Assembly: GCA_937883775.1 (NCBI GenBank)
Contig: CAKZXZ010000061.1
Location: 1 to 60,695 of the forward strand
DNA length: 60,695 bases
Direction of reading: 5' to 3'
DNA from: an uncultured Paracoccaceae bacterium
GTDB lineage: Bacteria > Pseudomonadota > Alphaproteobacteria > Rhodobacterales > Rhodobacteraceae
Part shown: one piece after another, positions 1 to 60,695 of the stretch
Layout: every line of letters starts with the position of its first letter
How positions within the stretch are numbered: position 1 is the first letter of the stretch
The notes under the pieces: generated by a model
The model's database searches: none
The model's input: the letters and a program-made list of their open reading frames with translations, nothing else
Told to the model about the DNA's origin: nothing
Position numbers and translations under genes: made by a program

Positions 1-89
1 GCGCCTGCCTTGAAGCAGCCCGCCTCGTCCCACGCGGCGTTCAGGCGCGCTTCGGCTTCGGCTGCATTGAAGTTCTTTTCCATCGCCAT
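1..89 (-). CDS. valS: Valyl-tRNA synthetase, N-terminal fragment (cut by window edge)
   Basis: Only the first 29 or so codons are in the window, read leftwards from an ATG at 89 (a second in-frame ATG is at 83). The translation begins MAMEKNFNAAEAEARLNAAW, which matches the N-terminus of alphaproteobacterial ValRS, an enzyme that charges tRNA-Val in the cytoplasm. The catalytic and editing domains lie outside the window. It is divergent from the molybdenum hydroxylase gene starting at 210. The call rests on a short stretch, so it is likely rather than certain. Confidence 0.7.
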   Translation of the reverse strand, partial: MAMEKNFNAAEAEARLNAAWDEAGCFKAG

Positions 90-209
90 CGGTCTGATCC
101 TGTTGATCTGCGTTCACCGTCAGATAACGGGAAGCCACGCGAAGGGAAAGGGGTGGACGGTCGGGCGCGGCCCGCTACTGTTCCGGGATAGCAAGCGAGG
201 GCGCGCCAG

Positions 210-2507
210 ATGGAAAAATTCGGGAAAAGTCAGCCGGTCAAACGGGTTGAGGATGTGCGGTTTTTAACAGGCACCGGGCGGTATGTGGACGACATTGCGC
301 CTGACGGGGCGCTGCACGGGTATGTGCTGCGCGCGTCTGTGGCACATGGCGAGATTGCGGTGCTGGGTGTGGGGGCCGCGCGGGAGGCGGACGGCGTGCA
401 TCTGGTTGTAACGGTAGACGATCTGGAAGCCGCGGGCGTGACGCTGGCAATGGGCGCGACGGTTTTGACGAACCGCGATGGCAGCAAGGCAGCGGCGCCG
501 TTGCGGCCCCTTTTGGCCAAGGGGCGCGTGCGCTTTGTGGGCGAGCCGATTGCGATGATCTTTGCGGACACTCTGGCGCAAGCCAAGGATGCCGCTGAGC
601 TGATCGAGTTGGAGATCGACGATCTGGATGTGCATGTCACGCCCGAACCCGGCGGTCCGGTGATCCATCCCGAAGCGCCCGAAAACGTGGCGTTTGACTG
701 GGGGATTGGCGACGAGGCGGCGACTGAGGCCGCTTTCAAGACGGCGGCCCACGTGGTCGAGGTCGAAATCGATGACAACCGGATCATCTGCAACTCGATG
801 GAGCCGCGCGGCTGTTTTGCCGAGATGGAAGGCGACCGGCTGCATTTCTGCGTGAACGGGCAGGGCGTTTGGGGGCAGAAACGGCAGCTTGTGGCGATGC
901 TGGGGCTGGATGAAGAGAACGTGCGTGTCACGAACCCCGATGTGGGCGGCGGTTTCGGGATGAAGGCGATGACCTATCCCGAATATTTCGTCACCGCTCA
1001 TGCGACCCGTGTTTTGGGTCGTCCGTGTCGCTGGATGTCAGAGCGGACGGAGGCGATGCTGAGCGATAATGCAGGGCGCGATCTGGTCACGACTGTGGGT
1101 CTGGCGTTTGATGCAGATCACCGGATTACGGGCTACCGCGTTGATTCCGTCTGTAATCTTGGGGCTTACAATTCGCAGTTTGGACAGCCGATCCAGACGG
1201 ATCTTTTCTCGAAAGTTTTGACGGGCTGCTATGATATTCCCACCGCTTGGCTGGGCGTTAAAGGCATCTACACCAACACCACGCAGGTCGACGCCTATCG
1301 CGGGGCCGGGCGGCCCGAGGCGATTTTCGCGTTAGAGCGGGCGATGGATTACGCGGCCCGCGAACTTGGCGTCGATGCCTGGGAGTTGCGGCGCAAGAAT
1401 TTTATCCGCTCGGCGCAGATGCCCTATACCAGTCCGACCAACGTCACCTATGACGTGGGCGATTTTCACAAAGTTTTGGGACGGGTCGAAGCGGAAGCGG
1501 ACCGGAACGGGTTCGCGGTACGCAAGGCGACGTCGAAAGCACAAGGCAAGCTGCGCGGGCAGGGGCTTTGCTATTATATCGAAAGCATTCTGGGTGATCC
1601 GTCTGAGGGTGCAAAGGTTGTGTTCAACGAGGATGGCACCGTTTCGATCTATGTGGGCACACAGTCGAACGGGCAGGGCCACGAGACGGTTTATGCCCAG
1701 TTCCTGAGCGATCAGACCGGCATTCCGGCCGAGAATATTACTGTCATTCAAGGCGATAGTGATCTAATTGCGCAAGGCGGTGGAACGGGCGGGTCCCGTT
1801 CGGTTACCGTGCAAAACAACGCCACGCTGGTCACGGTGGACACAATGATCGCCGCTTTTACGCCCTTTCTTGCGGATGAGTTGGGCATCGATGCAGCGCA
1901 TATTAGTTTCGATCACGAGACATTTCGCATCGAAGGGTCAAATCTTACCCCGACCGTATTGGAGCTCGCCGACATGGCCCGCGCCGCGGGGCGTGTCGAT
2001 CTGCTGACCCATCAGGCGCGCGCCACGCTTGAGGCACGCAGCTTTCCCAATGGGGCCCATGTCGCCGAGATCGAGATTGATCCCGACACTGGCGTCGTCG
2101 AGGTTGTTAAGTACACCGTTACGGATGATTTCGGAAATCTTATCAATCCGATGCTAGCAGAAGGTCAGGTGCATGGCGGTGTCGTGCAAGGGATCGGTCA
2201 GGCTGTCACGGAACGCGTGGTCTATGACGAGGATGGACAATTGCTCACAGCAAGTTTCATGGACTACGGCATGCCCCGCGCAGATGATTGCCCCATGATA
2301 GCGTTTTACTCTGAGCCTGTGCCGTCGACGAACAACCAGATGGGTATGAAAGGCTGTGGCGAGGCGGGCACGATCGGTGCATTGGCCGCCGTCGCGAACG
2401 CCGTTCTTGATGCGGTCTGGGATGAAGGGATCCACAAGATCGATATGCCCTTTACCCCACAGCGGGTTTGGGCGCATCTGCAAGAGAGACCCCTTGCGGC
2501 TGAGTAA
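210..2507 (+). CDS. Xanthine dehydrogenase/CO dehydrogenase-type molybdopterin-binding large subunit (form II CoxL-like)
   Basis: This 765-residue protein is a complete large subunit of the molybdenum hydroxylase family. The N-terminus (RVEDVRFLTGTGRYVDDI) is the usual start of CoxL-type subunits, and the active-site loop reads AYRGAGR at residues 362-368. That is the signature of form II (putative) CO dehydrogenases and related hydroxylases, not the form I AYXCSFR loop that marks true CO oxidisers. Such enzymes oxidise a small aldehyde, purine, carbon monoxide-like or aromatic substrate using the Mo cofactor and water. The partner FAD (CoxM) and 2Fe-2S (CoxS) subunits are not adjacent, although the electron path requires them, so they must be encoded elsewhere or the protein works differently. 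A coxG-like gene lies 27 kb away at 29461-29925. The substrate cannot be deduced. Confidence 0.9.
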   Translation: MEKFGKSQPVKRVEDVRFLTGTGRYVDDIAPDGALHGYVLRASVAHGEIAVLGVGAAREADGVHLVVTVDDLEAAGVTLAMGATVLTNRDGSKAAAPLRPLLAKGRVRFVGEPIAMIFADTLAQAKDAAELIELEIDDLDVHVTPEPGGPVIHPEAPENVAFDWGIGDEAATEAAFKTAAHVVEVEIDDNRIICNSMEPRGCFAEMEGDRLHFCVNGQGVWGQKRQLVAMLGLDEENVRVTNPDVGGGFGMKAMTYPEYFVTAHATRVLGRPCRWMSERTEAMLSDNAGRDLVTTVGLAFDADHRITGYRVDSVCNLGAYNSQFGQPIQTDLFSKVLTGCYDIPTAWLGVKGIYTNTTQVDAYRGAGRPEAIFALERAMDYAARELGVDAWELRRKNFIRSAQMPYTSPTNVTYDVGDFHKVLGRVEAEADRNGFAVRKATSKAQGKLRGQGLCYYIESILGDPSEGAKVVFNEDGTVSIYVGTQSNGQGHETVYAQFLSDQTGIPAENITVIQGDSDLIAQGGGTGGSRSVTVQNNATLVTVDTMIAAFTPFLADELGIDAAHISFDHETFRIEGSNLTPTVLELADMARAAGRVDLLTHQARATLEARSFPNGAHVAEIEIDPDTGVVEVVKYTVTDDFGNLINPMLAEGQVHGGVVQGIGQAVTERVVYDEDGQLLTASFMDYGMPRADDCPMIAFYSEPVPSTNNQMGMKGCGEAGTIGALAAVANAVLDAVWDEGIHKIDMPFTPQRVWAHLQERPLAAE

Positions 2508-3558
2508 ACGCCTTTTCACCCGTCTGGGCGCGTTGATCGGGCGGGCGCGGCGATGGACACAATCGCCCAGTGTTCCTGTCCGCGGCCCGCTGACCCATAT
2601 CATCATTCTGGATGGCACGATGTCTTCGCTGAGCCCCGGATCGGAAACGAATGCCGGGCGCGCGCTGAAACTTCTGCAAGAGGCGGACCCGGCGCAGGTT
2701 TCACTATTTTACGAGGCTGGCATTCAGTGGTCGGACTGGAAGGCGGCGATGAATGTCATGACTGGACGCGGTATTAATCGCCAGATCAGAAGGGCTTACG
2801 GATTTCTCGCCTCGCGGTATCGATCGGGCGATACGGTTATCCTGATGGGCTATTCGCGCGGCGCGTATGCTGTTCGCTCTCTTGCTGGTGTGATTGATCG
2901 CGTTGGTCTGCTGACGCCAGAACATGCGACGGTGCGCAATATCCGGCAGGTGTACCGGCACTATCAGGACACGCCCGAAAGCGATGCTGCGGCCGTTTTC
3001 GCCAAAACCTACTGTCATGCCACCGTCAAGATCGAGGCCGTGGCCGTCTGGGACACCGTCAAGGCGCTTGGTCTGCGGTTGCCGGTTCTGTGGCGCTGGG
3101 CCGATGTGCGGCATGCGTTTCATAATCATGCGCTGGGTCCGTCGGTGCAAAACGGGTTTCACGCCCTTGCCTTGGATGAAACGCGCCTGGCCTATGCGCC
3201 CGTGATGTGGAAATGCCCCAGCGGTTGGTCTGGCCGGATGGAGCAGATGTGGTTTCGGGGCAGTCATGGCGATATTGGCGGCCAGTTAAATGGCTTTGAT
3301 GCGGCCCGGCCTTTGGCCAACATCCCCTTCACATGGTTAATGGAAAAGGTTGAAATGTGTGGCGCACCCTTGCCTGACGGCTGGCGCGCGCGTTTCGTGC
3401 AGGACGCAAATGCGCCGTCTGTCGGCAATTGGCGCGGCTTTGGCAAACTGTTCTGGTCGCGGCGCAAACGTCTTGTGGGCGCCTGCACGACCGAGGCGGT
3501 CCACAGCTCAGTTCCCCTAAGCCATCGCAGCGCAGATTTGCAGCCTACGGTGTCATGA
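2494..3558 (+). CDS. DUF2235 alpha/beta hydrolase (Tle1-like phospholipase fold)
   Basis: A 354-residue protein of the DUF2235 family, which includes the Tle1 phospholipase effectors. The catalytic triad is visible: nucleophile Ser121 in GYSRGAY, Asp187 in VWDTVKALG and His258 in GSHGDIGG. I place the start at the TTG at 2494, preceded by AAGAGAG; the frame stays open further upstream inside the previous gene, but those codons are out of frame with it. The start overlaps the end of the CoxL-like gene by 14 bases, suggesting translational coupling. No type VI secretion genes, immunity gene or signal peptide are seen, so a cytoplasmic housekeeping hydrolase is as likely as an effector. The 3' end overlaps the convergent thioesterase gene by 14 bases. 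Confidence 0.75.
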   Translation: MRLSKRLFTRLGALIGRARRWTQSPSVPVRGPLTHIIILDGTMSSLSPGSETNAGRALKLLQEADPAQVSLFYEAGIQWSDWKAAMNVMTGRGINRQIRRAYGFLASRYRSGDTVILMGYSRGAYAVRSLAGVIDRVGLLTPEHATVRNIRQVYRHYQDTPESDAAAVFAKTYCHATVKIEAVAVWDTVKALGLRLPVLWRWADVRHAFHNHALGPSVQNGFHALALDETRLAYAPVMWKCPSGWSGRMEQMWFRGSHGDIGGQLNGFDAARPLANIPFTWLMEKVEMCGAPLPDGWRARFVQDANAPSVGNWRGFGKLFWSRRKRLVGACTTEAVHSSVPLSHRSADLQPTVS

Positions 3559-4021
3559 TAAGGCAGGTCGTCGTGCCCGTCGCATAAAGCCTGTCATCCG
3601 CGATGCCGCGGATCTCGCCATGGGCGACGCTGGTCGAACGGCCTGCATGATCGGTCTGCCCGATAGCGGCAATCTGGGTGTCCAGCGGGATCGCTCGGGT
3701 GATATTCACTTTATATTCCAACGTCGTATAGAAACGGCCCTTGGGCACTTTCGTCATGACCGCGCAGGCCATGCAACTGTCAAGAAGCGTGCCGTACCAA
3801 CCCCCATGCACCCCGCCCATCGGGTTTGTGTGGGCGAAGCCGGGGGCGCCATGAAACACGACGCGACCATCTTCAACGCTGTGCAACTTGTAGTTCAGAC
3901 CCACGGAAATGGGCGGGCGGGGCAGGGTGCCGTTCAGGACGGCTTGCATGAATTCCAGCCCTGAAAGGGACAAAAGCAGGTCCTGGTTTGGCAGGTCATC
4001 CGGGCTTTGTGCATTCAACAT
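3545..4021 (-). CDS. PaaI-family hotdog thioesterase
   Basis: A 158-residue single hotdog-fold protein. The diagnostic NPMGGVHGGWYGTLLDSCM segment (about residues 66-84) carries the HGG motif of the PaaI/YbgC-like acyl-CoA thioesterases, and the C-terminal half has the expected YKVNITRAI strand. It probably hydrolyses an acyl- or aryl-CoA in the cytoplasm; the substrate is unknown. It lies 52 bases downstream of metF on the same strand, so it may be co-transcribed, but no functional link to folate is known. Confidence 0.85.
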   Translation of the reverse strand: MLNAQSPDDLPNQDLLLSLSGLEFMQAVLNGTLPRPPISVGLNYKLHSVEDGRVVFHGAPGFAHTNPMGGVHGGWYGTLLDSCMACAVMTKVPKGRFYTTLEYKVNITRAIPLDTQIAAIGQTDHAGRSTSVAHGEIRGIADDRLYATGTTTCLIMTP

Positions 4022-4073
4022 CGGCGTCTCCCTTTTGAAGACGCTAGCGGGCTATCTTGAGCGTGAAAAGTGG

Positions 4074-4940
4074 TTAAGCCACATCCTTGAGATCAAGTTT
4101 CGGCGTCACGCCAAGCGCGTGGCAGACATCGCGGGTCAGCTCGGGCTTGTTGAGCGTGTAAAAGTGCAGATTTTCAACGCCGCCTTCCAGCAAATCCGTG
4201 CAAAGTTCGGAACACAGGGCCGTGGCCAGCAGATCTTCACGACTGTCGCGCTGGGCCGCTGCGAACGCTTCGTCCAACCATGCGGGGATGGCGGTGCCGC
4301 AGGCGGCCGCGAATTTGCGCACGCCGGACCAGTTTTCAATCGGTAGAATGCCCGGGATAATTGGCGCGGTGATCCCGGCCTTGTCGCAGGCGTCACGGAA
4401 TCGGAAAAACGTCTCCGCCTCGAAGAAAAACTGCGTGATCGCCGATTGTGCGCCAGCATCGAGCTTGCGTTTGAGCCAGTCCACATCGGCTTGCGCGCTG
4501 GCCGCTTCGGGGTGCGCTTCAGGGTAGGCGCCAACGCGGATGGTGAATGTGCCCGTTTTCGCCAGCGCTTCGATCAATTCGCAGCTGTCGGCAAATCCGT
4601 CGGGATGTGCAGCGAAGCGCCCAGTATTTTTTGGCGCATCACCGCGCAATGCCACAATTTCGGTGACGCCAGCATCAGCGTATTGTCTAGCGATTTCAAG
4701 TGTTTCGGCCTTGGTGGCGTCCACGCAGGTCAGATGTGCGGCGACGTTCAGACCGCTGGTTTTATGGATCGTTTCCACCGCTTCGTGGGTCAGCGTCCGG
4801 GTCGTTCCGCCAGCGCCATAGGTAACCGACACGAAGGTCGGCTCAAGCGGGCTGAGCGTTTGCACGGTCTCCCAAAGTCGAAATGAGGCCTCCAGCGACT
4901 TGGGCGGAAAGAATTCAAACGACACATTTGGGCGGATCAT
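4074..4940 (-). CDS. metF: Methylenetetrahydrofolate reductase
   Basis: A 288-residue TIM-barrel flavoprotein that reduces 5,10-methylene-THF to 5-methyl-THF, the methyl donor for methionine synthesis. Family motifs are clear: FEFFPPKS near the N-terminus (with the catalytic Glu), SVTYGAGGTTR, and VALRGD around residue 100. The length is normal for the bacterial enzyme. It is divergent from metR, and the 117-base gap holds a perfect MetR-type box. It sits beside genes for enzymes that make 5,10-methylene-THF from N-methylglycines, so its substrate may come partly from them (inference). Confidence 0.96.
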   Translation of the reverse strand: MIRPNVSFEFFPPKSLEASFRLWETVQTLSPLEPTFVSVTYGAGGTTRTLTHEAVETIHKTSGLNVAAHLTCVDATKAETLEIARQYADAGVTEIVALRGDAPKNTGRFAAHPDGFADSCELIEALAKTGTFTIRVGAYPEAHPEAASAQADVDWLKRKLDAGAQSAITQFFFEAETFFRFRDACDKAGITAPIIPGILPIENWSGVRKFAAACGTAIPAWLDEAFAAAQRDSREDLLATALCSELCTDLLEGGVENLHFYTLNKPELTRDVCHALGVTPKLDLKDVA

Positions 4941-5012
4941 GGTGCAAACTTTCGTTTTTCGGAGTGTGACGGCATTTTTCGGGCTGGAGATGTTGTCTCA
5001 CAGGGCTGTTCG

Positions 5013-5025
5013 TGAAACAATTTCA
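5013..5025. promoter_or_regulatory. MetR binding box in the metF-metR intergenic region
   Basis: The 13-mer TGAAACAATTTCA fits the established enterobacterial MetR consensus TGAA-N5-TTCA exactly. It lies 72 bases before the metF start codon and 32 bases before the metR ATG at 5058, a suitable place to control both divergent genes. In the known system MetR uses homocysteine as co-effector. Confidence 0.75.
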
Positions 5026-5057
5026 TAACTCTCATCACGATCATGAGCCTAGTTCAT

Positions 5058-5963
5058 ATGAATATCGAATTTCGTCACCTCCGCACCGTCAAGGCCATCC
5101 ATGAGGCAGGCGGGTTGGCCCGGGCTGCGGATGTTTTGAACATCACCCAATCGGCGCTGAGCCATCAGATCAAAGGGCTGGAAGATCAGACCGGGGTTGA
5201 GCTGTTTATTCGACGCTCCAAGCCGTTGAAGCTGTCTGCCGCCGGGATGAAATTACTTGAACTGGCCGAAACAGTTTTGCCGCAAGTCGCTGCTTTGGAA
5301 GCAGATTTTGAAGGGGTTCAGGATGGTAAGTCCGGCCGTTTGCATATTGCGATCGAATGCCATGCCTGTTTCGAGTGGCTGTTTCCCGTGCTTGAAGAGT
5401 TCCGAAAAGGCTGGCCGGATGTGGATGTCGATATTCGGCCTGGCCTGGCGTTTGATGCGTTGCCTGCGCTGCAAAAAGAGGGGGTCGATCTGGTGGTTTC
5501 GTCTGATCCTGAAACGCTGCCAAACGTCGATTTCACACCACTTTTCGACTATGAGCCGGTTTTTGTCGCCTCTGCCAAGCATCCCTTGGCCAATAAAACC
5601 TTCATCAACGCCGAGGATTTTCGAGGGCAAACCCTGATTACCTACCCTGTTGAACGGGCGCGGTTGGACGTGTTCAGCCAACTTCTGACCCCGGCCAAGG
5701 TCGAGCCGGCGTCGGTTCGGCAGGTCGAACTCACCGCCGTGATCTTGCTGTTGGTTGCATCGAATCGCGGTGTGTCTGTTCTGCCGGATTGGGTCGTTCG
5801 CGAGGTAAAATACAATTCCGATTATGTGACCCGCCCGATCACTGAAACAGGGTTAACGCGGCGGCTGTATGCGGCGACCCGCGCAGACGATACGATGAAG
5901 CCGTATATGGCCCATCTTTTGCGCCTCGCACGGACGATTCCGATGAAAATGCAGCGTGACTAG
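5058..5963 (+). CDS. metR: LysR-family activator of methionine biosynthesis
   Basis: A LysR-type regulator of 301 residues from the ATG at 5058; an in-frame ATG at 5043 would add five residues, but the shorter form aligns better with known MetR N-termini. The HTH is at about residues 15-45 (AADVLNITQSALSHQIKGL). The effector domain carries MetR-specific stretches: RLHIAIECHACFEWLFPVLE, LFDYEPVFVASAKHPLA and YPVERARLDVF, which are close to E. coli MetR. It is divergent from metF with a MetR box between them. It is followed 78 bases later by the cupin regulator, whose promoter has related half-sites. Confidence 0.92.
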   Translation: MNIEFRHLRTVKAIHEAGGLARAADVLNITQSALSHQIKGLEDQTGVELFIRRSKPLKLSAAGMKLLELAETVLPQVAALEADFEGVQDGKSGRLHIAIECHACFEWLFPVLEEFRKGWPDVDVDIRPGLAFDALPALQKEGVDLVVSSDPETLPNVDFTPLFDYEPVFVASAKHPLANKTFINAEDFRGQTLITYPVERARLDVFSQLLTPAKVEPASVRQVELTAVILLLVASNRGVSVLPDWVVREVKYNSDYVTRPITETGLTRRLYAATRADDTMKPYMAHLLRLARTIPMKMQRD

Positions 5964-5982
5964 GCATAACACAGAAAATTTC

Positions 5983-6031
5983 TTGACTCGTTCGTGAAAA
6001 ATGGTGTGAAAATTTCATAGTCTTTTTCACG
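5983..6031 (+). promoter_or_regulatory. Nested inverted-repeat operator upstream of the cupin-HTH regulator gene
   Basis: An outer perfect 9-bp inverted repeat, CGTGAAAAA (5993-6001) and TTTTTCACG (6023-6031), encloses an inner dyad TGAAAATTTCA (6007-6017). This gives four GTGAAA-type half-sites about one helical turn apart: 5995, 6006, then reversed at 6013 and 6025. A possible -35 hexamer TTGACT is at 5983-5988. The inner TGAAA..ATTTCATA resembles the MetR box at 5013 but with a 3-bp spacer. It may bind the encoded HTH protein (autoregulation), MetR, or both. Confidence 0.6.
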
Positions 6032-6041
6032 GAAGAGCCCC

Positions 6042-6584
6042 ATGACAACAACATCCTTAGGTGCTGATCTGCGCGCGTTGCGAAAGTCGCGTCGGATGAC
6101 GCTGCAATCTTTGGCGGATGATCTGGGCAAGTCAGTCGGTTGGCTCAGCCAGATTGAACGGGATTTATCAACGCCTGATCCAAGCGATCTTGCGGCTATG
6201 GCGGACGCGCTTGATGTGTCCGAAGGCCTGTTGACGACCCGTCCGGGCGAAGACGGTATTGTCGTCCGGGCCAACGCGCGGCGGCCCATCGGCACCCGCG
6301 TATCGGGGTTAACAGAACAGCTTTTGTCCCCCGATCTGACGGATGATTTTCAAGCCGTGCATTCGGTTTTCGAGCCTGGCGCCGCGCGTGAAGACAGTGT
6401 GCGCCGCGGCACTCAGGAACTTGCCTATCTTGTCACTGGTCAGCTTGATGTTTGGCTTGACGGTGAGAAGTTCACTCTTGCGCAGGGCGATAGTTTTCGC
6501 ATGCGCGGCCAGCGGTTTCGCTGGGCCAATCCTTATTCACACCCCGCCGTCGCGATCTGGATCATCGCGCCGCCCGTCTATTGA
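6042..6584 (+). CDS. XRE-family regulator with C-terminal cupin domain
   Basis: A 180-residue two-domain regulator. Residues 8-62 form an XRE helix-turn-helix (LRKSRRMTLQSLADDLGKSV, then WLSQIERDLSTP), and about residues 100-178 form a small cupin (FEPGAAREDSVRRGTQELAY followed by GDSFRMRG). Proteins of this layout usually sense a small metabolite in the cupin pocket and control the adjacent catabolic gene. The stop codon is 11 bases before the start of the FAD-GcvT dehydrogenase gene, so they are probably one operon. The likely effector is a methylated glycine or a related compound, by context only. Confidence 0.88.
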   Translation: MTTTSLGADLRALRKSRRMTLQSLADDLGKSVGWLSQIERDLSTPDPSDLAAMADALDVSEGLLTTRPGEDGIVVRANARRPIGTRVSGLTEQLLSPDLTDDFQAVHSVFEPGAAREDSVRRGTQELAYLVTGQLDVWLDGEKFTLAQGDSFRMRGQRFRWANPYSHPAVAIWIIAPPVY

Positions 6585-6595
6585 AAGGTTCTGCT

Positions 6596-9028
6596 ATGAG
6601 CGATTTCCCCACAACGGCCCGTGTCGTGATTATCGGTGGTGGCGTGGTTGGCGCCTCGTGTTTGTATCACTTGGCCGAGGCTGGCTGGTCTGACTGTGTT
6701 TTGCTGGAAAAGAACGAGTTGACGGCAGGGTCCACATGGCATGCAGCAGGGAATATCCCAAATTTCTCAGCTAATTGGGCCGTAATGAACATGCAGCGCT
6801 ATTCGACAACGCTGTATCGTGAGATCGCTGAAAAGGTTGATTACCCGATCAATTATAACGTCACCGGGTCGGTTCGCTTGGCACATTCCAAAGACCGCAT
6901 GATGGAGTTTGAGCGCGTGCGCAGTATGGCTGCTGCACAAGGCATTCCGATGGAAATGATGTCGAATGCCGACCTGAAAGAGGCGTATCCGTTCATGGAG
7001 ACCCATGACCTCGAAGGGGGTCTGTATGACCGCTATGACGGCGATATGGACCCGGCCCAGATCACCCAGGCCTTTGCAAAAGGGGCGCGCGATCTTGGTG
7101 CGAAAATTTTGCGCTTTACGCCTGCAACCGGCATCAGCCGCGACGGTGACGAGTGGATCGTGCAGACCGAAAAGGGCGATATCCGCTGCGAATTCGTGGT
7201 TAACGCGGCAGGCTATTATGCGCAGCGCGTTGCAGAGTGGTTCAAGCCATTTGGCGGGCGTCACATGCCCATGGCGGTGATGAGCCATCAGTACCTGCTC
7301 ACCGATGAAATCCCCGAAATTGAAGCCTATACGAAGGAAAAGGGCGGCAAGCTGCCGCTTCTGCGTGACCCCGATATCAGCTATTATCTGCGTCAGGAAA
7401 AAACCGGCCTGAACCTTGGCCCTTACGAGCGTAATTGTAAGGCGCATTGGCAAACCGCCGACGATCCGATGCCCGAGGATTTCAGCTTTCAGCTTTACCC
7501 CGACGATCTTGAGCGGCTTGAGTTCTATATCGAAGACGCCATGGCGCGGGTCCCGCTTTTGGGTCAAGCGGGCATTAACAAAGTGATTAACGGCCCGATC
7601 CCCTACAGCCCCGATGGCAACCCGCTGATTGGCCCGATGCCCGGCGTTCCCAACGCGTTTGAGGCTTGCGTCTTTACCTTTGGCATCGCGCAAGGTGGTG
7701 GTGCGGGCAAGATCCTGTGTGACTGGATCACGGAAGGCCAGACGGAATGGGATTGCTGGGCGCTGGATCCACGCCGGTTCACTGATTACGCCGATCAGGA
7801 CTATTCGACGAAGAAGGCGATGGAGGTTTACGGCCACGAATATGCCATGCATTTCCCCCATCACGAATGGCCTGCCGCGCGTGATAAAAAACCGTCGCCT
7901 GTGCACAATAAAGTTGTCGAAATGGGCGGTCAGATGGGCGTTTACAACGGCTGGGAACGGGCCAATTGGTTTGCGAAACCTGGCGACGACACCTCTGAAG
8001 AAGCGACGGAAATATGGGATCGCGCCGGTCCATGGGAGCCGCGCGTTCGTGAGGAAGTTGAGGCGGTGCGCGACGGTGTTGGTGTGCTTGATCTGCCGGG
8101 GTTTTCGCGTTTCAAGCTGTCTGGCGATGGTGCTGCGGACTGGTTGTTGGGCAAGATCACCGGCATCTTGCCCAAAATCGGGCGTCTGACGCTTGGCTAT
8201 TTCACCGATAGGCGGGGCCGTGTCGTCACCGAAATGTCGATCATCCGGCATGATGAGGATGACTTCACGCTGATTACAGCCGCACCCGCGCAATGGCATG
8301 ATTTTGAATGGCTCGCAAAAGATCTGCCGGCCGGATTGAGCTTGACCGATCAGACGACCGAAATTTCGACGTTGATTGTGACAGGGCCAAAGGCGCGGGA
8401 TCTTTTTGAGAAGATCGCCGAGGCTGACCTGTCCTTGCCGTGGTTGACCCATCAGACCGGCAAAGTCGCCGGTCGCGACGCGTTTCTTGCGCGTGTCTCT
8501 TTTGCGGGTGAATTGGGTTGGGAGGTCCATGCGAAGATGGCCGATATCCCTGCGATCTATGATGCGGTGCTTGAGGCGGGGGCGACGCCTTTCGGGATGT
8601 TTGCGCTTAATTCGATGCGGATCGAGAAGGGCTATAAGGCGTGGAAGGTTGATCTGTCGTCTGATTATACAGCGCTTGAATCCGGTCTGGGCCGCTTCGT
8701 CAAGTTGGATAAAGAGCATGACTTCCCCGGCAAGCAAGCGCTTCAGGCGAACACGCCGCCGCGCCGCACATCGGTGACGATGACGATTACAGCGGGCGAT
8801 TGGGACGCGCCGTATATGGCCAATATCTGGTCTGGCGATCGTATCGTGGGCGAGGTTTTGAGCGGCGGGTATGGCTACCGCGTCGATCAGTCGATCGCGC
8901 TGGCCATGATTGCGCCGGAGGCTGTGAATGACACGCTGGAGGTCGAGATTTTCGGTCAGAAATTCCCGGCCAATATCAGCGATATCCCGGGTTTGTGGGA
9001 TCCCAAGAATGAGCGGCTGCGCGCATAG
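6596..9028 (+). CDS. FAD-dependent dehydrogenase/GcvT fusion, dimethylglycine (sarcosine) dehydrogenase-like, copy 1
   Basis: An 810-residue protein with an N-terminal FAD oxidoreductase domain (Rossmann VVIIGGGVVGAS at residues 10-21; DAO fold to about residue 390), a linker domain, and C-terminal GcvT aminomethyltransferase domains (about residues 430-800). The STWHAAGN segment puts His49 where dimethylglycine and sarcosine dehydrogenases bind FAD covalently. Such enzymes oxidatively N-demethylate dimethylglycine or sarcosine and pass the carbon to THF as 5,10-methylene-THF. The ATG at 6596, preceded by GAAAGG, is preferred to an upstream TTG at 6581. It is probably co-transcribed with the cupin regulator. 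The exact substrate cannot be read from sequence; the divergent active-site region compared with copy 2 suggests a different methylated amine. Confidence 0.88.
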   Translation: MSDFPTTARVVIIGGGVVGASCLYHLAEAGWSDCVLLEKNELTAGSTWHAAGNIPNFSANWAVMNMQRYSTTLYREIAEKVDYPINYNVTGSVRLAHSKDRMMEFERVRSMAAAQGIPMEMMSNADLKEAYPFMETHDLEGGLYDRYDGDMDPAQITQAFAKGARDLGAKILRFTPATGISRDGDEWIVQTEKGDIRCEFVVNAAGYYAQRVAEWFKPFGGRHMPMAVMSHQYLLTDEIPEIEAYTKEKGGKLPLLRDPDISYYLRQEKTGLNLGPYERNCKAHWQTADDPMPEDFSFQLYPDDLERLEFYIEDAMARVPLLGQAGINKVINGPIPYSPDGNPLIGPMPGVPNAFEACVFTFGIAQGGGAGKILCDWITEGQTEWDCWALDPRRFTDYADQDYSTKKAMEVYGHEYAMHFPHHEWPAARDKKPSPVHNKVVEMGGQMGVYNGWERANWFAKPGDDTSEEATEIWDRAGPWEPRVREEVEAVRDGVGVLDLPGFSRFKLSGDGAADWLLGKITGILPKIGRLTLGYFTDRRGRVVTEMSIIRHDEDDFTLITAAPAQWHDFEWLAKDLPAGLSLTDQTTEISTLIVTGPKARDLFEKIAEADLSLPWLTHQTGKVAGRDAFLARVSFAGELGWEVHAKMADIPAIYDAVLEAGATPFGMFALNSMRIEKGYKAWKVDLSSDYTALESGLGRFVKLDKEHDFPGKQALQANTPPRRTSVTMTITAGDWDAPYMANIWSGDRIVGEVLSGGYGYRVDQSIALAMIAPEAVNDTLEVEIFGQKFPANISDIPGLWDPKNERLRA

Positions 9029-9041
9029 TCGCGCAGCTTTT
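9016..9041 (+). terminator. Intrinsic terminator overlapping the stop codon of the first dehydrogenase gene
   Basis: Arms GCTGCGCG (9016-9023) and CGCGCAGC (9030-9037) pair perfectly over 8 bp, the loop contains the TAG stop codon, and TTTT follows at 9038-9041. This separates the two tandem dehydrogenase genes into different transcription units. Confidence 0.75.
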
Positions 9042-9144
9042 CCTTTGATTTGAATGCGGTAGGCGGATCGTTGTGTCTGATTGCCGTTAATCTACACAAT
9101 ATGGTAGCGCGCCCCAAACGCCTGCCGGTTTCGGAGTTGAAAGA

Positions 9145-11586
9145 ATGACTGTTCCAAGCCATGCGCGTGTTGTGATTATCGGGGGCGGCGTGATTGGCTG
9201 CTCGGTTGCGTATCATCTGGCCAAACAAGGCTGGTCGGATGTGGTTTTGCTGGAGCGCAAGCAACTCACCAGCGGCACGACATGGCATGCCGCAGGGCTG
9301 ATTGCGCAGTTGCGTGCTTCGATCAATATGACGCGTTTGGCCAAGTACAGCCAAGAGCTTTACGGCGAGTTGGAGGCCGAAACTGGGGTTGCGACAGGCT
9401 TCAAGCGCAACGGGTCGATTACGGTTGCGCTGACAGAGCATCGCCGCGAGGAAATCTTGCGTCAGGCGTCCATGGCGCGGGCGTTCGGGGTGGAGGTGGA
9501 ACAGATCTCTCCCAACGAGGTATCGGCGCGGTATCCGCACATGAGTACGCAAGACGTGGTCGGGGCTGTCTATCTGGATAAGGACGGGCAGGGTGATCCG
9601 GCAAACATTGCTTTGGCATTAGCAAAGGGCGCGCGGCAAAAGGGTGCGAAGGTGCTTGAACGTGTCGCTGTCACCGGCATTTCGCGCGAGGGTATGCGGG
9701 TGACAGGCGTTGACTGGCAAAGCGGTGAGGATAGCGGTCACATCACCGCTGATATGGTCGTCAATTGCGGTGGCATGTGGGGCCATGAGGTTGGTCGCAT
9801 GGCAGGCGTGAATGTGCCGCTGCAAGCGTGTGAGCACTTCTACATTGTGACGGAAGCCATTGAAGGGCTTCAACAATTACCGGTTCTGCGGGTTCCCGAC
9901 GAATGCGCTTACTACAAGGAAGATGCGGGCAAAATGCTGCTTGGCGCGTTCGAGCCTGTGGCGAAGCCGTGGGCGCTGGATGGCATTCCAAAGGACTTTG
10001 AGTTCGATCAGCTGCCCGAAGATTTCGATCATTTTGAGCCGATCCTAGAGGCGGCTGTGAACCGAATGCCGATGCTGGCAGAGGCGGGGATTCACACGTT
10101 CTTCAATGGGCCTGAAAGCTTCACGCCGGACGATGCCTACCACCTTGGTCTTGCGCCTGAGCTGGATAATTTTTGGGTCGCGGCGGGCTTCAATTCGATC
10201 GGTATCCAGTCGGCGGGTGGCGCGGGTATGGCGCTGGCGCAATGGATGGAGACGGGGGAAAAACCGTTCGATCTGGGCGATGTGGATATTAGCCGGATGC
10301 AGCCGTTCCAGGGCAACAAGACGTATCTGGCGAAGCGTTCGACCGAGACGTTGGGGCTGCTTTATGCGGACCATTTCCCCTACCGCCAGAAAGCGACGGC
10401 GCGGGGGATCCGGCGATCCCCGCTGCACGAACATCTCAAAGCGCAGGGCGCTGTTTTCGGTGAATTCGCCGGTTGGGAACGCGCCAACTGGTTTGCCGAT
10501 GAAGGCCAGACGCCGGAATACGAGTACAGCTGGAAACGGCAGAACTGGTTCGACAATTCTGCCCGCGAGCATACAGCGATCCGTGAAAAGGTTGGCATGT
10601 ATGATATGTCGTCCTTCGGAAAAATCCGGGTCGAAGGCAAAGACGCGGAAGCTTTCCTTAACCATATCTGTGGTGCCGATATGGCCGTGGTTAATGGCAA
10701 AATCGTTTATACACAGTTCCTTAATCAGTATGGCGGGATTGAGGCAGACGTCACCGTCACCCGTCTGAGCGATGACGCCTATCTGGTTGTCACGCCAGCG
10801 GCGACACGTCTTGCCGATCAGACCTGGATGCGGCGCCACAAGGGTGATTTCAACGTCACCCTGACCGATATGAGCGCTGGCGAAGCTGTGCTGGCGATCA
10901 TGGGTCCGAATGCGCGGGCGCTGATGCAGGCGGTTTCACCGCATGACTTTAGCAATGACGCGCATCCGTTTGGCATGGCGCATGAGGTTGAGCTGGGTAT
11001 GGGCCACGCGCGGGCGCATCGCGTCTCTTACGTGGGCGAGCTGGGGTATGAGCTTTACATCAGCGCGGATATGGCTGCGCACGCGTTTGAAACGCTGCAG
11101 GAGGCGGGCGCGGATCACGGTTTGAAGCTCTGCGGTCTGCATATGATGGATAGTTGCCGCATTGAAAAAGGGTTCCGCCACTTTGGCCATGACATCACCT
11201 GTGAGGACCATGTCGTTGAAGCAGGCCTCGCCTTTGCCGTGAAAACCGCCAAGCCCAGCTTCATTGGGCGGGATGCGGTGCTGCGTAAGAAGGACGAGGG
11301 CGTGAGCGCGCGCATGCTGCAATTCCTGCTGAAAGAGCCGGAACCGCTGCTTTATCATAACGAACCCATCCTGCGGGATGGCGAGGTTGTGGGGCATCTG
11401 ACCTCGGGCGCTTATGGGCACACGCTGGGCGGCGCGATGGGTCTTGGGTATGTGCCCTGCAAAGGGGAAAGCGCGGCAGAGGTGCTGGCAGGTCAGTATG
11501 AGATCGAGGTTGCAGGCACCCGGGTCGCTGCCGAAGCCTCGCTTAAGCCGATGTATGATCCCAAGTCAGAACGAATGCGGGCCTGA
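9145..11586 (+). CDS. FAD-dependent dehydrogenase/GcvT fusion, dimethylglycine (sarcosine) dehydrogenase-like, copy 2
   Basis: An 813-residue paralogue of the preceding enzyme with the same order: FAD Rossmann (VVIIGGGVIGCS, residues 9-20), predicted covalent flavin His48 in TTWHAAGL, oxidoreductase domain, then GcvT domains (GKIRVEGKDAEAFLN onward, with the late ELGYELYI motif). In the N-terminal half it looks closer than copy 1 to classical dimethylglycine/sarcosine dehydrogenases (GLIAQLRASINMTRLAKYS). Expected products are the demethylated glycine and 5,10-methylene-THF. It starts 116 bases after copy 1, past a terminator, with GGAGTTGAAAGA before the ATG, so it may have its own promoter. 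The substrate is inferred from the family. Confidence 0.88.
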   Translation: MTVPSHARVVIIGGGVIGCSVAYHLAKQGWSDVVLLERKQLTSGTTWHAAGLIAQLRASINMTRLAKYSQELYGELEAETGVATGFKRNGSITVALTEHRREEILRQASMARAFGVEVEQISPNEVSARYPHMSTQDVVGAVYLDKDGQGDPANIALALAKGARQKGAKVLERVAVTGISREGMRVTGVDWQSGEDSGHITADMVVNCGGMWGHEVGRMAGVNVPLQACEHFYIVTEAIEGLQQLPVLRVPDECAYYKEDAGKMLLGAFEPVAKPWALDGIPKDFEFDQLPEDFDHFEPILEAAVNRMPMLAEAGIHTFFNGPESFTPDDAYHLGLAPELDNFWVAAGFNSIGIQSAGGAGMALAQWMETGEKPFDLGDVDISRMQPFQGNKTYLAKRSTETLGLLYADHFPYRQKATARGIRRSPLHEHLKAQGAVFGEFAGWERANWFADEGQTPEYEYSWKRQNWFDNSAREHTAIREKVGMYDMSSFGKIRVEGKDAEAFLNHICGADMAVVNGKIVYTQFLNQYGGIEADVTVTRLSDDAYLVVTPAATRLADQTWMRRHKGDFNVTLTDMSAGEAVLAIMGPNARALMQAVSPHDFSNDAHPFGMAHEVELGMGHARAHRVSYVGELGYELYISADMAAHAFETLQEAGADHGLKLCGLHMMDSCRIEKGFRHFGHDITCEDHVVEAGLAFAVKTAKPSFIGRDAVLRKKDEGVSARMLQFLLKEPEPLLYHNEPILRDGEVVGHLTSGAYGHTLGGAMGLGYVPCKGESAAEVLAGQYEIEVAGTRVAAEASLKPMYDPKSERMRA

Positions 11587-11655
11587 CGCCCCTTGGCAAT
11601 GGCGCATGCGGCGCGTATAGGCACGCCCTGATCTACGACCAACCGGAGCCGATCC

Positions 11656-12444
11656 ATGCAGGGCAGTGCCAATCTGAACGTGATGATGAAAGCCGCGCGC
11701 AAAGCGGGGCGGTCACTGGCCAAGGACTTCCGCGAGGTTGAGAACCTGCAGGTGTCGATGAAGGGCGCGGGCGATTTTGTCAGCCGCGCCGATTTGGCCG
11801 CCGAGGAGATCATCAAGACCGATCTGATGGAGGCTCGGCCGACTTATGGCTGGCTGGCCGAAGAAGGCGGCGAGATTGAAGGGCAGGACCCCACCCGCCG
11901 TTGGATCGTTGATCCGTTGGACGGCACGACGAATTACCTGCACGGGTTGCCGCACTGGGCGGTCTCTATCGCGCTGGAGCATAAGGGTGATATTGTTGCC
12001 GGCGTTGTCTACGATCCAACTAAGGACGAGTTGTTTTTCGCCGAGAAGGGCCAGGGCGCCTGGATGAACGAAAGCCGTTTGCGCGTCTCGGGCCGTCACA
12101 AGCTGATCGAAAGCATCTTTGCGACCGGTCTGCCTTTTGCAGGTCGTCCCGAGTTGCCCCAGACCCTTCAGGAATTGGCGCGCCTGTTGCCTGCGACTGC
12201 GGGTGTGCGTCGGTTCGGCTCGGCCGCCCTTGATTTGGCTTATGTCGCGGCCGGGCGCTATGACGGGTATTGGGAGCGTCGCCTGCAAAGCTGGGATTTG
12301 GCGGCAGGCAGCCTGATCGTGCGCGAGGCGGGCGGTTTGGTTGAACCTTTCACGCCGGGCAACAGCATTATCGAAGACGGAGAGGTCATCGCCGCCAATG
12401 AGGCGATTTTTGAAACCTTCACCAAGGTCATCCGCAACACCTGA
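11656..12444 (+). CDS. suhB: Inositol monophosphatase family protein (SuhB-like)
   Basis: A 262-residue Mg2+-dependent phosphatase of the FIG superfamily. The metal-binding motifs are present: EEGG near residue 70, WIVDPLDGTTNY near residues 82-93, and SWDLAAGSLIVREAGG near residue 215. It hydrolyses inositol-1-phosphate or related phosphates; in E. coli SuhB also works in transcription antitermination. GGAG precedes the ATG by about 8 bases. It is 69 bases after the second dehydrogenase, with no known functional tie. Confidence 0.92.
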   Translation: MQGSANLNVMMKAARKAGRSLAKDFREVENLQVSMKGAGDFVSRADLAAEEIIKTDLMEARPTYGWLAEEGGEIEGQDPTRRWIVDPLDGTTNYLHGLPHWAVSIALEHKGDIVAGVVYDPTKDELFFAEKGQGAWMNESRLRVSGRHKLIESIFATGLPFAGRPELPQTLQELARLLPATAGVRRFGSAALDLAYVAAGRYDGYWERRLQSWDLAAGSLIVREAGGLVEPFTPGNSIIEDGEVIAANEAIFETFTKVIRNT

Positions 12445-12557
12445 CGCTTGTGATTGCAAGATTATGCGCAACGCACTGTTTCGCTGAAACAGCCCAGTGC
12501 CCCGCCCGCGTCTGGCCCTTGCCCCCTTTCTGACAAGGTTCAAGCGGATCAAGAGGC

Positions 12558-12767
12558 ATGATTATTTCTGCTCTCAAAACCCGCCTTAGCCGCTTTCGGC
12601 ATGATGAAGATGGCGCGATCACCGTAGACTGGGTGATGGTGACCGCCGGCGTCGTCGCTTTAAGTATCGCCGTCATGAACCTTGTCGGCGACAGCTCGAT
12701 GACCGTCACGAAAAAGATTTCGTCCGAAATGTCGAGTGCGACAGTGGCCGACTACGTCGTCCAGTAA
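12558..12767 (+). CDS. Flp/TadE-like small pilin-type protein
   Basis: A 69-residue protein with a short basic leader ending in DEDG, then AITVDWVMVTAGVVALSIAV, a hydrophobic pilin-type helix. The pattern G|AITVDW resembles class III (Flp) prepilin processing sites, which normally read G|XXXXE(F/Y); here Asp and Trp take those places. AAGAGG lies before the ATG. No tad assembly genes are in the window. A structural or minor Flp-type pilin, or a small inner-membrane protein, are both possible. Confidence 0.6.
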   Translation: MIISALKTRLSRFRHDEDGAITVDWVMVTAGVVALSIAVMNLVGDSSMTVTKKISSEMSSATVADYVVQ

Positions 12768-12769
12768 GC

Positions 12770-13126
12770 TTAGCGGTCGGACGGGTGGTTGATCCCGTCT
12801 GCCCAGCCAACCTCGCCCAGATCGCGTGGGTTGATCCCGTCCAGAATGGCGATGTTGATCCCGTATTCATTGGGGTTCGATCTGCGCTGGTGGTGGGTGT
12901 AAATCCCGCAGGTCTTGCAGAAAAAATGCTGCGCGGTGTGCGTGCCCCACGTGTAAAGCGTCAGGTTGTCCGCGCCTTTGATGATCTTGATCCCGTCCAG
13001 CGGGGCGGACACGGCAATCGCTCCGCGGCGACTGCAAAAGCTGCAATCGCACCGCCGTGCGGTGTTCAGGCCATCGCTGAGTGTGATCTCAAGCTCGACC
13101 GCCCCGCAATGACATGTGCCGCGCAT
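12770..13126 (-). CDS. GFA/CENP-V fold zinc protein
   Basis: A 118-residue protein of the glutathione-dependent formaldehyde-activating enzyme (GFA) family. It has the zinc cysteines in GTCHCGAV (residues 3-10), RCDCSFCSRRG (25-35) and FFCKTCGIYTHH. Most family members have unproven activities; formaldehyde-glutathione adduct formation is the family namesake only. It overlaps the rhomboid gene by one base (TGATG), so the two are translationally coupled. Confidence 0.85.
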   Translation of the reverse strand: MRGTCHCGAVELEITLSDGLNTARRCDCSFCSRRGAIAVSAPLDGIKIIKGADNLTLYTWGTHTAQHFFCKTCGIYTHHQRRSNPNEYGINIAILDGINPRDLGEVGWADGINHPSDR

Positions 13127-13872
13127 CAGCGGTTCCGCCGCACGTTGGGCACTGATGTGCGCACGGTCTTGTATTTCGCTTCAGGGTGGGGCGGGTGCCC
13201 TTCGGTGCGGTTCCAATACGCCGGACCGCCACGCCGCAGCCAGATCGGAATGACCAGCGCAAAGCCGATGATGAAGCCGCCCGCATGCGCCCAATAGGCG
13301 ACGCCGCCGCCCGCCTGATCGGCCGCCACACCATTGAAAAGCTGCAGCCCGAACCAGATGCCCAACATCAGCCAGGCGGGCACAGGGAAGATGCGGAAAA
13401 TGACGATAAGGATCAGCAGGATATCGACGCGCGCTTTTGGAAAAAGCAGCAGATACCCCCCCATCACGCCTGCAATCGCGCCGGATGCCCCCACGGTGGG
13501 AACGGTCGAGGCTGGATCGGCGATCACATGCACAAGCCCGGCACCCAATCCGCTGAGCAGGTAGAACCCCAAAAATCCCCAATGGCCGAACTCTTCTTCC
13601 AGATTATCGCCAAAAATCCACAAAAAGAGCATGTTACCCGCAAGATGCATGATCCCGCCATGCAGAAACATCGAGGTAAAAAGCCCACCATATTCAACCC
13701 CGGTACTGACCCGCGCGGGGAAAAGCGCCCAAGTGTCGTAAAAGCCGCCCAAGGCGCGCGGATCGCTGAAAAGCGGCCAATAGGCAATGAACACCGCGAT
13801 ATTGGCGGCGATCAGGGCGTAGGTCACGAAAGGCGTACGCTCGGACGGGTTGTGATCTCGGATTGGAAGCAT
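13126..13872 (-). CDS. Rhomboid family intramembrane serine protease
   Basis: A 248-residue polytopic membrane protein from the ATG at 13872; an ATG at 13911 would add 13 residues and neither has a strong ribosome site. Six or seven hydrophobic segments are visible. The catalytic Ser130 is in GASGAIAG and His196 in AYWAHAGGF, and the conserved HLAGN element is at residues 76-80. It cleaves transmembrane substrates within the inner membrane. It is coupled to the GFA-fold gene downstream and divergent from the TPR protein gene at 13949. Confidence 0.92.
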   Translation of the reverse strand: MLPIRDHNPSERTPFVTYALIAANIAVFIAYWPLFSDPRALGGFYDTWALFPARVSTGVEYGGLFTSMFLHGGIMHLAGNMLFLWIFGDNLEEEFGHWGFLGFYLLSGLGAGLVHVIADPASTVPTVGASGAIAGVMGGYLLLFPKARVDILLILIVIFRIFPVPAWLMLGIWFGLQLFNGVAADQAGGGVAYWAHAGGFIIGFALVIPIWLRRGGPAYWNRTEGHPPHPEAKYKTVRTSVPNVRRNR

Positions 13873-13948
13873 GGGAGCAAGGTTGGCGTAAAGTGCGCCC
13901 GGGTCAAGCATCACTTGATTTTTGCGCACCGTGCCGCAGCTTTGCGGT

Positions 13949-14485
13949 ATGCGATATCTAGTAATCTCTTTGGTTCTGGCAAGCCCCGCGTGGGCCGAGT
14001 GCCCGCCGGTTGCCGATACGAACGCTGAACGTGCCGCACTTTTGGCCCAGCTGAAAGTGGCGCCCGATCCGGGTATTGCGCAAGGCCTGAATGCCCAATT
14101 GTGGGAGATTTGGCTGAAGGCACCTGACATGCGCGCGCAAGGGCTACTGGATGACGGTGTCGAAAGGATGCGTCTGGGCGATCTGGACGGCGCGATCGCC
14201 ACTTTGAGCACGCTTGTCGACTACTGCCCGAACTATGCCGAAGGCTATAACCAGCGCGCTTTTGCGCAGTATCTCAAGCAGGATTTCGAACCTGCATTGG
14301 AAGATCTGGACCGGGCCTTGGCGATTTTACCCGAACATATCGGTGCTTTGTCGGGCAAGGGTCTGACGCTGATCGGCATGGGCCGAGCGGCGGCGGCGCA
14401 AGACGCGTTGCGCGCGGCTGTTGATCTGCATCCGTGGCTGTCAGAGCGGGCCTTGCTCGTCGAGCCGCCCGGGCAGGAACTTTAG
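13949..14485 (+). CDS. Exported TPR repeat protein
   Basis: A 178-residue protein with a short signal peptide (MRYLVISLVLASPAWA, cleavage after residue 16) and two or three tetratricopeptide repeats: DDGVERMRLGDLDGAIATLS, AEGYNQRAFAQYLKQDFEPA and IGALSGKGLTLIGMGRAAAA. TPR folds serve as protein-binding scaffolds, here probably in the periplasm. I chose the ATG at 13949 because the signal peptide begins there. No partner is evident. Confidence 0.85.
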   Translation: MRYLVISLVLASPAWAECPPVADTNAERAALLAQLKVAPDPGIAQGLNAQLWEIWLKAPDMRAQGLLDDGVERMRLGDLDGAIATLSTLVDYCPNYAEGYNQRAFAQYLKQDFEPALEDLDRALAILPEHIGALSGKGLTLIGMGRAAAAQDALRAAVDLHPWLSERALLVEPPGQEL

Positions 14486-14541
14486 GTTTACACCGCTTCG
14501 CCGAATTGTATTGTCGCGCAGCCTGCCCGTAACGGGCATCG

Positions 14542-14627
14542 GCCCGCGTGATGGAATGGTAGACATAGGAGACTTAAAATCTCTAGGCCGAAAGGCCGTG
14601 CCGGTTCGAGTCCGGCCGCGGGTACCA
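14542..14627 (+). tRNA. tRNA-Leu (anticodon UAA), CCA encoded
   Basis: A class II tRNA of 86 bases. Acceptor arms are 14542-14548 and 14617-14623 (six Watson-Crick pairs plus a terminal G-U), followed by A and CCA at 14625-14627. The anticodon stem-loop has loop CTTAAAA with anticodon TAA. The long variable arm pairs GGCC-GAAA-GGCC, and the T-arm is GCCGG-TTCGAGT-CCGGC. The G-tRNA features and long variable arm fit leucine. Confidence 0.96.
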
Positions 14628-14633
14628 CAGGCG

Positions 14634-14864
14634 CTAACGCTCAGATCGGGCGCGATAAAACTTCACGATCAGCGCAATGCCAAAGCCCAGCAGGGCCGCC
14701 CCGAGAATGAGCGAGGCCGGAAACGGCACGATCCACGGTGTTGCAACCGATGACGCGCCGATCAGACAGCAAAACATGCCGATCATGAACAGCGTCCAGC
14801 GCGGCGCAGCGATATCTGCGCGTTCGTCCTTGCGGACCAGATCGTCGAAATCGGATTTAGGCAT
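14634..14864 (-). CDS. Small membrane protein with two transmembrane helices
   Basis: A 76-residue protein from the ATG at 14864, which has a CGGAG ribosome site 6-7 bases upstream. It has a charged N-terminal stretch (MPKSDFDDLVRKDERADI) and two hydrophobic segments (about residues 22-44 and 48-68), ending with basic residues. I do not recognise a family. It lies just after the MddA/NnrU-like gene on the same strand and 6 bases from the 3' end of the tRNA. Confidence 0.6.
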   Translation of the reverse strand: MPKSDFDDLVRKDERADIAAPRWTLFMIGMFCCLIGASSVATPWIVPFPASLILGAALLGFGIALIVKFYRARSER

Positions 14865-14912
14865 GGGCGCTCCGGTATGTGTGATCCGCATGTGGGGACG
14901 AATCTTCGACGT

Positions 14913-15689
14913 TCAACGCCTTTGCGGCTGCTTGGTTCCGCGTCCAAGTCGGGGGATCCAATAGGGCACACGCGCCTGATACGCGCGAAAGCGGTCTTTG
15001 TAGATCTTGGTAAACCGCTGTTCCTTAAAACGCGGCGCGAAGATACAATACGCGGTATAGGAGGCCGCGAGGATCAGCTGATCCGGTGTCCAAACCGCGA
15101 CCGTCCACAGCACCAGCGCAAAAGAGACGTAGATCGGCTGGCGTACGTATTTGAACAGGCCCGTTTCGGGCATGTCGGGAAAGACGACTTTCTTTCCACG
15201 CGCAAGCGACATCCAGCCCAACGCGCCGCTTTGCACTTCGGGGCCTGCATCGAAGGATGCTTTGGTCAACAAGATCCAGCTTGTCAGATAAGCGATTGAA
15301 ACCGCGACAAGGGCGACCCCTTCAGCGCGCCACCAGACAATTCCGGATGGGGTCCAGAGCGTAAAAAGAAGCAGCAACTGGATCGAGGCGATGGTTGCAT
15401 AGACCGTTGTGGAAAGGGTCTTGCCATGGGGCTTTGGCGCGAGCTTTTCCAGCAAAGGCCGCCCGCGATCCGACAACAGGAACGAATGCCCCAGCGGGAA
15501 TTGCAATAGCAGCAGGGCGTTTGTCAGAAAGGCCCATGGCCAAGGCACGTTGCCGAAACCAAGGCTCATCCCGAAGAAAAGCCCAACAAGCATGGCGAGA
15601 CCCGCCAAGGCGAAAATGCCATGGCAGACAAGCCCATAAAGGAGTGCGATCCGCAGCGCGCGGCGGTCTTCGTTCAGCTCAATCTTCAT
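14913..15689 (-). CDS. NnrU/isoprenylcysteine methyltransferase-family membrane protein (MddA-like)
   Basis: A 258-residue polytopic membrane protein from the ATG at 15689; a TTG at 15716 is possible. The C-terminal part, FKYVRQPIYVSF then FKEQRFTKIYKDRFRAYQ, is the SAM-binding core typical of isoprenylcysteine carboxyl methyltransferase-like proteins. The N-terminal layout (GHSFLLSDRGRP, then a WTPSGIVWW segment) resembles the NnrU/nurim and MddA group. MddA methylates methanethiol to dimethyl sulfide, which would be relevant in a marine bacterium, but sequence alone cannot prove it; another thiol or lipid could be the substrate. Confidence 0.65.
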   Translation of the reverse strand: MKIELNEDRRALRIALLYGLVCHGIFALAGLAMLVGLFFGMSLGFGNVPWPWAFLTNALLLLQFPLGHSFLLSDRGRPLLEKLAPKPHGKTLSTTVYATIASIQLLLLFTLWTPSGIVWWRAEGVALVAVSIAYLTSWILLTKASFDAGPEVQSGALGWMSLARGKKVVFPDMPETGLFKYVRQPIYVSFALVLWTVAVWTPDQLILAASYTAYCIFAPRFKEQRFTKIYKDRFRAYQARVPYWIPRLGRGTKQPQRR

Positions 15690-15731
15690 GCAAGGCCAGA
15701 TAACCCGGCTGAGCAAAAAGTCAGGGGGCGG

Positions 15732-17441
15732 TTAGTCGCGGATGCCCGAGAAGCGTTGCTGCCAATCTGCGCGTTCTTCGTCCGTGATCTTGCGGAAGGT
15801 GACATCCGGCACGGTGAAGGCATGGCCGGGGGCAAGCGCCTCAAGGGCTGCGGCAACATCGTTGGGCCAGGCGTCATCGCCCGTTTGCATCGCCGTCATC
15901 AGTGTGGCCGATGCATCGGGGATGAATGGCTTGGACAGCACTGCGTAGAGCCGGATCAGGTTCAGCGCGAGGCGGATCTGCATCGCGGCCTGTTCGGGGT
16001 CTTCCTTGAAGGTCGACCAGGGTGCTGCGGCTTGCAGGTATTCGTTGCCCGCCACCCAGATCGCGCGCAGTTCATTGGCGGATTTGCGCACCTCCATCGC
16101 GTCCATATGGCCTTCATAGGCGCGGATGCGTGTGGTGAGGTCTGCGATCAGGGCGGTTTCGGCGTCGGTGTAGCTGCCGCCCGCCGGGACTTCTTCGCCG
16201 AACTTGGAACGGCAGAACTTCGTGACGCGGGAGACGAAGTTGCCCAGTACGTCGGCCAGATCCTTGTTAACCGAAGCCTGGAAATTCTCCCACGTGAATT
16301 CGCTGTCGGAGCTTTCGGGCGCATGGGAAAGCAGCCACCAGCGCCAGTAATCGGCTGGCAGGATTTCCAGCGCTTGGTCCATAAAGACGCCGCGCCCTTG
16401 GGACGTGCTGAACTGCCCGCCATCATAGTTCAGGTAGTTGAACGATTTGATGTAATCGACCAGCTTCCACGGCTCGCCGGACCCCATGATCGTGGCGGGG
16501 AAGCTGAGCGTGTGGAAGGGCACGTTGTCCTTGCCCATGAACTGGGTGTAGCGGACATCATCCGCACCCTTGTCGGTGCGCCACCAGCGTTCCCAATCGC
16601 CGCCATTGGCCTCGGCCCATTCGCCCGCGCAGGCGATGTATTCGATGGGCGCGTCGAACCAGACGTAGAAGACCTTGCCTTCCATGCCGGGCCAGTCTGC
16701 ATCGCCGTTTTTGACCGGAATACCCCAGTCGAGATCGCGGGTGATGCCGCGGTCTTGCAGGCCGTCGCCGTCGTGCAGCCATTTCTTGGCGATGGACGTG
16801 GTCAAAACAGGCCAATCGGTTTTCGAGTTGATCCACTCGTCCAGCTTGCCGCGCATTTGCGATTGCTTGAGAAAGAGGTGCTTGGTCTCACGCACTTCCA
16901 GATCGGTGGAGCCGGAGATGGCCGAGCGCGGCTCGATCAGGTCGGTTGGCTCCAACTGTTTGGTGCAGTTTTCACATTGATCGCCACGGGCTTTGTCGTA
17001 GCCGCAATTGGGGCAGGTGCCCTCGATATAGCGGTCGGGCAGAAAGCGGCCATCGGCGTTGGAATAGACCTGGCGTTCGCTGACTTCCTCGATCAGGCCA
17101 GCGTCATGAAGACGGCCCGCGAAGTGCTGGGTCAGCGCGTGGTTCTGCGGCGAAGACGAGCGCCCGAAATGATCGAAGGACAGGCGAAAGCCTTTGGCGA
17201 TCTCGGCTTGAACGGTGTGCATCTCGGCACAGTATTCGGCGACAGGCTTGCCAGCCTTTGCGGCGGCCAGTTCGGCAGGTGTGCCATGTTCGTCCGTGGC
17301 GCACAGAAACATCACCTCATGGCCGCGACCGCGCTGATAGCGGGCGTATAGATCGGCGGGTAGCTGGCTTCCGATGAGGTTGCCAAGGTGCTTGATCCCA
17401 TTGATGTACGGGATTGCAGAGGTGATGAGGTGGCGGGCCAT
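15732..17441 (-). CDS. metG: Methionyl-tRNA synthetase
   Basis: A 569-residue class I synthetase that charges tRNA-Met. The HIGH-type motif is HLGN (residues 18-21), and a zinc knuckle [17 protein letters not shown] sits near residue 145. The KMSKS position carries [10 protein letters not shown], a variant that I associate with this MetRS subgroup. The anticodon-binding helical domain follows and there is no C-terminal tRNA-binding extension. The stop is 43 bases downstream of the membrane methyltransferase start, in the same orientation. Confidence 0.95.
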
Positions 17442-17471
17442 AAGCAGCGTCCTGATGTTTGCCCGCGGGGT

Positions 17472-18698
17472 TTAACGCCTTTCGCGCGCCCGGCGCAACA
17501 GCCGACCGATGAAGGGCGAGGTGCGCGGGGCGTAGACATAGGCGGTGCGGTCCGGGTTGGTGTCGCGCACGCGCATCCGGATCAGGCCGAAGATCACCAG
17601 CCCCAGATGGCCAGCCGCGATGAAGGTGAAAAGCGCGGGCGGGCCATAGGTGGCGATCAGCACCGAGGTCAGGTAGGGGGCCGAGATGGCCCCGACCGCG
17701 TAGTAAAAGAGCAGGGCAGCGGACAGCTCGACGCGTTCGTCGGATTTGGCGAAGTCATGGGCGTGGGCTGCGGCGACCGAATAGATCGGGAAGGTCAGAA
17801 AGCCGAAAAGGGCAGAGGCGGACATCACCGCCGCCCGACCGAGACCCGCGCTGTAAACGGTTAACGCGCAGCCGATCAACGACACGGCGGAAAAGGCGAT
17901 CAAAACCACGCGTCGGTCAAAGCGATCTGCAAGCCAGCCCGCGGGGTATTGCGCCAAGGCACCGCCTGCGACGAAGGCCGCCAGGAAATAGCCGATATCT
18001 ACGGCGCTCAGCCCGATTTCTTGCCCGTAGATCGGGCCAACCATGCGAAAGCTCGATGCGGTGAGGCCTGCGATAACGACGGCTGCGGCGGCCAGCGGAG
18101 AGCGGCTCCACGCCAGGGCTGGACGCATCCGGGGGTTTTGCGGAATCTCGGGTTGTTTGAGCGTTGTCAGCGTCAGCGGAAGGAGCGACGCGCAGCACAG
18201 CAGCGTCAGGATGTTATAGGCCATGTAGGTCGGCAGCCCCGCCAGCACGCCGATCATCAGCTGCGCGCCCAGCGATGCGCCCAGATCGACGACGCGGTAG
18301 ATGCCCATGGCGCGGCCTCGCGTCTCATTCGTGACCTTGGCTTGCAGCCAGCCTTCGATGATCGTGTAGCAGCCCGCGATGGTCATGCCGGAGGCGACAC
18401 GCAGCAGCGCCCAGACATAAGGGTTCTGACTGAGCGTGTGGCCCAGCATCCCGATGGCGCCAAGGGCGGTGAACGCGGCAAAGGCGCGGCTATGGCCGAC
18501 GCTGCCCAGCAAGCGCGGTGCCCACCAGCAGCCGATGAAGAAGCCCACGAAATGTGCCGAACCCAGAAGGCCGACCTGTGCGGTGGAAAAGTTGAACGCC
18601 AGACCTGAAAGCGCATCCAGCGGCCCCACGCCGCCCGAACTGAGCTGAAGCAAAGCGACAGACAGAAACAGAGCAGCAAAGGAAATCGCAAGACGCAT
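17472..18698 (-). CDS. MFS transporter (YcaD-like)
   Basis: A 408-residue major facilitator with about 12 hydrophobic segments. Features typical of the YcaD-type group are the loop after TM2 (GCWWAPRLLGSVGHSRAF) and the TM4-TM5 region (SGMTIAGCYTIIEGWLQA, then NETRGRAMGIY). The central loop contains DRFDRRVVL. The substrate is unknown. It is upstream of metG on the same strand with a 30-base gap, so read-through is possible. Confidence 0.85.
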   Translation of the reverse strand: MRLAISFAALFLSVALLQLSSGGVGPLDALSGLAFNFSTAQVGLLGSAHFVGFFIGCWWAPRLLGSVGHSRAFAAFTALGAIGMLGHTLSQNPYVWALLRVASGMTIAGCYTIIEGWLQAKVTNETRGRAMGIYRVVDLGASLGAQLMIGVLAGLPTYMAYNILTLLCCASLLPLTLTTLKQPEIPQNPRMRPALAWSRSPLAAAAVVIAGLTASSFRMVGPIYGQEIGLSAVDIGYFLAAFVAGGALAQYPAGWLADRFDRRVVLIAFSAVSLIGCALTVYSAGLGRAAVMSASALFGFLTFPIYSVAAAHAHDFAKSDERVELSAALLFYYAVGAISAPYLTSVLIATYGPPALFTFIAAGHLGLVIFGLIRMRVRDTNPDRTAYVYAPRTSPFIGRLLRRARERR

Positions 18699-18874
18699 AG
18701 TCCCGCCAGCATGTCACAGCTTCGCCGCGCCGCGTCCAGCAGATCCGACCGATTGAGGTCGTTTTTGCAAGAACACCCCATCAGCTGGGGGCCGCTGCGG
18801 CACACCAAAGCGGGTTGCGTCGCTGTGTGTGGCGCATAAGGTGGCGAGAACAGTGATATGAAGGATCCCCTGAC

Positions 18875-19918
18875 ATGAAGATGAACCCGCTGGGCCGCAC
18901 TGGCCTGATGGTGAGTGAGCTGTGCCTGGGCTCAATGACCTGGGGCAGTCAGAACACACCCGAGGAAGGCCATGCCCAGATTGATCGTGCTTTGGATGCT
19001 GGCATCAATTTTGTCGACACCGCCGAGATGTATCCGGTGAACCCGATCCGCGCCGAAACCGTTGGCCGCTCGGAAGAGATTATTGGCGACTGGTTTGCCA
19101 AGGGCGGGGCGCGCGACCGGATGATCCTGGCCAGCAAGCATTCCGGGGCCGGGTTTGCCCATGCGCGTGACGGTGCGCCGATTTCTTCGGCAACGATTGC
19201 ACAAACGGTTGAGGGCAATTTGCGCCGTCTCAAGACCGATTACATCGATCTTTACCAGTTTCATTGGCCAAACCGGGGCAGCTATATGTTCCGCCAGAAC
19301 TGGACCTTTGATCCCAGCACGCAAGACAAAGCCGCAACCATGGCCCATATGGAGGACGCGCTGGGCGCGCTGCAAAAGCTGGTGGATGAAGGCAAGATCC
19401 GCGCCTTTGGTCTGTCGAATGAAAGTGCCTGGGGCACCGCGCAATGGTTGCGCAAATCCGAAGAGGGGCACGGTCCGCGTGTCGCCTCGATCCAGAACGA
19501 ATATTCGTTGCTTTGCCGCATCTATGACACCGATCTGGCCGAGCTGAGCGTGAACGAAGATGTCGGGCTTTTGGCGTTTTCGCCTTTGGCGGCGGGTCTT
19601 TTGAGCGGCAAATACCAAGGCGGTGCCGTGCCAAGCGGAAGCCGCATGGACCTGAATGGTGATCTGGGTGGACGCAAGACAGACCGGGTGTTCCCGGCAG
19701 TTCAGGCCTATCTGGACATTGCAGACGCGCATGGGTTGGACCCGGTCCACATGGCGCTGGCGTGGTGCCGGACGCGGCCTTTCATGTGCTCTGCGATCTT
19801 TGGGGCAACCACGATGGCGCAACTGGACCGCGCGTTGGGTTCGGTTGATGTGACCCTTTCAAACGAGGTGCTTGAGGCGATTACTGCTGCGCACCGGGCG
19901 CACCCGATGCCCTACTGA
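18875..19918 (+). CDS. Aldo/keto reductase (Tas-like)
   Basis: A 347-residue TIM-barrel NADPH-dependent oxidoreductase. It matches the Tas subgroup at the start (LGRTGLMVSELCLGSMTWGS) and in the catalytic segment FVDTAEMYPV, whose Asp and Tyr are catalytic. Lys appears in LASKHSG and His in YQFHWPN. It reduces a carbonyl substrate that cannot be identified from sequence. The start has AAGGA about 9 bases upstream. It is divergent from the MFS gene. Confidence 0.9.
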   Translation: MKMNPLGRTGLMVSELCLGSMTWGSQNTPEEGHAQIDRALDAGINFVDTAEMYPVNPIRAETVGRSEEIIGDWFAKGGARDRMILASKHSGAGFAHARDGAPISSATIAQTVEGNLRRLKTDYIDLYQFHWPNRGSYMFRQNWTFDPSTQDKAATMAHMEDALGALQKLVDEGKIRAFGLSNESAWGTAQWLRKSEEGHGPRVASIQNEYSLLCRIYDTDLAELSVNEDVGLLAFSPLAAGLLSGKYQGGAVPSGSRMDLNGDLGGRKTDRVFPAVQAYLDIADAHGLDPVHMALAWCRTRPFMCSAIFGATTMAQLDRALGSVDVTLSNEVLEAITAAHRAHPMPY

Positions 19919-20898
19919 TCTGCGTAAAGCGGCAAGTCGCCAAACGTGGTGGCGGTGTCGGCACCCGTACCGGTGATGGCGCGCTTCACCTCTGCCTCGA
20001 TCAGCGCGACCAGCCGGGCTTTGTCGCGGTCGATCAGGTCAGGTGATCGGTAGATCGCCAAGGCAAGCGCCTGCTTGGCCTCCTCCGAGACCCGCTTGCG
20101 CCGCGTTTTCAGCGCGTCGCGCAGGTGGTTGTAGCCTTCGGCCAGCTCGGGGATCTCTCCGAAGTCCGCTTTGCGGTCGGTGCGGCGGATGGAAATCACG
20201 CAATAGCCGTCCTCAAGGGGCGCGCCTTTCCACAAAAGCTTGTGGTCGGTTGGATCGATACGCAAATCAGCCGGTGTGATCCTGTCTTTCGATACGGCCA
20301 CCAGCGCCATCACTTCGCTTCGGCTGAGCGTCAGGTCCGTATCGAGTGTCAGTTCAATGGCAACATCCCTTGACTGCCCCAGGATCAGATTGAGCGCGTC
20401 GGTTATCAGCGGCAAGAACCGCTGTGCGCCGCCGACAAAGCTGATACCGGCCTGATCGGAGACCCGCGTGACATAGTCCAGAACCGGGCTGAGCGGACTG
20501 GCCGCCTTGATCGAGAAGAGCCCCAGTTCAAGCTTGAGCGTTCCACCGTGCCATGGCACGGCACCCAGCAGGCGACGCTCGACCATGATGGCGCGGTGAA
20601 GGGTCTTGGTGTCGAGCTCGGTCAGATGGTGCGGTTTGGTGATTGTCGCCAGGGCGGCGTTGCGGCCACCATCGCGGGCAAGCGTCAGACCGCCGTAAAG
20701 CATGCCATGCAACCGCCCGGCACAGCGCCGTTGCGTTTTCAGGCGCACGGTTTCCACAAAGAGTTCGATGTAGACCTCATCAGGGCGCATCGGCAGATCT
20801 GCGATCTTGCCCGTGGGGTCCGGCACGTTGCGCACCAGTAGACAGTCTGTCGGTGGCGCGCCCTTCAAACGCGTGAAAAGCGTGTTCAAGTATCCCAT
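19912..20898 (-). CDS. Uncharacterised protein, cytoplasmic
   Basis: I do not recognise this 328-residue protein. From the ATG at 20898 it begins MGYLNTLFTRLKGAPP, has no signal peptide or transmembrane segment, and is rich in charged residues. The middle carries a possible domain (VAIELTLDTDLTLSRSEVMA) and the C-terminus is helical (KTRRKRVSEEAKQALALAIY). The stop overlaps the convergent aldo/keto reductase by 7 bases. It may be a Rhodobacteraceae-restricted family; codon use looks like its neighbours. Confidence 0.7.
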   Translation of the reverse strand: MGYLNTLFTRLKGAPPTDCLLVRNVPDPTGKIADLPMRPDEVYIELFVETVRLKTQRRCAGRLHGMLYGGLTLARDGGRNAALATITKPHHLTELDTKTLHRAIMVERRLLGAVPWHGGTLKLELGLFSIKAASPLSPVLDYVTRVSDQAGISFVGGAQRFLPLITDALNLILGQSRDVAIELTLDTDLTLSRSEVMALVAVSKDRITPADLRIDPTDHKLLWKGAPLEDGYCVISIRRTDRKADFGEIPELAEGYNHLRDALKTRRKRVSEEAKQALALAIYRSPDLIDRDKARLVALIEAEVKRAITGTGADTATTFGDLPLYADQ

Positions 20899-21080
20899 CC
20901 GTGCACCCCGTCCCGTCAGTCCAGTCGTCCCGGTTTGCAAACGTGCGCTTTCAAGCGTCGCTCAAGATGCAAAAGCCCGGTCATAATTCGCGTAAGGCGT
21001 TGTCATGAGACAAGATTAGCAGTTTGCGCTGCACACGCTTTAAGTTTTTAAGTAATGTGAAAAACCCGTCAAGCGGGTGT

Positions 21081-22862
21081 CTAGAGCGGCCAAAATACCA
21101 AAATGGCTGGGATGGAAACGCAAACCACAAGGATTTCCAGCGGCAGTCCCATGCGCCAGTAATCGCCAAAGCCATAGCCTCCGGGACCCAGAATCAGGGT
21201 GTTGTTCTTATGTCCGATGGGCGTCAGGAATGCGCAGCTTGCAGCGACGGCGACAGCCATCAGGAACGGGTCCGGATTGACGCCAAGCGATTGCGCCATC
21301 TGAATGCCGACCGGCGCCGCGACGATGGTGGTTGCCGTGTTGTTGAGCACATCCGACAGGGTCATCGTGACCACCATCAGCACCGTCAGGATCATCCAGG
21401 CGGGCAGCCCTTCGGTCAGACCGACCAAAGCGCCCGCGATCAACTCGGTCCCGCCCGAGGTCTCTAACGCTGCGCCCAGCGGGATCATGGAGCCCAAAAG
21501 CACGACCACAGGCCACTCAATATGGGTGTAAAGCTCGGACAAGGGCACAATTTTTGACAGGACATAGGCGACGACGACAAAGCCCAGCGCAATCGGCAGG
21601 TAAACCAGCCCAAGAGAGGCCGCGATCACTGCGGCGCCGAACAGACCGATGGCGAACCACACTTTTTTGTCTTCGGTCACGGCCAGACCGCGATCTGCCA
21701 AAGGCAGACAGCCTAACCATTCGGTGACGTCATTGGCGCTGTCCTGCGGGACCAGAAGCAGCAAGATATCACCGGTCTTGATCTGCGTCTTGCGGATCTG
21801 TTCGCGGATCGACTTGCCCTGCCGGGAGATGCCCATCAGCACGGTGCGTTGCCGCCATGCCAGACCAATCGCCTGCGCTGTTCGGCCATTCAGCCGCGAC
21901 TGATCGGTCACCACGATTTCGATAACAGTCAGGCCCTGTCCTTCGGCGCGCAGCAATTCCTCGCGTTTGGCATCGGCAAAATCCAGGCTTTCGGCGGCGC
22001 GGTATTCATCCAGCGCGTCCGGGGTCGCCTCAAGCACCAGCGCGTCTCCGGCTTGTAGGGTTGTGCTGCGCGATGTGCCGTAGCGGCGCTTGCCATCGCG
22101 TACCAAGCCGAGGATCGCTACGTCGTTCTTTTCGGCTACCTCGTAAAGGTCGCTGACCCGCTGCCCGATCAGCTTGCTGCCATCTGGCACGGTCAGCTCG
22201 GCGATGTATTCAGCGTAATCCTCCATCGGGTCGCCCGCCTGATGCGTGCCTGTGCGTTGCGGGATCAAACGCCACCCCAGCAAGGCTACAAAGGCCATGC
22301 CAGCAAGGGCTGTGATGCCGCCCACCGGCGCAAAATCGAACATGCGAAATGGGTCACCCAGCGTGTCTTCGCGGATCGTTGCGATGATGATATTCGGAGG
22401 CGTGCCGATCAGCGTGACCATGCCGCCAAGGATTGTCGCAAAGCTAAGTGGCATCAATGACAAGGACGGCGCGCGGCCTGCCTTGCGGGCGGTTTGGATA
22501 TCCACCGGCATCAACAAGGCAAGGGCGGCAACATTGTTCATGAACGCCGAAAGCACGCCACCGATCCCGCCCATCAACGCGATATGGCCCCCCAAGCTGC
22601 GCGAACTGTCGACCAAGGTGCGTGTGATTAGAAAAACAGCACCCGATCGCACCAAACCAGCCGATACGACAAGCACAAGCGCGACCACCAGTGTGGCGGG
22701 ATGCCCGAAGCCTGAAAACGCGTCCTTTTCGGGGACAACGCCCAGGATGACGCCGATCATCAGCGCTGTGAACGCCACGATGTCATAGCGAAACCGGCCC
22801 CAAAGCAGCATCGCAAACACGCCGCCAAAAAGGGAAAACAGGATAATCTGGTCACTGGTCAT
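21081..22862 (-). CDS. SLC13-family permease with two RCK_C (TrkA-C) domains
   Basis: A 593-residue inner-membrane transporter. The N-terminal half has about five hydrophobic segments (from LFSLFGGVFAMLLWGR), then two cytoplasmic TrkA-C domains at about residues 195-375 (PDGSKLIGQRVSDLYEVA and VIEIVVTDQSRLNGRTAQAI), and the second membrane half ends at IPAILVFWPL. Members with this YfbS-like layout move anions such as sulfate or dicarboxylates with Na+. The ATG at 22862 has AAGAAGG at a good distance; an upstream ATG at 22943 has none. Confidence 0.9.
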   Translation of the reverse strand: MTSDQIILFSLFGGVFAMLLWGRFRYDIVAFTALMIGVILGVVPEKDAFSGFGHPATLVVALVLVVSAGLVRSGAVFLITRTLVDSSRSLGGHIALMGGIGGVLSAFMNNVAALALLMPVDIQTARKAGRAPSLSLMPLSFATILGGMVTLIGTPPNIIIATIREDTLGDPFRMFDFAPVGGITALAGMAFVALLGWRLIPQRTGTHQAGDPMEDYAEYIAELTVPDGSKLIGQRVSDLYEVAEKNDVAILGLVRDGKRRYGTSRSTTLQAGDALVLEATPDALDEYRAAESLDFADAKREELLRAEGQGLTVIEIVVTDQSRLNGRTAQAIGLAWRQRTVLMGISRQGKSIREQIRKTQIKTGDILLLLVPQDSANDVTEWLGCLPLADRGLAVTEDKKVWFAIGLFGAAVIAASLGLVYLPIALGFVVVAYVLSKIVPLSELYTHIEWPVVVLLGSMIPLGAALETSGGTELIAGALVGLTEGLPAWMILTVLMVVTMTLSDVLNNTATTIVAAPVGIQMAQSLGVNPDPFLMAVAVAASCAFLTPIGHKNNTLILGPGGYGFGDYWRMGLPLEILVVCVSIPAILVFWPL

Positions 22863-22938
22863 AGGGGTCGCCTTCTTGGGTCCATGCACCCTACCCAGAC
22901 CGATCAGGCGCGCAAAGAGCGAAAAATTCGCTTGCACT

Positions 22939-22952
22939 TGCATAGGTATGCA
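22939..22952. promoter_or_regulatory. Perfect palindrome between the SLC13 and TAXI genes
   Basis: TGCATAGGTATGCA is a 6-bp inverted repeat around GG. It lies 76 bases upstream of the SLC13 start and 51 bases upstream of the TAXI start, so it could be an operator for one or both divergent transporter genes. No binding protein is suggested by the sequence. Confidence 0.4.
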
Positions 22953-23003
22953 TTAATTTCTAATCGTGACCTAACGTAACCTGTCTTTGGGAGGAGACAT
23001 CTT

Positions 23004-23969
23004 ATGCTCACAACATCCTTGAAAACTTTGCTTGCCGGTGCGGCTGCCTTTGCGATGACTACAACCATCGCCTCTGCCGAGACGCGTTTGGCGTTTGGCG
23101 CGACAAATGCACAATCGGCGCATTACGCTTACTTTGCAGCGCTCGCGAAAGTCGTGAACGAGGCCAACCCCGATTATCAAGCCTCTGTCGTTGAAACGGG
23201 CGCGACTGTCGACAACCTCAAGCGCATGGCACGCGGGCAGCTTGATCTGGGTCTTATTACGACATCGGCGCTTTATCACGCCAATAACGGGATCAAGACA
23301 TTTGATGGCGAACCCATCGAATCCAAGCTGCTTTGGGCCTACTCGCTGGCCCCGCAAAACGTCGTTGTGCGTCAGGACAGCGGCATCACCAGCTTTGAAG
23401 ATCTTGCCGGTGCGCGCTTTGGCCCGGGTCAGCGCGGCTCTTCGACCGAAGCAACATCGCAAGACGTGATGAGTGTTTTCGGCATCGAGCCTGAGTGGGT
23501 GCGCGGCTCTAACGGTGAACTGGCTGCCGCGATCAAGGACAATCGCGCGACGGGCTTTATTAAATCTGCCGTTGGCACCTCTTTTGACGCGCTAACCACG
23601 GATATCGCGACATTCACACCCGTTCAGGTGCTGGGTCTGAACGAAGACCAAACCGCGATGATCCGCGAGCAGCTGCCCGAGTTGTCTATCGTCGACATGC
23701 CCGGCGGCGAGATGGAGAATTCAGGCCCCTACACAACCTGGGGCTTCATGATCGGCGTCTCTGCACAGCCCGATATGCCAGATGATGTCGCCTACAACAT
23801 CGTCAAAGCCGTGATGGAGGACGATGTCGAACAGGCCACCGCATTTCCTGCCGTCGCAGGGGCCAATCTGGCTGAACTGACCTTGCAATACGCGACCTCG
23901 CCGCTGCATCCCGGCGCGATCCGTTATTTCGAGGAAATTGGCCTGACCGTTCCCGACAACCTGCGCTAA
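23004..23969 (+). CDS. TAXI-family TRAP transporter substrate-binding protein
   Basis: A 321-residue periplasmic binding protein with a signal peptide (cleavage in ASA|ETRLAFG, near residue 26) and the TAXI-family fold: ATNAQSAHYAYFAALAKVVN at the start and FGPGQRGSSTEATSQDVMS in the middle. It delivers an organic acid or amino acid to the fused permease that follows. GGGAGGAGA precedes the ATG. The substrate is unknown; known TAXI ligands include glutamate and alpha-ketoglutarate. Confidence 0.93.
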   Translation: MLTTSLKTLLAGAAAFAMTTTIASAETRLAFGATNAQSAHYAYFAALAKVVNEANPDYQASVVETGATVDNLKRMARGQLDLGLITTSALYHANNGIKTFDGEPIESKLLWAYSLAPQNVVVRQDSGITSFEDLAGARFGPGQRGSSTEATSQDVMSVFGIEPEWVRGSNGELAAAIKDNRATGFIKSAVGTSFDALTTDIATFTPVQVLGLNEDQTAMIREQLPELSIVDMPGGEMENSGPYTTWGFMIGVSAQPDMPDDVAYNIVKAVMEDDVEQATAFPAVAGANLAELTLQYATSPLHPGAIRYFEEIGLTVPDNLR

Positions 23970-23990
23970 GCCGCTGGAAACATGACAAGA

Positions 23991-24018
23991 CCGCCGCGCC
24001 TTATGATGGGTGCGGCGG
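23991..24018 (+). terminator. Hairpin between TRAP binding protein and permease genes (attenuator-like)
   Basis: Arms CCGCCGC (23991-23997) and GCGGCGG (24012-24018) pair perfectly, with a 14-base loop and no T tract. Such hairpins between binding-protein and permease genes often lower permease expression by stabilising the upstream mRNA; that role is inferred here. Confidence 0.45.
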
Positions 24019-24044
24019 ATTTATGACGAAGGAAAGTCCAAGCG

Positions 24045-25955
24045 ATGCAGACCGATGCCGCCCCCGGAACCGAGCCTCCGCTGCCCGACACGCTGCGCAC
24101 GCGTGCGATTGCGTTTATCAGCCTCGTCATCGGGCTTTTCGTTTTCTACACATCGTTTCTCGGCGCGTTTGAAACGCTGATCCAGCGCGCGATTTTCGTC
24201 GGTATGATTACAATTATGGGCGTGCTGTTGTTCCCTCTGGGCGAGGGCAAGCGCTGGCGGCTCATCGGGGCTGCGCTTGACGGTGCAATGGCCCTTTTTG
24301 TGCTTGGCTCTGTCGCTTACATCATCGCGAATTTCGAGCGGATCATGGTCGAACTGCCTTTCGCGGAGACGCTGGATATGGTGCTGGGGTTCGGCACGCT
24401 GCTGGTGATCCTTGAGCTGGCCCGCCGCTCTGCCAGCCTGATCTTTCCGATCATCGTTGGTGGCATGGTGGCCTATGCCTTTTTTGGCGATGCCATCCCC
24501 GGCGCGTTTGGCCATCGTGGTTTCGGCGCGGGCTATATCACCGAGGTGATTTTCCTGTCTGATCGCGGGCTGTGGGGGATGCTTGTTTCAATCGCCTCCA
24601 CCACACTCGCCGCCTTTATCCTGTTTGGTGCCTTGCTGCTACACACCGGCGCGGGCCAAACCTTTTTCGATCTCAGCGCGCGGGCCGGGGGCAAAAGCCC
24701 CGGCGGTGCCGCGAAAATCTCGACCATCGCGTCGGGGCTCTTCGGGTCGATCTCGGGCTCGTCCGTCGCCAATATCGCGACCACCGGCAACTTTACGATC
24801 CCGCTGATGAAGCGCCTGAAATACCCCGCACCCTTTGCAGGCGGGGTCGAGGCTGTGGCTTCGACCGGTGGGCAGCTTGCTCCGCCGATCATGGGGACGG
24901 CTGCATTCGTCATGGCCGAACTGGTCGGTGTGAATTACTGGACCATCGCCGCGGTCGCCATCATGCCTGCGTTCCTGTTCTACTTGGGCGTCTTTGCGAC
25001 GGTCCACATGATCGCCCGCAAGCGCAATCTGGGCGCTGTCGATGCCGAAGACCTGCCTGATTGGCGTGCCGCGCTCAACTGGCGGCGCATGGCGCCGATC
25101 CTTGCGGGGATCGTCGGGCTGGCCTACGGGATCATGAACGGAAACTCGATCCAGCTAACCGCCTGCTTTGGCATGATCGGCATCATCGTCGCCTACACTT
25201 TCGCCACACTCACCGGCGGCGGGACGATCAAAGAGGTCGTTCTCACCCTTATCCGGGCCCTGCAAGATGGCGGCAAGGGCGTTGTGATTGTCGGCATCCT
25301 TCTGGTCGCGGCACAGGTCTTTGTGTCGATGGTGAACCTGACCGGGGTGGGGGTTGCGGTCACCTCATCGATCCTCAGCTTTGCCGGAGATAACATCTGG
25401 CTGATCGCGGGCATCATGGCTGTTGTGTGCCTGATCGCGGGCATGGGTCTGCCGACATCCGCCGCCTATGTCCTTGTCGCTGCGGTCTTTGCGCCGGTGC
25501 TGATCCAGCAAGGCCTCGATCCGTTGATGGTCCACCTGTTTGTGCTGTACTACGCAGCCCTTTCCGTCATCACGCCACCGGTCTGCGTGGCCGTTTTCGT
25601 TGCCGCGACCATCGCCAAGGCTCCGTGGTTGACCGTTGCACGGGATACGTTGCGGCTGGGTGGGACAGCCTATGCAATCCCGATGCTGTTCATCGCCTAC
25701 CCCGGTATGCTGCTTAATGGCGGGCCCGAGCAAATTGCGCTCGCGCTGACCTCGGGCGTTGGCTTTACGCTGTCCATCGCCGCACTCGCCGCAGGGCGCA
25801 GTTTGCGCGTCGCGGGACCCCTTGCGCCATTGGTCTGGATCACCCTTGCCGTACTGGCTGCGATCCCGGCGTGGCTGCCGACGGCCATTGCGCTGGTGGG
25901 GCTTGTTGCCACGATGCGTCTGCCGCACCCTGCCGACAGGATTGCACCCGCCTGA
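24045..25955 (+). CDS. TRAP transporter fused permease (DctQ-DctM fusion, TAXI type)
   Basis: A 636-residue inner-membrane protein with an N-terminal 4-TM region (IAFISLVIGLFVFYTSF onward) joined to a large 12-TM-type region. The large subunit signature STGGQLAPPIMGTAAFVMAE near residue 270 and the second-half GMGLPTSAAYVL near residue 467 are typical of DctM proteins of the TAXI subfamily. It imports the ligand with Na+ or H+ together with the adjacent binding protein. Two final hydrophobic segments extend the C-terminus. Confidence 0.94.
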   Translation: MQTDAAPGTEPPLPDTLRTRAIAFISLVIGLFVFYTSFLGAFETLIQRAIFVGMITIMGVLLFPLGEGKRWRLIGAALDGAMALFVLGSVAYIIANFERIMVELPFAETLDMVLGFGTLLVILELARRSASLIFPIIVGGMVAYAFFGDAIPGAFGHRGFGAGYITEVIFLSDRGLWGMLVSIASTTLAAFILFGALLLHTGAGQTFFDLSARAGGKSPGGAAKISTIASGLFGSISGSSVANIATTGNFTIPLMKRLKYPAPFAGGVEAVASTGGQLAPPIMGTAAFVMAELVGVNYWTIAAVAIMPAFLFYLGVFATVHMIARKRNLGAVDAEDLPDWRAALNWRRMAPILAGIVGLAYGIMNGNSIQLTACFGMIGIIVAYTFATLTGGGTIKEVVLTLIRALQDGGKGVVIVGILLVAAQVFVSMVNLTGVGVAVTSSILSFAGDNIWLIAGIMAVVCLIAGMGLPTSAAYVLVAAVFAPVLIQQGLDPLMVHLFVLYYAALSVITPPVCVAVFVAATIAKAPWLTVARDTLRLGGTAYAIPMLFIAYPGMLLNGGPEQIALALTSGVGFTLSIAALAAGRSLRVAGPLAPLVWITLAVLAAIPAWLPTAIALVGLVATMRLPHPADRIAPA

Positions 25956-26005
25956 CGCTTTCCTTTATAGGTCTGGCAACGCGATAGACCGAAGGAGGCA
26001 AGCAG

Positions 26006-26746
26006 ATGGCAGGCCACTCAAAATGGGCAAATATCCAGCACCGTAAAGGGCGGCAGGACAAGCTGCGCTCCAAGTTATTTTCCAAGCTGGCCAAGGAAAT
26101 CACCGTGGCCGCCAAAATGGGCGATCCCGATCCGGACAAGAACCCCCGCCTGCGTCTGGCCGTGAAAGAGGCCAAATCGCAATCCGTACCCAAGGATGTG
26201 ATCGACCGCGCGATCAAGAAATCCCAAGGGGGCGATGCCGAGAATTACGATGAAATCCGCTATGAAGGCTACGGGCCCGGCGGCGTTGCCGTGATCGTTG
26301 AAACGATGACCGACAACAAGAACCGCACCGCCTCGACTGTGCGCTCAACATTCACCAAGAATGGCGGAAACCTGGGCGAGACGGGATCGGTGTCTTTCAT
26401 GTTCGAACGCAAGGGAGAGGTGACCTATCCCGCTGCTGTCGGTGATGCTGACACGGTTATGATGGCCGCGATTGAAGCGGGCGCCGAAGACGTTGAAAGC
26501 GCGGAAGACGGGCACACGATCTATTGTGCCGACACTGATTTGAACGCGGTTTCGACAGCGCTGGAAGCGGAGCTGGGCGAATCTGAATCCACCAAACTGA
26601 TCTGGAAGCCCACCACGACGACCGAACTTGATCTTGAGGGGATGCAGAAGCTGATGAAGCTGATCGATGCGCTGGAAGATGATGACGACATTCAGCGCGT
26701 CACGGTCAACTTTGAAGCCTCGGACGAGGTGCTTGAGCAGCTTTAA
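26006..26746 (+). CDS. yebC: YebC/PmpR-family protein
   Basis: A 246-residue protein of the highly conserved YebC/TACO1 family, starting [20 protein letters not shown] with GAAGGAGG before the ATG. Family members were long annotated as DNA-binding regulators; more recent work on YebC and its mitochondrial homologue TACO1 links them to translation of polyproline stretches. It ends in TTAA, which is shared with the convergent EamA gene stop. Confidence 0.96.
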
Positions 26747-27627
26747 GCCTTTGCCGTGGCGCGCTTTTTTGCAACATGCTCGCGCCACGCGATAAAGCTG
26801 ACAGCGGCCATAATCAGCCCGCCACCGATCACGACCCACCCGTCGACGGCCTCGTTAAAGAACGCAGCTCCAAGGGCCACGGACCAGATCAATTGCAGGA
26901 ATGTCACGGGCTGCGTGACTGCGAGGGGCGCGGCTGCAAAGGCCAGCGTCATCGTGTAATGGCCCGCCGTGGCAAAGCAGGCGACAAGGAATAGCCAGAA
27001 CAGCTGTTCTGCTGTGACCGGCACCCAGACGGCCCAGGCAAAGGGCGCAAGCCCCAGCGTCACAAAAAGCGACAACATCCCGACAACGACGGATGCGTTC
27101 ACCTGTGTGCTCATCACTTTCATAATCAGATAGCCGCCCGCAAAACCAAGTGCGGTGCCCAGCATCGCGATATGACCGGGCGACAGTTCGCGAAATCCCG
27201 GTCGCAGGATGATAAGCGCGCCAAGCAAGGCGACCGCAATCGCGATGACCCTCCGGACCGCAATCTTTTCGCCCAAAAGCACGGCGGCTCCGATTGTGAC
27301 GTAGATCGGCGCGAGATAGTTCATCGCCGTGACCTCTGCCATTGTGATCTGCGTCATCGCAAAGAACCACAGGATCACAGCGCCGGTGTGCAGCACACCG
27401 CGAATGCCAAACAGCGTCATCTGCCGGCGTGTCAGATGTGCCTGCAGGATCGGGCGGATCATCGGGATCACAAAGACCAGCCCCAGCAAATACCGCAAAA
27501 ACGCGGCTTGCGCGGCAGGAACGTCGCTGCCCACATGCTTTACGATTGCGGTGACGGCGACAAAATTCAGTCCCGTCATGACCTGCCAGAAAATTCCCGC
27601 TCCGGGGCGATGTCCGCTTGGCTCCAT
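26743..27627 (-). CDS. EamA/DMT-family transporter
   Basis: A 294-residue protein with ten hydrophobic segments in two EamA repeats (first near [17 protein letters not shown], second near [17 protein letters not shown]). The ATG at 27627 is chosen; an upstream in-frame start would overlap lysE. It exports metabolites or takes up small solutes; the substrate is unknown. It follows lysE on the same strand with a 38-base gap and may be in its operon. Confidence 0.88.
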
Positions 27628-27665
27628 GGGGTGACCTGATCTGAAACGTGTGGGGCGTGCAAGCC

Positions 27666-28265
27666 CTAGCTCAGCAGCAGTTTCAAAGCGATCGCCCACA
27701 TCACGCATCCGATCACAATTTCAAGCACTTGCCAGGCGCGCGGGTTGGCAAAAACCGGCGCCAGCAGCCGCGCGCCATAGCCCAATGCGAAGAAGAACAC
27801 AAAAGACGCCGTCGCCCCGCCAAGCCCAAAGCCGACGCGACTGTCATACTGCGCCGAGATCGAGCCAAGCATCACAACTGTGTCCAGATAGACATGCGGG
27901 TTCAGCCATGTGATCGCCAGACACGTTCCCACCGCCGCCCACACCGACCCCGCGCCATCATTGCTGGGTGTCAAGGCTTCGCCACCATGTCGCGCCCGCG
28001 CAAAGCTCATCGCGCCGTAGACAAACAGGAACGTCACCCCGCCATACAGAAAAACGGTTCCGATCCAGGGGGCTGCTTGAGACATCGCACCGAAACTGCT
28101 TACCCCAACGGCAATCAAAACCGCATCGCTTAGGGCGCAGGTCAGCACCAAGGGCAAAACATGTTCCCGTCGCAGCCCCTGGCGTAACAAAAACGCATTC
28201 TGCGCCCCAATGGCGAGGATCAGCGACAGACCAAGGAAGAAACCGGCGAAATAGGCAGTGCTCAT
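27666..28265 (-). CDS. lysE: LysE/ArgO-type amino acid exporter
   Basis: A 199-residue exporter with about six hydrophobic segments. Family signatures are GLSLILAIGAQNAFLLRQG at residues 12-30 and the TWLNPHVYLDT motif near residue 120, which are typical of LysE/ArgO exporters of basic amino acids. It is divergent from an ArgP/LysG-type regulator gene, the classic arrangement. The start codon and CGGAG ribosome site lie inside a perfect inverted repeat. Confidence 0.92.
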   Translation of the reverse strand: MSTAYFAGFFLGLSLILAIGAQNAFLLRQGLRREHVLPLVLTCALSDAVLIAVGVSSFGAMSQAAPWIGTVFLYGGVTFLFVYGAMSFARARHGGEALTPSNDGAGSVWAAVGTCLAITWLNPHVYLDTVVMLGSISAQYDSRVGFGLGGATASFVFFFALGYGARLLAPVFANPRAWQVLEIVIGCVMWAIALKLLLS

Positions 28266-28285
28266 GAAAATCTCCGTTTCATGAG
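28261..28285 (-). promoter_or_regulatory. Perfect 9-bp inverted repeat over the lysE translation start
   Basis: CTCATGAAA (28261-28269) and TTTCATGAG (28277-28285) are perfect inverted repeats with a 7-base spacer. In the lysE mRNA they would form a hairpin whose loop holds the GGAG ribosome site and whose 3' arm holds the AUG. It could block translation, or be a DNA operator for the divergent ArgP-type regulator. Confidence 0.55.
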
Positions 28286-28333
28286 GGGCTTAGCGATGAT
28301 CGTAAAATCATTCTAGTGAATGTTTCTTATTTC

Positions 28334-28352
28334 ACATAAGTTACGCTTATGT
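28334..28352 (+). promoter_or_regulatory. Perfect 7-bp inverted repeat over the argP translation start
   Basis: ACATAAG (28334-28340) and CTTATGT (28346-28352) are inverted repeats around TTACG, and the ATG of the LysR-type gene (28349-28351) lies in the 3' arm. Just upstream, GTGAA (28316-28320) and TTCAC (28331-28335) form another dyad. LysR-type autoregulatory binding or an mRNA start-site hairpin would both fit. Confidence 0.45.
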
Positions 28353-29221
28353 ATGACCCTGCTCTCTTGATGACCCTGTCCGCCGTGGCACGCTGTGGCA
28401 GCTTTGATCTGGCTGCCGCACAATTGTCGATTACGCAATCGGCGGTCTCTCAACGGATCAAGACCCTTGAGGATCGTGTCGGCACCGTACTGATCCAGCG
28501 CGGCACGCCCAGCTTGCCGACCGATGCAGGCACCCGTCTGATCCGTCATGCCGATGAAGTTGCCCTTTTGGAACAACAGCTTTCTCGCGACATGGCGATG
28601 GCGCAATCCCAAGCCACGCCAGTGCGCATCGCGGTGAACGCAGACAGCCTTGATACCTGGGTGCTGCCCGCCTTGGCAAAATGCGAAGGATTGCTGTTTG
28701 ATCTGGTGGTCGACGATCAAGACCATTCGGCCCGCTGGCTTCGTCAGGGCGATGTGGCTGCAGCAATCACCAGCCGGGCCGAGCCGATCCAAGGGTGCGA
28801 CAGCTTTGCGCTGGGTGCGCTGCGCTACCGCGCCACTGCCAGCCCGGGCTTTATGGCGCATCATTTTGCTGAGGGGGTGACCGAAGCGGGCCTGCGCGCC
28901 GCACCCGCGCTGACCTATTCGCGCCTTGACCGATTGCAACAGGATTGGGCCGCCCGTCATCTGGGCAAACGTGTGCCTTTGTCGACCCATATGCTGCCCA
29001 GCACAGTGGGGTTTGTGACCGCGGCCTTGCTTGGGCTGGGCTGGGGGATGAACCCTGATCCTTTGGTCGGTGACTTTCTGGAAAGCGGGCAGTTGATCGA
29101 GGTTGTCAAAGACACTCCGCTCGAGACACCGCTTTACTGGCAGATCAGCCGCATCACAGCCAAACCTCTGAACTTACTGACAGAAAATATCCGCAAAGCC
29201 GCAATGGACGCCCTGCATTAA
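28349..29221 (+). CDS. argP: ArgP/LysG-type LysR-family regulator of the amino acid exporter
   Basis: A 290-residue LysR-type regulator. The HTH is at about residues 18-47 (AAAQLSITQSAVSQRIKTLE). The effector domain starts with VRIAVNADSLDTWVLPAL and continues VVDDQDHSARWLRQGDV, which are hallmark stretches of the ArgP (IciA)/LysG branch. These proteins sense lysine and arginine and activate the divergent lysE/argO gene. No strong ribosome site is visible; the start sits in an inverted repeat. Confidence 0.9.
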   Translation: MYDPALLMTLSAVARCGSFDLAAAQLSITQSAVSQRIKTLEDRVGTVLIQRGTPSLPTDAGTRLIRHADEVALLEQQLSRDMAMAQSQATPVRIAVNADSLDTWVLPALAKCEGLLFDLVVDDQDHSARWLRQGDVAAAITSRAEPIQGCDSFALGALRYRATASPGFMAHHFAEGVTEAGLRAAPALTYSRLDRLQQDWAARHLGKRVPLSTHMLPSTVGFVTAALLGLGWGMNPDPLVGDFLESGQLIEVVKDTPLETPLYWQISRITAKPLNLLTENIRKAAMDALH

Positions 29222-29224
29222 ACC

Positions 29225-29242
29225 CGCGTTAAGGTTAACGCG
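29225..29242. repeat. Palindrome just after argP
   Basis: CGCGTTAAGGTTAACGCG is a perfect 8-bp inverted repeat around GG, four bases after the argP stop codon. It has no T tract, so it is not a classic terminator. Function unknown; it could be a protein-binding site or a 3' mRNA hairpin. Confidence 0.5.
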
Positions 29243-29283
29243 CGCGGCGTGGCGCCACTTGAAATACATCTGAGACAATCGCG

Positions 29284-29460
29284 ACGCCCGCTTTCGCTCT
29301 TTTAGATCTGACCGGAAGCCGCTTCGTTTTTTTGGAGTCTCCTGCCGGAAACCGCTTCGCTTTTTTGGTGTCTTTTACCGGAAGCCACTTCGCTTTTTTT
29401 GGAGTCTCCTACCGGAAGCCGCTTCGCTTTTTCCAAGTATCCTCGCCGAAGGCACCGCCG
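29284..29460 (-). repeat. Tandem array of 33-34 bp repeats directly downstream of coxG
   Basis: The 239-base gap between argP and coxG holds four tandem units starting at 29311, 29344, 29377 and 29411, each reading ACCGGAAGCCGCTTCG, a T run, then GGAGTCTCCT with small changes. A fifth, degenerate relative is at 29284-29310. Each unit has two short dyads (GAAGCcGCTTC and GGAGtCTCC). The array is fused at its left end in the minus sense to GCCTTCGGCGAGGATACTTG, which begins at the coxG stop codon. A similar element occurs at 46881-46913. Confidence 0.85.
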
Positions 29461-29925
29461 TCAGGCGGTTTCAGCCTCTGCATCATCACCCTGCACATGC
29501 GCCTGAAAATTATCGAAAAACGCGTTCGCCATCTTGGTCGCAAAGCCATTGATGATCCGGTTGCCCAATTGCGCAATCTTGCCACCAACCTTTGCATCCA
29601 CCTCGTATACCAGTTCTGTCCCCTCGGGGACGGCGTTCAACACAACCGATGCCGCTCCCTTGGCAAACCCGGCGACACCGCCCTTGCCCTCGCCGCTGAT
29701 CCGGTAACTTTCGGGGTGGACAACATCTGATAGCGTCACGGCCCCTTTGAACGTGGCTTTCACCGGGCCGACTTTTTGGGTCACCACCGCGTCAAAGCCA
29801 TCCTCGGGTGTGCCGCTCAATTCGGTGCAGCCCGGAATACACGCTCGCAGCACATCGGCCGAGTTCAAGGCCTCCCAAACCGTTTCGCGATCTGCAGCGA
29901 TCATGCGGGTTCCTGACATTTCCAT
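29461..29925 (-). CDS. coxG: CoxG-like SRPBCC protein
   Basis: A 154-residue START/SRPBCC-fold protein of the CoxG family (EMSGTRMIAADRETVWEALN, then ACIPGCTELS at residues 32-41, and the C-terminal GNRIINGFATKMANAFFDNF). CoxG is known as an accessory protein that helps anchor CO dehydrogenase to the membrane, and the family also binds small hydrophobic ligands. The ATG at 29925 has a strong GGAGGAGG site 7-8 bases upstream. No cox structural genes adjoin it; the CoxL-like gene is at 210-2507. It is 16 bases downstream of the ScfR regulator gene, probably in one operon. Confidence 0.88.
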   Translation of the reverse strand: MEMSGTRMIAADRETVWEALNSADVLRACIPGCTELSGTPEDGFDAVVTQKVGPVKATFKGAVTLSDVVHPESYRISGEGKGGVAGFAKGAASVVLNAVPEGTELVYEVDAKVGGKIAQLGNRIINGFATKMANAFFDNFQAHVQGDDAEAETA

Positions 29926-29941
29926 AGGCAAACCTCCTCCG

Positions 29942-31333
29942 TCAGCCGTCTATTTCATAAGGTAGCAGGCCGCGCCGGTCTGGATCAAAGCGCAAATGCT
30001 TCTCAAGCGGCGGGACCGAGCGTTGATGACACCCTTTACGTTCGCAAATCCTGCAGGAGATGCCGATGGGTTCAAAGGCAGCGTCATTGTCCAGATCCAG
30101 CCCGTCCGAATAGACAAGATCATTGGCATGGCGCAGTTCGCAACCCAGACCAATCGCGTATCGACGGACAGGCGATTTATAGGTCCCCCCGGATTTCTGA
30201 ACGTCGCGTGCAAGGCAGAAATAGCGCGCGCCATCGGGGGTTTCGGCCAATTGACGCAAAAAACGGCCCGGTGTTTCGAACGCGCGGTGGACGTTCCACA
30301 AAGGACATGCGCCGCCAAAGCGCGCGAATTGCAGCCGCGTGGCGGAATGGCGTTTGGTGATGGTGCCAGCCTGATCGACACGGACAAAGAAGAACGGCAC
30401 GCCCTTGGCGCCGGGGCGTTGCAGCGTCGACAGGCGATGCGCCACTTGTTCAATTGAGGCGCCGAACCGGTCCGAGAGCTGTTCAAGGTCGTGCCGTGTG
30501 TTCTGTGCGGCAGCCAGAAAGGCCGCGTAGGGCAGCAAGGCGGCGCCGGCAAAGTAATTGGCCAGCCCGATCCGGGCGATGGCGCGGGCCTCGTCAGTTT
30601 GAAACCGGGCCAGATCCAGCGTGGCTTCAAAAAGCTGGTCCTGGGTCAGCAGGGCGACCTGATGCAACATCTGAAAGCGTCGCGTCGCCGCATGGGCGCG
30701 TGCTGACAGGATCAGCGTTTTGCTGGCCCTGTCAAATCCGCGCAGCGGAGCGCTATCCCCTGCGATTTCAACGCGGATGCCGTGCTCTGACAGCAAGGCA
30801 AGGGCGCGCGCCTCGGGGTCGCCGCCGGTGACAAACCGTTCGGCTGCGCGGTCCACCGCATCTATGTAATTGTCGCAATAGTGAAAGAAGTCGCGCACCT
30901 CTTCCCAGGGTGAAGCCATCCGGGGGGATTCGTCGCGTCCTAATGCCTCGTCAAGCGAGGCAAGCCGTTCATGGGCATCACGATAGGCGCGGTGCAGGTC
31001 CAGAAAGGCGCGGCTTAGCGCAGGCGCGTTTGAGGCGGCAAGTTGCAAATCTGCAAGCGGTGGTGTGTCGTTGAAAAGCGGATCAGCCAGCGCCTCGCGC
31101 ATGTCGGACACGACGCGTTCGGCTTCGCCCACGCTCAGTTCGCTCAGGTCGAAATCAAACGAATGTGCCAGGGCCAAAACCACACCAGCTGACACAGGCC
31201 GGTTGTTGTTTTCCATCTGGTTCAGATAGGGCAGCGAGACATCCAGCTTTTCGGCAAAGGCTTTTTGGGTCAGCCCGTGGCGGGTTCTGATCTCGCGCAG
31301 CTTGACGCCCGCATAGAGTTTTTGGGTGGCCAT
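29942..31333 (-). CDS. pccR: XRE/ImmA-IrrE short-chain acyl-CoA regulator (ScfR/PccR type)
   Basis: A 463-residue regulator with an N-terminal XRE helix-turn-helix (residues 8-62, LREIRTRHGLTQKAFAEKLD and LPYLNQMENNNRPVS), an ImmA/IrrE-like central region (about 150-290) and the C-terminal ScfR domain with cysteines in GISCRICERKGCHQRS. ScfR proteins sense short-chain acyl-CoAs; Rhodobacter sphaeroides PccR controls propionyl-CoA carboxylase. This gene lies 1.6 kb from pccB, which strongly suggests the PccR role, but RamB/MccR-type members also exist. A TTTGCAAA palindrome lies upstream of the ATG at 31333. Confidence 0.87.
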   Translation of the reverse strand: MATQKLYAGVKLREIRTRHGLTQKAFAEKLDVSLPYLNQMENNNRPVSAGVVLALAHSFDFDLSELSVGEAERVVSDMREALADPLFNDTPPLADLQLAASNAPALSRAFLDLHRAYRDAHERLASLDEALGRDESPRMASPWEEVRDFFHYCDNYIDAVDRAAERFVTGGDPEARALALLSEHGIRVEIAGDSAPLRGFDRASKTLILSARAHAATRRFQMLHQVALLTQDQLFEATLDLARFQTDEARAIARIGLANYFAGAALLPYAAFLAAAQNTRHDLEQLSDRFGASIEQVAHRLSTLQRPGAKGVPFFFVRVDQAGTITKRHSATRLQFARFGGACPLWNVHRAFETPGRFLRQLAETPDGARYFCLARDVQKSGGTYKSPVRRYAIGLGCELRHANDLVYSDGLDLDNDAAFEPIGISCRICERKGCHQRSVPPLEKHLRFDPDRRGLLPYEIDG

Positions 31334-31370
31334 CACGCTACCTTCGCAGTTTTGCTGCGCTCTCTTTAGC

Positions 31371-31380
31371 GTTTGCAAAC
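31371..31380. promoter_or_regulatory. TTTGCAAA-type palindrome upstream of the pccR-like gene
   Basis: GTTTGCAAAC is a perfect palindrome 37 bases upstream of the regulator start codon, immediately before the stop codon of the upstream exporter gene. TTTGCAAA is the half-site I recall for R. sphaeroides PccR, so this may mediate autoregulation. Only one half-site is clear here. Confidence 0.5.
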
Positions 31381-31381
31381 T

Positions 31382-32596
31382 CTAGGCGCAAACCTGTGCG
31401 TCGCGGCGGATGGTGTACACGATTGCGCCGATCGACAGGACCGATGTGATGAACATGATCCAGACCAGCGGCAGCGCGCCTGTCCCCGGTGTCAGCATCG
31501 CGCCTGCAAAGGCCGACAGGATAGCGCCACCGCCGATCATGATCGCGCCGCCCAGGCCGGATGCGGTGCCCGCCAGATGCGGGCGTACGGACAGCATGCC
31601 CGAGGTCGCATTTGGCAGCACCATGCCATTGCCGATCCCGACAAAGGTCATGAAGGAAAAGAAGATCTCGGCGGTTTTGAAGCCAAGCAGGAACAGCACT
31701 AGCGACACGCCAAGCCCCGCCGCCGAGATAATTGTTCCCCAGAGGATCATCTGGTTGATCCCAAAGCGCACCGAATAGCGTCCGGAGATGAAATTACCGG
31801 CCATATAGCCCACGGCGGGTGCGCCAAAATAGATGCCCAGGATCGCGGGCGAGAGGCCGAACACCTCGGAGCCGACAAAAGGCGCGCCGCCCAGATAGGC
31901 AAAGAACGCGCCCGAGGCGAGGGCGGCCGCAGCGCAATAGCCCCAGAACCGCCGCGAGATCAGCAGTTCGGGGTATTCGCGAAATTGTGCGCCAAAGCTG
32001 GTGGGGCGAGTTGTCGCCGTTTCGCCGAGATCGCGGTAGGCGAGCAGCCAAAGGGTGGCCCCGCCGATCAGCAGCATCCAGAAATTCGCGCGCCAGCCAA
32101 AGACCTCGTCCAGCACACCGCCGATGGCGGGGCCGATCATCGGCACCAGCGCCATGCCCATCGTGACATAGCCAATCATCGACGCGGCTTGCGCCTGCGG
32201 AACGATATCGCGGACGATGGCGCGCGACAGAACAAGGCCAACGACGATGACCGCCTGACCCATGCGAAAGAGCAAGAACATCTCGACCGATGTGGCCAAA
32301 AGGCAGCCGATCGTGGCCAGCAGGAACATCACTGTCCCCCACAGGATCACGGGGCGCCGACCATAGCGATCTGACAGGGGGCCGACGATCAATTGCAGTA
32401 TCGCGTTGACGCCCAGATAAAGGGCGACGGCCAGTTGCATGATCCGCGGGTCGGTCTGGAAGTAAGCTGTCATCGTGGGCAGCGACGGCAAGAACACGTT
32501 CATCGACAACGCCGACAGCCCGGCCAGCAGGATCAGCGTGGAAATATGCGGGGGGGAGGCGGGATCAAGAAACCGCGCCGTGGGGACGTCGCTCAT
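31382..32596 (-). CDS. Bcr/CflA-family multidrug efflux MFS transporter
   Basis: A 404-residue major facilitator with 12 hydrophobic segments. Family motifs are visible: MNVFLPSLPTMTAYF near residue 33, the loop 2-3 motif GPLSDRYGRRPVILWG near residue 78, and motif C-like GMALVPMIGPAIGGVLDEVFGW near residue 150, typical of drug:H+ antiporters such as bicyclomycin exporters. It is divergent from pccB and its stop is 48 bases before the ScfR gene start. The actual substrate is unknown. Confidence 0.88.
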   Translation of the reverse strand: MSDVPTARFLDPASPPHISTLILLAGLSALSMNVFLPSLPTMTAYFQTDPRIMQLAVALYLGVNAILQLIVGPLSDRYGRRPVILWGTVMFLLATIGCLLATSVEMFLLFRMGQAVIVVGLVLSRAIVRDIVPQAQAASMIGYVTMGMALVPMIGPAIGGVLDEVFGWRANFWMLLIGGATLWLLAYRDLGETATTRPTSFGAQFREYPELLISRRFWGYCAAAALASGAFFAYLGGAPFVGSEVFGLSPAILGIYFGAPAVGYMAGNFISGRYSVRFGINQMILWGTIISAAGLGVSLVLFLLGFKTAEIFFSFMTFVGIGNGMVLPNATSGMLSVRPHLAGTASGLGGAIMIGGGAILSAFAGAMLTPGTGALPLVWIMFITSVLSIGAIVYTIRRDAQVCA

Positions 32597-32778
32597 AGGC
32601 TAAGTTGTAGGGTGAGGGGTGCGGGGTGTCCAATTGGAACCGCGACACGGCCCGCACAGGTCAATGTTCAAAAAAGAACACCGCTGCGAAGCTGCGTATG
32701 TTCCCCGCCGGGAACACGTTGATTTTTCATTAATTCGCGAGGCGTCGGGATGCTTGCTGCAGAGCGAGGATATTCACT

Positions 32779-32818
32779 TTTGCAATTATAGCATTCGCGA
32801 CTTTGCGAATTTTGCAAA
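32779..32818 (+). promoter_or_regulatory. Candidate PccR operator upstream of pccB
   Basis: Three close relatives of TTTGCAAA lie 70-110 bases before the pccB ATG: TTTGCAAT (32779-32786), TTTGCGAA (32802-32809) and an exact TTTGCAAA (32811-32818). ATTCGC and GCGAAT also form a dyad (32793-32810). The published R. sphaeroides motif, as I recall it, is two TTTGCAAA separated by 4 bases; the spacing here differs. Confidence 0.55.
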
Positions 32819-32887
32819 TTTGCTACTTAGGCCTTTGTCGCGGTGCGCCGTTTCGATAAAAGGCTCAAAAGCCATAAGGGGACGGCC

Positions 32888-34420
32888 ATGAAAGATATCC
32901 TGCATCAACTCGAAGATCGTCGCGAAACCGCCCGGATGGGAGGCGGCGAAAAGCGCGTTGCATCGCAGCACGCCAAAGGCAAGCTGACCGCACGCGAGCG
33001 CGTGGAATTGTTGCTGGACGAAGGCTCGTTCGAAGAGTTCGATATGTTTGTCGCCCATCGCTGCACCGATTTCGGCATGGAAGAAACGCGGCCCTCGGGC
33101 GACGGGGTCGTGACCGGCTGGGGCACGATCAACGGGCGTTTGGTCTATGTGTTCAGCCAGGACTTCACAGTGCTTGGCGGATCGGTTTCGGCCACACATG
33201 CACAAAAAATATGCAAAATTATGGATATGGCCGTGCAAAACGGCGCGCCGGTGATCGGCATCAACGATTCCGGAGGGGCGCGTATTCAGGAAGGCGTCGA
33301 TAGCCTCGCGGGCTATGGCGAGGTGTTCGAACGTAACATCCGTGCCTCGGGCGTGGTGCCGCAGATCAGCCTGATTATGGGTCCCTGTGCGGGGGGTGCT
33401 GTGTATTCCCCGGCGATGACGGATTTCATCTTTATGGTGAAGGACAGCTCGTACATGTTTGTGACGGGTCCTGATGTGGTCAAAACCGTCACGAATGAGG
33501 TGGTCACCGCCGAAGAACTGGGCGGTGCGGGCACGCATACCAAGAAGTCGTCGGTCGCGGATGGCGCCTTTGAAAACGATGTAGAGGCGCTGGCCGAGGT
33601 CCGCCGTCTGGTCGACTTCCTGCCGCAGAACAACCGCTCGAAAGCGCCGGTGCGCCCGTTCTTTGATGCGCCGGATCGGCTGGACAGCAGCCTTGACACG
33701 CTTGTGCCGGATAACCCGAATACACCCTATGACATGAAAGAATTAATCCTCAAGCTTGCTGATGAGGGCGATTTCTACGAAATTCAGGAAGATTTTGCGA
33801 AGAATATCATTACTGGTTTTGTGCGTCTGGAAGGGCAGACCGTGGGTGTTGTCGCCAATCAGCCGATGGTGCTGGCGGGGTGTCTGGATATCGACAGTTC
33901 GCGCAAGGCGGCGCGGTTCGTGCGCTTTTGTGATGCGTTTGAAATTCCGATCCTGACATTGGTCGATGTGCCGGGCTTCCTGCCGGGCACCAGTCAGGAA
34001 TATGCAGGCGTCATCAAGCATGGCGCGAAGCTGCTTTATGCTTACGGCGAAGCGACGGTCCCCAAGGTCACCGTCATCACGCGCAAGGCTTATGGTGGGG
34101 CTTACGTGGTGATGTCGTCCAAGCATTTGCGGGGCGATTTCAATTATGCGTGGCCTACGGCAGAGGTTGCTGTGATGGGCGCAAAAGGCGCGACCGAGAT
34201 CCTGTATCGGTCGGAGTTGAGCGATACAGACAAGATTGCGCAGCGCACGGCGGATTACGAAGAGCGGTTCGCAAACCCGTTTGTCGCTGCCGAACGCGGT
34301 TTTGTGGACGAAGTGATTGCGCCGCAGACCACGCGTAAACGGGTCTGCCGGGCTTTTGCATCGCTGCGCAACAAGCAGGTGCATGTGCCTTGGAAAAAGC
34401 ACGACAATATCCCGCTTTGA
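32888..34420 (+). CDS. pccB: Propionyl-CoA carboxylase beta (carboxyltransferase) subunit
   Basis: A 510-residue carboxyltransferase that moves the carboxyl group from biotin to propionyl-CoA, giving methylmalonyl-CoA. The N-terminal pattern ([21 protein letters not shown]) and the conserved [19 protein letters not shown] region are typical, with [20 protein letters not shown] in the C-terminal half. The ATG at 32888 follows AAGGGG. The alpha subunit is 1.9 kb downstream; small envelope genes and terminators lie between them. Confidence 0.96.
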
Positions 34421-34476
34421 TTGCTGCGCTGCAGCGGAATTGATCCGAAAAAACCCTTGCGAGTCATGATCTTCTC

Positions 34477-34968
34477 ATGTTTCAACTGATGCCACCGGAT
34501 TTCCAACACGCCCCATTGAGTGGCGTCGCGGCCCCGATCGGGAGGACCCTTTTAGGGGGTCGGGGCTGCGCTCTGGGAAGTATTATTGCATGGCTTGCCG
34601 TGCCCGTGTGCGCTTCGACAGTGGTTGATGATATTCCAGTGCTGCCCTCGCAGGCGGATATTCAGGTGCTGGAGTTTTTGCACGACGCTACCGACCCGGA
34701 CGCTGTGGTTTTTCGCGCGCGCTATGTCATGCCCGCAATTGCACGCAGCGGCGGTGGGCTGGACTACGACGATGTAGCCGAGGATTTCGTGACCTTGTGC
34801 GAGGCGCATGCCTTGCCGGTGATCCGGGCGGATGGATTTTCCCCTGCGCGCATCGTAGTTTCGTTGTCGGATCGTGTGACCGAGTTCGGCGTGGCAGATA
34901 CAGAGGCCACGCAGCTTTTCGAGGCGTTCATCATTGAAGGTGACACCTGCATCTGGGAGCAGTTCTGA
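34477..34968 (+). CDS. DUF6497-like exported protein
   Basis: A 163-residue protein with a hydrophobic stretch that looks like a signal peptide (GSIIAWLAVPVCASTV, about residues 33-48), preceded by an unusually long leader, so the true start may be downstream of the ATG at 34477. The body resembles a Rhodobacteraceae family (DUF6497, from memory): VMPAIARSGGGLDYDDVAED, then VVSLSDRVTEFGVAD and the end GDTCIWEQF. Function is unknown. It lies 56 bases after pccB, probably in the same transcript, and a terminator follows. Confidence 0.65.
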   Translation: MFQLMPPDFQHAPLSGVAAPIGRTLLGGRGCALGSIIAWLAVPVCASTVVDDIPVLPSQADIQVLEFLHDATDPDAVVFRARYVMPAIARSGGGLDYDDVAEDFVTLCEAHALPVIRADGFSPARIVVSLSDRVTEFGVADTEATQLFEAFIIEGDTCIWEQF

Positions 34969-35131
34969 TGCCGGTACTATATCTTGCGGCATACGCGGGG
35001 GACCGCCGTATGATTGATGCAATCACGCCACAAAACCGCCCAAGCCCGATCAGTGGATATCTTTTCCTCCGCGTTTTGCGTATCTTAGCCGCAGGTTGCA
35101 CCCAAGCGGCCTGGACCTTGGTGTGGAGTGG

Positions 35132-35152
35132 AGGGCTTTTTGGCCCTTTTTT
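35132..35152 (+). terminator. Intrinsic terminator after the pccB/DUF6497 genes
   Basis: AGGGC (35132-35136) and GCCCT (35143-35147) pair around a T-rich loop and are followed by a T run to 35152. It lies in the 211-base gap before the small lipoprotein gene; the remaining gap sequence has no supported gene. Confidence 0.6.
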
Positions 35153-35179
35153 CTACGAGGAAAACAATAGGAGAGACAG

Positions 35180-35326
35180 ATGTCGAAGAGCATCAAAGCA
35201 GTTGTGGCCCTTGGCCTCATCGTTCTGGCAGCAGCTTGCGCACGCAATGAGCCTCAGGAAGAATTCGTCGTCGTGGACCCAGAGCCCATTTCGACTGAGC
35301 CGGTCTACACTGGCAAGTTCAAGTAA
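35180..35326 (+). CDS. Small lipoprotein (48 residues)
   Basis: A short gene with GGAGAGACAG just before the ATG. The protein starts MSKSIKAVVALGLIVLAAAC, a complete lipoprotein signal ending in the lipobox LAAAC (Cys20), then an acidic 28-residue mature part (ARNEPQEEFVVVDPEPIS...). Its position after a terminator and before a hairpin suggests its own transcript. Function unknown; it looks like a small envelope lipoprotein. Confidence 0.8.
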   Translation: MSKSIKAVVALGLIVLAAACARNEPQEEFVVVDPEPISTEPVYTGKFK

Positions 35327-35335
35327 AGCATTCCC

Positions 35336-35359
35336 GGGACGGGCTTTGCGGCCCGTCCC
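35336..35359 (+). terminator. Strong GC hairpin after the 48-residue lipoprotein gene
   Basis: GGGACGGGC (35336-35344) and GCCCGTCCC (35351-35359) form a perfect 9-bp stem with a 6-base loop, 9 bases after the stop codon. There is no T tract, so it could be a 3' stabilising hairpin or a weak terminator. Confidence 0.6.
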
Positions 35360-35389
35360 AACCCCAGCCCCTATGATGCGGGGGCGCTT

Positions 35390-35731
35390 ATGTTAAAGCA
35401 TCGCGGCTTTCCTGGCCGATACCCGGGGACAGATTTTCAATTCACAATTCGTCGTCCAAACCCGCGCGGGGTCACGCCGCTGACATCGCGCGAGCGTCGT
35501 GCCGATCGCAAACCCGCCGATCGCCGGGCCGACGCATTTTTTCTGCAGTCTTTGTGGACGCATTTTGGCGATCAGCCATTCGAGCGCGGCAATCTGGATG
35601 CGGGCCGTTTGTCATGGTTTTTCGGGCGTGAAGTGATTCCAGCCGAAGATCCGTTCGACCCGGCAAGCTATGATGCGCTTCTTCAAATCGACGTGAAACG
35701 TGCCCAAGCCGCGTTTCCGGACCTGTTTTGA
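35390..35731 (+). CDS. Conserved hypothetical protein, 113 residues
   Basis: An unrecognised 113-residue soluble protein with an Arg-rich N-terminal half (TSRERRADRKPADRRADAFF) and a compact C-terminal region (WTHFGDQPFERGNLDAGRLS, then EVIPAEDPFDPASYDALLQI). No signal peptide or membrane segment. It lies between pccB and pccA in the same direction, but a hairpin precedes it. The following 288 bases up to 36019 hold no supported gene. Confidence 0.6.
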   Translation: MLKHRGFPGRYPGTDFQFTIRRPNPRGVTPLTSRERRADRKPADRRADAFFLQSLWTHFGDQPFERGNLDAGRLSWFFGREVIPAEDPFDPASYDALLQIDVKRAQAAFPDLF

Positions 35732-36019
35732 GGGCTTAATCGGCATGAATTCGCTCAACCTCCCCGTGTATCGGCGCAAATTGGCCCAAAAAAGCCCTGC
35801 GAAAACCGGGTACTATCCGGATGTGAAAACCGCTGCCAATGTCATTCTCATAGCAGGCACACCCCGTTTCGGGCCTGCTGGGTATTGTCAAAACCGTACC
35901 CCTTCCCCTTCTTGGCGGCCTGTTCTTACCCCGGACAGGTCGCCATTTTTCCGTAAGGGTGGGGGGATATCTCCCGACCAAGAGGCAACTTGGAACAAGA
36001 CCCATCGAGGAGAAAAACA

Positions 36020-36226
36020 ATGCGATTTGTTAAACTTACGTTGGCGGCGTTCGCCACGGCCACACTGCTTGCGGGCTGTATGGGCAACGACGTTGAACGG
36101 GCCGCTGTCGGCGCTGCTGTTGGCGGTGTCGGATCTGCGGCTGTCGGCGGTAGCATGGCCACTGGCGCGCTTGTCGGCGCGGCTGCGGGCGCGCTGGCTG
36201 ACGATGTGGAGCGCGCGCTCCGCTGA
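36020..36226 (+). CDS. Small glycine-zipper lipoprotein
   Basis: A 68-residue protein with a GAGGAG ribosome site, a lipoprotein signal ending LLAGC (Cys20) and a mature part made of Gly/Ala-rich zipper repeats (VGAAVGGVGSAAVGG, then GALVGAAAGALADDVE). Glycine zippers mediate helix packing in membranes, as in small outer-membrane lipoproteins. A strong terminator follows at 36255, so it is separated from pccA. Function is unknown. Confidence 0.85.
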   Translation: MRFVKLTLAAFATATLLAGCMGNDVERAAVGAAVGGVGSAAVGGSMATGALVGAAAGALADDVERALR

Positions 36227-36254
36227 TCTGACTGAAACCACCACTCACACGACG

Positions 36255-36292
36255 AAAAAGGCCGCCGGAGCATCGCTCCGCGCGGCCTTTTT
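36255..36292. terminator. Intrinsic terminator between the glycine-zipper lipoprotein gene and pccA
   Basis: A long hairpin: AAAAAGGCCGC (36255-36265) pairs with GCGGCCTTTTT (36282-36292), with an inner CGGAG/CTCCG stem and a 5-base loop. The A and T runs make it usable from both directions. pccA starts 43 bases later, so pccA probably needs its own promoter or read-through. Confidence 0.85.
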
Positions 36293-36334
36293 GCATGCTT
36301 TGCGGCCTGTGCGCCGTTTCGAAAGGACCTGCTG

Positions 36335-38335
36335 ATGTTTAAGAAAATCCTGATTGCCAACCGGGGTGAAATCGCCTGCCGTGTTATCAAGACCGCTCGG
36401 AAGATGGGCATTGCGACGGTGGCGATCTATTCGGATGCCGACCGCAACGCTTTGCATGTGAAAATGGCCGATGAAGCAGTGCATATTGGCCCGCCGCCTG
36501 CCAATCAGTCCTATATCGTCATCGATAAGGTGATGGAGGCGATCCGCGCAACGGGCGCCGAAGCGGTGCATCCAGGCTACGGGTTCCTGTCCGAGAACGC
36601 CAAGTTCGCCGAAGCGTTGGAGGCCGAAGGCGTTGCCTTTATCGGGCCGCCCAAGGGTGCGATTGAAAGCATGGGCGACAAGATCACGTCCAAGAAGATC
36701 GCGCAGGAGGCCAATGTGTCAACCGTGCCCGGCTATATGGGTCTGATTGAAGATGCCGATGAGGCTGTGAAGATCAGCAACGAGATTGGCTACCCCGTGA
36801 TGATTAAAGCCTCGGCCGGCGGTGGTGGTAAAGGCATGCGGATCGCATGGTCGGATCAGGAAGCCCGCGAGGGGTTTCAGTCGTCCAAGAACGAGGCCGC
36901 CAACAGCTTTGGTGACGACCGCATTTTCATCGAGAAGTTCGTGACCCAACCGCGCCATATCGAAATTCAGGTGTTGGCAGACACTCACGGCAACACGATT
37001 TACCTGAACGAGCGGGAATGCTCGATCCAGCGGCGCAACCAGAAGGTCATCGAAGAGGCACCGAGCCCGTTTCTGGATGAAGCCACCCGCAAGGCGATGG
37101 GCGAGCAGTCTTGCGCGTTGGCGGCGGCTGTGGGCTATGCCAGTGCCGGTACGGTCGAGTTTATCGTCGATGGCGACAAGAATTTTTACTTCCTTGAGAT
37201 GAACACCCGTTTGCAGGTGGAACACCCTGTGACCGAGCTGATTACCGGCGTTGATCTGGTCGAACAGATGATCCGTGTGGCGTATGGCGAGAAATTGTCG
37301 ATCAAGCAGGAAGACGTGAAACGCGACGGCTGGGCGATTGAAAGTCGCCTTTATGCCGAAGACCCGTACCGCAACTTCCTACCCTCGATTGGCCGTCTGA
37401 CGCGCTACCGCCCCCCGGCAGAAGAAGCGGCCGATACACGCGTGGTGCGCAATGATACCGGCGTCTTTGAAGGTGGCGAGATCAGCATGTATTATGACCC
37501 GATGATCGCCAAGCTGTGCACATGGGCGCCGACCCGCGAGGCCGCGATTGAGGAAATGCGCGTTGCGCTGGACAGTTTCGAGGTGGAAGGGATCGGGCAC
37601 AACCTGCCGTTCCTGTCGGCGGTGATGGATCATCCCAAGTTCATTTCGGGCGATATGACGACTGCGTTCATCGAGGAAGAGTATCCCGACGGCTTTGACG
37701 GCGTGACCTTGCCTGATGGCGATCTGCGCCGTGTCGCGGCTGCGGCGGCTGCGATGTACCGTGTCGCTGAAATTCGCCGCACCCGGGTGTCGGGCCGGAT
37801 GGACAATCACGAAAGGGTTGTGGGTTCGGACTGGGTCGTGCAGGCGCAAGGTCAGCATTTCCCGGTTTCTATTGGAGCCGACCGGGAAGGTGCATCCGTC
37901 TCCTTTGAAGACGGCACCACGATGCGTGTGGCAAGCGCGTGGACGCCGGGCGACAGTCTGGCGGTGATGGATATTGATGGCAGCCCCTTGGTGCTGAAGG
38001 TCGACAAGACGTCGGGCGGGTTCCGTCTGCGCACTCGTGGCGCGGAACTTCGGGTCTATGTGCGCAGCCCGCGTCAGGCTGAACTGGCCGCGCTGATGCC
38101 CGAGAAGCTGCCACCTGACACCTCCAAGATGCTGCTGTGTCCGATGCCTGGTCTTGTGGTGAAACTGGATGTCGCCGTGGGGGACGAGGTTCAGGAAGGG
38201 CAGGCGCTGTGCACCATCGAAGCGATGAAGATGGAGAACATCCTGCGCGCCGAGAAGACCACGAAAGTCACCAAGATCAACGCCGAAGCTGGTGACAGCT
38301 TGGCGGTGGATGATGTGATTATGGAGTTTGAGTGA
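36335..38335 (+). CDS. pccA: Propionyl-CoA carboxylase alpha (biotin carboxylase/BCCP) subunit
   Basis: A 666-residue biotin-dependent carboxylase subunit. Residues 1-450 are the biotin carboxylase (KILIANRGEIACRVIKTARK, the ATP loop ASAGGGGKGMRIAW, and ECSIQRRNQKVIEEAPSP), followed by a BT-type linker domain, and the C-terminal BCCP domain carries the biotin Lys632 in EAMKMEN. With PccB it forms methylmalonyl-CoA. Its stop overlaps the start of the downstream membrane protein gene in GTGA. Confidence 0.97.
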   Translation: MFKKILIANRGEIACRVIKTARKMGIATVAIYSDADRNALHVKMADEAVHIGPPPANQSYIVIDKVMEAIRATGAEAVHPGYGFLSENAKFAEALEAEGVAFIGPPKGAIESMGDKITSKKIAQEANVSTVPGYMGLIEDADEAVKISNEIGYPVMIKASAGGGGKGMRIAWSDQEAREGFQSSKNEAANSFGDDRIFIEKFVTQPRHIEIQVLADTHGNTIYLNERECSIQRRNQKVIEEAPSPFLDEATRKAMGEQSCALAAAVGYASAGTVEFIVDGDKNFYFLEMNTRLQVEHPVTELITGVDLVEQMIRVAYGEKLSIKQEDVKRDGWAIESRLYAEDPYRNFLPSIGRLTRYRPPAEEAADTRVVRNDTGVFEGGEISMYYDPMIAKLCTWAPTREAAIEEMRVALDSFEVEGIGHNLPFLSAVMDHPKFISGDMTTAFIEEEYPDGFDGVTLPDGDLRRVAAAAAAMYRVAEIRRTRVSGRMDNHERVVGSDWVVQAQGQHFPVSIGADREGASVSFEDGTTMRVASAWTPGDSLAVMDIDGSPLVLKVDKTSGGFRLRTRGAELRVYVRSPRQAELAALMPEKLPPDTSKMLLCPMPGLVVKLDVAVGDEVQEGQALCTIEAMKMENILRAEKTTKVTKINAEAGDSLAVDDVIMEFE

Positions 38336-39879
38336 TCTCGGAACGCTCTCATATCTTGTATCCTGCGCTAGCGCTTTTGGGCGTTACGGTGTGGTTTGTC
38401 GTGCTTCAGGCGCGGGGTTTGGCGTGGTCGAACGGGGTTTTTGAGTATCCGTTGGACGACGTCTATATCCACCTCGCCATCGCAGAGCAGATCGCCATGG
38501 GCGGCTATGGGGTCAACGCTGGTGAGTATACCTCGCCGGGGTCGTCCCCGCTTTACCCGCTTTTGTTGACACCGTTTGCGGGCAGCGAAGCGCAGCGCTG
38601 GTTGCCGCTGGTATGGAATATCGTGGGGTTGGTGGCGGTTGCCCTGCTGTGGGGCCGCGTGATCGCGCATGCGGGCTATCGTGGTGCGATCGGTGTGTCG
38701 TTGGCATTGCTTGGGCCGGTCGCCTTGAACACGGCAGGCGTTGCGATGACGGGGATGGAGCACACGCTGCACGCAGCGGCCTCCTTGGGCATCGTTTACG
38801 GGATGTGTGTGCTGGCCGATGAAAAGCGTGTCTCGTGGGTTTTGCTTTTGGGCATAGTCCTTGCGCCTGCCTTGCGGCTGGAAGGCTTGGCTTTGGCGTT
38901 GGTCGGCGCGGGCCTGATCGTTCTATCGGGCCGGATTGCACTGGGCGCCTTGGCAACGGGGCTGGCGCTTGCTCCGATTGTTGTTTTCGTATGGTATCTG
39001 ACGTCGCTTGGCCTCGATCCGATGCCCAACTCGGTACAGGCCAAGCTGGTTGGCGCCGAGGATGCGGATGTGGGGCGCTTGATGCGCATGATCGGGACCT
39101 TCCGGCTGAACCTTTTGGAAATACCTGGCTTGTTGATGCTGGGCTTCATCGCTGTGCTTGCCGCGCTGAGCGCGTTGACTGCAGGGTTGCGCCGCTGGGT
39201 TGGGCTTGCGCTGGCTGCAGCTGGCTTGGCGCATCTGTTCTTTGGGCAAATCGGCTGGATGGAGCGCTATGAGAACTACATTCTGACGGCTTTGGCTGCT
39301 GCTGCCCTTGTGCTGGCCCACGGTGCAGGTTCAAAGCTGACAGCGTTCTTGCCCGCCGCGCTGATTGCGGGGGCCGGGGCGACCTATATGCCGCACGCAT
39401 GGGACGAATACCGCTTCAATCCCCGCGGCATCTACCTGCAGCACGCCCAAACCGCGCGATTTGCACAGGACTATCTGAAAACCGATGTCGCCGTGAACGA
39501 TCTTGGCTGGGTCGCTTGGCGGAACCCGAACTATGTGCTTGATTTATGGGGGCTTGCCTCGCACGAGGCGCGCGAGACCCGCATCTTCAACCCGACGCCG
39601 GGTTGGGCTGCCGACCTGACCCTTGCGCGCGACATACCCGTTGCACTGATTTACGACAATGACGAGTGGCTGGGCAGCGCGATTGGCGATGATTGGGTGC
39701 GTGTGGCCGAGTTCAAGCTTGATCTGAGACGTGGCTTTCTGGGCGAGGATTTCGTCGCTGCCTATGCCACCTCTGCCGCGCATGTCGACATGCTCGAGGA
39801 GGCTTTGCTGAGGTTTGAGCCGCAATTGCCCGAGGGCACGCGCCTTATCTTTATGGATGGGTTCGGGGGGAGCAGCTGA
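38332..39879 (+). CDS. Polytopic membrane protein, GT-C glycosyltransferase-like
   Basis: A 515-residue protein with about ten hydrophobic segments. An acidic DDVYIHLAIAEQIAMGG segment in the first periplasmic loop, then GEYTSPGSSPLYPLLLTPF, resembles GT-C enzymes that use polyprenyl-linked sugars. The C-terminal third is a soluble domain. It starts with GTG overlapping the pccA stop, so it is translated with pccA, although no known metabolic link exists. It could modify an envelope polysaccharide or lipid; the fold call is from pattern only. Confidence 0.6.
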   Translation: MISERSHILYPALALLGVTVWFVVLQARGLAWSNGVFEYPLDDVYIHLAIAEQIAMGGYGVNAGEYTSPGSSPLYPLLLTPFAGSEAQRWLPLVWNIVGLVAVALLWGRVIAHAGYRGAIGVSLALLGPVALNTAGVAMTGMEHTLHAAASLGIVYGMCVLADEKRVSWVLLLGIVLAPALRLEGLALALVGAGLIVLSGRIALGALATGLALAPIVVFVWYLTSLGLDPMPNSVQAKLVGAEDADVGRLMRMIGTFRLNLLEIPGLLMLGFIAVLAALSALTAGLRRWVGLALAAAGLAHLFFGQIGWMERYENYILTALAAAALVLAHGAGSKLTAFLPAALIAGAGATYMPHAWDEYRFNPRGIYLQHAQTARFAQDYLKTDVAVNDLGWVAWRNPNYVLDLWGLASHEARETRIFNPTPGWAADLTLARDIPVALIYDNDEWLGSAIGDDWVRVAEFKLDLRRGFLGEDFVAAYATSAAHVDMLEEALLRFEPQLPEGTRLIFMDGFGGSS

Positions 39880-39883
39880 TGGC

Positions 39884-40360
39884 TCAACTGCCCCGTCTGT
39901 CGCGGATTTCCTGCTGTCGCAGTGGCATCTTATCAATGCTGCGTGACAGTTCGCGTACATCATACGGGAAGGGTTTGCGCAGCTTGACGCCGCCATCCTT
40001 GCCGATCAGCACCATCATGAAATCACGCGGCCGCAGCTTGCGACGCAGATCTGACAATGTGTCGTCATCAGTATCCACAATCACGACGACATCACGGTCA
40101 ATCAGCTCTTGGGTGCGCTCTGACAACAGCGTCATTTGTTCTGCAAAGCGTGGGTCCGCAGGTGATGTCGCAAAGACGATCACCGGACGGGCAACCCATT
40201 TGAATTCATCGATATCAACATCCGCACCATCCAGGATAATGGTCGGTTCGTCTTGCCACGCCTCAAGAGGCGACGGGACAGACATGGTCGAAGCTGTATC
40301 TTCGGCGAACGCGGGGCCAATCAGGCTTGCGCTAAGCACCAGTGAGACAAGTGTTTTCAT
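39884..40360 (-). CDS. DUF4174 exported protein
   Basis: A 158-residue protein with a signal peptide (MKTLVSLVLSASLIGPAFA, cleavage after residue 19) and a thioredoxin-like DUF4174 domain: RPVIVFATSPADPRFAEQ near residue 58 and RDFMMVLIGKDGGVKLRKP near residue 112. It lacks a CXXC motif, so a redox role is unlikely. It converges with the GT-C-like gene, with a 4-base gap. Function unknown. Confidence 0.85.
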   Translation of the reverse strand: MKTLVSLVLSASLIGPAFAEDTASTMSVPSPLEAWQDEPTIILDGADVDIDEFKWVARPVIVFATSPADPRFAEQMTLLSERTQELIDRDVVVIVDTDDDTLSDLRRKLRPRDFMMVLIGKDGGVKLRKPFPYDVRELSRSIDKMPLRQQEIRDRRGS

Positions 40361-40537
40361 CGTTGCTCCTTCTCAACCCGATATAGGGGCTCTGGCGCAA
40401 AAATCGAATAGATCAAATGCGATGTTTAATGCGGCGGCGAGGTTAACCCAACGCTTAGAAGGGCAGTGCTAATGGGGGTGCAGTATCAACTGCGACCGGC
40501 GGTCTGGACCGCCCTTTACCATAAGGCATGCGCCGCG

Positions 40538-41524
40538 ATGGATGTGATCTTGCATCTTGGCTCCCACCGGACGGGAACCACCACATTTCAAAGCTATTTG
40601 GCCAATAATGAAGCGATGCTCAAACGGTTGGGAATCGTATCATGGCGCCCCAAAAGGCTGCGCAAAGGCATGATGAGCGGGCTTTTGGGCCGCCCCGATC
40701 AGATCACGGCACACGGGTTCAAACGCGCGCAACGCTCTTGCGGTCTGATCCGGATGGAAACGGACCGTATGGCCAAGCTTGGTGTCGAACATTTGATCGT
40801 TTCCGAGGAAAACATGATTGGTGCGATGCGTAATAACCTGCGTCACGAGCGGCTTTACCCCGGCCTTGCCACCCGGATGGAGCGGTTTCGCGGCGCTTTT
40901 GCTGATACCTGCACACGGATCGTGTTGGCGGTGCGCAGCTACGACGAATACTGGGCGTCAGGCTTGGGCTATGCCGTGGCTGCTGGGCAGAGCGTGCCGT
41001 CGAATGGGCAGTTGGACCGCTTGGTCACGCAGCCGCGTCGGTGGCGGCATCTGGTGACAGAGCTATCCGATGCATTTCCGGCAGCGCATATCATGGTGTG
41101 GCCGTTTGAAGCCCTTGCCGGGCAACCCGAAAAGCAGTTGCGCCTGATGACCGGAACGAATGCGCCGCTGCCGCTGAAAGGCGCGCGGGCGTGGCATAAC
41201 AAAGGCCAGTCCGACGCGGATTTGCACGCCCTTGTGGCAGAGCGCGGCGAAGAGGCAGCAATGACGCGTTTTACCGGCGATGACAGCCGCTGGATGCCTT
41301 TTGACGCCGCGCAGCGGATGGCGTTGCGGGCCCAATATGTCAGCGATATCCGCTGGCTCAAAAACGGGGCGGATGGGTGCGCCAGCTTCATCCAAAGCCC
41401 CGATGCGACAAAGTTAACCGAGGAAGATCAATGGCTTGCCGACGCCGCCAAAGAGCAGCGCGCAGGCCCAACACGAGGACATATCCATGACGGAGAAGAA
41501 AGCCCCCCACGCCAAGTGGGCTGA
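40538..41524 (+). CDS. Sulfotransferase-like P-loop protein
   Basis: A 328-residue protein whose N-terminus, [18 protein letters not shown], has the 5'-phosphosulfate-binding loop of PAPS-dependent sulfotransferases, and a 3'-phosphate-type region near [15 protein letters not shown] at residue 128. The ATG at 40538 places this loop at the N-terminus as usual. Its 3' end overlaps the methylmalonyl-CoA mutase start by 38 bases in another frame. The acceptor is unknown. Confidence 0.72.
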
Positions 41525-43625
41525 GATTGCCGAAAAAGAGCTGCGCGGACGTCCCTTGGACGATCTGACGTGGGACACGTTGGAAGGCATCAAGGTCAAG
41601 CCGATGTATTCGCAAGCGGATCTTGAGGGCGTTGACCATCTGAGATCGCTGCCTGGCGAGGCGCCGTTCACGCGCGGGGTCAAAGCGACGATGTATGCGG
41701 GGCGTCCTTGGACGATCCGGCAATATGCAGGGTTTTCCACTGCCGAGGAAAGCAACGCGTTCTACCGCAAAGCGCTCGCAGCGGGTCAGCAGGGGGTGTC
41801 GGTTGCCTTTGATCTGGCAACGCACCGCGGATATGACAGCGATCATCCGCGTGTTGAGGGGGATGTCGGTAAGGCTGGCGTCGCGATTGACAGTGTCGAG
41901 GACATGAAGATCCTGTTTGATGGCATCCCGCTGGATCAGGTCTCTGTCTCGATGACGATGAACGGCGCGGTGATCCCGGTATTGGCCAATTTCATCGTGA
42001 CGGGTGAAGAGCAGGGCCATGATCGCAGCGTGCTGTCGGGTACTATTCAGAACGACATTCTGAAAGAGTTCATGGTGCGAAACACCTATGTTTATCCGCC
42101 CGAGCCGTCGATGCGGATCATCGCGGATATTATCGAATACACTTCCAACGAGATGCCGAAATTCAACTCGATCTCGATTTCGGGCTACCATATGCAGGAA
42201 GCTGGTGCGAACCTTGTGCAAGAGCTGGCCTATACGCTGGCAGACGGACGGGAATATGTCCGCGCTGCGATTGAGCGGGGCATGGATGTCGACAAGTTCG
42301 CAGGGCGTCTGTCGTTCTTCTTCGCCATCGGCATGAACTTCTTCATGGAGGCGGCCAAGCTGCGCGCTGCGCGTCTGCTATGGCACCGCATTATGTCGGA
42401 GTTTGAACCGAAGAATCCGCGTTCGATGATGTTGCGCACGCATTGCCAGACGTCGGGAGTGTCGTTGCAAGAACAAGACCCGTATAACAACGTGGTGCGC
42501 ACGGCATATGAGGCGATGGCGGCTGCCTTGGGCGGTACGCAATCGCTGCACACCAACGCCCTGGACGAAGCGATTGCGCTACCGACTGATTTCTCGGCTC
42601 GCATCGCACGCAATACGCAGTTGATTTTGCAAGAAGAAACCGGTGTCACCAATGTCGTCGATCCGTTGGCGGGCAGCTATTATGTGGAAAGCCTGACCAA
42701 GGAATTGGCCGACGAGGCCTGGGCGCTGATCGAGGAAGTCGAGGAAATGGGCGGCATGACCAAAGCGGTCAACTCTGGCATGCCCAAGCTGCGGATCGAG
42801 GAAAGTGCTGCCAAACGGCAAGCGCTGATCGACCGGGGTGAGGATGTGATCGTTGGTGTCAACAAGTACCGGCTTGAGCAGGAAGACGACATCGACATCC
42901 TTGATATCGACAACGACAAGGTCCGCGAAGCACAAGTCGCGCGCTTGGCTCAGATCAGATCGACGCGGGATCAGTCGGCATGCGACGCAGCGCTTGCAGA
43001 ACTTGAACGCCGCGCGTCGGAAGGTGGCAACTTGTTGGAAGCCGCAGTTGAAGCAGCCCGCGCCCGCGCCTCGGTAGGAGAGATCAGCATGGCAATGGAA
43101 AAAGTATTTGGCCGTCACCGCGCCGAAGTCAAAACCCTCGCCGGGGTCTATGGTGCAGCCTATGAGGGCGACGCGGGTTTTGCCGCGATCCAGAAATCGG
43201 TTGAGGACTTCGCCGCAGACGAAGGCCGCCGCCCGCGGATGCTGGTCGTGAAAATGGGCCAGGACGGGCATGATCGCGGGGCCAAGGTCATCGCGACGGC
43301 TTTCGCTGATATCGGCTTTGATGTGGATGTGGGACCTTTGTTTCAAACCCCTGCAGAGGCGGCTCAGGACGCCGTTGATAACGATGTGCATGTCATCGGG
43401 ATCAGCAGCCAGGCGGCGGGGCACAAGACGCTTGCGCCCAAGCTGGTTGAGGCTTTGAATGCCGCTGGTGCAGGCGACATCATCGTCATCTGCGGTGGGG
43501 TTATTCCACAGCAAGACTACGATTTCTTGTATAAATCCGGTGTGAAAGCGATCTTTGGGCCGGGCACGAATATCCCTGAGGCGGCGCAGGATATCCTGCG
43601 TTTGATCCGTAAAGCGCGGGCGTAG
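41487..43625 (+). CDS. scpA: Methylmalonyl-CoA mutase
   Basis: A 712-residue adenosylcobalamin-dependent mutase that converts (R)-methylmalonyl-CoA into succinyl-CoA. The N-terminal TIM barrel contains [15 protein letters not shown] and [20 protein letters not shown], and the C-terminal B12 domain carries DGHDRG with the axial His595. The ATG at 41487 follows GAGGA. It completes the propionate pathway begun by PccAB; the epimerase is not in the window. Confidence 0.97.
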
Positions 43626-43629
43626 CGCA

Positions 43630-44244
43630 ATGCTGGGTTTCGATCACTTTGCAATCACGGCTGCACGTCTGGAAGACGGTGTGGCCGAGATTGAAGAGGC
43701 GTTGGGCCTGTCGTTGGATCCGGGTGGGCAACATGCGCATTTCGGCACGCATAACCAGCTTTTGGGGCTGGGCGATCTGTATATGGAGGTCATTGCGATT
43801 GATCCGTCTGCGCCGTCCCCGACCTCTCCGCGGTGGTTCGACATGGACCGCTTTGAAGGGCCCACGCGGATCACGAACTGGATTGTTCAGACGCCAGACA
43901 TGGACGCGGCTTTGACACGACTGCCGGATGGCGTCGGTGTGCCGGTCTCGTTGCAGCGGGGGGATTTGCGTTGGCAGATGGCCGTGCCTGCCAATGGGCG
44001 TTTGCCGCAAGATGGTGCATGTCCGGCGGTGATCGCCTGGGGCGGTGACGCGCATCCCGCGCAACGCCTGCCGGATCGGGGGTGCCGCCTGCGCATGCTT
44101 GAAGTTGCGCACCCGCAAATTGGCGCGGTTCGTGCTGCATTAAGCGGGACTTTTGACGACCCGCGCGTGTCGTTTGTCGAAGGCCCGCAAAAGCAATTCA
44201 CAGCCGAGATCGAGACACCCCATGGTGTCCGTATCCTTAGATGA
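43630..44244 (+). CDS. VOC/glyoxalase-like domain protein
   Basis: A 204-residue protein of the Glyoxalase_3-like group (FDHFAITAARLEDGVAEIEE, then GTHNQLLGLGDLYMEVIAID), with metal-binding His and Glu in the usual places. It starts four bases after the mutase stop and its stop overlaps the GNAT start (ATGA), so all three are co-transcribed. It might be thought an epimerase because of its position, but the pattern differs from methylmalonyl-CoA epimerase, which I could not confirm. Confidence 0.82.
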   Translation: MLGFDHFAITAARLEDGVAEIEEALGLSLDPGGQHAHFGTHNQLLGLGDLYMEVIAIDPSAPSPTSPRWFDMDRFEGPTRITNWIVQTPDMDAALTRLPDGVGVPVSLQRGDLRWQMAVPANGRLPQDGACPAVIAWGGDAHPAQRLPDRGCRLRMLEVAHPQIGAVRAALSGTFDDPRVSFVEGPQKQFTAEIETPHGVRILR

Positions 44245-44726
44245 TTATTCGCCCTGCGCTCCCAGCGGATGCGGCCGCAATCTGCGCCATCTGGAACCAG
44301 ATTATCCGTGATACGGACATCACATTCAATTCGGTCGAAAAGACGGTCGCAGATGTCGAAGCGCGGATCGCTGAAAAGGCGGCCCTTGGTTATGCGATGC
44401 TGGTCGCAGAAGATAATGGCGTGCAAGGCTTTGCAACGTATGACCAATTTCGCCCCGGGCTTGGCTACCAGCACACGGGCGAGCATTCGATCACCCTTGA
44501 CCCCGGCGCGCGCGGGCGCGGCATAGGCCGGCGTTTGCTGGCTGAGCTGGAGGCGCATGCAAAGACCCGTGGGTTTCAGACCATGTTCGCGTGCGTCAGT
44601 GCCGAAAATCCGGCAGGTGTGAAATTTCATGCAGCGCTTGGCTACCAAGAGGTAGCGATTTTGCCAAAGGTTGGGTTTAAGTTTGACCGCTGGCTAGATC
44701 TCATCCTGATGCGAAAAAGACTGTAA
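44241..44726 (+). CDS. GNAT acetyltransferase (phosphinothricin acetyltransferase-like)
   Basis: A 161-residue GNAT enzyme. The N-terminal IRPALPADAAAICAIWNQIIRDTDIT and the acetyl-CoA loop ARGRGIGRRLLAELEAHA are typical of Pat/YncA-type acetyltransferases, with the family C-terminal pattern YQEVAILPKVGFKFDRWLDL. It probably N-acetylates a small amine or amino-acid analogue. ATGA overlap with the upstream gene indicates coupling. Confidence 0.87.
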   Translation: MIIRPALPADAAAICAIWNQIIRDTDITFNSVEKTVADVEARIAEKAALGYAMLVAEDNGVQGFATYDQFRPGLGYQHTGEHSITLDPGARGRGIGRRLLAELEAHAKTRGFQTMFACVSAENPAGVKFHAALGYQEVAILPKVGFKFDRWLDLILMRKRL

Positions 44727-44768
44727 CGTCGCACTGACATCCGGCTGTCTAGCGATTAATGTGCGGCC

Positions 44769-45443
44769 ATGTCGATTTGGACCCGCATTGCTGACGCACT
44801 TTCGGCCCTCGCCTCGGGTGAGGGGCTGGCAAGCGTTTTTGACACGTTGCGCAGCCCGCCAGAGCGCAGCGTGGCCTTTGCGATTGCGGTGATCGCACTG
44901 GGGGCGAAGATGGCCAAGGCCGACGGCCTTGTGACCCGCGACGAGGTGACGGCGTTTCGCGAAGTGTTCACCATTCCGCGCGAAGAAGAGGCGAATGCGG
45001 CAAAGGTTTTCAATCTGGCGCGCCAGGATGTTGCCGGGTTCGAGGACTATGCCGCACGGATCAAGCGGATGTTTGGAGATGATACCGATACGCTGACTGA
45101 TCTGATCGAAGGGCTGTTTCATATCGCGATGGCGGATGGGGAGTATCACCCCAATGAGGATCAGTTCTTGCAGCAGGTTGCTGATATTTTCGGCATGTCC
45201 GAGCGTGATTTCAAAGGGGTCCGCACGCGGTTTGTGCCGGATGCTGAACCTGATCCTTATGAGGTTCTGGGCGTTTCGTTCGGTGCCCCTTTAGAGGACA
45301 TCCGCAAAGCCTGGCGCGACAAGGTTCGTGAGACACATCCCGACCGGATGATGGCGCGCGGGGTGCCCGAAGAAGCGATCCGCATGGCGGAAAAGCGGCT
45401 GATTGCAATCAATCGCGCTTGGGACGCGATTTCGGGGTCCTGA
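44769..45443 (+). CDS. TerB-DnaJ domain protein (DjlA-like)
   Basis: A 224-residue protein. The middle (about residues 30-150) is a TerB-like domain (VIALGAKMAKADGLVTRDEV, IAMADGEYHPNED), and residues 160-222 form a J domain with HPD (ETHPDRMMA). This is the DjlA layout without the transmembrane anchor; it should recruit and stimulate DnaK for particular substrates. The stop codon overlaps the next start (TGATG). Confidence 0.9.
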   Translation: MSIWTRIADALSALASGEGLASVFDTLRSPPERSVAFAIAVIALGAKMAKADGLVTRDEVTAFREVFTIPREEEANAAKVFNLARQDVAGFEDYAARIKRMFGDDTDTLTDLIEGLFHIAMADGEYHPNEDQFLQQVADIFGMSERDFKGVRTRFVPDAEPDPYEVLGVSFGAPLEDIRKAWRDKVRETHPDRMMARGVPEEAIRMAEKRLIAINRAWDAISGS

Positions 45444-46441
45444 TGCGGATCGCGACCTATAACGTCGAATGGTTCAACAGCCTGTTTGATGATGCGGGCA
45501 CCTTGATTGGCGGCACCAGTTGGTCGTCGCGTCGCGATGTGACGAAAGAACAGCAGACGCAGGCTTTAGGGCGTGTTTTCAAAGCATTAGACGCCGATGC
45601 GATCATGGTGATCGAGGCGCCTGACACAAGCAGGCAGCGCGACGGGGCCCGCGCGTTGGAGGGGTTTGCAGCGCAGTTTGATCTGCGGGCGCGGACCGCG
45701 CTCATGGGCTTTGCCAATGACACGCAACAAGAAATCACGCTACTTTTTGACCCCGACATTTTTACCGTGCGACATGATCCGCAGGCCGCAGCGGATGCGC
45801 CGCGCTTCGACCAGAGCTTTGAGATTGATCTCGATATTGATGCGACACCCGACATGGTCTCATTTTCAAAGCCGCCGCTGGAGGTCGCCGTGCAGGCCAA
45901 GGGATTTGCGTTTCGCATGATCGGGGTGCATGCCAAGTCGAAAGCGCCGCATGGTGCGCGCACGCCGCAAGAGGTCATGCGCCTGTCAATCGCAAATCGG
46001 CGCAAGCAACTGGCGCAGTGTATCTGGCTGCGCAAACGGGTCGAGCAGCATCTGGGCGCGAATGAGCCGCTGATCGTGCTGGGCGATTTCAACGATGGGC
46101 CGGGGTTGGATGAATATGAAAAGCTTTTCGGCCGCTCCAGCGTCGAAATCGTTTTGGGAACGGGCAAGGATGCCCTGTTTGATCCGCATGCGCGCATGGC
46201 ATTGACGCAAAAGATCGGAGCTTTTCCGACATCGTCGCGGTTCTTTTTAAAACACGAAAACAGATACTTGCAGGCGCTTTTGGATTATATCATGGTGTCT
46301 GCCCCTGTGCGCGCATTGTCTCCGCGCTGGCGGATTTGGCATCCGTTTGAGGATGCGGGGTGTTTTCATATGCCCGAATTGCGTGACGCGCTGTTAACGG
46401 CGTCCGACCACTTCCCGGTGACGCTTGATTTGACGGTGTGA
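45443..46441 (+). CDS. Endonuclease/exonuclease/phosphatase family protein
   Basis: A 332-residue EEP-fold protein. It begins MRIATYNVEWFNSLFDD (the ATYNVE strand), contains LGDFNDGP at about residue 215 and ends with a DHFPV motif (ASDHFPVTLDLTV), all metal and catalytic residues of the family. It could hydrolyse DNA, RNA or phospholipid. It is coupled to the DjlA-like gene by TGATG. Confidence 0.88.
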   Translation: MRIATYNVEWFNSLFDDAGTLIGGTSWSSRRDVTKEQQTQALGRVFKALDADAIMVIEAPDTSRQRDGARALEGFAAQFDLRARTALMGFANDTQQEITLLFDPDIFTVRHDPQAAADAPRFDQSFEIDLDIDATPDMVSFSKPPLEVAVQAKGFAFRMIGVHAKSKAPHGARTPQEVMRLSIANRRKQLAQCIWLRKRVEQHLGANEPLIVLGDFNDGPGLDEYEKLFGRSSVEIVLGTGKDALFDPHARMALTQKIGAFPTSSRFFLKHENRYLQALLDYIMVSAPVRALSPRWRIWHPFEDAGCFHMPELRDALLTASDHFPVTLDLTV

Positions 46442-46491
46442 CCTAAAAGTTGTGACTTAAAATTTGGCAGCCTTTGGCCTATATTCCCTTT

Positions 46492-46839
46492 ATGAAACAG
46501 ATCGCTGCCGCCCTTGTCCTTTCGTTAAGCCTGACGCCTGCTGTTGCGCAAGACAGCGAGGTGGAGGATGGTTTGAGCCTGATGGAGCGCGGGGCGCAGA
46601 TGCTGTTCGAAGGCCTGATGAGCGAAATGGAGCCGCGGCTGCAAGAGCTTGAAGGCATGGCGCGCGAGTTGGAACCAAAGTTCCGCGATATGATTTCCAA
46701 GATGGGCCCCGCGTTGGCGGATCTGGCCGATATGGTTGACGATTTCAGCAATTATGAAGCGCCCGAGATGTTGGACAATGGCGATATCATCATTCGCCGA
46801 AAGCCAGAGCCGCTTCAGGATGGCGAGATCGAGATTTAG
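46492..46839 (+). CDS. Small exported acidic protein
   Basis: A 115-residue protein with a signal peptide (MKQIAAALVLSLSLTPAVAQ, cleavage about residue 19) and an acidic, helical mature part (LMERGAQMLFEGLMSEMEPR). It ends with a hydrophilic RRKPEPLQDGEIEI tail. No known domain. It is often seen in the family as a hypothetical protein (from memory). A hairpin and an intergenic repeat follow. Confidence 0.8.
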   Translation: MKQIAAALVLSLSLTPAVAQDSEVEDGLSLMERGAQMLFEGLMSEMEPRLQELEGMARELEPKFRDMISKMGPALADLADMVDDFSNYEAPEMLDNGDIIIRRKPEPLQDGEIEI

Positions 46840-46860
46840 CGCGATTGATCGACTGTTTTG

Positions 46861-46913
46861 CCGACTTGCAGAGGTCGGATGCCTTCGGCGAGGATATTTT
46901 GAAAAAGCGAAGA
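46861..46913 (+). repeat. 3'-flank repeat element with hairpins, related to the array at 29284-29460
   Basis: CCGAC/GTCGG (46861-46878) form a hairpin and are followed at 46881-46913 by GCCTTCGGCGAGGATATTTT and GAAAAAGCGAAG, which matches the start of the array after coxG (GCCTTCGGCGAGGATACTTG, GAAAAAGCGAAG) in the same sense relative to the upstream gene. It probably belongs to a genome-wide repeat family. Confidence 0.75.
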
Positions 46914-46968
46914 GCGGGCGCGCGGAGTTTTGTGATGCGCTGTTGCCAAGTTTGGGTCGTGGCCTGCT

Positions 46969-48531
46969 TTAGCGGGCGACCCGGACTTTTGTTTCGGCGT
47001 CCAGTGATCGGGCAAGGGATTGAAACCGTGCCTCTGCCACTTCGCCGTAAAGCGGAACAGCGTCTTTTGTCAGCACCAGTTCAAGAAGTTTTTTCTTTGG
47101 AAACCAGCGCAGTTCGCCCATTTGGCCGCCTGGCTGCAGCCACAGCATCGCACCAAAGCGCATTGCTTTTCCAAGAACTTCCGCTTCGCGTTGTTCGCGG
47201 TCGGTGAGCAGATCATAGAGTTCTTCGAACCGGGTGCCTTCGCGTTTGTTGCGGTAGCGGTGCAGCAGGGATAAGCCTAGAAAAACACGCTCTGAATGCT
47301 TGAGACCGCCCAGATTGGCGCGGGTTGCGTTGTCGAACGTCACCTCGGCGCGATAGTCGGGATGGGCGCGCCAGCTGACATCATGCAGCAGGCAGGCAGC
47401 TTTGATGATGCGTTTGCGTTGCGGGTTTGCCGCGCGGAAAAGCGGGCTGATGAAATTGTGCAGGGTCTTGCCAAAACCGGGCAGGCGGGCGTCTTTGGCC
47501 TCGGCAAATCGGCAGGCCTCGATCAGGGGGTCGCGGTCGCGCAGGCGCTGGGGCATCTGCTCGTACAGCATGCCTTCGCGGATGCCGTAGCTTGAGATCG
47601 CGATATCGCGGGGTTTGAATTGGCGTACCAGCTCTTTCAGGACAAGCGACGCCAATGGGATCAACGACATACGGGCTGATGAGATCCCAACCCGGGCGCG
47701 CAGTTCTTCAAGGTCCTGATCGGCGATCCATTTGACCGTTTCGCGTACCGAGGTGGCCGTCATGCGGTATTCGTGCAGCACGTAAAGCGGGTAGCCGCGG
47801 CGTTCCATATCCAGCCGGGCAATGGCGCGCCATGAGCCGCCGACCAGAAACAGGCGTTCATTGGTCCAGTCGATCTGGTCGCGCAGGCCGGACATTACTT
47901 CTTTGACGTGGGTCTTTAGGCCCTTTTTTCCGCCTTTGATGTCCTTCAATTTCAGCGGGCCAAGTGGCGAGGTCACGCGCTTGCCGACGCGGCCTTCCCA
48001 CAAGGTGGCAAGCTCCATCGAAGAGCCGCCGATGTCGCAGACAAGGCCATAGCTGCCGGGCCAGCCAAGCAGGACGCCCTGCGCTGACAGGCGGGCCTCT
48101 TCTTCGCCGTCGATGACCCACAGGCGCAGGCCGGTGTCGCGTTCAACCTGGGCGCGGAAATCCGGTCCGTCGCTGGCTTCGCGGACGGCGGCGGTGGCGA
48201 CGGCGGTCAGGGGTGTGATGCCCATACCTTCGGCAAGTCGCTGGAAACGCTTGATAGCCGAAAGTGCGCGGACGCGGCCCTGAGGGTTCAGATGGCCGGT
48301 ATCCGACAGCCCTGCGCCCAGCGCACACATGATTTTTTCATTGTAGAAATAGGCGGGTGAGCGCGCTGCACCGTCAAAAACCACCAAACGCACAGAGTTT
48401 GAGCCGACATCAACCACGCCGACGCGCGACAGCGCACGGGCGGAGGGGTCGTCGAACAGGGGGCGTCCGAAAGGTCCCCATTCTTCCATGGTGTGATCTT
48501 CGGCAGTCGGATTGGCGCGTGCGTCGTCCAT
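46969..48531 (-). CDS. ppx: Exopolyphosphatase/pppGpp phosphohydrolase family
   Basis: A 520-residue Ppx/GppA protein of the ASKHA fold. Motifs: VGVVDVGSNSVRLVVFDG at residues 37-54 (phosphate 1), LVCDIGGSSMELA near residue 164 (phosphate 2), and C-terminal HD-like region (CLLHDVSWRAHPDY). It hydrolyses polyphosphate or pppGpp. It is the last gene of the perM-hdaA-ppk-ppx cluster, 48 bases after ppk. Confidence 0.93.
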   Translation of the reverse strand: MDDARANPTAEDHTMEEWGPFGRPLFDDPSARALSRVGVVDVGSNSVRLVVFDGAARSPAYFYNEKIMCALGAGLSDTGHLNPQGRVRALSAIKRFQRLAEGMGITPLTAVATAAVREASDGPDFRAQVERDTGLRLWVIDGEEEARLSAQGVLLGWPGSYGLVCDIGGSSMELATLWEGRVGKRVTSPLGPLKLKDIKGGKKGLKTHVKEVMSGLRDQIDWTNERLFLVGGSWRAIARLDMERRGYPLYVLHEYRMTATSVRETVKWIADQDLEELRARVGISSARMSLIPLASLVLKELVRQFKPRDIAISSYGIREGMLYEQMPQRLRDRDPLIEACRFAEAKDARLPGFGKTLHNFISPLFRAANPQRKRIIKAACLLHDVSWRAHPDYRAEVTFDNATRANLGGLKHSERVFLGLSLLHRYRNKREGTRFEELYDLLTDREQREAEVLGKAMRFGAMLWLQPGGQMGELRWFPKKKLLELVLTKDAVPLYGEVAEARFQSLARSLDAETKVRVAR

Positions 48532-48579
48532 GACATCCCCAAACGGCGTATCCTTTGATGCGACACGCGCAAGGCTGCG

Positions 48580-50757
48580 TCAATCCTCGGTGTGGGCCAG
48601 TTTTGGCACGTCGCTTGCCCCTGCAGAGCCGCGGCCGGACAACGATGGGTTCTCCATGAAGAAACGGTGGCAGTTAAATGCGAAGGTTCCGTTGGGGATC
48701 TCTGCGCGGGTGAAGCTGCCATAGGGCCCCATGACCCAGCTTTGTGCGACATCGGCAAGATTGGCCGCCATGACCTGACTGACGATCTGGGCTTTGACGG
48801 TTGGATTTGCGATCTCGATCAGGGTTTCGACGCGGCGGTTGAGGTTGCGGCCCATCCAGTCGGCGGACGAGATATAAACCCGTGCTTTCTTCGAAGGCAG
48901 GCCGTGACCATTGCCAAAGCAGACGATACGGGAGTGTTCGAGAAAGCGCCCGACAATTGATTTTACACGGATATTTTCGCTGAGCCCTTTGATCCCGGGA
49001 CGCAGGCCGCAAATGCCCCGGATCACAAGGTTGATCTTTACGCCTGCTTGGGACGCCGCATAAAGTGCGTCGATCACGTCGCTGTCGATCAGCGAATTCA
49101 TCTTCGCCCAAATCTCGGCCGGTTTGCCGTTTTTGGCGTGTGAGGCTTCCTGAGCAATGCGATCCAAAAGTGTGGATTTTAGCGTGAGAGGCGAGATTGA
49201 GAGGTTCTCAAGCTCGTCCGGTTGGGCGTAGCCGGACAGGAAATTGAAGACCTTGGTTGCATCGCGCCCCAGCGCGGGATCACAGGTAAAAAGCGATACA
49301 TCTGTGTAGATGCGGGCTGTGATCGGATGGTAATTTCCAGTGCCATAATGGGTATAGGTGACCAGTTTGTCGCCTTCGCGGCGCACCACGGTGCTGATCT
49401 TGGCGTGAGTCTTGTAGTTGATGAACCCGTAGACCACATGCGCGCCCGCGCGTTCCAGACGGCGCGATTGGCGGATATTGGCAGCCTCGTCAAAGCGGGC
49501 TTTCAATTCGACCAGAGCGGTAACGGACTTGCCATCCTCGGCGGCTTCGCAAAGCGCCTCGACAATGGGCGAATTTTTCGAGGTCCGGTAGAGCGTCTGC
49601 TTGATCGCGACCACATTCGGATCCCGCGCAGCCTGCCTGATAAAGCGCACAACCATGTCGAAGGTTTCATAGGGATGGTGCAGCAGCATGTCTTTCTGCC
49701 GGATCGCGGCGAACATATCGCCTTCGTGATCGCTGACCCGTTCGGGCACGCGCGGCGTGAATTGTGGCCAAAGCAGTGTCGGGTGGTCGTCCAGAACCAG
49801 TTCGCTGAGATCCGAGATGCCGATCATCCCGTTAACCTCGACGACTTCCTCGTCCGATACCATCAGTTCTTCCATCAAAAGCGCCTTGAGGCTTTCGGGC
49901 GCGCCGTGGGACAGTTTCATGCGCACGACTTCACCGCGGCGGCGACGTTTCAGAGCGGTTTCGAATTCGCGGACAAGGTCTTCGGCTTCGTCCTCAACTT
50001 CTAGATCGCTGTCGCGCAGGACACGGAAGGTGCAGTGGCCCTTCAGCTTATAGCCGGGAAACAGGCTGTCGAAATGCAGCAAAAGCAGGTCTTCGAGCAG
50101 CAAAAACCGTGCTTCGTCACCTGGCAGTTTTACAAAACGATCAATCTGGTGCGGGATTGGCAGCAGCGCTTGAAGCGGTGTTTTGTTTGTTTTGCGTTCA
50201 AGCTGAAGGGCAAGCGAATAGCCTTCGTTCGGCAGGAATGGAAATGGATGCGCAGGATCAATCGCCAGCGGTGACAGAACGGGAAAGACGTTGTTCAGGA
50301 AATGATCTGTCAGAAAAGCCTTGTCGGCGTCGTTCAGCGCATCCGGGGCCATGATGTGGATGCCCGCCTGTTCCATCTCGGATCGGATTTGCTGAAAGAC
50401 GCTTTGCTGACGCTCCATCAGCTTGCGCGCATCCGCGTTTATAAGAACAAGCTGACCTGCGGGGCTCAGGCCGTCGGCGGCAGGCGTGGTGTTGCCTGCA
50501 TTAGCCAGCTCGCGCAGGCCTGCGACGCGGACGGTGAAAAACTCATCAAGGTTGGTCGCTGAGATCGACAGGAACCGCAGGCGTTCCAGCAAAGGTACGC
50601 GTGGATTTTCAGCCTCTTCGAGAACGCGCCAGTTAAAGCCCAGCCAGCTGAGTTCGCGATTAAAAAAGCGCGCCGGGCCGGTCAGATCGCCTTCGACCTC
50701 GACAGGATCCGGCATCGGAGCTTTCAGAAAATCAGCAGGGGTCATGGAAGACGTCAT
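48580..50757 (-). CDS. ppk: Polyphosphate kinase 1
   Basis: A 725-residue PPK1 that makes polyphosphate from ATP. Visible features: N-terminal [19 protein letters not shown], and the catalytic region with the autophosphorylated His in YKTHAKIS and the second active-site His in [13 protein letters not shown]. An ATG at 50745 is an alternative start. It lies 29 bases after hdaA. Confidence 0.96.
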
Positions 50758-50786
50758 GGCGGCGCTTTGTATCAGGAAAGTGACAG

Positions 50787-51467
50787 TTATGCACCTGATG
50801 TGGCGATTTTGTCCAGTATATCAACGGCCAAGCCGCGATTGATTTCCCGACCCGAACGCAACGCTTCGTGGTCCATGGCAGCGACGATCTGGCCGGCTTG
50901 TGCGAAAGAGCGGTCCATGTTTCGTGCAAGATATGTGATGACGGTCAGTGCGGGCTTGAGCTGACGGTCATCGAAAAGCTTTAGGAGTACGGCGCTGAGC
51001 AGGTCATCATCGGGCAGCTCAATCGCGACTGTGTTGGTGGCCTGCATTCGGCTTGCCAGATCAGGGAGTGTCAGGTTCCATTGCGCCGGGGCGATTGCAG
51101 CTGTGAGCAACAACGGTTTGCCGCGTTCTGCCATGCGGTTATGCAGGTGAAAAAGCGCGGTCTGCGTGCCGCTGGCGGTGATCTTATCGGCGTCCTCCAC
51201 AGCGACGGGTGTTGTTGCGAGCGTATCAATATCGCGGTCTTTGAGCGTTGTCGCTTGGACGATATGCGCGTCTGTTTGCTGTGCCCAGACGTGAACCAGA
51301 TGTGTTTTACCAGCCCCTTTCGGCCCGGTGAGGATCAGTTTGCCATTGGGCCATAGGGCCGGGGTTTCAATCGTGGCAACAGCCACGGCATTGGCTGGCG
51401 AGACATAGAAATCGCCGCGCCCCAGCGCTGGTTTGCAGGGCAGATCGAAGGTTAATTGTTCGGCCAT
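50787..51467 (-). CDS. hdaA: DnaA-related regulator (HdaA/Hda-like)
   Basis: A 226-residue AAA+ protein related to DnaA domain III. The N-terminal QLTFDLP (residues 4-10) is a beta-clamp binding motif, as in Hda, and the Walker A is [10 protein letters not shown] (48-57). Hda/HdaA with the clamp stimulates DnaA-ATP hydrolysis to prevent over-initiation. It is 3 bases after perM and before ppk, a conserved Rhodobacterales arrangement from memory. Confidence 0.88.
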
Positions 51468-51470
51468 GGT

Positions 51471-52556
51471 TTATTCGGCGGCGTCGTCTTGGGGCGTGTC
51501 ACGTCCTGTGATGCCATTATAGAGCCGTCCGTCTTTATACTGGCCGATGACAAAGCGGATCAAAACACCGATCATCGCAGCGACCGGCACGGCGACAAGC
51601 ATTCCGACGAAACCAAACAACGTGCCGAAGACCGACAGCGCAAAGATCAGCCAGACCGGATGCAGGCCCACCGATGAGCCGACAAGATTGGGTGTGAGGA
51701 TGTTTCCTTCGACCATCTGACCCGAAAAGAAAACAGCCGCGACAGCAGCCAGCATGTACCATTCGCCCCAGAACTGAAAAATCCCCAGACCAAGTGCAAG
51801 ACCACCGCCCACGATTGCACCGACATAGGGGATGAACGAAATCAGACCCGCGATGAAGCCCACAACGAGGCCAAAATTCAGGCCGATCACCATCAGGGCG
51901 ACGGCATAATAGGTGCCAAGGATCAAACAAACAGTGCCTTGCCCACGAATGAAAGAGGCCAGCGTCTTGTCAATCTGGCTGGCCAGATCGCGGATGACCG
52001 GAGCATGATCGCGGGGCAGCAGATCATCAATCCGCGCTGTCATGTTGTCCCAGTCAAGCAACAGATAGAATGTGACCACGGGCACGATCACCACCAGGAT
52101 CAGCACGTTCACAAGCCCGGCAGCCGAGGTCACGACAGTGTTCAAAAGCTCGGCGCCGCGGGATTCGATGGCTTCGCCGATTTTCAAGAGCTGCTGGCGG
52201 ATTGTACTGTCTTCAACCATGATCGAGGGGAACCGTTCGGCCAAGAAGGTCTGCAGGTTATTGAAGATGTCGGGGGCGGACCGGATCAGGGCGCCCGCCT
52301 GTTGGATCAATGTCGGCACCACCAGCAGGATCAGGATCGTAAACACCAAAAGTGCGACAAGCGTTATGACGATCGTCGCCAGAATGCGGCTGAGGCCCAT
52401 TTTTTCAAGGCGGTCGGCAATCGGATCAAGGCAGTAGGCAAGTGCGCCGCCCAGTACGAAGGGCAAGATCACATCGCCCAGAAACCACATAACGACAAAC
52501 AGCACCGCCGTCGCGATGCCCCAGTACTTTGCTTGTTGTTCGACGGGTAAGCCCAT
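51471..52556 (-). CDS. perM: AI-2E/PerM family transporter
   Basis: A 361-residue protein with about eight hydrophobic segments (YWGIATAVLFVVMWFLGDVI at the start, and RGQGTVCLILGTYYAVALMV in the family signature). The AI-2E family has varied roles, including autoinducer export and Na+/H+ antiport. It starts the minus-strand cluster that continues with hdaA, ppk and ppx, and its stop lies 3 bases before the hdaA start. Confidence 0.88.
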   Translation of the reverse strand: MGLPVEQQAKYWGIATAVLFVVMWFLGDVILPFVLGGALAYCLDPIADRLEKMGLSRILATIVITLVALLVFTILILLVVPTLIQQAGALIRSAPDIFNNLQTFLAERFPSIMVEDSTIRQQLLKIGEAIESRGAELLNTVVTSAAGLVNVLILVVIVPVVTFYLLLDWDNMTARIDDLLPRDHAPVIRDLASQIDKTLASFIRGQGTVCLILGTYYAVALMVIGLNFGLVVGFIAGLISFIPYVGAIVGGGLALGLGIFQFWGEWYMLAAVAAVFFSGQMVEGNILTPNLVGSSVGLHPVWLIFALSVFGTLFGFVGMLVAVPVAAMIGVLIRFVIGQYKDGRLYNGITGRDTPQDDAAE

Positions 52557-52651
52557 GAGCGCCTCAAGATATCCGGTTCTGATCTACATTGCGCGTTGCG
52601 GTCGGGCTTGCAAGGGTGCTCCGCCAGCCTGAGGCCAGCGGAGCGACCGAA

Positions 52652-53173
52652 TTAATGGCAGTCCGGGCGTGTGCCGGGCAGCAATACCTTGTCGATCACG
52701 TGGATCACGCCGTTATCAGCTTTGATGTCGGCAATGATGACGTTGGCTGTGTCGCCGGTGCCATCAGCGACAGTCACACCGTTTGCGTCTTTGGTGATGC
52801 AGGTCCGCTCGGAGGTGAGGATCGGCTTGAAGAAGTTCGATCCCGCAGGGATTTGCGCAGCACTCAGGTTGCGGTCATCGACGTGGTAAAGCAGCACATT
52901 GGTCAGCTGATCCTTGTTTTCGGGCTGCAGCAACGTCTCGACCGTGCCCTCGGGCAGGGCGGCGAAAGCATCATTGACGGGTGCGAAGACCGTGAACGGG
53001 CCGGGACCAGAGAGAGTCTCGGCCAGACCGGCTGCGGTCACGGCGGCCACGAGGGTGCTGAACCGCTCGTCTCCCGCGGCGATATCGACAACGGTGTTGG
53101 CGGTGGCTGTGTTGGCGGCTGTGGTTGCAGCGAAAGCGGCAGCAGCAACCGTGATCTTGAAGATGTTTTTCAT
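52652..53173 (-). CDS. Exported fasciclin-domain protein
   Basis: A 173-residue protein with a signal peptide (MKNIFKITVAAAAFAATTAA, cleavage about residues 20-27) and one FAS1 domain: FSTLVAAVTAAGLAETLSGP, GPFTVFAPVNDAFAALPEG and the C-terminal NGVIHVIDKVLLP. FAS1 domains mediate adhesion. The ATG at 53173 follows AAAGG. It is divergent from proS. Confidence 0.92.
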   Translation of the reverse strand: MKNIFKITVAAAAFAATTAANTATANTVVDIAAGDERFSTLVAAVTAAGLAETLSGPGPFTVFAPVNDAFAALPEGTVETLLQPENKDQLTNVLLYHVDDRNLSAAQIPAGSNFFKPILTSERTCITKDANGVTVADGTGDTANVIIADIKADNGVIHVIDKVLLPGTRPDCH

Positions 53174-53345
53174 CGTTCTTACCTTTGTTTTGCAAACCAT
53201 GCTCTTTGCATGTGCAAAGGGTTACGGCAGACGCGTGAGGGCGGTTCACCGCTCTGACGCGTCTGTTACCCACTGTGATGTCTTGTTTGTGCGCGGCGGC
53301 GTCGCTACACCCCTTGGAACCACTCTTTGACTATGGATGCTTCCA

Positions 53346-54683
53346 ATGCGCCTGAGCCGCTATTTCCTGCCCGTTTTGAAAGAAACCCCTGCCGAAGCGC
53401 AGATCGTCAGCCACCGGCTGATGCTGCGTGCCGGAATGATTAAGCAAGCCAGCGCCGGGATTTATTCGTGGCTGCCGATGGGGTTCAAGGTGCTCAAGAA
53501 CATCGAAAACATCGTGCATGAAGAACAGATCCGCGCGGGCCACATCCCGATGCTGATGCCGACGCTGCAATCGGCGGATCTTTGGCGCGAAAGCGGGCGC
53601 TATGATGACTACGGCGAAGAGATGCTGCGCATGTCGGATCGGCATGGCCGGGACATGCTGTATGGCCCCACCAATGAAGAACTGATTACCGATATCTTTC
53701 GCAGCCATGTGGGCAGCTACAAGGATCTGCCCCTGACGCTTTATCACATTCAGTGGAAATTCCGCGACGAGGTTCGCCCGCGTTTTGGCGTCATGCGCGG
53801 CCGCGAGTTTTATATGAAAGACGGTTATAATTTTGACCTGTCCAAGGATGATGCGTTGCATGCGTACAATCGGCATCTGGTCAGCTACCTGCGCAGCTAT
53901 GAACGGATGGGTCTGCAAGCCATCCCGATGCGCGCGGACGGTGGCCCGATTGGCGGCGATTACACACATGAATTCCTAGTGCTGGCCGAAACCGGTGAAA
54001 GCGAGGTCTTTTATGACAGCGCCGTGACCGATCTGACCTTCGGCGACCGCGAGATTGACTACGACGATCACGCGCAGTGTCAGGCCATTCTTGAGGAATT
54101 TACGACCCGCTATGCCCGCACCGACGAAACCCATGACGAGGCGGTCTTTGCCGATGTGCCTGAAGGTCGGCGCCGCACAGCCCGTGGGATAGAGGTGGGG
54201 CAGATTTTCTATTTCGGCACCAAGTATTCCGAGGCGATGGGTGCGACGGTTGTCAACGATCAAGGGGACCGTGTGCCGGTGCATATGGGCAGCCATGGAA
54301 TCGGCGTATCGCGCTTGCTGGGCGCAATCATTGAAGCCAGTCATGACGATAAGGGCATCATCTGGCCCGAAGGCGTCACACCGTTCCATTGCGGCATCGT
54401 GAACCTGAAACAGGGCGATGAAGAAGCCGATGCAGCTTGCGATGCGCTATATACATCGCTGACTGCACTGGGCCTTGATCCGCTTTATGACGACCGCAAC
54501 GAGCGGGCAGGCGGCAAATTCGCAACGATGGATCTGATCGGTCTGCCGTGGCGCATTACTGTTGGTCCGCGTGGCTTGAAGAACGGAGTGGTCGAGCTGA
54601 CCAGCCGCCGCACAGGCGAGAGCGAAGAACTGCCGCCGGAGCAGGCGGTCGAGAAGGTCGCAAAGATCTACGCATCGCTTTGA
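53346..54683 (+). CDS. proS: Prolyl-tRNA synthetase, short form without editing insert
   Basis: A 445-residue class II synthetase (an in-frame ATG at 53337 would add three). Motif 1-3 stretches are clear: [40 protein letters not shown], and [16 protein letters not shown]. At about 445 residues it lacks the roughly 180-residue INS editing domain of E. coli ProRS, a known alphaproteobacterial state; mischarged tRNA is then cleared by a separate enzyme. Confidence 0.96.
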
Positions 54684-54765
54684 GGGTCTGAAAACGACGC
54701 TCTGTCGGTTTTAAGCCAGCATTTTCTAGGATTATGGCCTAGCTGTCCTGTAAGGGAGGACGGCC

Positions 54766-54852
54766 ATGCAGGACTATTGGCGTCTGCTACTGACTATTCG
54801 CACCATCGGTGCGCAACGTGGCCGCGCCGCGCGTGGTGCTCCTCTGATCTAA
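54766..54852 (+). CDS. Candidate 28-codon small ORF upstream of the MttB-family gene
   Basis: An ORF of 28 codons, MQDYWRLLLTIRTIGAQRGR and a short tail, preceded by a very strong ribosome site (AAGGGAGGA, 5-6 bases from the ATG). It ends 35 bases before the methyltransferase start. It could be a translated leader controlling the next gene, a small protein, or chance. The strength of the ribosome site is the main evidence. Confidence 0.4.
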   Translation: MQDYWRLLLTIRTIGAQRGRAARGAPLI

Positions 54853-54887
54853 GCCTCACCCTTTCCGCTTAGATCAAGGAGTTCGCC

Positions 54888-56429
54888 ATGAACCAGCTTA
54901 AACCCCGCCGTTCCGGAGGCCGCGCCGCCCGTAAAGCGATGCGCGCTGCCCCGTTGACTGAAGATATTCGCCCTGTCCGCGCAGGTCTTGAAGGGGGAGC
55001 TTACACCCCTCTTTCGGACGCTGATATTGCGCGCATTCACAATGCTGCTTTGACTGCGCTTGAAACCATCGGTCTTGCCGACGCCCCTGCCAGTGGGGTC
55101 GACGTGATGACGAAAGCAGGTGCCGTTCTGGGCGAGGATGGCCGGCTGCGGTTTCCGCGCGCGCTTGTCGAAGACATGCTGGACCTGGCCGCAAAGGATG
55201 TCACGCTTTTTGCCCGTGAGCCCCGGCATGATCTGCATCTGTCGGGTACCAAGGTGCATTATGGCACGGCGGGCGCTGCGGTGCATATCGCAGACCCTGT
55301 CACCGGCGGCTATCGCGACAGCACATTGCAGGACCTTTACGATTCTGCGTGCCTTGTTGATCGACTGGACAACATACACTTTCTGCAACGTCCCATTGTG
55401 GCGCGTGATATCGCGGATAACCGCGAGATGGACCTGAACACCATCTATGCCTGCGTGAGCGGCACCACCAAACATATCGGCACCTCGATTTCCGAGCCTG
55501 ATTTTTGCGGTGATATCCTTGAGCTGTTGCACATGATCGCCGGATCGGAAGACGCGTGGCGCGCACGGCCGTTCGTATTGAATTCGAATTGTTTCGTTGT
55601 GCCGCCGATGAAATTTGCCACCGAATCCTGCGAAACGATGGAAGCGATGATCCGTGGCGGCATGCCGGTTTTGTTGCTATCGGCGGGGCAAGCCGGAGCC
55701 ACGGCCCCGGCTCCAATCGCCGGCGCTATTATGCAGGCCGTGGCTGAATGTCTGGCGGGTGTCGTCTATGTCAACGCCATCGCGCCGGGACATCCTGCGG
55801 TATTCGGGACATGGCCGTTTGTCAGTGATCTGCGCACCGGCGCGATGTCTGGCGGATCGGGGGAACAAGCCTTGCTGACTGCTGGCTGCGCACAAATGGG
55901 TCGGTTTTACGGGTTGCCATGCGGTGCAGCAGCCGGGATCGCCGATGCAAAGCTGCCCGATATGCAGGCGGGCTGGGAGCAGGCGATGTCGAATGTTATG
56001 GCCGGGCTGTCCGGCTTGAACATGGTCTATGAGGCGGCGGGCATGCATGCGTCCCTGTTGGGGTTTTGTCAGCAATCGCTTGTCCTTGGCGATGATCTTT
56101 TGGGTCAGGCTCTGCGCTGTGTGCGTGGGATCGAGGTGAGCGATGACACGCTGAGCCTTGAGACGATGGAGGCCACCTGTCTTGGAGGTCCGGGTCACTA
56201 CCTCGGCAGCGATCAGACCCTGCGTCTGATGCAGACCGAATATATCTATCCGGCAACAGCAGATCGGTCGTCCCCGAAAGAATGGGAAGAGTTGGGCAAG
56301 CCTGACCTGCTGGAAAACGCGACAGCCAAGATGCAGGCGATCCTGGCTGAGGGCAGCCAATGCCGGTTGCCGCCCGATGTGGATCAGGCGATCCGCGCGC
56401 GGTTCAATATCCATTTGCCCGCCGGGTAA
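54888..56429 (+). CDS. Trimethylamine methyltransferase (MttB) superfamily protein, non-pyrrolysine
   Basis: A 513-residue MttB-family TIM-barrel corrinoid methyltransferase. Family features are SGTTKHIGTSISEPDFCG, VLNSNCFVVPPMKFA and SGGSGEQALLTAGCAQMGRF. The gene has no in-frame TAG, so no pyrrolysine, like MtgB and other betaine-using members; the known non-Pyl enzymes demethylate glycine betaine, proline betaine or carnitine. No corrinoid protein or reactivase gene is adjacent. The ATG at 54888 follows a possible AAGGAG. Confidence 0.87.
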   Translation: MNQLKPRRSGGRAARKAMRAAPLTEDIRPVRAGLEGGAYTPLSDADIARIHNAALTALETIGLADAPASGVDVMTKAGAVLGEDGRLRFPRALVEDMLDLAAKDVTLFAREPRHDLHLSGTKVHYGTAGAAVHIADPVTGGYRDSTLQDLYDSACLVDRLDNIHFLQRPIVARDIADNREMDLNTIYACVSGTTKHIGTSISEPDFCGDILELLHMIAGSEDAWRARPFVLNSNCFVVPPMKFATESCETMEAMIRGGMPVLLLSAGQAGATAPAPIAGAIMQAVAECLAGVVYVNAIAPGHPAVFGTWPFVSDLRTGAMSGGSGEQALLTAGCAQMGRFYGLPCGAAAGIADAKLPDMQAGWEQAMSNVMAGLSGLNMVYEAAGMHASLLGFCQQSLVLGDDLLGQALRCVRGIEVSDDTLSLETMEATCLGGPGHYLGSDQTLRLMQTEYIYPATADRSSPKEWEELGKPDLLENATAKMQAILAEGSQCRLPPDVDQAIRARFNIHLPAG

Positions 56430-56496
56430 CGGCCCTTTGGCTTGACCATTCCCGTCAAACCCCCCACGGTCCCGCCTGAGCAGATCGAGGACAGTA

Positions 56497-57783
56497 ATGG
56501 CTGGCAAAACAGCACCCTTTGCGCCGTTTGAATGGATGATTGCGTGGCGCTACCTGCGCGCCAAACGCGCAGAAGGTGGCGTCAGCACAATGACATGGAT
56601 CAGCCTGATCGGTATCACGCTTGCAGTCTTTGCGCTGATCGCAACGCTTGCTGTGCGATCTGGCTTTCGGGCAGAGTTTGTGGATACGATCCTGGGCGCG
56701 AATGCTCATGTGACGGTCTACAATTCAACCGTTGTGAACGAATTTGGCGTCCAATCCCGTACGATTGACGATTACGAGGCGATGGCCGAGCGTATTCGTG
56801 CGATCCCCGGCGTGACCCGTGTGGCCCCTCTGGTCAAAGGGCAGGTGATGGCCAATGCCGGGCAAAACAACAGTGGCGTGCAGGTGTTTGGCATTTCCGA
56901 GCCAGACCTCAACACGATCCCGCGCGTGGCCAATCCAGAGGTGTCTGGAGGTGATATCGCCCGGTTTACGGAAGGCGTTGCCATCGGCTCGGGCATTGCG
57001 CGCGAATTGGGGCTGCGCGTGGGCGACAGGATCAAGCTGATCTCGCCTAATGGGGTCAAAACCGCGTTTGGCACCAGCCCGCGAGTAAATGCCTATGAAG
57101 TGGTCTATATCTTTACCGCCGGGCGCTATGATATCGACCGAACGCGCATCTACATGCCGTTTGAAGAGGCACAGATGTATTTCAACCGTGATGGTGTCGC
57201 GGACGAGTTAGAGGTCATGGTAGAGGAGCCAGAGGCGATTGATGATCTGACCTTGCCGCTTTTGCAAGCCGGTGGAGAGCGTGCACTTTTATGGACATGG
57301 CGGGACGCGTCGGGCAGCTTCTTGCGCGCGCTTGATATCGAGGACAACGTGATGTTCATCATCCTGTCGATCCTTGTTCTCATCGCGGCGATGAACATCA
57401 TTAGCGGCTTGATAATGCTGGTCAAAAACAAAGGTCGCGATATCGGGATATTGCGCACAATGGGGCTGACCGAAGGATCGCTTTTACGCGTTTTTTTCAT
57501 CTGCGGCGCGTTTACCGGGCTGATCGGCACTGCGCTAGGCGTGATCCTTGGCTGCCTGTTTGCGATCTATATCGATCCGATTTTCAGTGTGGTGAATATG
57601 ATCTCGGGCGGGGGGGTCTGGGACCCGTCGATTCGAGGGATCTACGCTTTGCCGGCTAAGCTGGAATTGGGCGATGTGTTGTCGGCTGTTGGCCTTTCGT
57701 TGGGTCTGTCGTTCATCGTTACAATCTTTCCGGCGCGGCGCGCAGCCCGGCTGAACCCGGTGGAGGCGTTGCGGTATGAGTGA
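56497..57783 (+). CDS. lolC: LolC/E-type lipoprotein-releasing ABC permease
   Basis: A 428-residue permease of the MacB/LolCE fold: TM1 near residues 22-48 ([20 protein letters not shown]), a large periplasmic domain to about residue 275, then three more TMs with [20 protein letters not shown] and the C-terminal [16 protein letters not shown]. It extracts lipoproteins from the inner membrane together with LolD. Its stop overlaps lolD by 8 bases. Confidence 0.93.
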
Positions 57784-58456
57784 TGTCACGCTCCGCCTGA
57801 CAGGGATCGAGAAGGCCTATAACAAAAGTAAGTCGAACGAAGTCAGCGTGTTGCGCGGCCTTGATCTGGAAGTCGGCAAGGGCGAGGTTGTGGCCCTTGT
57901 GGCGCCATCCGGCGCGGGTAAGTCGACGCTCCTGCATATCGCCGGTCTGCTGGATGCCGCTGACGCGGGCACGGTTGAAATTGCAGGCACCGATCTGACG
58001 AAATTGTCGGATCGTCGGCGCACAGCGGCTCGACGCGAAAACGTGGGCTTTGTTTACCAATTTCACCATCTTCTGCCTGAGTTCACGGCGGCTGAGAACA
58101 TCGTGCTACCGCAACTTGCCAATGGCGTGTCCAAATCGGCAGCACAGGCCCGGGCCAATGATCTGCTGACCCGTGTCGGTGTTGAGCATCGCGCAGGTAA
58201 CCGTCCCGCCGCCTTATCGGGCGGGGAACAACAACGTGTCGCTTTCTGCCGGGCGTTGGCCAATGAGCCCCAGCTTTTGCTGGCGGATGAACCAACGGGA
58301 AATCTTGATCCTGCAACGTCTGACCGTGTGTTTGAAGCGCTGATGGAACTTGTCCGCACCACTGGCCTCTCTGCTCTGATCGCAACCCATAACCTTGATC
58401 TTGCAGCGCGGATGGATCGCGTTTTACGCCTTGATGAAGGCCACTTGAGTACCTGA
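57776..58456 (+). CDS. lolD: LolD lipoprotein-releasing ABC ATPase
   Basis: A 226-residue ATP-binding protein with Walker A APSGAGKS (43-50), signature [15 protein letters not shown] near residue 145 and Walker [13 protein letters not shown]. It powers LolC/E. Translation is coupled to lolC by overlap. Confidence 0.95.
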
Positions 58457-58457
58457 T

Positions 58458-59432
58458 ATGCCCCAAATTGCCGTTACCGATATTTACGAGAAAAGCTGTC
58501 TTGCGTTAACCAAGCACGGCGCCGCGCCCTGGATCGCTGACGAGGTTGCAAAGGCCGTCGCGCGTGCCGAAGCGCTGGGGAATATCATCTGCGGGCTTTA
58601 TTACCTTGAGAGCTACTGCATCCAGCTGAAATCAGGCCGCGTGAAGGGCGATGTCGAGCCTGAGGTTCAGATGATCCGGCCCGGCTTTATCAAATCCGAC
58701 GCGCGGTATGGCTTTGCGCAACCGGCTTTCACCCGAGCGCTGCCGATGGCTTTGGAGGCGGCGAGGACCAACGGCACAGTAACGCTCGCGGTCGCGCATG
58801 CGCATACCTGCACGTCGCTGGGCTACTTTACCGAACAGATTGCAGAGGCAGGGTTCATCGCGATTGGCTTTACCAATGCATCGCCTATCGTGGCCCCTCC
58901 GGGTGGGAAGAACCGCGTGATCGGAACGAACCCGATATCTATGGCGGTGCCCGGCGAAAGCAGCCCGGTGATGCAGTTTGATTTTTCGACCTCGGCTGTG
59001 GCGCTGGGCAAAATTACCATGGCTAAAGCGGCGGGTGAGGCGATCCCGCTGGGCTGGGCCGTGGATGCCGACGGCCAGCCCACAACCGATCCAGACGCCG
59101 CGCTGGCAGGGTCGCTGGTCAGCACTGGCGGCTACAAAGGCTGGGGCTTTGGCTTGATGGGCGAAGTGATGGCCGCGGCGCTGACCGGTTCTGTCAATTC
59201 GCTGGATGTCGGGGGGCTAAAGCTGCCGGACGGTCCGCCGCATGGCTTGGGACAGACCTACCTGATCCTTGATCCGACAGTTTCGACGGAGTTTGGCGCG
59301 CGGATGGCCCGCGTGATCGAAGCTGTCGAAGCACAAGAAGGTGCGCGCATTCCTGGTGCCCATCGCAAACCAATGACAGATGTTGACGTCCCAGAGGCGC
59401 TTTGGGCGCTGACGCTTAGGCTTTCTGCGTAA
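58458..59432 (+). CDS. Ldh-family (malate/L-lactate dehydrogenase type) oxidoreductase
   Basis: A 324-residue NAD(P)-dependent enzyme of the unusual non-Rossmann Ldh2/DpkA/ComC family, with GTNPISMAVPGE near residue 156, the AHTCTSLGYFTEQIAEAGFI region around residue 115 and STGGYKGWGFGLMGEVM near residue 223. Members include malate, sulfolactate and ureidoglycolate dehydrogenases and cyclic-imine (Delta1-pyrroline/piperideine-2-carboxylate) reductases. It starts one base after lolD, but a functional tie is unlikely. The substrate cannot be fixed. Confidence 0.88.
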   Translation: MPQIAVTDIYEKSCLALTKHGAAPWIADEVAKAVARAEALGNIICGLYYLESYCIQLKSGRVKGDVEPEVQMIRPGFIKSDARYGFAQPAFTRALPMALEAARTNGTVTLAVAHAHTCTSLGYFTEQIAEAGFIAIGFTNASPIVAPPGGKNRVIGTNPISMAVPGESSPVMQFDFSTSAVALGKITMAKAAGEAIPLGWAVDADGQPTTDPDAALAGSLVSTGGYKGWGFGLMGEVMAAALTGSVNSLDVGGLKLPDGPPHGLGQTYLILDPTVSTEFGARMARVIEAVEAQEGARIPGAHRKPMTDVDVPEALWALTLRLSA

Positions 59433-59850
59433 GAAAAACGCCGACCGCCATCAATGCAATCCCTGCGGCGCGCAGGGGCGACACGGCCGAGACTTGTGCG
59501 CCGAACAGGCCGAAATGGTCAATCGCCGCCGCCGAGATCAACTGCCCTAGCAACACGAAAAATACTGCATTGCCGACGCCAAAGCGCGGCGCAATTGCGG
59601 TGATCGTAAGGACATAAAACGCGATCAATGCCCCAGCCAACAGCAAGTGTTTTGGCGCGCTCGCAACCTTGGCCAGGGCGCTGGGCCCTTGGATCAAAGC
59701 GACCAGAGCTGCGCATAAAAAAGCCACCGCGAACAGCACGACCGACGCGCTTGCGGGCGACCCGATCCGCGTGCCAAGGGCTGCGTTGAGTGCAGCCAGC
59801 ACGGGAATTCCGATCCCGGCGACAAGCATGGTCATGGCGTAGAATGGCAT
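59416..59850 (-). CDS. YdcZ/DUF606-type small DMT transporter
   Basis: A 144-residue protein of five hydrophobic segments (MLVAGIGIPVLAALNAALGT at the start, GVGNAVFFVLLGQLISAAAI late), the half-size DMT layout of DUF606/YdcZ proteins. The ATG at 59850 follows AAGGAG by 5 bases. Its 3' end overlaps the convergent Ldh-family gene by 17 bases. Substrate unknown. Confidence 0.85.
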   Translation of the reverse strand: MPFYAMTMLVAGIGIPVLAALNAALGTRIGSPASASVVLFAVAFLCAALVALIQGPSALAKVASAPKHLLLAGALIAFYVLTITAIAPRFGVGNAVFFVLLGQLISAAAIDHFGLFGAQVSAVSPLRAAGIALMAVGVFLTQKA

Positions 59851-59974
59851 GAGGTCTCCTTCTGCGTGCACTTTCCGTCAGCCCCGACGCAGGCGCAAGC
59901 CCGATCTGATCCGGATCAATGCGCGCGCTCGCGGCCTTGCTACACTGATCCCACCCAAACAAGGAGGATCCCAC

Positions 59975-60370
59975 ATGCGAAGCTTGACCTTGGCCGTTAT
60001 GCTTTTGACTGCAGGCCCTGCTGTTGCGCAGGACGTGGAAGCGGGCAAGCTGCTTTACGGTGATATCTGCGCGGCCTGTCATGGGCTGGATGCCACTGGT
60101 GGCGGGCCCATGACCGAGGCATTGACCATCGCACCGCCTGATCTGACGAATCTGACCGCGTCGAATGACGGCACTTTTCCAATCGTGCGCGTTGTCTTTC
60201 AAATCGATGGGCGCGATCCGATGATGGCCCATGGTGGCCCGATGCCGATCTTCGGCCCTTACCTGGACGGTGCGGCCAGCGCAGTGTTGAGCGCGCCGGA
60301 TAGCACGCCCATTCTGACCAGCCCCGCGATCGCTGATCTGGTGGCCTATCTGCAGGCGATCCAAAGCTAG
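59975..60370 (+). CDS. Periplasmic monohaem c-type cytochrome
   Basis: A 131-residue protein with a signal peptide (MRSLTLAVMLLTAGPAVA, cleavage after residue 18) and one haem c site CAACH (residues 32-36); a likely distal Met ligand lies in GGPMPIFG. AAGGAGG precedes the ATG. It is a small electron carrier, but no specific redox partner is adjacent. Confidence 0.9.
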   Translation: MRSLTLAVMLLTAGPAVAQDVEAGKLLYGDICAACHGLDATGGGPMTEALTIAPPDLTNLTASNDGTFPIVRVVFQIDGRDPMMAHGGPMPIFGPYLDGAASAVLSAPDSTPILTSPAIADLVAYLQAIQS

Positions 60371-60438
60371 CCCTCGCGGGAACGTGCGTTGCGTGTGAGC
60401 GGTCACGCGCGGTTTAACATCGGGCAAAGGAGACCCTC

Positions 60439-60695
60439 ATGTTTTACCGTTCTGCCCTCGCGCTTGCCCTGTCCCTCGCCACCCTGCCTGCTTTGGCGGG
60501 GCCTGTGTCTTTCTCTGGTTGGAAAGAGCAGAAGTTCTTCCGCGTGTCGGATAATGATTACGCCTTCCGGGGCGGGTCTTTGGGGATTGCGTCGGATATG
60601 GGCGTGTCGGTCGCTTATTCCGCATTGGGCCAGGACATGTGGGACAAACGCGCGGCGTCCTGGAACTGGAGCGTGTCGCAATCCGTGCCGCCCAC
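60439..60695 (+). CDS. DUF3047 protein, N-terminal part (cut by window edge)
   Basis: The first 85 codons are visible. A signal peptide (MFYRSALALALSLATLPALA) is followed by FSGWKEQKFFRVSDNDYAFR and AASWNWSVSQSVPP, which match the start of DUF3047 proteins, exported proteins of unknown function. AAAGGAGA precedes the ATG. The gene continues beyond the window. Confidence 0.7.
   Translation, partial: MFYRSALALALSLATLPALAGPVSFSGWKEQKFFRVSDNDYAFRGGSLGIASDMGVSVAYSALGQDMWDKRAASWNWSVSQSVPP

Follow-up and report, generated by a model that had tools for sequence, protein, structure and literature searches.

The REP/BIME elements of enterobacteria are short dispersed hairpins found behind genes, between convergent genes and in operons, in inverted or tandem copies, and REP hairpins protect mRNA 3' ends. 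The element described here, which we call the head, is likewise a short dispersed hairpin at gene ends and within operons with inverted and tandem copies, but it is strongly strand-biased, occurs without a Y1 transposase in the tested genomes and belongs to another family, the Rhodobacteraceae; to our knowledge its sequence is unrelated to REP/BIME. With intrinsic (Rho-independent) terminators it shares its place at gene ends, a hairpin with a T-containing stretch behind it, and inverted pairs between convergent genes, whereas its stem is weak, its U-tract short, its tail conserved and some of its sites lie before co-directional start codons. In place and kind the head resembles REP-type elements and terminators. 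Two further comparisons come from the Rhodobacterales. In the puf operon of Rhodobacter, an intercistronic hairpin and AU-rich RNase E cleavage set segmental mRNA stability (PMC6238624). Rhodobacter belongs to the same taxonomic order, and a hairpin between cistrons with AU-rich RNase E cleavage is what we propose for the head, but puf is one operon and the head is dispersed, and the two are compared by description, not by sequence. The HRC-8-4 motif is a terminator-like stem with conserved nucleotides that is specific to Rhodobacterales and lies mainly between cco operons (PMC8632094); the head is also terminator-like with conserved nucleotides but is dispersed behind many genes, and it is set apart from HRC-8-4 by description, not by sequence.

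The window, a stretch of 60,695 nucleotides with 58.8% G+C from an uncultured Paracoccaceae bacterium, contains an open reading frame of the CoxG family on the minus strand (coxG, 29461-29931, PF06240, E 2.2e-31; stop codon 29461-29463) that converges with an argP/lysG-type LysR regulator on the plus strand (28349-29221, TIGR03298, E 1.9e-104; stop codon 29219-29221). Three features follow one another in the coxG sense. The first is a hairpin, ACCGCC-TGAC-GGCGGT (29454-29469, minus strand), which forms in the local fold, holds the coxG stop codon in its loop and lies directly 5' of the head. The second is the head itself (29422-29453, minus strand), GCCTTCGGCGAGG-ATACTT-GGAAAAAGCGAAG, which starts 7 nt past the coxG stop codon. 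It is made of a small stem-loop of the CUUC-GGC-GAGG type (29441-29451) whose stem CCUNC/GN'GG was assigned by covariation, an AU core, here ATACTT (29435-29440), and the tail GGAAAAAGCGAAG (29422-29434), inside which the third feature begins. This is a tandem array of 33-34 bp units on the minus strand (29311-29432), each with a constant part AAAGCGAAGCGGCTTCC and a variable part. Since the order is hairpin, head, units, the array arises from the head's tail.

The array predicted from the sequence alone is real: Tandem Repeats Finder reported it with a period of 33, 3.6 copies and a score of 188, the best of five rows in the window, and a degenerate fifth unit, AAAAGAGCGAAAGCGGGCG, was read from the sequence at 29284-29310, its end lying at about 29284. 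The constant 17-mers were found by pattern search at 29414-29430, 29380-29396, 29347-29363 and 29314-29330 on the minus strand, with the unit starts spaced by 33, 33 and 34 bp. The consensus unit with up to three mismatches matched once in the window and never in 100 shuffles, and such a unit is not expected by chance. A CRISPR array is rejected, as the original prediction had argued, because the units abut and no unique spacers separate the repeats. That the array starts at the coxG stop codon did not hold, since the head intervenes and the units begin in its tail. Pairing between units, which had been proposed to give alternative structures, does appear in minimum-energy folds, but on neither strand is the fold of the intergenic region better than that of its shuffles (z 0.24 and 0.44). 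On the other side of the gap, a palindrome, CGCGTTAAGGTTAACGCG, lies on the plus strand at 29225-29242, 3 nt past the argP stop codon. Palindromes of the type TTAACCTTAA recur close to heads at L004, L008, L012, L027 and L067 and are possibly a second dispersed element.

The 177-nt stretch at 29284-29460 had been expected to have other copies in the genome, and 40 own-genome matches were found at E up to 10, mostly through the head. The window itself holds a second, solo head between convergent genes, 41 nt past a stop codon (46881-46912, plus strand). Allowing one mismatch, the pattern GCCTNCGGCGNGGATANTT gave 39 own-genome copies and no control match, and a covariance model built from 24 copies gave 89 matches at E up to 10, of which the best 61 (E up to 0.0095) are the heads examined below. 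The AU core of these 61 is RTATTT in 55, the AUACUU form of coxG in four and neither in two. Beyond this genome, the head form GCCTNCGGCGNGNNTATTT, with 15 fixed bases, was present in 110 of 149 Rhodobacteraceae genomes, in up to 156 copies (G149), with no control match in all 149; the remaining 39 genomes lack this strict form. A stricter form with AAAG close behind occurred in 15 of the 149. When 289 genomes of the class were sampled, all four members of the family matched the head pattern, while outside the family 5 of 285 genomes had one copy each, a rate near that of the control pattern (three matches); none of these five has a Watson-Crick N:N' pair, and one has G/T. The tails vary by genus: GGATATTT-N1-5-AAAGNNGAA was found in 22 of the 149 family genomes, with one control match in 149, and forms such as GAAGAAAGTGGAA (G092) and AAAAGAAGAA (G005) occur. 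The class pattern with the tail AAAGATGAA was limited to 8 of the 289 genomes, with at most one or three copies each.

Thirty-five plasmid records matched the head query. Most are from Rhodobacterales (Paracoccus, Ruegeria, Tritonibacter, Leisingera, Salipiger and others), and two are from Vibrio, with an 18-nt match within a gene; among phages, only a 17-nt match in a Vibrio phage was found. The 29100-29600 part of the window contained no Rfam 15 family at the gathering score, and up to E 5 it gave one chance match below threshold (12.8 bits vs 37), and across 20 loci Rfam 15 gave one tRNA only. A search of the mostly open-access literature by motif letters and topic found no description of the head element. 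Several arrangements of the heads were seen. A second class with a longer hairpin of the GGGGGC-TTT-GCCCCC type, whose outer pairs vary, and with ACCCCCAGG before the GGATATTT core, was found at L097, L103-L106, L108 and L116 of the own genome and at L076 of G002, some of these being weaker matches. Heads set back to back about 20 nt apart form inverted repeats of the 30-bp class at L138, L139, L140 and L141 (G128) and in the matches of G081. On Paracoccus plasmids, two heads with their tails stand in direct tandem (L165 and L173, about 1153-1235), so tandem duplication of the element extends beyond the genus of the window.

Evidence for the hairpin comes from a pair of positions that change together. 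N and N' of GCCTNCGGCGN'GG, which are 29449 and 29443 in the coxG head, were complementary (T/A, C/G or G/C) in all 74 copies counted from the own genome, G002, G005 and G021, whereas the best of 10,000 shuffles reached 45. The other listed copies agree by eye, with one violation in the family, a C/A in G400. A UNCG tetraloop, first suggested by GCCTNCGGC, was rejected, as N is coupled to N' six positions further along. In Ruegeria sp. TM1040 and Tritonibacter mobilis the sequence is GCCTCCGGCGGAGGTATTT, whose two additional changes make all five pairs perfect. In an alignment of 24 copies the covariation score was higher than in any of 500 shuffles or any slid version; only one of the four pairs is variable on both sides, and for two of five measures 380 of 500 shuffles did at least as well. 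The stem includes a T/G pair. Folding speaks against a strong structure: the 41 nt that end at the core are no more stable than their shuffles (mean z -0.28, n=61), the mean z is -0.85 for the opposite strand behind the core, and at the coxG copy the minimum-energy fold favours a competing GCC/GGC pairing over the stem of the head.

The position of the heads relative to genes was determined with gene calls from a codon model trained on 116 long open reading frames. In the own genome an upstream gene was called for 58 heads, of which 54 lie behind it in sense (P 3e-12), at a median distance of 25 nt from the stop codon (n=54), and four are antisense; the other three of the 61 have no such gene called. 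The gene downstream of the 54 sense heads is convergent in 37 cases, co-directional in 15 and could not be assigned in two. The control set, 228 gene ends in 240,695 bases from stretches partly picked for holding heads, had 72 convergent and 156 co-directional ends, or 30 and 64 when there was room for an element, and the convergent excess (37:15 vs 30:64) was significant against these (P 5.9e-6) and against all ends (P 2.2e-7). At 20 loci of six other genera and G017, 20 of 25 heads lie behind a sense gene and five are antisense, as called with the same codon model, which is less suited to them. Sixteen plasmid regions of named Rhodobacterales were also inspected, with a gene table that is incomplete by design; two had no annotation near the match and one no listed upstream gene. 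The head lies behind a sense gene in 11 of the 13 with usable annotation, in one case (recG) about 335 nt away, and these 11 are not independent since the rfbB-rfbD junction accounts for four of them and a single Leisingera junction for two. The other two heads lie behind an antisense gene and over a short antisense CDS. These results support the sense-oriented 3'-UTR element that the original prediction had suggested, now transferred from the array to the head.

Dispersal of this kind could also come from a DNA repeat, REP-like, selfish or a protein-binding site, that is tolerated behind genes and whose hairpin matters as DNA. The dispersed extragenic hairpin in many copies that marks REP/RAYT-type elements is indeed present, in the 39 own-genome copies with at most one mismatch and in the 110 family genomes, and near-identical copies with genus dialects, inverted and tandem copies, and array units that recur at unrelated loci all suit such a repeat. 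Against it, the heads are strongly biased in strand towards the upstream gene, they are retained at orthologous sites (see below), and the T/G stem pair works in RNA but not in duplex DNA. A Y1 (RAYT-type) transposase (PF01797) was found in none of eight genomes, compared with 5 of 14 control genomes, so membership in the REP/RAYT system was rejected. We consider a DNA repeat unlikely. For the mobile miniature repeat offered by the original prediction the signs are mixed, as the eight genomes have no Y1 transposase and yet one tail unit comes back at unrelated heads.

A more serious competitor is a leaky intrinsic terminator specific to the clade, in which one or more hairpins are followed by the short U-tract AUAUUU, and the array multiplies weak stops on the plus strand (GAAG-CCG-CTTC-GC-T5-7) that face argP. 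The position at 3' ends and the convergent excess agree with this, as does the finding that the stretches scanned for 51 of the 61 heads are free of any other classic terminator; the crossing inverted pairs of G128, two of which fold to -76 and -72 kcal/mol, also count for it. Yet the stem is weak and the U-tract short, 5 of the 61 heads already sit behind a classic terminator, the conserved tail past the U-tract is left unexplained, and in the array a unit taken singly folds at -3 to -6 kcal/mol and a terminator pattern scan reported no terminator-like site. Co-directional start codons also lie 8-33 nt past some heads in the plasmid regions. The rfbD start codon is 8-11 nt past the head match at rfbB-rfbD, nitrite reductase starts 19 nt past the match behind nirJ, and an error-prone polymerase gene starts 20 nt past a head that follows the gene of a DNA polymerase Y; among the 15 co-directional heads of the own genome, 7 have a called start no more than 30 nt away. 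Heads between such closely spaced genes, as at rfbB-rfbD, indicate that the head is not an absolute terminator. Leaky termination is possible, and we give it less than an even chance by a clear distance. Heads between close co-directional genes were seen at L158, L159, L160 and L166 (1201-1233) and at L171 (1201-1231), which include rfbB-rfbD and the polymerase genes, and are candidates for segmental mRNA stability sites.

The array was compared with congeners at the coxG site and elsewhere. At coxG, G001 has the head and one unit and G002 has a head with another tail and no unit, so the copy-number comparison called for by the original prediction leaves the array in a single species there. 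Further arrays or partial arrays follow three heads of the own genome (C91, C93 and C42, where the second unit of C42 is degenerate), one head of G001 and five of G002. Four arrays of G001 or G002 were compared with the window genome only, which has a head without an array at each matching site. In total the head is present at all five resolved orthologous sites and the array in one species each time; the C91 site aligned poorly with L152 and was left out of this count. The head is thus common to the species and the array is not, which goes against the array as the functional unit. Within a locus the variable parts of the units resemble each other more than they do across loci (P 0.005 in the initial comparison, where the first "unit" of L078 was spurious, and 0.004 on a cleaned set of 24 units of eight arrays, from which L006, L011 and the degenerate final unit of L066 were dropped). 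Mismatches to the unit grow away from the head in six of eight arrays, are equal in two and fall in none, a gradient to which ascertainment may contribute since the loci were found through the unit next to the head. The same tail unit also recurs at unrelated heads, which local duplication alone does not explain; recombination between heads as its source is a guess. The array is best read from these comparisons as a recent, local duplication of the tail that is secondary to the head.

It is very improbable that the array itself acts, for example as a phased protein-binding array or a switching RNA that controls coxG. The spacing of 33, 33 and 34 bp is close to three helical turns, but unit length drifts from about 31 to 34 across loci, arrays follow other genes elsewhere, the coxG site has one unit or none in the congeners, and the fold z is near 0. 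The idea that arrays exist to stop convergent transcription was rejected, because 6 of the 8 arrays with both neighbours called lie between convergent genes and two between co-directional ones, no more than heads generally. Plasmids hold little of the array: 26 records matched the array query in short stretches only, none over 80% of it. A two-unit pattern had ten matches in genome contigs, five of them in unrelated phyla, and these five were discarded since none has GGATATTT in the preceding 60 nt and four lie inside frames open for 97 to 837 codons. In a Chloroflexi contig (L136:3-49, minus strand), an in-frame repeat of the SEAAFS type matches the two-unit pattern with no preceding head.

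Comparison of the copies establishes that the head lies close behind stop codons in sense and is kept at orthologous sites, that positions in its small hairpin stay complementary from copy to copy and between genera, and that it has an AU core, mostly RUAUUU, and a tail specific to the genus. The reading that we prefer, with a probability of roughly 0.45, is that the head acts as an RNA 3'-boundary element of Rhodobacteraceae. An enzyme of the RNase E type would cut the AU core behind the hairpin or hairpins, and 3' exonucleases would be slowed by the hairpin that stays on the upstream mRNA. Final 3' UTRs, mostly between convergent genes, would be served by this processing and protection, while between close co-directional genes the head would uncouple the two cistrons. 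The array would be a later step in one genus, a duplication of the tail (AAAAAGCGAAG and the following segment) at a small number of heads, and may add weak hairpin-plus-T-run stops on the argP strand. An AU core in DNA of the window's G+C content fits the preference for AU-rich sites in a GC-rich transcriptome that PMC6238624 reports for R. sphaeroides RNase E. Processing and protection rank only slightly ahead of leaky termination, because only about 2% of the R. sphaeroides RNase E sites map to 3' UTRs (PMC6238624), because R. sphaeroides RNA 3' ends that depend on PNPase yielded no recurring motif in a MEME search (PMC7866481), and because the coxG core is AUACUU. The fold z of -0.28, the limited two-sided covariation, the 39 of 149 genomes without the strict form and the antisense heads also count against the boundary element.

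Taken as a whole, and a little short of even odds in our estimate, the head may be an undescribed RNA punctuation element of Rhodobacteraceae, a short covarying hairpin with an AU core and genus-specific tails that would set mRNA 3' boundaries at tens of sites per genome, including within operons, and whose tail would have given rise to arrays in one genus. If this is true, a single recognisable sequence would end or trim mRNAs in large numbers throughout a big and environmentally important bacterial family, the annotation of 3' UTRs and operons would improve, and the covarying 3'-end hairpin becomes directly testable. The head would also offer a natural punctuation part for roseobacter genetics, and the arrays illustrate how such an element expands inside a genus.
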